A stretch of DNA of 23,554 bases from a virus. Within the stretch, counting starts at the first letter, position 1; the number at the start of each line of letters is the position of its first letter. The stretch lies in the IMG/VR virus record IMGVR_UViG_3300048839_001225, positions 1 through 23,554 of that record, one strand, 5' to 3'. The translations under genes and the position numbers were made by a program. Below the pieces are notes generated by a model. It was not told the origin of the DNA. It ran no database searches and saw nothing but the letters and a program-made list of their open reading frames with translations. Of the stretch, positions 1 to 23,554 are shown one piece after another.

Positions 1-387
1 AGAGGCCGCGTACTGCGGGCCCCACCAACTGAACGCGGTGGCGCTTTCGACATTCAGCGTCGCCGCGATCTGCATGTAGCCCGTCTCGGCGGGGAGCCCG
101 GCGAAGACGGTGCCGTCATCGGTCCACGCCTTGAGGTGTGCGGCGGTCGATCCCTCGACCGAGAGATCGTTGACCGTTACGCCGACGGGCTCGCCCTGCA
201 CGAAGGAGAGCTGCACGATGTAACCCGCCGTGCGGACGATCGGGATGCCGGTGTTGACGACCTGCCACGCGAATCCGTCGTGATACTGCAGCCGGAGGGT
301 CGTGTCGGTCGCGCCCTCGGGGATCCGGATGCCGAGTTCGGGCGTGCCGTCGGCGGCGTGCAGCGTGATGTCCAGGCGGGAGTCGCC
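1..387. repeat. Left copy of 387-bp near-identical terminal direct repeat
   Basis: Bases 1-387 align without gaps to 23168-23554 with 7 substitutions (positions 61, 103, 163, 168, 169, 178 and 270). The repeat lies wholly inside the large virion-protein gene and is cut by both window ends. This fits the overlap of a circular molecule, or two paralogous genes. Confidence 0.97.
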
Positions 388-1449
388 GAACTGCTTGATC
401 GGGATGCGGAGGCAGGACTTGCCGTTCGCCCGGGGTCGGCGGTGGGTCACCGATCGCACCGTGCCCGCTGGCGAGGCCCAGTTGTAGCGGGGCGATCCGG
501 CCAGCGAGGCGTCGAAGTCCAGATCGGTGACGGCGATCAGCGTACCCGCGAGTCCGAGGAGATCCACCCCGGCGGGCCAGTCCCAGCAGGCGTCGAACGC
601 GAACAGCCCGGCGGAAATGCTCAGATCCTGCGAGGTCGCGGCGGCGAGCCGGAGCCCGTGCATCGTCGCGACCGAGTCGTCGCCGTACTCGGGCAGGTCG
701 TACCGCCCGCCCGAATCGACCTCGGCCATCCCGGTCCAGTTGCCGTCGAATCCCCCGGAGTCGAAGGTGTCCACCTGCATCCCGAGCCAGTTGATCCAGT
801 GGGTCGGCGTCCCGCCCGAGCCGAGTGCGCCGTCCCAGACGCAGCGGATGTGGCCGCGAACCTGCGTCGCCGTGGTGGTGGTGTAGTAGCTGAAGAACTG
901 CCCGTCGATGAAGGTGAGGATCCGGTAGTTGGTGCCATCAAGGTTTTCGAGCCAGGTGTCGATCAGGTGGACCGCGTTCCACTTGAGCCTGCGCGGTGCG
1001 TAGTTGCTCGCGGCGCTGACGGCGGTCAGGTGCAGGTGGGCCCCGTCGTTGTTCGCGGTCGCCCCGCCGTAGGTGTGCGTAAACCGTGTGCCGGTGGTCG
1101 TCCCGAAGACAATCCGGGCCGTGAACGACGCGGAGACTCCGTCGTTCGTGCCCTTCTCGAAGATGACCCGCTGCCGGATCCTCGCGCACTTGCCCGAGGC
1201 GTTCACCCAGGAATCTACCTCGGCGTCGCTAAACGGACGGATGCCGAGACCAGTACCCGCCGCCGTGGCCGCCCCGGTCAATGCCAGCGCGACCTCGCCG
1301 TTCGGAGCGGCTCGCAGGAGGGCGGAGTCTCCGGGCGCGGTCGTGAAGGTCGCCTGCGTCGCCGCGGGCTCTGGGAATCCGAGGTCCGCGATCACCGCGC
1401 CGGTCTTTATAGCCCAGTCTGCGTTGCTGAGGATGTGAGTCGCTGCCAT
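1..1449 (-). CDS. Large virion (tail fibre/appendage-like) protein, N-terminal 483 residues, cut by window start
   Basis: The frame opens with ATG at 1449, preceded by a good ribosome site (GGAG, 6 nt spacing), and stays open to base 1, so the 3' end is missing here. The protein starts MAATHILSNADW and is rich in Gly, Thr, Asp and aromatic residues, with no membrane segment or signal. This is typical of a beta-rich secreted or virion protein. Codon 483 ends exactly at base 1 and continues in frame with the gene at 22442-23554 if the ends are joined, giving 724 residues in all. Residues 355-483 are nearly identical to the start of that second copy. It lies after the early-gene chain and, on the circle, just before terminase. 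I do not recognise the N-terminal domain. A tail fibre, spike or adhesin role is inferred from size, composition and context. Confidence 0.8.
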   Translation of the reverse strand, partial: MAATHILSNADWAIKTGAVIADLGFPEPAATQATFTTAPGDSALLRAAPNGEVALALTGAATAAGTGLGIRPFSDAEVDSWVNASGKCARIRQRVIFEKGTNDGVSASFTARIVFGTTTGTRFTHTYGGATANNDGAHLHLTAVSAASNYAPRRLKWNAVHLIDTWLENLDGTNYRILTFIDGQFFSYYTTTTATQVRGHIRCVWDGALGSGGTPTHWINWLGMQVDTFDSGGFDGNWTGMAEVDSGGRYDLPEYGDDSVATMHGLRLAAATSQDLSISAGLFAFDACWDWPAGVDLLGLAGTLIAVTDLDFDASLAGSPRYNWASPAGTVRSVTHRRPRANGKSCLRIPIKQFGDSRLDITLHAADGTPELGIRIPEGATDTTLRLQYHDGFAWQVVNTGIPIVRTAGYIVQLSFVQGEPVGVTVNDLSVEGSTAAHLKAWTDDGTVFAGLPAETGYMQIAATLNVESATAFSWWGPQYAAS

Positions 1450-1470
1450 GTTCCGCTCCGTCTATATCTA

Positions 1471-1495
1471 ATAACACCAGAACAGGGGGTGTTAT
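1471..1495 (-). promoter_or_regulatory. Inverted repeat in the 66-nt spacer before the large virion gene
   Basis: ATAACACC (1471-1478) and GGTGTTAT (1488-1495) form a perfect 8-bp stem with a 9-nt loop. The 1450-1515 spacer is clearly more AT-rich than its surroundings and separates the early chain (ending at 1516) from the virion gene starting at 1449. It could be an operator or a weak terminator, and a promoter may lie here too. No clean T-run follows on the minus strand, so the role is inference. Confidence 0.4.
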
Positions 1496-1515
1496 GAAAG
1501 AAAGTCAGTTCCAGT

Positions 1516-1824
1516 TTACTGCTCTTCCCGTGGGGGTGTCTGCTCTGGGACCTCGTCGGAGGACCCAGCAGGGGGGGTATGGGCCCCGCCGGGCTCAGGG
1601 GCCTCGGCCCCCCCCACTGCCCCCGGCGTGCCGGGCTCGCCGCATCCCCCGGCCACGACGCGGACGACCCTGCCGGCGATGATGCCGATGATGCCCTTCG
1701 AGCTGGCGAGGGCCCGGGCGACCAGTTCATCCGCGCGGGCCGCCGGAACGCCCGAGCCGCGGAGGAGTTCGCTCGCCTGGTTGGCGAACATGGTGTCGAC
1801 GCTGTTGTCGGTCTCCGTGCTCAT
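1516..1824 (-). CDS. Unknown 102-residue phage protein with Pro/Gly/Glu-rich tail
   Basis: The start ATG at 1824 overlaps the stop of the gene upstream by 4 nt (ATGA), which fixes the start. Residues 1-40 look helical and acidic (MSTETDNSVDTMFANQASEL). A short hydrophobic stretch follows (GIIGIIAGRVVRVV, about 44-57), then a low-complexity Gly/Pro/Glu tail. The tail region contains a run of eight G's and a run of seven C's on the coding strand (1608-1615 and 1571-1577), so the C-terminal frame depends on accurate homopolymers. It is the last gene of the early chain. I do not recognise a family, and the hydrophobic stretch is too broken by Arg to call a membrane segment. Confidence 0.6.
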   Translation of the reverse strand: MSTETDNSVDTMFANQASELLRGSGVPAARADELVARALASSKGIIGIIAGRVVRVVAGGCGEPGTPGAVGGAEAPEPGGAHTPPAGSSDEVPEQTPPREEQ

Positions 1825-2060
1825 GGGTTGGTTTCCTGATTCGTGGTGCTTTTGCTATCGGGCGTGCGGTCGGCGAAAGAGAAGTTATGCAGGCCGTAGC
1901 CCCAGCCGGGCTCGACGAGCCGAACGGCGTCGAAGGGCCTGGCGAAGTGCAGCGCCGCGAACGGGTCGTCGACGAACAGGAATCCCCCCTCCGCGTACCC
2001 GAGGTACCTGGGCGGGTCGCCTCGGTCGTGAACGAGCCAGGCCATCCAGGTCGATTTCAT
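1821..2060 (-). CDS. Small unknown phage protein (79 aa)
   Basis: The start at 2060 (MKSTWMAWLVHD) is chosen because its ATGA overlaps the stop of the upstream gene at 2057. The frame stays open further upstream, but only as a shadow of that gene. The protein has the pattern GFLFVDDPFAALHFARPFDA, resembling small phage proteins that mark a residue range rather than an enzyme motif, so I give no family. It has many aromatic residues (W5, W8, W53, Y55), no signal and no membrane segment, and a Ser/Thr/Asn-rich C-terminus. It sits in the early chain between two other small overlapping genes, so it is probably co-expressed with the replication initiator. Confidence 0.7.
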   Translation of the reverse strand: MKSTWMAWLVHDRGDPPRYLGYAEGGFLFVDDPFAALHFARPFDAVRLVEPGWGYGLHNFSFADRTPDSKSTTNQETNP

Positions 2061-2416
2061 GCCAGCCTCGCCTTCTCGGCGGTCCCCCGCCTCGCGTTGG
2101 CCCGGGCGTTGTCGGCGAGCATGCGGACAAGCTCGGCCCGGACGGGCCGCGGCACGACCAGCCTGGATGGGTCGACCCCAGGGAAGAACAGGGCCATGGC
2201 CGCCAGCGTGGGATCCATCGTCTCCCAGGTCGTGCCGAGCTCGCCGGCGAGTTTCAGGGCCGCCTCGACCCGCATGGTCGGCCAGGGCCCGCCGCCGTGG
2301 CTGTGGTGCATCTCGGCCAGCAGGATCGCCATCTCGTCGTGATGGGCCGCCTTCCGATCGCGGTGGTAGCGGCGGACCAGCCGGCTCTCGCGTACTCCCC
2401 AGGTCACGCTTGACAT
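2057..2416 (-). CDS. Unknown early phage protein (119 aa)
   Basis: It starts MSSVTWGVRESRLV at 2416, overlapping the previous gene by 13 nt, and ends at 2057 with a 4-nt overlap to the next. It has a basic, His-rich N-terminal part (RRYHRDRKAAHHDE, about 15-28), a mostly helical middle and a basic C-terminus (NARANARRGTAEKARLA). There are no membrane segments and no metal-binding Cys pairs. The charge pattern would suit a nucleic-acid-binding accessory protein, but this is only inference. It belongs to the tightly packed chain downstream of the replication initiator. I do not recognise its family. Confidence 0.7.
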   Translation of the reverse strand: MSSVTWGVRESRLVRRYHRDRKAAHHDEMAILLAEMHHSHGGGPWPTMRVEAALKLAGELGTTWETMDPTLAAMALFFPGVDPSRLVVPRPVRAELVRMLADNARANARRGTAEKARLA

Positions 2417-2982
2417 AGCGACTCCGCCTCGATCGCGTGGTGCGGGTTACTGGGTGTCGGGTGCATGGGCATGATGATGACCAGGCTCCCGGGCCGGCCG
2501 ACCGGGACGCCGGTCCAGGCGCCGTCGAGCTGCCCCGGATCAATCGGCACCAGACGGCGAACGCCGAGCAGTCGGGCAATCGCCAGGTACCAGTTCGAGA
2601 GCCGCACGAAACGCGTCTGCCCCAAATGATCATGCCCCAGGTTGAAGATCACGCTGAATCGCGGCCCGTTCTCCACGGTCGTGTAGTCCGGCTCCCCGAG
2701 CCCGTCCGGGATCTCGATGCCGATCGGATCGGTCGGCCGGGCCATCATCGCGCCCAGGGCGTCAACGATGTAGCCCGAGACGCGGGGTATCGTGTGCATC
2801 GATGATCCCAGGTCGAACGGGCACGGGGTCGCGTAGAGAAGGAAGCGGTTGCCGATGACCAGTCGACCCTGGGCGGTGCAGACCAGGAGCTGGGTCAGGT
2901 ACGACTCGTCCCAGGACGCGTTGCCCAGGCAGCTGATCGCCCGCATCTCGTCGTGCGTGAGGGTCATGCACTTGGTTCTCAT
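2404..2982 (-). CDS. Unknown early protein (192 aa), weak resemblance to sliding-clamp C-terminus
   Basis: Start ATG at 2982 (MRTKCMTLTHDEM) overlaps the previous stop by 4 nt. A longer upstream extension is open but only shadows the neighbouring genes. The protein looks globular, with alternating strand patterns (LVIGNRFLLYATPCPF; RFSVIFNLGHDH). Near the end it has PGSLVIIMPMHP, reminiscent of the conserved MPMR end of bacterial DnaN beta clamps. It follows the replication initiator by four genes, a plausible place for a replication accessory factor. At 192 residues it is much shorter than DnaN (about 370), so a clamp assignment is speculative. It is the largest of the small early genes. Confidence 0.72.
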   Translation of the reverse strand: MRTKCMTLTHDEMRAISCLGNASWDESYLTQLLVCTAQGRLVIGNRFLLYATPCPFDLGSSMHTIPRVSGYIVDALGAMMARPTDPIGIEIPDGLGEPDYTTVENGPRFSVIFNLGHDHLGQTRFVRLSNWYLAIARLLGVRRLVPIDPGQLDGAWTGVPVGRPGSLVIIMPMHPTPSNPHHAIEAESLCQA

Positions 2983-3164
2983 GCCGCCCCCCGTCCGGCC
3001 CCCGCCAGGGCCAGCTCGCTCTCGAGCAGGCGGTCCAGGACCAGGCCCATCCGGGCGTCGGCCGCGGCCGCGGCCAGCGCGTGGTACTGGTCCGGGTCGA
3101 AGAACCGACGCGAATCCGTGTAGCTCGCTTCGTACCCACAGAACCGCTCCGTCACGATGAACAT
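2979..3164 (-). CDS. Small unknown early protein (61 aa)
   Basis: It starts MFIVTERFCGYEA at 3164, overlapping the previous gene by 13 nt, and stops at 2979 with an ATGA overlap to the next. Start codons further upstream would lie deep inside the neighbour, so they were not used. It has an aromatic N-terminal half (YTDSRRFFDPDQYHAL) and an alanine-rich helical C-terminal half. No known motif is visible. The translational coupling on both sides supports it as a real gene. Confidence 0.65.
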   Translation of the reverse strand: MFIVTERFCGYEASYTDSRRFFDPDQYHALAAAAADARMGLVLDRLLESELALAGAGRGAA

Positions 3165-3418
3165 GGCATGCGCCTCCTGATCTGCTCGGCCCTGGAGGCC
3201 ATGCGCCGCCAGGTGCTGGGCAGGAACTCGATATCGCTGCAAAGCGGGCCGATCCGGAACGACTCGACCGACCACCGCTCGCCCGACTCGGTCTCGACCC
3301 GGAACATCCCCCCGCCCTGGTCCCAGAGCACCAGGACGGGCTCATGGTCGCCGGCGATCGCGTCGACCCGGTCCTCGGGCGACATCCACCGCCACTCCGC
3401 CGGCTGGACTGGGTTCAT
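3152..3418 (-). CDS. Small unknown early protein (88 aa)
   Basis: ATG at 3418 (MNPVQPAEWRWMSPED) is within the ATGA overlap with the stop of the gene before it, so I take it over the ATG four codons upstream. The protein has a compact alternating pattern (PVLVLWDQGGGMFRVE, then GERWSVESFRIGPL) suggesting a small beta-barrel or SH3-like fold, then a basic C-terminus. No catalytic or metal-binding motif is visible. It is part of the early chain. I do not recognise it. Confidence 0.66.
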   Translation of the reverse strand: MNPVQPAEWRWMSPEDRVDAIAGDHEPVLVLWDQGGGMFRVETESGERWSVESFRIGPLCSDIEFLPSTWRRMASRAEQIRRRMPCSS

Positions 3419-3609
3419 CTCGCGCCCCACTTGGCCTGCGCGGCCCTGAGCCGCCGCTGGGTCCTCTCCAGCTCGTCGGCGAGCGCGGAGAGCAGAGGCT
3501 CGATCTGGCAGGCCCAGATCGTGCAGCCCTCGCAGCGGATGTTGCGCCCGACCTCCCGGGCCCGCTCAACCAGCCGATCCGCACGATCTCCATCGCGGCC
3601 GAGTTTCAT
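3415..3609 (-). CDS. Small Cys-cluster/coiled-coil early protein (64 aa)
   Basis: ATG at 3609 (MKLGRDGDRADRLVE) overlaps the stop of the replication initiator by 4 nt. The protein is two charged helices flanking three cysteines, C26, C29 and C34 (RCEGCTIWACQ). The second helix is a likely coiled coil (LLSALADELERTQRRLRAAQ). The Cys trio could bind a metal, but a fourth ligand is not obvious. Its place directly after the initiator, with translational coupling, suggests it works with replication; this is inference. Confidence 0.68.
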   Translation of the reverse strand: MKLGRDGDRADRLVERAREVGRNIRCEGCTIWACQIEPLLSALADELERTQRRLRAAQAKWGAR

Positions 3610-4727
3610 GGGGCATCCTCCTGGCTGGCGGCCTCCAGGACGCGCTCGAGAAGGCCGCGGGAGAGCACCAGGCGGCGCCGCTCCTCGGTCGTGCGGGACC
3701 AAAGCAGGTCCCGGTACCAGTTCGAGTCGGTGGTCCGGGCGAACGCCTCGATGGCCGCGTCGAGGCCCTCCTCGCCGAGTGCCTCGACGCGGGCGGCGGC
3801 CTGGCGTTCCGCCTCCTGGGCGATCGCCAGCTCGGCCTCGCGCTCCCGTCGGCGCCGCTCGGATGCGGATTCGGAAATCCGGTCCCGCTCCGCCTGCTCC
3901 CGCTGTCGCCTACGTTCGGCTTCGATATCCAAGAAGCTCGGTTCCCGGATCCGGGAGATGACCCAGCCCGGAACCCCGCCAGGCCGCAGAGAATCCCGCC
4001 TGGCGCGTCCGGCCGCCAGGGCGGCCCGGACCACGGTCGGGGTCGTCAGCGTCAGGCAGGCGAGCTCCCTGGCGGTCCGTGGGTCGATCCAGTCCGAGCG
4101 TCCGTACCACTCGGGCTTGCGGACGATCAGCTCGTAGCAGACCGCGGCGTTGCCGTCGAGACCGGCCCCGTGATGGACGGGCTCCGGCTCCGAGCGCGTA
4201 GATCGAACCCCACCACCACCACCATCCGCCCTGATGGTGGTGGTGGTAGAAGTCTTGTTAGATACAGTGAGGTATAACGGCGACTGATGTCCGCACGGCT
4301 GGACATCTGATGTCCGGACGCGTGGACATCTGATGTCCGGACGCGTGGACATCTGATGTCCGGACGCGTGGACATCGGGCGCGAAGATGTAAGGTACACG
4401 ATCGGGCTCCTGCGGCGGTACGTTGTGGGTCTGCATGGCACTCCCGATCGTCAGGAGATAGATCGACGCACGCCCCGTTCGGGTGCGTCGAAGCAGGCCA
4501 CGGGAGCCGAGCTCCGCCAGAGCCTGGAACATCCGGCTCCGCCCCAGGCCCGAGTGCCGGATCAGGGCGGTAGCCCTGGCCTCGACGGCCCACCCGTCCC
4601 CGTCGTCGTGCGGGAAGCTCATCGCGACCAGCACGCCCAGAAGCAGGCGGGCCGCCGGCGTGAGCCCCAGCTCGGCGCCGGTCTCGATCGCGAATCGGGT
4701 CATCGAGGCTTTGGATCGTGCGTCCAT
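3606..4727 (-). CDS. Lambda-O-like replication initiator with internal origin iterons
   Basis: ATG at 4727 (MDARSKASMTRFAIE) is chosen over an open extension because GAGGG lies 5 nt upstream. The 373-residue protein has a winged-helix-like N-terminal domain at about 1-95 (TPAARLLLGVLVAMSF; SGLGRSRMFQALAELGSRG; wing RTRTGRASIYLL). A low-complexity linker follows at about 115-180, then a charged, largely helical C-terminal region with a Glu/Arg coiled coil at about 265-320. The linker is encoded by four 23-bp iterons (residues 118-148) and a long hairpin (161-172). This is the architecture of lambda O: DNA-binding head, origin inside the gene, C-terminal part for helicase loading. It follows the integrase and heads the early chain. 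Initiator function is strongly suggested by architecture; a generic HTH regulator is the alternative. Confidence 0.82.
   Translation of the reverse strand: MDARSKASMTRFAIETGAELGLTPAARLLLGVLVAMSFPHDDGDGWAVEARATALIRHSGLGRSRMFQALAELGSRGLLRRTRTGRASIYLLTIGSAMQTHNVPPQEPDRVPYIFAPDVHASGHQMSTRPDIRCPRVRTSDVQPCGHQSPLYLTVSNKTSTTTTIRADGGGGGVRSTRSEPEPVHHGAGLDGNAAVCYELIVRKPEWYGRSDWIDPRTARELACLTLTTPTVVRAALAAGRARRDSLRPGGVPGWVISRIREPSFLDIEAERRRQREQAERDRISESASERRRREREAELAIAQEAERQAAARVEALGEEGLDAAIEAFARTTDSNWYRDLLWSRTTEERRRLVLSRGLLERVLEAASQEDAP
4212..4247. repeat. Long perfect hairpin next to iterons
   Basis: Bases 4212-4225 and 4234-4247 are perfect inverted repeats of the form (ACC)n/(GGT)n with a 14-bp stem and an 8-nt loop. 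It lies inside the initiator gene and encodes a Thr-run and a Gly-run. The stretch between it and the iterons (4248-4284) is the least GC-rich part of the gene and could be the unwinding element. The origin role is inferred by analogy with lambda ori. Confidence 0.75.
4285..4376. repeat. Four tandem 23-bp iterons, probable replication origin
   Basis: Units start at 4285, 4308, 4331 and 4354 with an exact 23-bp period. Each has the dyad GATGTCC-N8-GGACATC. The last three are identical and the first differs only in the N8 spacer (GCACGGCT in place of GGACGCGT). Because 23 is not a multiple of three, the encoded peptide reads the unit in successive frames (DVHASGHQ, MSTRPDIR, CPRVRTSD). Iterons inside an initiator gene, next to a less GC-rich stretch, match lambdoid origins. 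Confidence 0.9.
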
Positions 4728-4814
4728 GCGGCCCTCAGAGGGTGTCGGCCCTGATGTGGTGCAGGTGTGATGCGGCAATCCCCGTCGGCCCGGTGGGGGC
4801 ACGCCGGAGACGGT

Positions 4815-5858
4815 TTACGACGGCACGAACCGCCGAATCTCTCGTTGGGCCTGGATCGCCCGCTCCTCGTCGGCGATCGCGTAGACCTCCGTCGTGCGGA
4901 GCTGGGAGTGCCCGGCAAGGGCCCGCCAGGCGTCCGGGTCGCGGGGCATCGCGCCCCGGGCCTCGGTGAGGACGCGGTGCCGGATCTGGTGCGGGTGCCA
5001 GGGCGGGATCCCGGCCGCGAGGCAGGCCCGTCGGACCGCCTGCAGCAGACTGCTCTCGGCGTAGGCTCGCCCGGTCCTCGGGCTCGCGAACAGCAGGGCG
5101 CCGGGGGCGAACGGCCGGAGGCGGTCCAGCAGTATCGCCTGGCAGGGCTCATCGAGCGGGATCGTCCGCGCCTTGCCGTGGTGGGCCGTCTTGTGCCCGT
5201 CGGGTCGGTAGACCCAGACCCCGTCCGCCCGCCCGGTGTCGATGTCCCCCGACCGCATCCGCCGGATCTCCCCGGTCCGGGCCCCGGTCAGGCGGAGCAG
5301 CTCGACCATGTCCCGCATGTCGCGGGTCAGGTGGGGGAGCGTCGCCAGGATCGTCTCGGGCGAGACCGGGCGGACGGGCGCGGGCTCGACGGCCCGGGTC
5401 CGCCCGGCCCGGAGGCCCGGGACGGCCCGCAGGGATTCCAGGGTCGAGGGGTCGACCAGCTCCTGGGCGACGCCCCAGGCGAAGCACCGCCGGGCGTGGC
5501 GGACGCAGCGGTTGATGTAGCCCCGGCTCAAACCCTCGTCGACGAGCGTCTCCCGCCAGGTCTGCAGGGCCAGGGCCCGGAACCGGTCCGCGGGCTGGTC
5601 GGCAGCGAACCTGAGCAGCTTGCCCAGGGTCGATCGGAGGTTCTTGGCCTCGCGGCTGGCCCCGTAATACTCCGAGGCGTGCCCGAGGAACCTGAGGATC
5701 AGGACTTCAACGGTCAGGGGGTGGGCGGTGATGGGGTGTTCGGGCTCCATGAAGCCCGAGGCTGCCACGCGTTCGTCCCCCGCCCAGACCGGGCTCGGGA
5801 AATCCGGCGTCGCCGCGCCGGTGGCGCGGGGTGCGCGGGTTGTCGCGACCGCTGACAT
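4815..5858 (-). CDS. int: Tyrosine recombinase/integrase
   Basis: This 347-residue site-specific recombinase would integrate and excise the phage at the attachment site. It has an N-terminal core-binding SAM-like domain (about 45-150) and a C-terminal catalytic domain (about 165-345). Catalytic residues are visible: R194 in TGARTGEIR, a Lys in HKTAHHGK (K223 or K229), H290 and R293 in HQIRH, H317 in AGHS, and the nucleophile Y326 in TTEVYA. Length is normal for the family and the motif set is intact. The HKTAHHGK..R block is a form I associate with planctomycete integrases. The gene lies about 340 bp from the partial tRNA-Gly that probably is attP, and 87 nt upstream of the replication initiator gene. 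Confidence 0.95.
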   Translation of the reverse strand: MSAVATTRAPRATGAATPDFPSPVWAGDERVAASGFMEPEHPITAHPLTVEVLILRFLGHASEYYGASREAKNLRSTLGKLLRFAADQPADRFRALALQTWRETLVDEGLSRGYINRCVRHARRCFAWGVAQELVDPSTLESLRAVPGLRAGRTRAVEPAPVRPVSPETILATLPHLTRDMRDMVELLRLTGARTGEIRRMRSGDIDTGRADGVWVYRPDGHKTAHHGKARTIPLDEPCQAILLDRLRPFAPGALLFASPRTGRAYAESSLLQAVRRACLAAGIPPWHPHQIRHRVLTEARGAMPRDPDAWRALAGHSQLRTTEVYAIADEERAIQAQREIRRFVPS

Positions 5859-6199
5859 GGTCCCAACCGCCGATACCCCTGTTGAACGCGCCGCGGGTCG
5901 GGGATCAGGGCCCCGCGTCGCCGGCGGCTTGGTGAGCCGCCGGTAAGACGCTACTGGGCCCGGGGGCCTCGGTCAAGGGGTGAGGGCGATTGTGGATAAC
6001 CCGGAGGCGGCCGGTGGGCCGCCCCCGGGCGCCCCACGCGCCCAGCCGGCTTACCAGGCCGACCCGCCCCGGAGGGCTGTGGCGCGTGGGTATGGCTCGG
6101 CGTTCAACGCGCCTCGCCATGCCCGTTTTTCCCGAGAATCGGGCCGTTTCTCGGTCCCTCGGTCGACTCCGGCGGTTGGGCGGGCTTCGGCCTCGGGAA
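5859..6199. other. Non-coding integrase upstream region with hairpins and a DnaA box
   Basis: I see no convincing gene here; short open frames show no coding-like residue pattern. It contains a 9-bp perfect stem at 5921-5929/5935-5943, a perfect DnaA box TTATCCACA on the minus strand (5991-5999), and a 7-bp stem at 6132-6138/6148-6154 beside a T5 run. The position between attP and integrase suggests arm-type integrase sites and the integrase promoter, but no clear -35/-10 pair is visible. Confidence 0.55.
5991..5999 (-). promoter_or_regulatory. Perfect DnaA box (TTATCCACA)
   Basis: The minus strand has the exact 9-mer consensus for bacterial DnaA, in a local AT-richer patch between attP and the integrase. 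I noticed no second box close by, and a single box may be chance or regulatory. Confidence 0.45.
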
Positions 6200-6246
6200 A
6201 GCGGGTGATCGGACTCGAACCGACGACATTCAGCTTGGGAAGCTGA
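6200..6246 (-). other. attP: 3' half of tRNA-Gly(CCC): probable phage attachment site attP
   Basis: On the minus strand there is a perfect anticodon stem (TCAGC/GCTGA) with loop TTCCCAA (anticodon CCC at 6239-6237), a 5-nt variable loop, a T-arm with TTCGAGT loop, and the acceptor 3' strand CACCCGC with discriminator T. The 5' acceptor strand (expected GCGGGTG) and D-arm are absent upstream, so this is not a functional tRNA. A tRNA 3' half beside an integrase gene is the standard signature of an attP that restores the host tRNA on integration. The host target is therefore predicted to be tRNA-Gly(CCC). Confidence 0.88.
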
Positions 6247-6283
6247 TCGTCACTCGGCCCGAAAATATCGCGGCGGGCGAGTC

Positions 6284-6463
6284 TCAACGCGTCATCAGCC
6301 ATCCGGCGATCAGGACCTGGCCCAGGCCCGAGAGGCTGTTGCCCAGCCAGACCGCGCCCGCGATCGCGATAAAGTCCCCCCAGCTCAGCACGCCCCTGGT
6401 TTTGACCTTGAGGGCATAGCGCGGCCACTGGATCGAGAGATGGCGTTCGGTCGGCTCGTTCAT
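6284..6463 (-). CDS. Small membrane protein (59 aa), holin candidate
   Basis: An ATG at 6463 opens a 59-residue frame (MNEPTERHLSIQWPRYALKV) ending at 6284, with strongly G/C-biased third positions like its neighbours. Residues about 30-57 form one long hydrophobic segment, or a tight hairpin (DFIAIAGAVWLGNSL, then GLGQVLIAGWLM), preceded by a basic amphipathic N-terminus. This is compatible with a small holin or other phage membrane protein. The ribosome site is weak (GGGG about 1 nt before ATG). It stands alone between the tail operon and attP. The function is not established by sequence alone. Confidence 0.55.
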   Translation of the reverse strand: MNEPTERHLSIQWPRYALKVKTRGVLSWGDFIAIAGAVWLGNSLSGLGQVLIAGWLMTR

Positions 6464-6807
6464 GCCCCAGTCTAGAGGCGGCGGGGTGTTCCGGCCCCCA
6501 CGGAGCCGCGATTCAGCCTACCGGGCTGACAGAAACCACCGGAACGGGTGGTGTTGTCAAAGGCCGGTTGATAACTTCGGGAATTTGTAAACCGGCCTCC
6601 CTCGGTCCGAGCCCGCAGGATCTGTTCTGCCGCGTCTCAGGAGCCGGAGGACTTTGGGGCCCGGGTCGACCGGCTCGGGGACCGCCCAGGCCCGGGAAAC
6701 CGGCTCCCGCCGCAGCGGATCGCTCATCTCGATCGGCGTCAGGCGTCGGGGGACCCGGCGGGCGTCGACCCACTAGACCAGGCCGATCTTTTCGGCTCGC
6801 AGGTCTA
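6464..6807. other. Non-coding region after the tail operon with three hairpins
   Basis: No coding-like frame is seen in these 344 nt. Three successive inverted repeats occur: TCAGCC/GGCTGA (6513-6529), ACCACC/GGTGGT (6535-6552) and a 9-bp AGGCCGGTT/AACCGGCCT stem with a 20-nt loop (6561-6598). They lie downstream of the last tail gene, so one is probably the late-operon terminator. They may also be recombination or regulatory sites. Confidence 0.55.
6535..6552 (-). terminator. Possible weak terminator after tail operon
   Basis: A 6-bp stem ACCACC/GGTGGT with a 6-nt loop is followed on the minus strand by TTCTGT. The stem is short and the T-run poor, so intrinsic termination is only a possibility. 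Confidence 0.35.
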
Positions 6808-7671
6808 TCAGAGGCCCGTGGGCATCGGCCCGCCGACCGATCGCTTGCCGCCGCCGATCGGGGTGTAGGCGCTGACCGTGTGCCGGGCTGCGTCGTAGAC
6901 CAGTGCGTTCAAATGCTCGGGTCCGGCGATATGCGTCGTGGCCCCGAAGTTCGTGATCGGCTTGCGGCTCCTGGTCAGGTCGATGCGGCTCCGGTAGCGC
7001 CGGACGACCGGGATGGTTGTGCAGTTGCGGACCTCAAGCTCGGCCTCTGGGTGGTGCATATTGATCTCGAGCGCCGGCGCGTCGTCGTCCTCCGGGTCGA
7101 TGTCGACGATGATCCGGCACCGGCCGTAGGCGTGGATCACGCCGGATCGGCGGACCTCGGCCACGCCCCCCCAGATCTCGAGCTTGGTGATGTCCGTCGC
7201 GTTGTAGCCGAAGTAACTCTGCCCGCCCATCTGCAGGACATTGGTCACGACGCCGGCGTTCTCGACGGTCAGCTGCCCGCCGACCAGCTCGTAGTTGGCG
7301 ACGGTGCCGCCGAGCTGGTGGAACCCGCCGCCCGCGCCCTTGTCGACCGAGACCCGGGTCGCGGCCCCCTGCCAGTGGAAGGTGCCCGAGCCGCCGTGGT
7401 CGATGATCTGCGGAGTCGAGCCCTGGTCACAGTCGAACTTGACCGGCGCCGACGCGGTCCCGAGGTCGCCGGTCCGCGCGGGCGCGACCTTGAACTGGTT
7501 CGGCCCGTCGGTCAGGCTGGACCAGTCGACATTGGAGACGATCGGCTCGCCGCCGCCTTGGACGGTGAGGTCGGCCCCGTCGGCGAACCCGGATCCGGCC
7601 GTGCCGTTGGCGATCTTCCAGTTGCCGACCGCCATCGAGGTCGCGTTGATGTCAAGGAACTCCGCAGCCAT
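6808..7671 (-). CDS. Beta-helix-like tail appendage protein
   Basis: A 287-residue protein starting MAAEFLDINATSMAVG, 3 nt after the previous stop. The middle (about 85-200) has many short Val/Gly/Asn-rich strands of similar spacing (ANYELVGGQLTVENAGVV; KLEIWGGVAEVRRSGVIHAY), typical of right-handed beta-solenoids in phage tail spikes and fibres. No signal peptide, membrane segment or recognised catalytic motif is seen. It is the last gene of the tail module, where host-binding proteins are usually found. Function as an appendage is inferred from fold pattern and location; I do not recognise a named family. Confidence 0.75.
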   Translation of the reverse strand: MAAEFLDINATSMAVGNWKIANGTAGSGFADGADLTVQGGGEPIVSNVDWSSLTDGPNQFKVAPARTGDLGTASAPVKFDCDQGSTPQIIDHGGSGTFHWQGAATRVSVDKGAGGGFHQLGGTVANYELVGGQLTVENAGVVTNVLQMGGQSYFGYNATDITKLEIWGGVAEVRRSGVIHAYGRCRIIVDIDPEDDDAPALEINMHHPEAELEVRNCTTIPVVRRYRSRIDLTRSRKPITNFGATTHIAGPEHLNALVYDAARHTVSAYTPIGGGKRSVGGPMPTGL

Positions 7672-7674
7672 GGT

Positions 7675-8001
7675 CTACTCCCGATCGGTGAACAGGACGA
7701 CCAGGCGGCACCGCTTGCCGGCCTGGGTCGATGCGGGCCTGATGAACAGGTGACCGGTGTCCCGCAGGTCCACCGGGCCGACGATCGCTCGGGTCGAGGG
7801 GTCGACCGCTACGGGCGTCCCGAACTCCACGGCCGAGGCCGGATCGGCGCCGAGGCTCCGGCGGACGGCCAGGGACATCGTGGTCGGGTCGGCGCCGAGG
7901 CTGAGGGCCTGGAAGCTCCCGTAGTTGGCGTTGAGCGGCACCGGGATCGCCAGCGTGCTGGCCAGGCCCAGGTCGATCTCGTAATAGCTGGTCATCTTCA
8001 T
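7675..8001 (-). CDS. Small tail-module protein (108 aa)
   Basis: Start chosen at 8001 (MKMTSYYEIDLGLA) because AGAGGA lies 5 nt upstream and the start falls just after the previous stop. The longer open frame upstream is an Arg/Pro-rich shadow of the neighbour. The protein is beta-rich with a short internal repeat (LGADPTT and LGADPAS) and ends in a strand pattern RCRLVVLFTDRE. It is probably a virion or tail-tip component by context. I do not recognise it. Confidence 0.7.
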   Translation of the reverse strand: MKMTSYYEIDLGLASTLAIPVPLNANYGSFQALSLGADPTTMSLAVRRSLGADPASAVEFGTPVAVDPSTRAIVGPVDLRDTGHLFIRPASTQAGKRCRLVVLFTDRE

Positions 8002-8011
8002 CTGGGTCCTC

Positions 8012-8755
8012 TCATCCGCAGCATCCGGGGCGTCGGAGCGGGTCTCGGGCCATGAACTCAGCGACGCCGTCGGGCGCCGCCGCGGCCGCGGGGTAGTCCG
8101 AACAGCGGAACCCGCTGTCGTCGCCAATGAAATCCGCCAAAAGGACCTGGGGGCTGAGCGTCGTCGAGCCTCGCGTCGACTGGGGCGACCCGCCCGCGGC
8201 CGTGAAAATGGACTCCCAGACGATCGAGGTCGGCGAGGAGACCAGCGTCCCCGTGAACCCCGGCGGCGGGGGATCCTGGCACGCGACGGTGTCGCCGAGC
8301 ATCGTCCAGTGCGGGCCGGGCGCGCCGATGAGGTTGGCGTTGTCCGTGGTCGCCCGCATCTGCGGCGCGTTCGCCAGGCCGAGGCTGGTGTCGGTCCGGG
8401 CCGCGAACGACCGGGCCCAGATCATCGGGCTGACCGGGACGGCGAAGGCCTGGACCACCGAGCCGAACCCGACCTGGTCGTGGCCGGCGAGGCCGTATCG
8501 CGCGATGATCGCGGCCTCGGTGAGGGCGGCGGGGTCCGCTGAGAGGGCGTAGCCGAAGATGCCGTGCCCGGCGCCGGGCGGCAGACCGCCGAGCTCCATG
8601 AGCCAATCGTGGTACTCGGCGGACCAGGCGACGACCTGCCATCTGGTCCGGACCGAGGCGTGCCAGCTCGGCGGCTGGCCGGCCTCGCAGGACGGGAACG
8701 AGACCTCGGTCCAGCAGGGCCCGATGTCGCAGCAGCAGGCGCGGCGGGCGTCCAT
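8012..8755 (-). CDS. Tail-module protein with terminal Cys clusters (247 aa)
   Basis: I choose ATG at 8755 (MDARRACCCDIGPC) rather than one 15 nt upstream. It forms a TGATG overlap with the previous gene, as elsewhere in this operon, and GGGGGA lies 5 nt before it. Cysteines cluster at the N-terminus (CCCDIGPC, then C22-region FPSCEAG) and at the extreme C-terminus (RRPGCCG). The middle is rich in Trp, Gly and Ala (WSAEYHDWLMELGG). Paired Cys clusters at both ends could bind metal or form disulfides in the virion. It is probably a tail-tip or baseplate component by position. Family not recognised. Confidence 0.75.
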   Translation of the reverse strand: MDARRACCCDIGPCWTEVSFPSCEAGQPPSWHASVRTRWQVVAWSAEYHDWLMELGGLPPGAGHGIFGYALSADPAALTEAAIIARYGLAGHDQVGFGSVVQAFAVPVSPMIWARSFAARTDTSLGLANAPQMRATTDNANLIGAPGPHWTMLGDTVACQDPPPPGFTGTLVSSPTSIVWESIFTAAGGSPQSTRGSTTLSPQVLLADFIGDDSGFRCSDYPAAAAAPDGVAEFMARDPLRRPGCCG

Positions 8756-9654
8756 CAGCTTCCCCCGCATTCGCCGTCAACGGCCTGGGGCGTGGAGGTG
8801 ATGTACCAGGCGCCCTCGATCAGCGAGAGCAGGACCGGGGCCCCAATGCGCAGCGGGACGGGATCGAACCCCTGCAGGTTTTCCCGGGCGATGCCGGACC
8901 AGAGGTGCGTCGCGTCCCCGCCTTCGAGCGGGTTGGTCGCGAGTAACGGCTCGAACCCGGTCATCGCCGCCCAGAGGTCCGGGTCGGGGTCGCCGACCGC
9001 CCGGACGCACTCGTATTCCCAGCGGTCCGTGGCCAGCGGGGCGACGCCGACGATGATCGCCCGCATCATGCCCCCGAATCCGAACTCGGCGAGCCCGCCT
9101 CCGTTGGGGTCGCCCTCGGCCAGCCCGCCGCCGCCGAGCAGGGCGTAGGCCCACTGGGTGCCCTCCCCGGGTCGGCGGTAGACCTGCCGCATCTCGCCGG
9201 GGGTGGGGCTCGATATTACGGCCCAGGCCTCGATCTCCGAGAGGCCCAGGTAGCGGTCCCCGGGGTCCTGGACCTGGACCCGGACCGGCGTCATGCCGGC
9301 GATCAGGACCGGGCCGACGCCGCCGGCCTCGATTTGCTGCTGGGCGATGACGATGGGCGCGCCCGCGTTGTCCGCGTCGGCGGGCTCGAGAGCCAGGCAG
9401 AGGTGGGTGAGGAACTGGCCGAGTTGCTCCTCGGGGTCGACCGCCGCGCTCGTCGCGCGGGCCACGCCGTAGGCCGGGATGGGCATCTGGGTGGGATTTC
9501 GGGCCAGGACGATCGTCCCTGAGACCTCGAACCCCAGCGGGGTGCGGCTCCCGGGGTAGGCGGCGGGGCCGACGGCGGCCAGATCAATCAGGCGGTTCTG
9601 TAGTGACGCCGGGATGGCGATCGGCTGGCCGGGATGGACTTTTGGCCACGGCAT
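8755..9654 (-). CDS. Tail-module structural protein (299 aa)
   Basis: It starts at 9654 (MPWPKVHPGQPIAIPAS) with a 1-nt TGATG overlap. The N-terminal pattern GQP.AIPAS..NRLIDLAA recurs in phage virion proteins of GC-rich hosts as I recall them, and may be a virion-attachment helix. The remainder is beta-rich with a Gly-rich stretch (ALLGGGGLAEGDPNGGG). It has no signal or membrane segment and no enzymatic motif. Located between the gene after the tape measure and the Cys-cluster protein, it is probably part of the tail tip. The specific role is unknown. Confidence 0.76.
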   Translation of the reverse strand: MPWPKVHPGQPIAIPASLQNRLIDLAAVGPAAYPGSRTPLGFEVSGTIVLARNPTQMPIPAYGVARATSAAVDPEEQLGQFLTHLCLALEPADADNAGAPIVIAQQQIEAGGVGPVLIAGMTPVRVQVQDPGDRYLGLSEIEAWAVISSPTPGEMRQVYRRPGEGTQWAYALLGGGGLAEGDPNGGGLAEFGFGGMMRAIIVGVAPLATDRWEYECVRAVGDPDPDLWAAMTGFEPLLATNPLEGGDATHLWSGIARENLQGFDPVPLRIGAPVLLSLIEGAWYITSTPQAVDGECGGS

Positions 9655-10469
9655 CAGACCCCCAGGTCGCCCCAGGCGACGAACTCATAGAGCCGATGGA
9701 CGAAGTACCAGCCCGCACGCGCGACGACGATGCCCAGGGCGTCGTCGAAGTCGGCGGTTGGGCTGATCTCGAGAAAGTCCCAGCCCGCGACATCAGCGCT
9801 CATGCCGTCGCCGACCGGGACGCCGGCCTCGTTGCGTCGATAGCCGAACTCGTACCGGGCGGCGTAGCGGCCGGTCGCCTGTTGCTCGATCGAGAGGCCC
9901 TGGAACAGGAGCGTCCCCGCCGGGAAGACCTTAAACGGCTGGGCGTTGACCGTGCCGAACGCGGCGACCAGGTTGCCCAGCAGCCCGTCGATTTCCTGTT
10001 GGCTGAACTCCCGGGTGTAGCCGGTGGTCCAGACCGGGCGGAGCACGGCGGTCCCCTCGGCCTGGCCGTCCTTGTTGACGCGGATGAGCTGGTCGTGGTC
10101 CGGCGCGGGCCCCGCGCCGCCGCTCCGGCCGGAGCTGACGACCGCGTGGGAGCGGTTCATCGTCTCGGTCGTGAGCGTGCCGGCGTAGGAGACGAGGGTG
10201 TTCGTGGGGAGCGCGGTGAACCCCGAGCCCGCGCCGTACCGGGCCTCGCAGTGGTACAGGTGCCGCGGCCCGACCGCGACGACCTCGGTCGCCTCGATCC
10301 CAGAGAGGCTAAACCCGTCGTACTCGGGCGGGGCCTGGAGGCCGACCGCCTCGCGGACCTCAGCGAGACCCTCGTTGGCGGGGTCGGTGGCGATCGCGCG
10401 GTAGAACAGGGAGCCGCCGGCGGGCCCGAACTTGTTCTCGCCGCGTCGGCGGGGATGGACCTCGATCAC
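9654..10469 (-). CDS. Tail protein following the tape measure (271 aa), distal-tail-like position
   Basis: It starts MIEVHPRRRGENKFG at 10469 with an ATGA overlap to the tape measure gene and ends in a TGATG overlap. The conserved-looking stretch includes YTREFSQQEIDGLL, VNAQPFKVFPAGTLLFQG and ARYEFGYRRNEAG, a pattern of a mixed alpha/beta tail protein. In siphoviruses the gene after the tape measure usually encodes the distal tail protein. That role is inferred from synteny only. No catalytic motif is visible. Confidence 0.77.
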   Translation of the reverse strand: MIEVHPRRRGENKFGPAGGSLFYRAIATDPANEGLAEVREAVGLQAPPEYDGFSLSGIEATEVVAVGPRHLYHCEARYGAGSGFTALPTNTLVSYAGTLTTETMNRSHAVVSSGRSGGAGPAPDHDQLIRVNKDGQAEGTAVLRPVWTTGYTREFSQQEIDGLLGNLVAAFGTVNAQPFKVFPAGTLLFQGLSIEQQATGRYAARYEFGYRRNEAGVPVGDGMSADVAGWDFLEISPTADFDDALGIVVARAGWYFVHRLYEFVAWGDLGV

Positions 10470-12235
10470 CGGAATACCCCCTGGTTCTCCGTGTTGCGAG
10501 CGATCTCTCTGACGACGGACTCGATGTTGCCCATCTTGTTGAGGATGCGGTCGTTGGCGACGCCGAACATCGCCTGCAGCGCGGACGAGGCGCTCAGGCT
10601 GCCGACGGCGGCCGAGACGGAGGGGAGGCGGCGGCGATCGCTCTCGGCCTGGGTGGTACGCTCGGCCTCGGTGGAGGCCCGGGCCTCGCGGCCACGAGCC
10701 AGGGACTGCTCCAGCTCGCGGCGGTACTGCTCGATCTCGCGGCGGGCCTCGCGGACAGCGCCGGATTCGCGTGCCTCGGCTTCTCTGGAGAGGTCGGTGA
10801 TCAGGTCCTGGGCCTCGGCCAGGGTGTTGCCCTCCAGCAGCTGGCCGGTCCGCCGGTGGTAGTCGAGCTGGGCCCGGCGGCGATCCTGCTCGGCGACCAC
10901 GGCCTCGGCCTGGTCGGTGTAGTTGAAGAAATCCAGCCAGATCCGCTGGGCTTCGAGGCCGGTGTCGACCGCCATCCGCTTGGCCCGGTCGAAGAGCCCG
11001 GGGACGGCGACCATGCCCTGGGCGATGCTGTCAACGACGCCCTGCCGGGTGTTCTCTCTGCCCGCCATGTCGTCGACCAAGTGGTCAAAGTCCGATCCGA
11101 TCCGCTCGAACTCGCGGAGGAACGCGAGGCGGACGCCGGCGGCCGCGACTTTGGCCGCCGCCTCGATCTGCCCGGCGGCCAGGAGCTGCGTGACCAGGCC
11201 GGCGGTCTCGCCCAGCTCGCGGCCGAGCTCCCGGAACGCGTCTCGGCCGTCTCGGGTGCCGGCGATCGCGCCGACCAGGGCGGCGACCGAGCCCGCGAGG
11301 AGGAGGGCCGGGTTGCTCGCGGCCAGGGCGAGCACGCCCAGGCCCGCGATTGCCGCGCCCGCGGCCGCGACCGCCCCGGCGACCCGGACGGCGCTGTCGA
11401 TAACCTGGGGATTCGTGGCGAGCCAGTCGCGGGTGGAGTCGACCACGCCGTTCAGGGCCTGCAGATACCCGGTGAACCGGCCGATCAGGGAGGAGCCGAT
11501 CGAGGCCCGAAGATCAAAGAGCTCATCATTCAGTCGCCGCATCTGGTTCGCCCAGGCGTCCGAGGTCCGGACGGCGTCGCCGACGGCGCCCTGATCGCCC
11601 ATGACCCTCGCGATGATGCTGGTCCTGGCGACGGCCTTGCTCAGCTCGTCCGCGGCCGCGGTGCTCGCGGCGAGCCCGAGCCGCTGCAGCTCCAGGTCCA
11701 GCGCGGCCTGCTTGATGTTGATGCCGAACCGGTCGAGGACCTCGCCGGATCCGGACAAGGCCGCGATAAACCGGTTTGAGGCTTCGTCGTCGCTCAGATT
11801 GTTGAAGGACGCGAAGTCCAGGCTGAGCTCCGCCATGCGGCGGCTGAGCAGCGAGGCCTGGTCGGCCCCGAACCCCAGGCCGACGAAGAACGACTGAAAA
11901 TTCGCCATGGTCGCCCGGAGCCGGGTGCCAGAACGCCCGACCGCCTCGCCGAGGGCATCGGCAAAGCGGCCGGCCTCGTCCGCCCCCTCGCGGAAGACCA
12001 GGCGGAACCGATTGCGGATCTCCTCGGCGTCGCTGGCGGCCTTGATGCTGATCGCGGCGATGGGGGCGACCGCCGCGCTGCTCGCGGCGAGCATCGAAAC
12101 CCCGAGCGTCCGTGCCGAGGTCCCGAACGCCGCGAGCCGCCGGCGGGCGCTTTCGAGCGTGTGGTTGAGGTGCGAATCCTTGCCGAGGAGCTCGACATAG
12201 GCCTCGCCCGCCCGGATGGCCCGCGAACTCGTCAA
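10466..12235 (-). CDS. Tail tape measure protein
   Basis: A 589-residue protein starting MTSSRAIRAGEAYVELLG. It is long, helical and alanine-rich, with coiled-coil stretches at both ends. Residues about 280-345 form hydrophobic segments (VAGAVAAAGAAIAGLGVLAL; NPALLLAGSVAALVGAIAG), as in most tape measure proteins. The N-terminal part (TLESARRRLAAFG..ARTLG, then SDAEEIRNRFRLVF) is the usual start of phage tape measure families. It sets tail length and is shorter than average, so a short tail is expected. It lies after the chaperone and lipoprotein genes. The identification is firm from composition and position. Confidence 0.92.
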   Translation of the reverse strand: MTSSRAIRAGEAYVELLGKDSHLNHTLESARRRLAAFGTSARTLGVSMLAASSAAVAPIAAISIKAASDAEEIRNRFRLVFREGADEAGRFADALGEAVGRSGTRLRATMANFQSFFVGLGFGADQASLLSRRMAELSLDFASFNNLSDDEASNRFIAALSGSGEVLDRFGINIKQAALDLELQRLGLAASTAAADELSKAVARTSIIARVMGDQGAVGDAVRTSDAWANQMRRLNDELFDLRASIGSSLIGRFTGYLQALNGVVDSTRDWLATNPQVIDSAVRVAGAVAAAGAAIAGLGVLALAASNPALLLAGSVAALVGAIAGTRDGRDAFRELGRELGETAGLVTQLLAAGQIEAAAKVAAAGVRLAFLREFERIGSDFDHLVDDMAGRENTRQGVVDSIAQGMVAVPGLFDRAKRMAVDTGLEAQRIWLDFFNYTDQAEAVVAEQDRRRAQLDYHRRTGQLLEGNTLAEAQDLITDLSREAEARESGAVREARREIEQYRRELEQSLARGREARASTEAERTTQAESDRRRLPSVSAAVGSLSASSALQAMFGVANDRILNKMGNIESVVREIARNTENQGVFR

Positions 12236-12238
12236 CGA

Positions 12239-12907
12239 TCACTCCACGGGGTAGGAGGCGTGGGTCCGGACGAACTGCTTGGTCTTCGCGCTCATCGCGC
12301 CCTGGATCGAGGACCAGGCCTCCCGGGCCCGGGCCGCGTCGGCCACCGAGCTCGCGGCCTGGCTGTCGAACCAGCGATCGAACCCGGCGAGGGCGTCGGA
12401 GACGGACTCCGTGGCCAGGCGGGCCTTGGACCGGGCCCGGGCCGCCGCGGCCCCGCCCAGCAGGATACCGACCAGCCCGGCGATCTCCCCGAACGGCGGG
12501 GGGAGGACGGCGCCGACGCCCTGGGCGATCGCGCCCGCGTTGCTCAGGTGCTGTGAGGCGGTGTCGGTGTAGACCGGCGCGGCCGCGAGGCTGGACTTGG
12601 CGGTCTCGATGCCCCGGTCGAGCCGGTCCAGGAGCTCGCGGCCCTCGTCGACCTTGGCTCGGAGGTTGACGGCGATGGTCGCCAGTTCCCCGCTGCTGGT
12701 CTCCTGGGCGGCCGCCTGGATCTCCGCGAGGCGGGCGTCGACCACCGAGACCTGTTCGGCGATCGCGGCCCGCTCGGCCTCGAGGCGGTCCAGGATCGCC
12801 TGGGCCGCGGCGGTCGCCTCGCCCGGGCTCTGGCCCTCCGGGAGTGTGCAGGCGGTCTGGATCAGAGCCAGGGCGAGGCAGGCGACGAGGCGGAGCGGGC
12901 GGTTCAT
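12239..12907 (-). CDS. Lipoprotein-like coiled-coil membrane protein inside tail operon (222 aa)
   Basis: ATG at 12907 overlaps by 4 nt the stop of the frameshifted chaperone product. The N-terminus (MNRPLRLVACLALALIQTAC) is a signal-like segment ending at C20. The lipobox is imperfect (Q at -3), so lipidation is probable rather than certain. A long coiled coil follows (about 30-110), then a hydrophobic Gly-rich stretch (EIAGLVGILLGGAAAARAR, about 147-165) and an Ala-rich helical C-terminus. It could act at lysis (spanin-like), in superinfection exclusion, or in DNA entry. It sits between chaperone and tape measure, an unusual place for a lipoprotein. Function unknown. Confidence 0.75.
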   Translation of the reverse strand: MNRPLRLVACLALALIQTACTLPEGQSPGEATAAAQAILDRLEAERAAIAEQVSVVDARLAEIQAAAQETSSGELATIAVNLRAKVDEGRELLDRLDRGIETAKSSLAAAPVYTDTASQHLSNAGAIAQGVGAVLPPPFGEIAGLVGILLGGAAAARARSKARLATESVSDALAGFDRWFDSQAASSVADAARAREAWSSIQGAMSAKTKQFVRTHASYPVE

Positions 12908-13580
12908 GGGAGGTCCTCAGGTTTCAGGTCCGCGACGCTGGGCAGGTCCGAGTGCCGGAACGGGTGGAACTCCAGCGGGCTGTATTCGTTGCCGCTGGCG
13001 ATGGTGCTCATGCTGGCGAGCAGGCTGGAGACGAGGTCCCAGTCGTGGCTGCGTCGGGCTTCGGCCATGCAGGCGAGCTGCCCGAAGGTGAAGGGTCCGG
13101 GGTGGACCCCGACGATCCCCGCGAATCCCCAGAGGGCCCCCCAGAGCTGAGCCGGGCCAGGACCTGGTCCATCAGCCGGGTCAGCTCCTCGTCGCTCGGT
13201 CCGGCGAGACGGGTCATCGCGAGGGTCGTCGCCCGGTCGAGCGTCTCCTGGCTCGCACGGGCGATCCGGCTCGCGGCCCCGTTCGTCAGGCCGTCGAAAA
13301 AAGAGGCGATCCCCTCGATGACCGCCTGGCAGAGGTCGCCGATCACCGGGCCGACCGCCCGGGCGTAGTCCGCGGGCTCGTCCCCGGCCTCGGTGAGCAG
13401 GTAGGCGAGCTTGACGAGCATGACCGGGTCGGTCCTGAGCCTGGTGACCAGCTGGCCGGTGTAGATCTCCATGAGGTCGACGCCGAGCTCGTCCCGGGCC
13501 CGCTCCATCAGGGCGGTGTCGAGGCGGACCCGGCGGAGCACGCCCTGCCCGTCGGTGAAGGTGGAGGGGATGCGGGTCAT
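12904..13580 (-). CDS. Tail assembly chaperone, long form made by -1 ribosomal frameshift
   Basis: A G6 run on the coding strand (13142-13137) follows codon 146. A -1 slip there leaves the short frame and opens a frame of 77 more codons ending at TGA 12906-12904, overlapping the next start as ATGA. The extension begins ALWGFAGIVGVHPGPF, then QLACMAEARRSHDWDLVSSL and EYSPLEFHPF. This is the usual pattern of the second half of siphovirus tail assembly chaperones (gpG/gpGT type). The fusion would be 225 residues. Two products, before and after the shift, normally cooperate to load the tape measure with tube protein. A genuine sequence error instead of programmed slippage is the alternative. Confidence 0.8.
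13008..13580 (-). CDS. Tail assembly chaperone, short (unshifted) form
   Basis: A 190-residue frame starting MTRIPSTFTDGQGVLR, with a TGATG overlap to the tail tube gene. It is helical up to about residue 147. After the G6 run it becomes a Ser/Pro/Gly tail (SSGGPSGDSRGSSG) that looks unevolved. It lies between tail tube and tape measure, the conserved place for the gpG-type chaperone. The real functional C-terminus after the slip site is in the -1 frame. Confidence 0.8.
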   Translation of the reverse strand: MTRIPSTFTDGQGVLRRVRLDTALMERARDELGVDLMEIYTGQLVTRLRTDPVMLVKLAYLLTEAGDEPADYARAVGPVIGDLCQAVIEGIASFFDGLTNGAASRIARASQETLDRATTLAMTRLAGPSDEELTRLMDQVLARLSSGGPSGDSRGSSGSTPDPSPSGSSPAWPKPDAATTGTSSPACSPA

Positions 13581-14008
13581 CAGGTCGGGTCCTTCCAGGC
13601 GGGGGCGGTGGCCGACGGCGCGGGGACGATCTCGATCGTGGTCATCTGGATGTCACCCCGGTTCTTGGTCTCGTCAAACTTGGTCAAAACGCCGTCGAAG
13701 ACCCAGCCAGCGCCGGTGCTGACGGTGTCGAGCGCGCGGTACCCGATCGTGGTCCGGGCCTCGAACGAGGCCTGGAGGGCCTGGTACTGGGTGTCCGCGG
13801 TGTCCGTCGGGATCTGGCCGGAGATGACCAGGTCGATCGGGCCGGGGATGTAGACATTGACGCTTTCGGAGGCCGAGGCGTCCTGCTTGGCGGCCTCGGA
13901 GGTGATGGACAGATCCCTCTTGAGGGTGACGGCGTTCCAGCCGCCGTTACCGCCGACGCCGTCGGCCTGGATCTCGAGACTTCCGACGCGACCGGATTTA
14001 CGGGCCAT
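13580..14008 (-). CDS. Major tail tube protein
   Basis: A 142-residue protein starting MARKSGRVGSLEIQADG. It is beta-rich with a pattern seen in siphovirus tail tube subunits: an N-terminal strand, an insertion segment (LVISGQIPTDTADTQY), YQALQASFEARTTIGYRAL, and C-terminal strands (GAGWVFDGVLTKFD; IQMTTIEIVPA). It is directly followed by the chaperone and tape measure genes, the conserved tail order. Length is typical of TP901-1/HK97-type tube proteins. It would form hexameric rings stacked along the tape measure. Confidence 0.85.
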   Translation of the reverse strand: MARKSGRVGSLEIQADGVGGNGGWNAVTLKRDLSITSEAAKQDASASESVNVYIPGPIDLVISGQIPTDTADTQYQALQASFEARTTIGYRALDTVSTGAGWVFDGVLTKFDETKNRGDIQMTTIEIVPAPSATAPAWKDPT

Positions 14009-14017
14009 GGGGTGCTC

Positions 14018-14464
14018 CTATGCGGCGTTGCGGACCACGCCTCGCCAGTGCCCGGCCAGGTGGGTCCTCGCCACCTCGAGCGCGGGCCGCATGTACGGGC
14101 GGGCCTGGATCGTGAGATGCGTCTGGCTCCCCATCCACCAGGCGGGGGCGCGGGTGCGCCCGCCGAACTCCAGCAGGCCGGGAACGCCGGTCCGCCGCGG
14201 GAACGCGGCCGGGCCGACGATGACGCTGCGGGTGCGATCGTCGTAGGCGAAGAACAGCAGATCGCGGAGCTGCCCGGCGTGGGCGTGCGGGGGCTGCCCG
14301 GGCCTCGACCGGCCGCGGCGACGCCGCATCGACCGGCGGGCCGTGGTCCGGATCAGCCCGCCGGAGCGGGCGAGGGCCTGACGGCGGCCGCGATCGACGG
14401 CCCGCGTGACCTTCTCGCGGTCGAAGAACGAGGCTTTATACTGGTCCACGGTCATGGTGATCAT
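14018..14464 (-). CDS. HK97 gp10-like neck/tail completion protein
   Basis: A 148-residue basic protein starting MITMTVDQYKAS with a 4-nt overlap to the gene before it. A second ATG three codons in is possible. It has an N-terminal helix, an Arg-rich segment (TTARRSMRRRRGRSRPG) and the motif ARPYMRPALEVA near the end, which matches the RPFLRPAL signature of HK97 gp10-like proteins. These act at the head-tail junction or in tail completion. Position just before the tail tube supports this. Confidence is moderate because the N-terminal half is not diagnostic. Confidence 0.75.
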   Translation of the reverse strand: MITMTVDQYKASFFDREKVTRAVDRGRRQALARSGGLIRTTARRSMRRRRGRSRPGQPPHAHAGQLRDLLFFAYDDRTRSVIVGPAAFPRRTGVPGLLEFGGRTRAPAWWMGSQTHLTIQARPYMRPALEVARTHLAGHWRGVVRNAA

Positions 14465-14751
14465 CCCGGGAACCCCCGGTAGGTGTCGCCGACGAACTGG
14501 TAGCCCTGGTTGGCCGCGGAGGCCTGCAGCTCGATCTTGGCGAGGTCAACATTGACCAGTGGCCAGCTGGATCCGGCCTCGAGGACGACCTCATGATCGG
14601 TGTCTTCTGCGTAGCGGACCGTGACCGTGCCGGTGTTGTCGGTGTTGATCTTTAGCAGGCCCGAGCAGACCAGGCTCGTCGCGTTGATCGGCTCGAACGC
14701 CGAATCGTCGATGTCCGCCGAGCCTCGGAAAATCGCGGGATTCGCGGCCAT
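14461..14751 (-). CDS. Small virion-associated protein of unknown function (96 aa)
   Basis: It starts MAANPAIFRGSADIDD at 14751 with a strong ribosome site (GGAGG, 6 nt spacing). It is beta-rich (KINTDNTGTVTVRYAED; EVVLEAGSSWPLVNVDLAKI) with no signal or membrane segment. It is likely a small beta-sandwich protein of the connector or tail. It lies between the tail-terminator candidate and the gp10-like gene. I do not recognise the family. Confidence 0.72.
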   Translation of the reverse strand: MAANPAIFRGSADIDDSAFEPINATSLVCSGLLKINTDNTGTVTVRYAEDTDHEVVLEAGSSWPLVNVDLAKIELQASAANQGYQFVGDTYRGFPG

Positions 14752-14753
14752 GT

Positions 14754-15182
14754 TCAGCCTCCGTAACTCACATAGGTGACCGTCGCGATCGCTTCGGCCA
14801 CGCCGTACTCGCTCAGGGCGCCGGGCTCCAACACGGGCTCGCTCTCCAGGGCCATCGGGTCGGCCGCGACCGAGAGGTCCCCGTTGAGCAGGTTGCGTCC
14901 GATCGTCTCGGCGAGCTGGACGACCGCGTCGGCCTCGGCGACCGAGCCCGCCTCGGCGAGCCGCTTGCGCACGATGACCGAGACCAGGCGGTTCAGGACG
15001 GCGGCGTCCTTGGTGTCCGGCTCGTGCCGAAGCCCTGTTACGACGATTTCGACGAGGGTCTGCTCGATCTCCTCGATGCGGCGGGCGCCGAGCCAGGCTT
15101 CGACCGCGGTCACGCCCAGGCCCATCGCGTCGATTTTGGCCTTGACCGCGGCCCGGAGCTGGGCGATCGTGGGGGCGCTCAT
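14754..15182 (-). CDS. Tail terminator-like protein (142 aa)
   Basis: ATG at 15182 (MSAPTIAQLRAAVKAKI) is chosen for its ATGA overlap with the previous stop. The frame stays open upstream only as a shadow. The protein has an N-terminal helix (AQLRAAVKAKIDAMG) and a strand-helix arrangement (LVEIVVTGLRHE, RLVSVIVRKRLA, VVQLAETIGRNLLNG). This is the layout of small alpha/beta tail terminator/completion proteins such as gpU-type. It would cap the tail and bind the head connector. The family call comes from fold pattern and place in the operon, so it is tentative. Confidence 0.65.
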   Translation of the reverse strand: MSAPTIAQLRAAVKAKIDAMGLGVTAVEAWLGARRIEEIEQTLVEIVVTGLRHEPDTKDAAVLNRLVSVIVRKRLAEAGSVAEADAVVQLAETIGRNLLNGDLSVAADPMALESEPVLEPGALSEYGVAEAIATVTYVSYGG

Positions 15183-15484
15183 GGCCGGGCCCCCGGCCCG
15201 ATGACCCGGGCCCGGATCTCGCGCATGTCCTCGGCCTGCTCGCGCTGCCGCTCCTGGATCTGGCTGACCAGGGCGGCGGTCCGCTCCAGCGTGGCCGAGC
15301 TCTGCCGCATCATATCGGCCGTCAGGAGGTCGGACTGCCGCAGATCGACGATGTCCTCGCTGTTGACCTCGACGCTCTTGTTTAGCACGGCGATCGCGAT
15401 CACCAGGACGATGAGTTGCCCGGCGATCGGGATGATGGTCTGGATCACCCAGGCGGGGAGTCGGATGAGCGGGTCGGGCATCAT
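15179..15484 (-). CDS. Membrane-anchored coiled-coil protein (101 aa), holin/spanin-like candidate
   Basis: Start ATG at 15484 overlaps the previous gene by 4 nt. Residues about 12-34 form a clear transmembrane segment (VIQTIIPIAGQLIVLVIAIAV). A long coiled-coil follows, rich in Gln, Glu and Arg (about 45-95; ATLERTAALVSQIQERQREQ). This resembles small phage membrane proteins, including spanin-like or holin-associated ones, but no lysis enzyme is nearby. Its position among connector genes is unusual for a lysis gene. A role in DNA entry or membrane contact is also possible. Not assigned to a family. Confidence 0.72.
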   Translation of the reverse strand: MMPDPLIRLPAWVIQTIIPIAGQLIVLVIAIAVLNKSVEVNSEDIVDLRQSDLLTADMMRQSSATLERTAALVSQIQERQREQAEDMREIRARVIGPGARP

Positions 15485-15870
15485 TTGATCTCCTTGACAT
15501 GCTGGAGATGGATCCGCATCAGCACGCGCGCGCCGTCGCTGTAGCGGTAGCAGTCCTCGCCGCCGTCGCGGCTGACGGTGAACAGGTGGGCCGAGCCGGC
15601 GATCGTCGCCGTGACGGCATCGCCGACCTGGGGCGTGACGGGCGAGCCGTCGAGGACGAGGTCGGCGGCCTGGATGACCAGATCCACCGCGGAGAGGTCG
15701 AGCCCCGCGGCGGTGCCGAGCCGGGCGGCCTCGCTCTGGCTCGACGGGCTGGTCAATGTGCCGACCAGGCTGGCCTCGTCATCGCCACGCGCGTAAACGA
15801 CCGTCTGGCCGGCGTGGTCGGCCAGGACGGTCGCGAGTCGCGTGATGGCGGAGACCCGCCGGTCGGCCAC
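15481..15870 (-). CDS. Head-tail connector-like protein (129 aa)
   Basis: It starts MADRRVSAITRLATVLADHA at 15870 and ends with a 4-nt overlap to the next gene. The C-terminal part (SPVTPQVGDAVTATIAGS; HLFTVSRDGGEDCYRYSDG; VLMRIHLQHV) fits a common phage connector pattern: a small beta-barrel protein following the cement protein, ending in an RIH motif. Its place between capsid cement and the tail-terminator candidate fits an FII-like head closure or adaptor protein. The function is inferred from context and pattern. Confidence 0.7.
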   Translation of the reverse strand: MADRRVSAITRLATVLADHAGQTVVYARGDDEASLVGTLTSPSSQSEAARLGTAAGLDLSAVDLVIQAADLVLDGSPVTPQVGDAVTATIAGSAHLFTVSRDGGEDCYRYSDGARVLMRIHLQHVKEIK

Positions 15871-15886
15871 GGTTCACCCCCCGTGA

Positions 15887-16240
15887 TCAGAACTGCTGCC
15901 ACCAGATTTGCATGTGGGTGTCGGTCGTGGCCCGGTCTTCGAGGAGGGTTCCGATCCGCTTGTTGGTGCCCGAGTCGGCGGTGTCCTGCCCGTTCGTGTC
16001 CGCGGCGTCCCAATAGATCGGGTCCCCCCGGCTGTAATCGGTTCCCGCGCCGGTGGGCTTGGGGATCTCGATGACGCCTTCTATGCAGAGGGCACCCTTC
16101 TCGGCCGCGGCCAGGTCAGAGACGACCACGCCGATAAGGCTGCCCGCGACCACGACCACCCCGGCCGCCGTCGCGCTGCCGGGGGTGTAGTCGACGGTCG
16201 CCTTGTTGACCTTGATCTCTGCGACGAAAGTGCTCATCAT
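15887..16240 (-). CDS. DUF2190-type capsid cement/decoration protein
   Basis: A 117-residue protein (MMSTFVAEIKVNKATVDY). I start at the ATG at 16240. The next ATG (16237) has better spacing to the AAAGGA site, so either may be used. Open frame upstream crosses a terminator hairpin and is an Arg/Pro-rich shadow. The pattern GSLIGVVVSDLAAAEKGALC, then SRGDPIYWDAADTNGQ and NKRIGTLLEDRATTDTHMQI, is the hallmark of DUF2190 proteins that stabilise HK97-type heads. It directly follows the capsid gene, as usual. A terminator hairpin in between would let the two be made at different levels. Confidence 0.85.
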   Translation of the reverse strand: MMSTFVAEIKVNKATVDYTPGSATAAGVVVVAGSLIGVVVSDLAAAEKGALCIEGVIEIPKPTGAGTDYSRGDPIYWDAADTNGQDTADSGTNKRIGTLLEDRATTDTHMQIWWQQF

Positions 16241-16267
16241 GATCCTTTCGGTGGGTGGGTGAATCGG

Positions 16268-16301
16268 AAAAGCCCGGGCCCGCCGTTGGGGCGGGCCGGG
16301 C
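16268..16301 (-). terminator. Intrinsic terminator/attenuator between capsid and cement genes
   Basis: On the minus strand a 12-bp GC-rich stem with one bulged G (arms 16301-16290 and 16284-16272, loop of 5 nt) is followed by TTTT (16271-16268). It lies 19 nt after the capsid stop. This is a good rho-independent terminator, probably partial so that downstream genes are still read. Confidence 0.72.
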
Positions 16302-16319
16302 CGGCGGGAAAAAGGGTCA

Positions 16320-17831
16320 TTACGAGCCGGCGGACTTCTGGGCGCCCTTCGGGTCGACAAACGCGGCGCCAACGGCGAGGTAACCCTGGTAGAAGAGGCC
16401 GAGGCTGTTGTACGGGGCCGGGACGCGGCGGACGGTCGGGGTCCGGACCCCGCCGACGAACGCGAGCTCGAGCGCGGCGACCATGCTCGGGTCGGCCAGG
16501 AGATACCAGGCCGCCGCCGAGTAGCCGCTGTAGCTCGCGTCGGAGAGGTGCGGCGCGACGACCAGCTGGTACTTGTTGCGCCACGGGTTTCCGTCGGCCT
16601 TCTCGGCCGCGGTCGATCCCGTGAGGTTGACGCCGGCGGAGTTGAGCAGGGCCTCGGCGTCGGTCTCCAGCTCGGGGGGGACCAGGAGGATCTTGGGGTT
16701 GACCTGGATCGGACGATCGTCCTTGGCCTTGGCGCCCGGGCCGGCCTTGAGCTTCCGGAAAGCCTTACGGGCGTTGGCGAGACCGGTCAGGCCGAACGCG
16801 GAGCCGGCCCCGGTGAGGAGGTTCGCGTTGTCGCTGTGAAAGAACGACCCGGTGTTCGCGAGGATCAGCGTAAAAAGCTTATGGTCGATGAGCGAGGCGC
16901 CGGAGTGCCCGAGGAGTGTGCCGATGTCGTTCAGGATGCCCAGGTCGTCGTTGACAAAGTCCTTGTAGTCGATCCCGAGGACCTGGCCGTGCAGCGTGGC
17001 TTGGTTGGTGTAGCGGTCGTCGTCGAGGGTGCCGCTCTTGAGCGTGCCGTCCTTGCCGACCTCTTCCCACTGCCCGGTGCCGGTCAGGCGGTAGGCTTCT
17101 ACCTGCTTGAAGTCCGGGACATTCCGGGTCCGGGCGATCTGGAACCCGACGATTTCGTGGGCCTCGTAGATCCGCAGCGCGATCTTCCCGACGACATTCG
17201 AGGCGACCGAGGAGAGCGAGCGGGTGGAGGTCGCGGCCTCGATCACAGAGCGGCCATCGCCGAAGACGCTGGGGACATCCGCCCCGTCGTTCCGGGCGGA
17301 CATAAGGGCGAGGTCCCGGAGGCCGATGCCGCGGAACCGGTCCGCCTGGTTCATGGTCTGCTCGCCGTAGGCTTTGAGCGTCGCCTCGTCGTCGTAGCCC
17401 AGGCTGATCATGCAGGCGGCCTCGAGGACCGTGGTGTTGACCGGCTGGCCGGCGGTGCCACGGCGGGCGGCCAGATCCACGGTGGGCCGGCTCGCCCGCA
17501 GGAGCTGCAGCTCGGTCCGCTCGGGGGTCCACCCTTTCTCGATGGCCTCGGCGGCGATGTCGGCGTTGGCCTCGCCGCAGAGCTCCCGGACGGCCGAAAT
17601 GCGTTTCTGCTCGGCGGCGTACTGGGCCCGGACCTCGCCGATGATCTTCCCGGCCTCCTCGGCGAGGTCGTCGCGGTCCGGGTCCTCGTGACCCTCGCGG
17701 CCCGATCGGGCCGCGACGATCCGTAGCTCGCCCTTCTCGATCTTCCAGGCCTGCTCCAGGGAGGCCTTCATCTCGTCGGTCAGCTTCGACGCCTCCAGGC
17801 CGAGCTTTTTCAGCCAGTCTTCGAACTTCAT
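16320..17831 (-). CDS. Probable internal-start product: scaffold plus major capsid protein
   Basis: Inside the fused gene, codon 190 is an ATG (MKFEDWLKKLGLEASK) preceded by a near-perfect ribosome site GGAAGGA with 6 nt spacing (17844-17838). The product, 503 residues, would begin exactly at the protease/scaffold boundary. This mirrors lambda C/Nu3, where an in-frame internal start makes a second product. It would let the capsid be made in excess of the protease. Inferred from sequence; needs protein data. Confidence 0.6.
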   Translation of the reverse strand: MKFEDWLKKLGLEASKLTDEMKASLEQAWKIEKGELRIVAARSGREGHEDPDRDDLAEEAGKIIGEVRAQYAAEQKRISAVRELCGEANADIAAEAIEKGWTPERTELQLLRASRPTVDLAARRGTAGQPVNTTVLEAACMISLGYDDEATLKAYGEQTMNQADRFRGIGLRDLALMSARNDGADVPSVFGDGRSVIEAATSTRSLSSVASNVVGKIALRIYEAHEIVGFQIARTRNVPDFKQVEAYRLTGTGQWEEVGKDGTLKSGTLDDDRYTNQATLHGQVLGIDYKDFVNDDLGILNDIGTLLGHSGASLIDHKLFTLILANTGSFFHSDNANLLTGAGSAFGLTGLANARKAFRKLKAGPGAKAKDDRPIQVNPKILLVPPELETDAEALLNSAGVNLTGSTAAEKADGNPWRNKYQLVVAPHLSDASYSGYSAAAWYLLADPSMVAALELAFVGGVRTPTVRRVPAPYNSLGLFYQGYLAVGAAFVDPKGAQKSAGS

Positions 17832-18398
17832 GGGGTTTCCTTCCGTGCTCGCGGCGATGCGCGTGGTGGTGCCCCGGTCCGCACCGAGGGCGACGAAACT
17901 GACCTCGTAGACGACCGTTTTACGGGCGACCACGATGGGCCCGTCGAAGGTCCGGCCGTTGACTGTGACCCGCTTGCCCGCCTTGACCAGCTCGGCCTCG
18001 ACGACCCTTGCCCCGATCGAGGCCTGCCAGGGAAAGCCCCGCTTGGCGCTCGCGAGGACATCCTCTCGCGGGGTCCCGGCCCCGCTGAGGACGCCGTCGA
18101 CATGGATGCCGGCGGCGTCGACCCGTATCGAGCCGTGCCCGACCGGCTCGGCGTGGTTGTGCCCGCGTAGCAGAGGGATCTCGGGGGTCTCGCTGGTGAC
18201 CCCGGCCAGGTCGACGACGACCGGGTGGGGGATCTGGGCGAACCGCATCGGGGCACCGGTGTAGGCGAGCATCGAGAGCCGCGGGGCGTCGCCGTCCGCG
18301 GCCTCCAGCGTGACCGCCAGCCCGGAATCCAGCGTGAACCCGGCCCGGAGCGTGCCCGGGTCGTAGGCGGCCTGGATGATCAGCTCTTGGCGGCTCAC
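16320..18398 (-). CDS. Fused prohead protease-scaffold-major capsid protein
   Basis: A 692-residue protein with ATG at 18398 in a 4-nt overlap with the portal gene. The N-terminal region (about 1-185) is an HK97-type prohead serine protease: His in LRGHNHAEPVGH (H80/H82), Ser in PWQASIGA (S127) and Glu in VYEVSFVALGAD (E165) are in family order and spacing. Residues about 190-290 are charged and helical, like a delta/scaffold domain. About 290-692 is an HK97-fold-type capsid domain (NTTVLEAACMISLGY; RDLALMSARNDG; SAAAWYLLADPSMVAALELA). A strong internal start at residue 190 could yield scaffold-capsid without protease. Self-cleavage is likely after assembly. The fusion is known in several phages but is less common than separate genes. 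Confidence 0.9.
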   Translation of the reverse strand: MSRQELIIQAAYDPGTLRAGFTLDSGLAVTLEAADGDAPRLSMLAYTGAPMRFAQIPHPVVVDLAGVTSETPEIPLLRGHNHAEPVGHGSIRVDAAGIHVDGVLSGAGTPREDVLASAKRGFPWQASIGARVVEAELVKAGKRVTVNGRTFDGPIVVARKTVVYEVSFVALGADRGTTTRIAASTEGNPMKFEDWLKKLGLEASKLTDEMKASLEQAWKIEKGELRIVAARSGREGHEDPDRDDLAEEAGKIIGEVRAQYAAEQKRISAVRELCGEANADIAAEAIEKGWTPERTELQLLRASRPTVDLAARRGTAGQPVNTTVLEAACMISLGYDDEATLKAYGEQTMNQADRFRGIGLRDLALMSARNDGADVPSVFGDGRSVIEAATSTRSLSSVASNVVGKIALRIYEAHEIVGFQIARTRNVPDFKQVEAYRLTGTGQWEEVGKDGTLKSGTLDDDRYTNQATLHGQVLGIDYKDFVNDDLGILNDIGTLLGHSGASLIDHKLFTLILANTGSFFHSDNANLLTGAGSAFGLTGLANARKAFRKLKAGPGAKAKDDRPIQVNPKILLVPPELETDAEALLNSAGVNLTGSTAAEKADGNPWRNKYQLVVAPHLSDASYSGYSAAAWYLLADPSMVAALELAFVGGVRTPTVRRVPAPYNSLGLFYQGYLAVGAAFVDPKGAQKSAGS

Positions 18399-19879
18399 GC
18401 GTCGTCCTCCTCTCCCTCGGCGCCGACCGCGGCCTTGTCGCGGGACCCCGGGGCCCCGCCGACCGCCAGGGAATCGATGTTCACGCCGAGCTGGTCGGCG
18501 TAGTCTCGCTCGCGGGCGACCTGTTCCAGCTCACGCTCCCAGTCCGCGCCGTAGGCCTCGGAGAAATAGCGGTCCAGGCTGAGCAGCTTGCTGCGGCGCA
18601 GGATCTCCGCCGCCTTGGCGTCCTTTTCGGGGTCTCCGCTGGTCAGCGCGTCCCACCGCCAGGCGTGCCGGACCTGATCCATCCTGATCCCGCGGGGGAT
18701 CTGGCCCGGGATCAGCGCCGCTTCGCGGATCCAGGCGGCAAAGACCGGGTGCAGGACCGAGGCCTCGATCTCCCGCCGCTCGACTCGGATCGAGGCGTAA
18801 TAGACGCCGTGGTCCAGCTTGCCCGAGGCGAAGTTCTGGCCGTCGTTGCTCGCCAGGGCGATCGACAATGGCATGTCCAGGCAGCGGGAGAACTCGTTCA
18901 CGATCTCCCGGCGGAACTCTTTCAGCCCGGTGACATTCTGCTCGGGGCCGAGGCGCTTGGCCTTCCACCCGTCTGGCATGGTCAGCAGGTGGCCGGGCTC
19001 CAGCTCGATCGCGTCCAGCGGGTCCAACGGTGCCGCGCCCTCGGGGGCGTCGGATTCCATGACTCCGGCGATATTGGCGTTCAGCTCGGCGTTGAGAAGG
19101 GTGGCAAGGATGTAGCGGCGAAGGATCGCCCCGAGGGCCAGGGCCGGGGTCAGCTCGCTGACGCCGCGGGCCTCGCCCGGACGCACCGCGTGTCGGTAAT
19201 GGAGCATCTGCTCGGCGGGAATGACCTCGTAGTCGAGGGTATTGCCCAGGGCCCGGTCGTCACCCGGGTGGGCCTTGAGCAGGTCGTAGCTCACGATATT
19301 GCCCGCCCGGTCGAACCGGACGCCGTCGATCCGGAGCGGGTCGGCCGCCGGCAGGTCGGGCGTCGCGATCTGGTCGGCCTCGATCAGCCGCAGGTCGAGG
19401 CTGACGCCCTCGTAGAGCGGGTTCGTGGCGAGCAGGGCGAAGGCCTCGCCGTCGACGCACTTGGATCGCCGCATTATCCGGAGCTTCTCGCCGAGCCGGG
19501 CCCGGCGGGCCCAGGCAGCGAATGAATCCTCGATCTGCCGGTCCGCGTCGCGGTCGCCGGTGTCGATCCGGAGCATCGGTCCGGCGCCCACGGTGTGTTG
19601 CACGAGCGTCCGCAGCATGCCCGCGAGCAGGCTGTTGTTGGCCGCCTCGTACCGGGCCCGGTTCCGCAGGGCCTCCCGGACCTCGGGGGAGTTCGCGCTC
19701 CAGGCGGCCAGGTTGTCCGAATTCGACCAGTGCCTCGCGTTGGCGCCGTCGCTCTTGGCCGAGTCGTAGCCGGCGAAGAGCCTCCAGGCCTTGTCCACCG
19801 AGACGCGCGAGGCCGGCCCCTCGACCCGCTCGGGGGAGCGGCGGACCAGGCCGAGCTTGGCCAGGAGGCGGTCGATCAT
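18395..19879 (-). CDS. Lambda-type portal protein
   Basis: A 494-residue protein starting MIDRLLAKLGLVRRSPERVE with a 4-nt overlap to the gpW-like gene. It has the layout of lambda gpB/HK97-type portals: an N-terminal segment with FAGYDSAKSDGANARHWSNSD, then REALRNRARYEAANNSLLAGMLRTL, VSLDLRLIEADQI and QMLHYRHAVRPGEARGVSEL, a long stem helix region (AILRRYILATLLNAELNANI) and a C-terminal part with AWRWDALTSGDPEKDAKA. Lambda gpB is of comparable size (about 530). It forms the 12-fold ring at the packaging vertex. Terminase and gpW lie upstream, protease-capsid downstream. Confidence 0.93.
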   Translation of the reverse strand: MIDRLLAKLGLVRRSPERVEGPASRVSVDKAWRLFAGYDSAKSDGANARHWSNSDNLAAWSANSPEVREALRNRARYEAANNSLLAGMLRTLVQHTVGAGPMLRIDTGDRDADRQIEDSFAAWARRARLGEKLRIMRRSKCVDGEAFALLATNPLYEGVSLDLRLIEADQIATPDLPAADPLRIDGVRFDRAGNIVSYDLLKAHPGDDRALGNTLDYEVIPAEQMLHYRHAVRPGEARGVSELTPALALGAILRRYILATLLNAELNANIAGVMESDAPEGAAPLDPLDAIELEPGHLLTMPDGWKAKRLGPEQNVTGLKEFRREIVNEFSRCLDMPLSIALASNDGQNFASGKLDHGVYYASIRVERREIEASVLHPVFAAWIREAALIPGQIPRGIRMDQVRHAWRWDALTSGDPEKDAKAAEILRRSKLLSLDRYFSEAYGADWERELEQVARERDYADQLGVNIDSLAVGGAPGSRDKAAVGAEGEEDDA

Positions 19880-20076
19880 CGGACCGCACTCCCGGGGTTG
19901 AGCCTGGCGAGCCGGATCGGGAGGCTTGAGCCGCCCGCATTGGCCTGCTTGGCCAGGTACTTATCGACCTGGATCAGCGCGGCCGGATCGTGCTCCTGGA
20001 CGCGCAGGCCGTCGGTCTCGATGACCTTGGGGCCCTTGGCCGACTCTTCCAGGTTCTCGCGGACCGTCTCGGGCAT
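19876..20076 (-). CDS. gpW-like head completion protein (66 aa)
   Basis: A 66-residue protein starting MPETVRENLEESAKG at 20076. The pattern KVIETDGLRVQEHDPAALIQ, then VDKYLAKQANAG and LARLNPGSAV, resembles the lambda gpW family, which has a short hairpin strand DG..V followed by a helix. Length is almost that of lambda gpW (68). It lies between terminase/zinc ribbon and portal, the conserved place for W. It would stabilise packaged heads and provide the tail-joining interface. Confidence 0.75.
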   Translation of the reverse strand: MPETVRENLEESAKGPKVIETDGLRVQEHDPAALIQVDKYLAKQANAGGSSLPIRLARLNPGSAVR

Positions 20077-20096
20077 GCCCGATCATGCCGCGCCGG

Positions 20097-20321
20097 TCAG
20101 CCGTCCTGGTCCTCGTCTTCGCGGTCGCGATCAGATTGGCGCATATGTGCGCCTTTCTGCGTGGCCGCGACGCCGGCGACCGTCTCCACGGTGAAATAGG
20201 CCGCTCCGCACCAGCCGCAGACGCGGCGACGGCGGACCTTGCCCAGGACCTTGGTCGTGCGGACGACGTCGCTCATCGGGCAGTGGCAGCGGGGGCATTT
20301 CAGGCCGCGGTCGGCGGTCAT
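20097..20321 (-). CDS. Stand-alone NrdR-like zinc ribbon protein (74 aa)
   Basis: Start ATG at 20321 overlaps the terminase stop by 4 nt. It has a C-x2-C...C-x2-C zinc ribbon: C9 and C12 in KCPRCHC, C35 and C38 in RRRRVCGWCGAAYFTVET. The RRRR.C..C....FT.E arrangement is very like the N-terminal zinc ribbon of NrdR repressors, but the ATP-cone is missing and the protein ends in a charged tail (RQSDRDREDEDQDG). Another option is a Mu Com-like translational regulator. It may control late transcription or translation. The ribbon is clear; the role is inference. Confidence 0.8.
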   Translation of the reverse strand: MTADRGLKCPRCHCPMSDVVRTTKVLGKVRRRRVCGWCGAAYFTVETVAGVAATQKGAHMRQSDRDREDEDQDG

Positions 20322-22423
20322 CGCCCGGCCCTCCGCTCCGCCTGGAGCTCACGCAGGCTTTTGGTCGGACGGGCGCGTTCCCGGGGGGCCTCGCGCCGTT
20401 CGCCCTCCAGAAGGGCCGCGCCGACGACCGAAGCGGCGACGCAACAGCCGACCACGCCGTCGAGCAGGTGGTTGTCGCGCCCCCGCAGAACCTTCCACTC
20501 GTCGACCGTGCGGCCGCCCGAGCTGGTAACCCGCTGCCGCTCCTCGGCCGTCAGATGCTCGGCGAGCATGCGGTGACTCTTGGCGTCGGCGGTGGTTCCG
20601 GGGAGCCAGAGCGCGGCCCGGTCCCCCCTGGGCGTGGTCAGTCGGGCCCAGGTGAACGATTTCCAGAAATTTGTGTCCCAGACGACCTCGCGAATAGCCC
20701 GACGGCCGCCGGGGGCCGCGATGAACCAGCCCGGGCCGATGCGGTCGCCGCGCTTCTTCGTCCGGTCGTGGATAGGCTTGGAGCTTGCCCCGTAGTATCG
20801 GCCTCGGCTCGGCATGACGCGGGCCGCGTGCCGGGTCGAGCGGGCCCAGCTGAAAACGGTCTCGGTGCTCCAGTTCGCGTCGACCATGAACAAGTCCAAG
20901 GGCACGACGCCGCCGCTGTGTCGCTTCCATTCGCGGTCCAGGAGGCGGGAGGCGAGCCGCTCCAGGCCGGCCGTGATCGCGCCCTCCTGGCCGGCTCCTG
21001 GCGCCGCCCGCTTAAGCGTCCGCTTGATGTCGCGAAGGGTGAAGTAGGCGCGGCCCTGGTCCGGCTCGGTCCCGTAGTCGACAATCCAGGCGTCGAATCC
21101 CTTGCCGTACGCGATCGCGACCCAGAACAGGGCTCGGCCCTGGACATCGGCGAACGCGGTCAGAAACTCCGCTTCGTCGGGAACCAGCCCTCTCGGCACC
21201 CCGGATACCCGCTCCTGGACCTCGTCGGGCTTCAGGATCGCCGTTTCCTCGTCCACGCCCTCGCGGATCGGCTCGTTCTGCAGTTCGGCGAAGAACATCG
21301 CGGGTTTGGCCAGGTAGACCCGCATCACGCCTTCGAGCGCCGAGGCCTCGTCGGGCTTGTAGCGGGCCTCCCAGGCGACGCGGGCCCCCAGGTCCATCTC
21401 GGCCCGCCGGTCGCGGTAAAAAGCGGCGGCGGTCTCCGTGTCGCCCGTGGGCAGGCCCGCCCGGTAGAGCTCGCCGTAGGCCTCCCAGAGGTCCATCCGG
21501 GTCGGAAACTCGTACAGGGCCCGGCATCGCTCGGCCCTCCATTCCGGGTGTTTCTCGACATTCAGCAGGCGATCGGCCAGGTCATCGGGCTCGATGACGG
21601 TGATCGCCGCCAGGCCCGCGATCGACTTCCCGGGTCCGGCCAGGCCCAATATGGCGTTGTCCACCACGGCCTCGCGGGCCTGGATCTGCGAGGGGCTTTT
21701 GGCGCTCTCGTCGGTCTGGGGGTCGTCGATCAGGACCAGGTCGGGGCGGACGCTAGACCCGTCCGCGAGGGCGTGTTTCATGCCGCGGATCCGGCCGGTG
21801 ATCCCGGCCGCCTGGATGACAGATCCCGAGACCAGCGAGTTCTCGACGGTCGGCATGACCAGCTTTCGCTCGGTCAGGCGGATCCGCGTGCTCCAGCCCC
21901 GGCTCAACTGGCCGGCGGCCCGCTGGCGGATGCCCTCGAGCCGACGGATCGGGTAGCAGACCTCGGGGAAGTCCGCCGCGAGCCGCTCGTTGGTCTCGAG
22001 CTGGACCAGGATCGCCTCGATGATCTGTCTGGCGTGGTCGTTCTCGGCGCCGATGATGACGGTGTACCGGCAGTGGCTGTAGAGCGTCGCCCAAATCGGG
22101 CTGACCTCGGCGAGCAGGCTGGTCTTGCCCGAGCCTCGCGGCATGGCCACGGCGGCCAGCTGGCCGCGGAGGACGGCGGACTCGATCAGGCCGATGACGC
22201 GGATGTGATCCGGCGACCAGGCCAGTTGGAAGATCTGCGGGAAGTATGTCTCGCAGAACATACGCAGGTCGAGCCGGCAGGCCTCGCGTCGGTCGGGTGT
22301 TTCGACCGGCGGGATCGGGCCGATGTCACGCGCGGTCCGGGAGTCCTCCGCCGCGCGGCCGGCCATGCGCTCGCGGTGGCGGCCGTAGGCGGAATCGACC
22401 TGTCCAAAGAGTCCCACCGCCAT
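20318..22423 (-). CDS. Terminase large subunit, lambda GpA-type
   Basis: A 701-residue DNA packaging motor and nuclease. Walker A is MPRGSGKT (94-101) and Walker B is DLVLIDD (228-234), in the N-terminal ATPase domain. The C-terminal nuclease domain has acidic residues at FADVQGR (D426), FMVDANWST (D515) and NHLLDGV (D655), as in the GpA family. Length is slightly above lambda gpA (641). No separate small subunit (Nu1-like) gene is recognisable immediately upstream; the neighbour is the virion protein at 22442. This gene starts the head module and is coupled to the zinc ribbon gene by 4 nt. Confidence 0.94.
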   Translation of the reverse strand: MAVGLFGQVDSAYGRHRERMAGRAAEDSRTARDIGPIPPVETPDRREACRLDLRMFCETYFPQIFQLAWSPDHIRVIGLIESAVLRGQLAAVAMPRGSGKTSLLAEVSPIWATLYSHCRYTVIIGAENDHARQIIEAILVQLETNERLAADFPEVCYPIRRLEGIRQRAAGQLSRGWSTRIRLTERKLVMPTVENSLVSGSVIQAAGITGRIRGMKHALADGSSVRPDLVLIDDPQTDESAKSPSQIQAREAVVDNAILGLAGPGKSIAGLAAITVIEPDDLADRLLNVEKHPEWRAERCRALYEFPTRMDLWEAYGELYRAGLPTGDTETAAAFYRDRRAEMDLGARVAWEARYKPDEASALEGVMRVYLAKPAMFFAELQNEPIREGVDEETAILKPDEVQERVSGVPRGLVPDEAEFLTAFADVQGRALFWVAIAYGKGFDAWIVDYGTEPDQGRAYFTLRDIKRTLKRAAPGAGQEGAITAGLERLASRLLDREWKRHSGGVVPLDLFMVDANWSTETVFSWARSTRHAARVMPSRGRYYGASSKPIHDRTKKRGDRIGPGWFIAAPGGRRAIREVVWDTNFWKSFTWARLTTPRGDRAALWLPGTTADAKSHRMLAEHLTAEERQRVTSSGGRTVDEWKVLRGRDNHLLDGVVGCCVAASVVGAALLEGERREAPRERARPTKSLRELQAERRAGR

Positions 22424-22441
22424 CCGTGGCCCTGTCTGCTC

Positions 22442-23554
22442 TCATCGCCGCCGGCGTCGACCGAGCGCCATGATGGCGGCCTCGGTGCCGCCGCTGGCCG
22501 GGGGATTGATCGCCGGCCCGGCCCCCTGGTAAACACCCCAGAGGTACGCTCTCGACCCGTTGTTCCCCTGAGGGTGGACATTGCCCTCGTCGAGACGGAC
22601 GGCCTCGGTCGCCTCGGACTCGCCACCGAAGACCTCGGCCAGGTCGAAGAACCCGAGCCCGCCGAGCGAGCCCGCCGCGTTGAGGTCGCGCTCCCACTCG
22701 TTTATCGCCAGGTGGTTCGACACGCGATCGGCGACATACGAGGCGAACGCGGAGGGGGTCGGTGTCGGGCCGAGCAGGAGATTGCCGCCACCGGAGCGGT
22801 ACGCTGCGATGAGCGTCTGTGTTGGGGCCTGTATGCCGGAGAGGTTGCCGAGTTCGTTTACCGTGCCGTTGATCTTGCCATCGATGATGTGGAGCGGAAA
22901 CGATCGACTTGCCGAGACCCAGGCATCAGCATCGTCTTCGAGCGAGTAGGTCAGGAAGTCCTCGATTGACATCCCCGACCGTCCGTAGCAGCAGAACGGA
23001 CCCGAGGGCAGCGAGTAGAGACCGAAGCCCGAGGCGGCCTCGCCGCGCCCCATCTCGGCGTCATAGGCCCGCCGAGCCCAGTATCCCGGCGTGCTGCTGA
23101 CCGGGCGGACCAGGCCGCCGCTCCCGGCGGTGGTGTTTGTGTAAGAGGACTCGATGAGCATCGGCAGAGAGGCCGCGTACTGCGGGCCCCACCAACTGAA
23201 CGCGGTGGCGCTTTCGACATTCAGCGTTGCCGCGATCTGCATGTAGCCCGTCTCGGCGGGGAGCCCGGCAAAGACGGTGCCGTCATCGGTCCACGCCTTG
23301 AGGTGTGCGGCGGTCGATCCCTCGACCGAAAGATTATTGACCGTCACGCCGACGGGCTCGCCCTGCACGAAGGAGAGCTGCACGATGTAACCCGCCGTGC
23401 GGACGATCGGGATGCCGGTGTTGACGACCTGCCACGAGAATCCGTCGTGATACTGCAGCCGGAGGGTCGTGTCGGTCGCGCCCTCGGGGATCCGGATGCC
23501 GAGTTCGGGCGTGCCGTCGGCGGCGTGCAGCGTGATGTCCAGGCGGGAGTCGCC
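22442..23554 (-). CDS. Large virion protein, C-terminal part, 5' end cut by window end; SGNH-esterase-like domain
   Basis: The frame is open at the window end and stops at 22442, 18 nt before terminase. Its first 129 codons match residues 355-483 of the gene at 1-1449 with two amino-acid changes (D to N, A to S). The C-terminal region has a pattern of SGNH/GDSL hydrolases, second half: HIIDGKINGTVNE (block III-like G..N), LIAAYRSGGGNLLLGPTPTP, NEWERDLNAAGSLGGLGFFD and DEGNVHPQGNNGS (block V-like His). The expected D-x-x-H spacing is altered, and a block I GDS is seen only as GDSRLD in a strand-like context, so activity is doubtful. Such domains in tails may deacetylate surface sugars. It ends in an Arg-rich tail (GRRRRR). 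Confidence 0.72.
   Translation of the reverse strand, partial: GDSRLDITLHAADGTPELGIRIPEGATDTTLRLQYHDGFSWQVVNTGIPIVRTAGYIVQLSFVQGEPVGVTVNNLSVEGSTAAHLKAWTDDGTVFAGLPAETGYMQIAATLNVESATAFSWWGPQYAASLPMLIESSYTNTTAGSGGLVRPVSSTPGYWARRAYDAEMGRGEAASGFGLYSLPSGPFCCYGRSGMSIEDFLTYSLEDDADAWVSASRSFPLHIIDGKINGTVNELGNLSGIQAPTQTLIAAYRSGGGNLLLGPTPTPSAFASYVADRVSNHLAINEWERDLNAAGSLGGLGFFDLAEVFGGESEATEAVRLDEGNVHPQGNNGSRAYLWGVYQGAGPAINPPASGGTEAAIMALGRRRRR
23168..23554. repeat. Right copy of 387-bp near-identical terminal direct repeat
   Basis: It matches 1-387 without gaps with 7 substitutions; five are third-codon synonymous and two are missense. It runs to the very last base, as expected of an overlap from a closed circle. 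Confidence 0.97.

Follow-up and report, generated by a model that had tools for sequence, protein, structure and literature searches.

A predicted replication initiator gene in a planctomycete-type phage carries, in the part encoding its linker, four tandem 23-bp dyads adjoined by an AT-rich segment. From its sequence, we consider it very likely that the array consists of initiator-binding iterons which, with an unwinding element, form a replication origin inside the gene of their own initiator. An iteron origin at this place had been proposed in the initial annotation of the window (the whole 23,554-bp contig analysed here). It remains the best-supported reading, with the same dyads present in other genes for winged-helix (wHTH) proteins, and we infer binding and origin activity. 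Origins of this kind have been known since lambda; what is new here is the sequence of the site, its regular period and its occurrence in a planctomycete-type phage. The array is a likely replication origin for a phage group infecting planctomycetes, whose phage biology is little studied. Judged by sequence, the same arrangement is found in many unrelated phages and prophages.

The four units at 4285-4376 abut one another and have the form GATGTCC-N8-GGACATC. Tandem Repeats Finder reported 4.0 copies with a period of 23 at 4284-4376 (score 165), and the runner-up array in the window scored 69. The exact period and the dyad arms given in the initial annotation are thus confirmed: the 7-bp arms are perfect in 4/4 units, three units are identical, and the three changes in the divergent unit (4285-4307; unit positions 10, 14 and 15) all fall within the 8-bp spacer. 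Outside the array, the contig contains no further copy of the GATGTCC/GGACATC motif. A weak miRNA match over the array was rejected as a by-product of the dyads, and strong DNA hairpins at the array were set aside as evidence because any dyad array gives hairpins.

Table 1. Coordinates of the predicted initiator gene, its repeat array and neighbouring features in the window.
Feature	Position	Strand	Remarks
Predicted initiator gene, 373 aa	3606..4727	-	ATG start at 4727; phrog_270 match
Winged-helix DNA-binding domain, residues 2-98	4434..4724	-	AlphaFold2 pLDDT ~75-92 over most; H-H-E-H-H-E-E-H
Predicted disordered linker, residues 95-213	4089..4445	-	holds the array; pLDDT ~30
Helical C-terminal region, residues 264-369	3621..3938	-	AlphaFold2 model
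Iteron 1 (putative)	4354..4376	-	GATGTCCACGCGTCCGGACATCA; codon phase 0
Iteron 2 (putative)	4331..4353	-	identical to iteron 1; codon phase 2
Iteron 3 (putative)	4308..4330	-	identical to iteron 1; codon phase 1
Iteron 4 (putative)	4285..4307	-	GATGTCCAGCCGTGCGGACATCA; 3 spacer substitutions; codon phase 0
AT-rich segment	4241..4284	-	33% GC over 30 bp at 4247; 44% over 50 bp at 4241; contig 70% GC
Perfect 15-bp inverted repeat (ACC)n/(GGT)n, 6-nt loop	4212..4247	.	just beyond AT-rich segment
Integrase gene	4815-5858		upstream of initiator gene

The array had been placed in the linker of a predicted initiator, and the predicted protein agrees with this. It has a wHTH N-terminus, its residues 20-117 (the wHTH part only) match the phrog_270 'replication initiation protein' profile (E 9.3e-5), and the linker has low pLDDT in an AlphaFold2 model built from a shallow alignment of eight sequences. 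The HTH_36 profile (PF13730) scored 12.7 bits (E 0.11) against a gathering cut-off of 25. Neither Phage_rep_O (PF04492) nor RepA_N (PF06970) matched the 373-aa protein up to E 1, and the likeness to RepA_N is one of fold only; for comparison, lambda O matches PF04492 at 5.7e-36. When compared with the PDB, the wHTH fold matched the plasmid RepA initiators 4pql, 4pt7, 4pta and 5kbj (Z 8.8-9.8), with generic winged helices scoring equally or similarly. Among viral models it matched replication protein O of phage Min27, a 'lambda GpO N-terminal' protein and replisome organizers. No usable PDB sequence match was obtained for the 373-aa initiator or for lambda O.

Whole-protein searches for relatives of the initiator gave none in viral contigs, genome contigs or annotated phages. 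The sole match in 392 planctomycete genomes (L046) was rejected, as it lies within an unrelated UvrD/AddA-type gene, and no recognisable or usable homologue was present near related terminases in planctomycete prophages. The initiator also scores strongly with our in-house wHTH profile, but it is among the seeds of that profile and the score is not independent evidence. By family, these comparisons hint weakly that the 373-aa protein is an initiator.

As had also been annotated, the linker passes through three reading frames of the repeat. The minus-strand unit starts in the ORF at 3606-4727 fall in codon phases 0, 2, 1 and 0, so that all three frames are used, and the array encodes the peptide DVHASGHQ MSTRPDIR CPRVRTSD VQPCGHQS (residues 118-149). 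The initial annotation had concluded from the frames that the DNA is under selection. That conclusion stands on comparative evidence; the frames alone are no proof of it, because a fresh 23-bp slippage would look alike. Indeed, the array could be a coding minisatellite that arose by recent slippage and has no function at the DNA level, and the identity of three of its four units is what a fresh duplication would give. We regard this as very improbable. Perfect 7-bp inverted arms are unexpected from slippage of random DNA (at least two neighbouring dyads with the same 7-bp arms appeared in 0/300 shuffles of the whole window), and the differences between units are confined to the spacer. In phi2LM21 and a Bradyrhizobium phage, the arms are fixed while the spacers vary in sequence and length, and in three other groups (L017, L018 and L019) the array lies past the stop codon. 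Constant arms with variable spacers, together with arrays past the stop, indicate that selection acts on the DNA rather than on the peptide.

Among stretches of 30-60 bp, the AT-rich segment that adjoins the array ranks second in the contig for AT content, and it stands at percentile 0.01 among local 60-bp windows. It lies on the C-terminal-coding side of the array, which is the order found in lambda O, and is presumed to be a DNA unwinding element. Between this segment and the C-terminal coding part is the inverted repeat listed in Table 1, which encodes Thr and Gly runs. Genome-wide, the detrended cumulative GC skew has its minimum at 4232. Its precise location is determined by the hairpin at that site, and when 4200-4380 is masked the minimum moves to 4696. 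The amplitude of the skew is modestly unusual (p 0.016-0.03) and the position of the minimum is poorly determined, falling at most 1.5 kb from the array in 47% of bootstrap cases. The skew minimum lends weak support to an origin.

On this anatomy, the protein whose linker the dyads encode would most likely bind each 23-bp dyad through its wHTH domain, as a dimer. Adjacent dimers would be spaced by about two turns of the helix, and the four together could assemble into an initiation complex like the lambda O-some. Such a complex would strain the adjacent AT-rich segment (4241-4284) so that it opens, and the C-terminal part would then bring in a host or phage helicase. By analogy with lambda O and pSK41 Rep, the C-terminal region is presumed to recruit a helicase or helicase loader (PMC7466680, PMC5703833). 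No helicase loader gene was recognised adjacent to the initiator gene. Because the DNA site lies within the gene, the linker peptide would be a by-product and the site would travel with its own binding domain.

Several known systems have an origin inside an initiator gene. In lambda and Stx phages, it is established that O dimers bind translated inverted-repeat iterons and that an AT-rich region is the unwinding element (PMC7466680). Like the array described here, ori-lambda is placed centrally in its gene; its four inverted-repeat iterons, each 18-19 bp, are read as a linker and followed by AT-rich DNA and then the C-terminal domain (PMC7466680). We checked the lambda record, and its annotated iterons lie at the same place within O. 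Two features that define the lambda O-type class are present in the window: dyad iterons between the DNA-binding and C-terminal parts, and an AT-rich region on the C-terminal side. The initial annotation had drawn this parallel while describing the iteron as different, and both points hold; the order of iterons, AT-rich DNA and C-terminus is shared, whereas the arms are of the ATCCC/GGGAT type in lambda and GATGTCC/GGACATC here. Unlike lambda O, the present initiator falls outside Phage_rep_O, its phage is of planctomycete type, and its array has a strictly regular 23-bp period.

The RepA_N plasmid initiator pSK41 Rep is similarly built, with a wHTH N-terminal domain, central iterons in rep and a separate C-terminal domain (PMC5703833). 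The pSK41 origin is central within rep, and the linker peptide encoded there is dispensable for replication (PMC5703833). The pPR9 initiator, which is related to pSK41 Rep, has an N-terminal domain of the HTH_36 type (PMC5703833). However, pSK41 Rep comes from a family of Firmicutes plasmids that has a Pfam domain of its own, and this domain was undetected in the protein studied here. In Bacillus phage SPP1, oriL (in gene 38) likewise places repeats and an AT-rich unwinding element inside the replisome-organizer gene, but the repeats are direct, a second origin (oriR) lies elsewhere, and the phage encodes its own helicase loader and helicase (PMC6316719). The repABC plasmids also have oriV within the initiator gene, repC, beside an AT-rich stretch, although their oriV is without iterons and the initiator is of another family (PMC3155836). 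The comparison suggests that the present initiator works like those of Phage_rep_O and RepA_N; membership in either family is not supported.

Viral contigs gave no match to the strict tandem pattern, and the wHTH domains, when aligned as a profile, were too diverse to serve a pattern search. A relaxed pattern, TGTCC-N8-GGACA twice with a 23-bp step, matched 15 viral contigs, which form 10 groups by sequence. In 9/10 groups the array lies in a wHTH gene or immediately 3' of one. It falls within the gene as linker or tail in five (L008, L009, L011, L012 and L016), at the very end in L015, and directly beyond the stop codon in L017, L018 and L019; L022 is the only group that deviates. The dyads of L011 and L012 have exactly the window's arms. 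Profile support for a wHTH or initiator protein is good in L008, L011, L012, L016 and L017, modest in L015 and weak in L019, and L009 and L018 were judged by eye only; we counted six of the nine genes as well supported by profiles. Several of the wHTH genes with arrays match 'replication initiation O-like' PHROGs, and lambda O matches the same PHROGs. The gene next to the L009 initiator resembles a DnaC/IstB loader, and genes neighbouring other wHTH initiators include an annotated helicase loader and DnaB-like helicases. A reversed-arm control matched one viral contig, which is unrelated and has its match outside any wHTH gene.

A search of bacterial genomes totalling 257 billion bases gave 12 occurrences of the pattern; one of them (L028) falls in a wHTH gene and the others are mostly unrelated. 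Two of these genomic sites bear on whether the dyads are instead an operator array, at which the wHTH protein or another regulator would control transcription as a road-block or repressor. Dimers of wHTH proteins typically bind such dyads in operators, and tandem TGTCC-N8-GGACA dyads lie away from any wHTH initiator in the chromosomes of Streptomyces (L033, 6270-6310) and Kutzneria (L034, 7132-7172), where they are probably sites of an unrelated regulator. Against an operator, the array is ~350 nt inside the gene, and no promoter-like site was found near it in a search with the sigma-70 consensus only. The arrays of relatives lie within the domain, at its end or immediately 3' of it, with AT-rich DNA following. 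Furthermore, iterons at this position in lambda have been proven to be elements of the origin (PMC7466680). We therefore think an operator unlikely and favor iterons of an origin.

To avoid choice by motif, we assembled a set of 81 wHTH initiators on protein similarity only. Annotated phages contributed 15 of them (including lambda, which was added by name), planctomycete genomes 23, and two other phyla 43. An array was called when at least two dyads shared perfect 5-bp arms in the 500 bases around or after the end of the wHTH domain. By this measure, arrays were present in 9/15 annotated-phage, 8/23 planctomycete and 16/43 other-phyla initiators (17/38 plus 16/43, or 33/81), compared with 0.9, 1.0 and 5.6% of same-locus control windows, respectively. 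At least three dyads were found in 12/81 initiators and in 0/3,116 control windows. At this strict threshold, an array is present in about 40% of distant wHTH initiators and is common, not universal. In the literature searched, which had most subscription journals outside it, we found no paper describing the general pattern of arrays in wHTH initiator genes.

Arms other than the window's are found in many of these arrays, which share further features with the window. The dyad-to-dyad step is concentrated at 20-25 bp, or roughly two turns of the helix, and an out-of-frame step is present in 20/32 coding arrays. In phi2LM21, Nostoc phage Nsp-JY10 and the Bradyrhizobium phage, the arms are constant and spacer length varies between 6 and 10 bases. 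The 60 bases 3' of the array have lower GC than the locus in 26/27 loci (Wilcoxon p 3e-7), a set in which nine loci were motif-chosen and one is the window itself. In an independent set that was not motif-chosen, the 80 bases 3' of the array were AT-rich in 14/16 loci (p 2e-4).

Strand-biased GAAC/TAAC repeats follow the dyad arrays of many initiators, for example at L018 7851-7930, L049 1909-1988 and in L143. In the first 27 loci, GAAC occurs 45 times downstream of the array against 14 expected, compared with 15 times upstream and 7 times as the reverse complement. The steps are often ~12-15 bases, also where the region is non-coding (L018). The independent set is weaker and replicates this in part (GAAC 14 vs 7.3, TAAC 14 vs 5.9), and the window itself has one TAAC only.

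The survey suggests that an origin may be located from the initiator gene itself: where the linker of a wHTH initiator contains odd repeats that shift frame, they probably represent the site bound by the adjacent domain. If true, origins and their cognate site sequences would be predictable across many phages, and the matched pairs of domain and site could be used to learn how a wHTH domain chooses its DNA. A broader idea, which we put forward tentatively and hold to be rather doubtful, is that wHTH domain, dyad array and AT-rich segment make up one portable, self-targeting origin cassette in phages and prophages of many phyla. Such a cassette would be joined to different C-terminal parts or to none, with half-sites often TGYC and the array drifting between the linker and DNA past the stop; the GAAC/TAAC repeats in the opened segment would then be a second, undescribed origin element.

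Finally, we considered the array in the context of the phage genome. Dyad arrays are also found at centromeres, and an integrase gene is next door, as might be expected if the array were a partition centromere, a packaging site or a recombination site. We judge such a site to be highly unlikely. No partition gene was recognised, and a tRNA-like fragment (6200-6257) beyond the integrase gene is a likelier attachment site. The recurrence of arrays in wHTH initiator genes across phyla fits origins, not packaging. Integrase relatives (L005-L007) had no comparable array. The tRNA-like fragment, which may be the phage attachment site, is below the Rfam threshold and was missed by ARAGORN.

The contig ends (1-387 and 23168-23554) are direct copies of 387 bp with 98.2% identity and 7 mismatches (6 transitions), and the same reading frame is continued through them. 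Although the record is handled as a non-circular fragment, these matching ends indicate that the genome is probably complete at ~23.17 kb and either terminally redundant or circular. The terminase (20318-22423) has matches in 40/294 planctomycete genomes sampled, many of them full-length and mostly 40-54% identical, which places the phage as planctomycete type. These relatives point to a widespread prophage group with replication genes unlike those of this phage. Beside the terminase, a 74-aa ORF (20097-20321) matches an NrdR-like zinc-ribbon domain.

Follow-up and report, generated by a model that had tools for sequence, protein, structure and literature searches.

The tRNA-Gly(CCC) half and the genes around it

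The stretch of DNA analysed here (23,554 nucleotides, hereafter the window) contains, next to a tyrosine integrase gene, 47 nt that read on the minus strand from 6246 to 6200 as positions 26-72 of bacterial tRNA-Gly(CCC) genes, with 100% identity (Table 1). The fragment opens with the anticodon arm, TCAGC TTCCCAA GCTGA (loop TTCCCAA, anticodon CCC), continues through the variable loop, the T-arm and the 3' acceptor strand, and stops at the discriminator base U73; the CCA end is not encoded. It points toward the integrase gene, whose start codon lies 341 nt beyond the 3' end of the tRNA half. The 25 bases on its 5' side are non-tRNA sequence. Because the window diverges from all intact genes directly 5' of the anticodon stem, with identity ending exactly at the foot of the stem, the D-arm and the 5' acceptor strand are missing from it. 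In line with this, no tRNA was called by ARAGORN anywhere in the 23,554-base window, and the Rfam family RF00005 scores 24.7 bits at 6257-6200 (minus), below its gathering score of 29. A self-search found the fragment once in the window.

Table 1. Features of the window (ends are given as positions in the window; a dot marks features without a strand).
Feature	Position	Strand	Support
End overlap, copy 1	1..387	.	98.2% identity with 23168-23554 (7 mismatches)
Putative replication initiation protein, next to the integrase gene	3606..4802	-	phrog_270 6.6e-5, weak
Tyrosine integrase, 347 aa	4815..5858	-	PF00589 7.8e-14; phrog_1 2.2e-32
Spacer of 341 nt, tRNA half to integrase start; presumed P arm with inferred arm-type sites	5859..6199	.	
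3' half of tRNA-Gly(CCC), 47 nt; proposed attP core	6200..6246	-	exact tRNA gene match
Phage sequence where a tRNA gene has its 5' half; predicted to precede attR in a prophage	6247..6283	.	no tRNA 5'-half match
Tape measure protein	10466..12235	-	phrog_1535 6.4e-8
Fused protease (inferred) and major capsid protein	16320..18398	-	PF25209 1.1e-28, PF10124 4.3e-8
Portal protein	18395..19879	-	PF05136 6.5e-47
Large terminase	20318..22423	-	PF20454 1.4e-23
End overlap, copy 2; closes the circle at ~23,167 bp	23168..23554	.	

A scan of a genome collection of 84,980 species found the exact 47-mer in 21 stretches. ARAGORN called a complete tRNA-Gly(CCC) at the 47-mer in 18 of them, where the bases on the 5' side are the 5' half of the tRNA. 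The original prediction, made from the letters alone, had named the fragment as the 3' half of tRNA-Gly(CCC), with everything from the anticodon arm to the 3' acceptor strand present and the D-arm and 5' acceptor strand absent; the exact match to these 18 genes and the alignment to them bear out both statements. The minus-strand position of the fragment and its orientation toward the integrase gene were not part of that prediction. The match to tRNA genes is not due to chance (as a control, the reversed 47-nt pattern matched none of 392 Planctomycetota genomes). When the 47 nt of the window were placed behind 25 nt from the 5' part of a host tRNA, ARAGORN called a tRNA-Gly(CCC), as expected from the sequence identity.

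The remaining three stretches (L004, L010 and L013), all from cyanobacteria, hold 3' halves preceded by non-tRNA sequence, and this lead-in is common to the three. From their sequence, we read these halves as putative attR ends, left by a different element that uses this tRNA gene. On contig 2 of Phormidium tenue FACHB-1052, an intact tRNA-Gly(CCC) (L017:282) and a displaced 47-nt 3' half (L004:254) stand about 88 kb apart in the same orientation; this pair suggests that a cyanobacterial island has inserted at this tRNA gene. L010 and L013 contain similar halves.

The positions of the R, HxxR, H and Y motifs of the integrase are conserved in an alignment with its relatives. Short repeats in 5859-6300 are weak, and we gave them no weight as evidence for arm-type sites. 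No excisionase was identified, and three small ORFs of the window that were searched had no PHROGs match. An ORF of 59 aa with a hydrophobic stretch (6284-6463, minus) lies between the proposed attP and the tail genes and also has no PHROGs match.

A closed circular genome with the genes of a tailed temperate phage

The two ends of the window overlap by 387 nt, and the overlap reaches both exact ends. Its two copies differ at 2 residues in 129 codons, and on the minus strand a single 724-aa open frame extends from 22442 across the join to 1449. The overlap and the single frame through the join together indicate a circular, closed genome of about 23,167 bp, which may have been assembled from slightly different strains, given the seven mismatches. 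An overlap of 98.2% identity thus marks a complete circle that tests for exactly matching ends would miss. The missing 5' half had been taken as confirmation of the excised or circular form. The form itself stands, by virtue of the 387-nt overlap, but the tRNA half alone is no proof of it, since an attR on a truncated contig looks the same. As the circle is closed and contains a single tRNA half, this half is read as attP.

Terminase, portal, capsid, tail and integrase genes are all present in this one closed genome, as in a complete tailed temperate phage, and the terminase, portal, capsid and tape measure genes are on the same strand as the integrase gene. We infer the protease part of the capsid fusion from its length and from annotated relatives. 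Lysis and repressor genes were not identified in the window. Tandem 23-bp repeats (CTGATGTCCGGACGCGTGGACAT) occur at 4284-4375, within the putative replication initiator gene, and are possibly iteron-like origin sites.

No close phage relative was found by megablast among 50,697 phage records. In the viral contig collection, the 47-mer was present in no other viral contig, a pattern scan gave no relative of the capsid protein, and an integrase scan gave three distant contigs, one of which has a complete tRNA-Val(GAC) upstream of its integrase gene; the short stretches searched in the other two (L027 and L029) gave no tRNA match. Neither the phage records nor the viral contigs contained an integrated copy of the window phage or of a close relative.

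Related integrases lie beside tRNA genes in Planctomycetota

Integrase matches (E <= 1e-15) were found in 63 of 392 Planctomycetota genomes. All listed matches except one short piece (G360:C34) were taken, which yielded 96 integrase ORFs from 94 loci. For 89 of the integrase genes the available upstream sequence spans 450 nt or more. Of these, 71 have a complete tRNA on the same strand within 450 nt upstream, and the other 18 have no tRNA in that interval; an upstream tRNA on the opposite strand, or a tRNA within 450 nt downstream, was seen for none of the 89. Among 74 genes labelled with their tRNA, the distance from tRNA to integrase is 131-323 nt (median 183), so the 341-nt spacer of the window is longer than that of every labelled relative. 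Their targets cover 25 anticodons and 16 amino acids, and five are tRNA-Gly(CCC).

In four of the nine cases of integrase plus tRNA that were examined, a displaced 3' half of 42-44 nt was found 10-46 kb away. The elements bounded in this manner are of 31,869 bp at a tRNA-Gly(CCC) (G227, L138-L140; 44-nt repeat, integrase 175 nt downstream of the tRNA), 11,045 bp at a tRNA-Gln(TTG) (G031, L145:8370-19415; 44-nt repeat), 9,877 bp at a tRNA-Gln(CTG) (G112, L148:5668-15545; 42-nt repeat) and 45,882 bp at a tRNA-Asp(GTC) (G375, L151-L153; 43-nt repeat). All four repeats start inside the anticodon arm and extend to the 3' end of the tRNA, like the fragment in the window. The attR repeat was absent from the sequence read in the other five cases (G302, G116, G318, G344 and G391), and the contig ends nearby in G302 and G391.

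The element in G375 is a prophage whose gene order (tRNA, integrase, terminase, portal, capsid, tail) is that of the window opened at 6200; 18 window proteins were searched against it, and 11 have a relative there (52% for the terminase). The original prediction counted a lack of related prophages at tRNA-Gly genes as a refuting result, and this result did not arise. The G227 element has a related integrase and both att ends at tRNA-Gly(CCC); as a related prophage it qualifies by these features but not by its structural genes, among which no relative of those of the window was found.

The two elements at tRNA-Gln genes (11.0 and 9.9 kb) encode an integrase and a capsid protein related to that of the window, one of them also a tape measure protein; tblastn found in them no relative of the window terminase or portal protein. 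Such elements could possibly be capsid-encoding satellites or decayed prophages. In G112 (L148-L150), an element of 18.8 kb adjoins the tRNA-Gln element, with a tRNA-Lys(TTT) at 16360 and its 42-nt 3' half at 35143. A tandem pair of related integrase genes follows a single tRNA-Gly(CCC) in G116 (L134 / L142), suggesting stacked insertions. In G285, the tRNA-Gly(CCC) called by ARAGORN at L203:9554-9629 has a 5' half unlike that of tRNA-Gly, and an ordinary gene is present on another contig; the call is probably a displaced 3' half, a trap for the annotation of tRNA fragments.

The proposed attP and its alternatives

We consider it very likely that 6200-6246 is the attP core of a temperate phage whose complete, circular genome measures about 23,167 bp and which would integrate at a host tRNA-Gly(CCC) gene. 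The reading of the fragment as an attP, already put forward in the original prediction, agrees with the adjoining tyrosine integrase, the closed circle and the relatives integrated at tRNA genes, tRNA-Gly(CCC) included. Upon integration, the integrase would pair the attP core with the identical segment of the host tRNA-Gly(CCC) gene and exchange strands at the anticodon loop or close to it, the 5-bp stem arms providing an inverted repeat on either side of the 7-base loop. The attL formed at the integrase-proximal end would join the host 5' half to the phage 3' half, giving a working tRNA-Gly(CCC) followed within about 350 nt by the integrase gene, and the host's own 3' half would be displaced to attR, at the far end behind the tail genes. 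Pairing, exchange near the anticodon loop and rebuilding of the tRNA belong to the established model for such sites (PMC4383910, PMC10865867). We infer that this integrase acts on 6200-6246, and likewise the exact point of crossover, the arm-type sites and an excision factor.

Could the tRNA half instead be an attR, with the window no circle but a piece of a chromosome in which a prophage or some other element is integrated? An attR has the same appearance, a displaced 3' half without a complete tRNA, as seen at the three cyanobacterial loci L004, L010 and L013. This is very unlikely for the window, whose ends overlap by 387 nt to the exact ends in one common frame and which carries phage genes on both sides of the tRNA half; moreover, in the relatives attR is far from the integrase gene, whereas here this gene is 341 nt off, on the 3' side of the fragment. 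Even less probable is a cargo tRNA gene of the phage that has degenerated and has no role in integration. Many phages have tRNA genes and decay can leave fragments of them, but 47 nt are perfectly preserved here while the 5' half is wholly missing, the break falls exactly at the anticodon stem, and the integrase gene adjoins the half in a layout that the relatives also show. Least of all do we expect functional phage tRNA parts other than a core that rebuilds the gene, as in a split tRNA or in tRNA-dependent lysogeny: phages that combine a short core with a rescue tRNA are known (PMC10865867). For tRNA-dependent lysogeny one would expect a core near 10 bp in length together with an intact phage tRNA for the same isotype, but the 47-nt core of the window suffices to rebuild the tRNA, the window has no complete tRNA, and a self-search with 73 nt around the half gave no second tRNA part.

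With 6200-6246 as an attP core, the record represents the whole genome of a temperate phage, its predicted integration gene is named, and the exact junctions of the lysogen are predicted.

A probable planctomycete host

Relatives of the capsid protein were found in 49 of 392 Planctomycetota genomes, with up to 45% identity over almost the full protein, over against two other phyla: in that of G003, 9 of 151 genomes have partial relatives at 28-31%, and in that of G002 a single genome of 146 has one, at 25%. In the class to which G375 belongs, 60 of 248 genomes contain relatives of the terminase, and terminase relatives reach 54% over almost the full protein. The capsid and terminase sequences thus point to a planctomycete as the probable host; the call is probable rather than proven, as the comparison covers three phyla only. 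The tRNA half had also been expected to predict the host target. It does name the target gene, but it leaves the taxon of the host unspecified: the exact 47-mer is present in cyanobacteria, Chloroflexota and one Phycisphaerales bacterium. Among the 392 Planctomycetota genomes it is exact in one and present with up to three mismatches in 17.

Probable changes of target among the related integrases

On balance, we favour the view that the window integrase is one of a large set of Planctomycetota tyrosine integrases that have kept a fixed layout, in which a complete tRNA is followed after ~130-320 nt by the integrase gene on the same strand and the crossover is at the anticodon arm, while their targets changed repeatedly. 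A quick tree of 95 rows requires at least 43 changes of amino-acid label, and 200 shuffles of the labels require 47-56; targets thus appear slightly inherited and often changed. Many inner branches of this tree are weak. The trees are built from integrase ORFs of 280 aa or more; the careful tree comprises 40 hand-picked rows, and a trimmed quick tree omits ten loci with long branches or short ORFs.

The position of the window integrase is unstable across the quick, careful and trimmed trees. The G302 integrase, at a tRNA-Gly(CCC), came out as its sister in the quick tree (SH-aLRT 97), with both branches long; the pair had a support of 74 in the trimmed quick tree and was lost in the careful tree, and we do not retain it. 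The G302 ORF appears to be frameshifted toward its end, and by BLAST its product comes 90th among the relatives.

The breadth of tRNA targets in this planctomycete group may be new: among the titles listed by full-text searches, none was that of a paper on this subject, an absence that is not proof. If targets have indeed changed repeatedly, the group is a natural panel for learning how integrases acquire new targets, and uncultured phages could be assigned to hosts with the help of tRNA halves in circular virus records. That one group occupies most tRNA isotypes with one layout is useful for host assignment and for the study of integrase specificity.

Comparison with known systems

Att sites embedded in tRNA genes were reportedly classified by Williams in 2002 (listed among the references of PMC9897764). 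The window combines what characterizes such an attP at the anticodon subsite: the 3' part of a tRNA, an adjacent tyrosine integrase gene, a circle with a single copy and integrated relatives. In the 'A' sites (anticodon subsite) of Islander (PMC4383910), attP is a tRNA 3' fragment that starts from the anticodon arm, the integrase is of the tyrosine type and the target gene is rebuilt upon integration, and the same would hold here; the window shows no difference in kind, being read from a circular metagenomic virus record. The mycobacteriophages Boilgate and Omega (PMC10865867) have cores of 43 and 44 bp that are tRNA 3' halves, with attP beside the integrase gene like in the window, and an overlap located in the anticodon loop is described there as common for mycobacteriophages. 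Their targets are the Mycobacterium tRNA-Lys(TTT) and tRNA-Leu(CAA), whereas that of the window would be a tRNA-Gly(CCC) in a host that is probably a planctomycete.

Among the integrated elements, the G375 prophage resembles the window in having a related integrase beside a tRNA and an identical order of the related terminase, portal, capsid and tail genes, but it is of 45.9 kb vs 23.2 kb and uses tRNA-Asp vs tRNA-Gly. The G227 element shares the tRNA-Gly(CCC) target and a related integrase with the window and, unlike the G375 prophage, is without relatives of its structural genes. The mechanism is an ordinary one, and the window adds one case to the well known tRNA-embedded attP sites of the anticodon type.

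Follow-up and report, generated by a model that had tools for sequence, protein, structure and literature searches.

The putative tail assembly chaperone gene of this virus can be read in two frames, which raises the question of whether it encodes one protein or two and, if two, where the ribosome changes frame. The window, by which we mean the whole stretch of DNA analyzed, is virus record IMGVR_UViG_3300048839_001225 (23,554 bases, 70% GC). The initial annotation proposed a -1 frameshift in this gene at a run of six G (G6), by slippage on a pure glycine codon run, and the letters are as it described them, namely the zero-frame open reading frame (ORF; 13008-13580), the G6 run (13137-13142), a 77-codon -1 stretch after it and an ATGA overlap with the next gene (12904-12907). 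The frameshift itself is upheld by comparison with related loci but its position is not: the reading that we favor, with a probability of about 0.92, is programmed -1 ribosomal frameshifting at an upstream heptamer, T_TTT_TTC, and not at G6, aided by an internal Shine-Dalgarno (SD)-like element and a stem-loop and giving a gpG-like chaperone and a gpT-like fusion protein.

The Locus and Its Neighborhood

The minus strand of the window carries genes for terminase, portal, capsid-protease, head-tail joining and tape measure proteins, and a tyrosine integrase is also encoded. The gene under study lies among the following features:

13580..14008, minus strand: probable major tail (tube) protein gene, directly upstream of the chaperone gene, named from its position and from a homologue upstream of the chaperone in relative L024
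13008..13580, minus strand: zero-frame tail assembly chaperone ORF, 190 aa, gpG-like (homologues, AlphaFold2, fold matches)
12904..13302, minus strand: -1 reading frame after the proposed shift, 132 codons from the heptamer and then TGA, comprising a predicted disordered linker and a gpT-like domain
12239..12907, minus strand: lipoprotein-like ORF whose product has a signal peptide and a LIQTAC lipobox; its start and the -1 stop share an ATGA
10466..12235, minus strand: tape measure protein gene, matching tape measure PHROGs 1535, 1533 and 28 (E down to 6.4e-8)

The order corresponds to that of the lambda G/GT class, with the chaperone between the tube gene and the tape measure gene, the tube gene being placed by position only; the tube candidate had no Pfam match and no convincing PHROGs match. 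Pfam and PHROGs searches with the window proteins likewise returned nothing convincing for the zero frame or the -1 frame, and PDB sequence searches gave no match. The chaperone name thus comes to the window via its relatives and gene order, with no direct match to a named family, and is to be read as putative.

One lipoprotein-like ORF separates the window chaperone from the tape measure gene, its ATG at 12907 overlapping the -1 stop (12904-12906). Small signal-peptide ORFs with a lipobox-like cysteine fill this interval in the window and in approximately ten relatives (L162, L168, L086, L098, L104, L105, L114, L118, L175 and L178, each time immediately 3' of the -1 stop), and in many other relatives the tape measure gene follows the chaperone directly. 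The slot is possibly a site for lipoprotein cargo genes, perhaps serving superinfection exclusion. Elsewhere in the window, the terminal stretches of the record are repeats of one another, with 98% identity and few mismatches over at least 300 nt (1-300 vs. 23168-23467, continuing to 23554); the genome is probably circular or terminally redundant, of approximately 23.17 kb, with the first and last ORFs being one gene. Beside the integrase gene, inside ORF 3606-4802, a 23-bp unit, CTGATGTCCGGACGCGTGGACAT, is tandemly repeated in four copies (4284-4376), each holding an imperfect palindrome and resembling an iteron or operator.

Relatives and the Frame Relation

Peptide-pattern searches with the window chaperone, capsid or -1 domain alone recovered no relatives, and the window sequences had no match among phage records. 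A terminase search yielded 80 related viral contigs, in nine of which tblastn with the window -1 stretch found homologues at 31-40% identity (two of them, L044 and L045, are apparently duplicates), and in all nine the homologue is read in -1 relative to the chaperone ORF that precedes it. An alignment of the nine sequences was too diverse to serve as a search profile, and one of four sequences worked. A zero-frame protein profile added 80 more viral contigs and 19 bacterial loci, the latter comprising 16 Planctomycetota, one Verrucomicrobiae metagenome-assembled genome (MAG), Victivallis vadensis and a MAG labelled Caulobacterales. The host of the window phage is probably a member of the Planctomycetota or of related bacteria; a literature search for such recoding in Planctomycetes found nothing. 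The sequences of a central relative (L078), both zero-frame and -1, had no match in 50,697 phage records.

The frame relation was scored with profiles of both domains in the three forward frames of all loci. Conservation of the -1 frame was something on which the initial annotation had staked its proposal, and the relation is indeed conserved: the downstream domain lies exactly -1 to the chaperone ORF in 118 of the 119 loci with both domains, the window included. The one exception, L180, has a +1 relation and a zero frame that is interrupted early, and contig L160 ends before the relation can be read. L180 is the chromosome of Planctomycetes bacterium syqfu, where it is one of three gene copies found, and is probably a decaying prophage copy. 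Because the same frame relation recurs across the loci, the -1 frame is genuine and no error in the window contig accounts for the arrangement; on the evidence of these sequences, the frame is also used. Further statistics refer to a nonredundant set of 52 loci, each less than 80% identical to the others.

The Proposed Shift Site

Three features bear on the place of the shift:

13296..13302, minus strand: slippery heptamer T_TTT_TTC, codons TCT TTT TTC (13304-13296; Ser93-Phe94-Phe95), proposed -1 shift site
12958..13155, minus strand: predicted folded gpT-like domain, approximately residues 50-115 of the -1 segment (AlphaFold2, Pfam matches of relatives, tblastn)
13137..13142, minus strand: G6 run, read TCT GGG GGG CCC, inside the first helix of the -1 domain

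An in-phase T_TTT_TTC occurs at one aligned position, within the motif D-F-F-P, in 42 of the 52 loci, and in every one of the 52 the codon before the TTT position has T as its third base, no matter which residue it encodes (D, N, S, G, A or Y). Elsewhere in the same loci TTTTTC encodes 24 of 91 Phe-Phe pairs, GAT makes up 43% of Asp codons, and the in-phase heptamer is found five times per 96,692 codons. In the window TTTTTTC has a single copy (0.13 expected), which is the one at 13296-13302 in phase in the chaperone gene, against a codon usage in which 20 of the 148 Phe codons are TTT and T is the last base of only 5.5% of all codons. The patterns used to retrieve the relatives lay upstream of the heptamer, which was therefore not selected for.

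The -1 frame is kept open from this point onward. The 2511 codons between heptamer and domain contain no -1 stop, compared with 75.6 ± 6.8 expected when the zero frame of the nonredundant loci is randomized synonymously; upstream of the heptamer, stops approach the expected frequency (152 vs. 181 by the same randomization). The -1 frame opens exactly at the heptamer in eight of the 52 loci and at it or within 36 nt upstream of it in 22.

The exact heptamer is missing from ten of the 52 relatives (which have, for example, AAT TTT TCC or GAT TTT ACC; AAT CTT ACC in L146; TCT TTC TGC in L118), so some must use weaker or different sites. Six loci (L114, L118, L120, L146, L169 and L176) form a subgroup in which the second Phe codon is gone and xCC CCG or TGC CCG follows; two of its members are without the TTT as well, and the open -1 frame is kept, with the SD in some. 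As a guess from these sequences, the shift in this subgroup may now take place at the C_CCG that immediately follows the usual position, or may be weaker.

The heptamer lies approximately 160 nt upstream of G6, where the initial annotation had placed the shift as slippage of glycyl-tRNA on T_GGG_GGG_C. We consider a shift at G6 very improbable. The run makes up two Gly codons of the zero frame, the -1 frame goes on beyond it, and one relative (L024) has an in-phase AAA AAA at a comparable position just before its domain; but T_GGG_GGG_C is not a standard X_XXY_YYZ site, and a G run is absent at that place in the relatives: G6 occurs in none of the other 51 loci, and these also lack any run of at least five G close to where the domain begins. 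The motif is also unexceptional in the window, with 19 copies of GGGGGG compared with 59 in shuffled sequences and one copy of TGGGGGGC compared with 2.6. The initial annotation rightly described the -1 frame as open after G6, but the picture was incomplete: in the window the frame is open from far upstream, and the homologous domain starts before the run (QLWGALWGFAGIVGV). The T before G6 and its first two G's encode in the -1 frame a tryptophan at a position that is aromatic in 38 of 47 relatives (32 W, 6 Y) and that belongs to the first predicted helix of the -1 domain. Since this conserved residue is already read in the -1 frame where G6 begins, the shift must be upstream; slippage at G6 would replace it and other conserved -1 residues at the start of the helix, whereas -1 reading upstream of G6 would give the peptide ...GPAQLWGALWGF, as in a fusion shifted upstream. 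A shift at G6 would further leave unexplained the lack of -1 stops between T_TTT_TTC and the domain, the conserved heptamer, and the SD and RNA structure described below. The G6 run is probably incidental, and with the site upstream of it, a true count of five or seven G's, raised earlier as a way to obtain one uninterrupted frame, would not matter. Two predicted tryptic peptides of the window would distinguish the positions, GADPADGPGPGPAQLWGALWGFAGIVGVHPGPFTFGQLACMAEAR being specific for a shift at T_TTT_TTC and LSSGGALWGFAGIVGVHPGPFTFGQLACMAEAR for one at G6.

Proposed Stimulatory Elements

Two further elements flank the heptamer:

13311..13316, minus strand: internal SD-like stimulator GAGGGG, approximately 9 nt 5' of the heptamer (CTG GAG GAA or similar in relatives)
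13274..13293, minus strand: candidate downstream stem-loop CGGCCU...GGGCCG, from RNA folding, with a spacer of approximately 2 nt; the exact stem is tentative

A scan of the relatives for pairing to the anti-SD upstream of the heptamer gives a single sharp peak, at -18 to -12, and the GAGGGG of the window forms a best anti-SD duplex of -7.2 kcal/mol. Pairing exceeds that of synonymously randomized sequence in 44 of 52 loci (Wilcoxon p=1.4e-6). On the 3' side, the stretch beginning approximately 10 nt 3' of the heptamer start is more structured across the family than synonymous codons predict (mean z -1.34 ± 0.18), the signal at other offsets being much weaker or absent, near zero. The precise stem varies among loci and the spacer of the window stem is short.

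These elements bear on a second explanation, that RNA polymerase rather than the ribosome slips on the six T's, yielding mRNAs with an extra U and no ribosomal frameshift. The homopolymer at the site is conserved, as this would have it, yet six T's are short for transcriptional slippage, and relatives with four or five T's keep the layout (GAT or AAT TTT ACC in L120 and L176, AAT TTT TCC in L024). Bacterial polymerases are able to slip on homopolymer runs (reviewed in PMC5009743), but the internal SD, an element specific to the ribosome, is conserved here at a fixed spacing, and we regard realignment of the transcript as extremely improbable.

The Two Predicted Products

AlphaFold2 predicts the 190-aa unshifted product with a mean pLDDT of 84, as a small beta hairpin and helices up to residue 99 (69-99), further helices at 102-126 and 130-145, and then a Ser/Gly/Pro tail. 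Residues 1-95 form the core common to this product and the fusion, and residues 96-145, the extra helices, belong to the unshifted product only. Over residues 1-95 the fold weakly resembles YqbN (3klu, Z 3.3) and the HK97 chaperone (2ob9, Z 2.8); matches in a viral library bore the name tail assembly chaperone, at E of approximately 0.1. The Ser/Gly/Pro tail, earlier taken for degeneration of the zero frame after G6, has a similar composition in many relatives. The tail sits where the zero frame overlaps conserved -1 coding, which therefore probably dictates its composition.

The fusion would comprise 225 aa, 95 from the zero frame and 130 from the -1 frame, the latter as a charged linker and a helical domain. 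The gpT-like domain is predicted with a pLDDT of 96-98 over most of its length, its first confidently predicted helix being residues 50-64 of the -1 segment. The initial annotation was right in calling it chaperone-like. Of 47 relatives, 22 match Pfam PF06223 (Phage_tail_T, lambda gpT) at E ≤ 0.01 (best E 7.4e-6), although those matches that were inspected individually lie under the curated cut-off of 25.9 bits. The -1 domain of the window did not match PF06223, and a fold search with the T-like domain returned nothing convincing.

The -1 domain might instead be a separate protein translated from its own start, with no frameshift at all; lambda has a separate T gene annotated, and translational coupling is common in phage tail operons. 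We rejected independent initiation because start codons are missing: from the site to the domain, ATG, GTG and TTG are absent from the -1 frame in 49 of the 52 loci, among them the window, where that stretch also has no -1 stop. A separate start, moreover, would not require the -1 frame to be open upstream, yet there are no stops there, and this explanation is scarcely credible. The chance that one gene was split by a sequencing or assembly error in the homopolymer of a single metagenome-type contig is practically nil, and as a general explanation such an error is already refuted, since viral contigs and bacterial genomes together supply 118 loci with the same frame relation, both frames overlapping for at least 121 nt past the site.

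The frame relation, the conserved site, the SD, the local structure signal and the coding of the -1 frame come from computation; that slippage at T_TTT_TTC occurs, its rate and what the products do are inferred. Most ribosomes would read the zero frame to 13008 and make the 190-aa gpG-like chaperone. Pairing of the internal SD (GAGGGG, 13316-13311) with 16S rRNA, together with the downstream stem-loop, would cause some of the ribosomes to step back by one base at the heptamer, the two Phe-tRNAs on UUU and UUC re-pairing with UUU and UUU. The slipped ribosomes would then read the -1 frame through the charged linker and gpT-like domain to the stop at 12904, giving the 225-aa fusion. By analogy with lambda G/GT, for which these roles have been reviewed (PMC5009743), the shared core may bind the tape measure protein and the T domain recruit the tail tube subunit, with the slip rate setting the ratio of the two products.

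Comparison with Known Recoding Systems

A -1 frameshift in the tail assembly chaperone gene is a common trait of tailed phages, and the TTTTTTG heptamer of P2 is close to that described here (PMC3091744). The family shares with the lambda G/GT class the -1 shift, a conserved second domain in the -1 frame, which in 22 of 47 relatives matches Phage_tail_T at E ≤ 0.01, an in-phase slippery heptamer, and the order of tail tube, G, T in the -1 frame and tape measure. It differs in the heptamer, which is G_GGA_AAG in lambda, and in where the slip lies. After the heptamer, lambda has 15 zero-frame sense bases left, P2 18 and TM4 21, compared with 121-343 nt (median 194.5) in the family and 285 nt in the window; for HK97 and phiC31, the extent of the open -1 frame limits the overlap to at most approximately 50 and 80 nt, respectively. 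The comparison covers these five named phages. Phage Mu was left out of the comparators; its chaperone shift is -2 and different in kind. Slippage a few codons before the G stop, a typical though not defining trait of the lambda/P2 type, is thus absent from the family, and because the slip in the window lies 285 nt before the zero-frame end, the fusion would be without half of the unshifted protein, its C-terminal helices included.

P2 E/E+E' (T_TTT_TTG) likewise slips on a U6 heptamer in a chaperone gene beside the tape measure gene (PMC3091744), and differs in having G as the last heptamer base, where the window has C, and in its short overlap. A downstream structure was not reported for P2 (PMC3091744), whereas the window family has a local structure signal. 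In this respect the layout resembles that of Escherichia coli dnaX (A_AAA_AAG; PMC3711429): an SD-like element 5' and a hairpin 3' of the heptamer are found across the family, the hairpin of the window itself being tentative. The gene and the purpose of the shift in dnaX are unrelated, and the family heptamer is of the U type. HK97 gp13/gp14, for which a -1 frameshift is annotated, and the Bacillus YqbN-type proteins are alike in the weak fold similarity over residues 1-95, which at Z 2.8-3.3 comes with no PDB sequence match from the window.

The recoding is therefore of a known kind, that of lambda G/GT and P2 E/E', and the variation is a slip in mid-gene with long dual coding. We think it somewhat probable that in this family, which is unknown among named phages, the slip lies at the end of a shared core with approximately 40-115 codons read in both frames, the products then having alternative C-terminal halves; the two forms could have separately evolved roles, with a rate set by the internal SD. 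The family is not recognized from its zero-frame sequence by Pfam, PHROGs or tblastn against the 50,697 phage records, and gene callers would miss or misplace the fusion product.

The position of the shift decides what the fusion protein is, namely 95 chaperone residues, a linker and a T domain, and not the 148 plus 77 residues that a shift at G6 would give. The recoding cassette is conserved over approximately 50 diverged phages of the Planctomycetota and neighboring bacteria, and its alternative halves are extra helices on the one hand and a linker with a T domain on the other, rather than one short and one extended version. The long dual-coded stretch indicates that, in a pair of tail assembly chaperones, one C-terminal half can be swapped for another, extension not being the only way in which the two differ.
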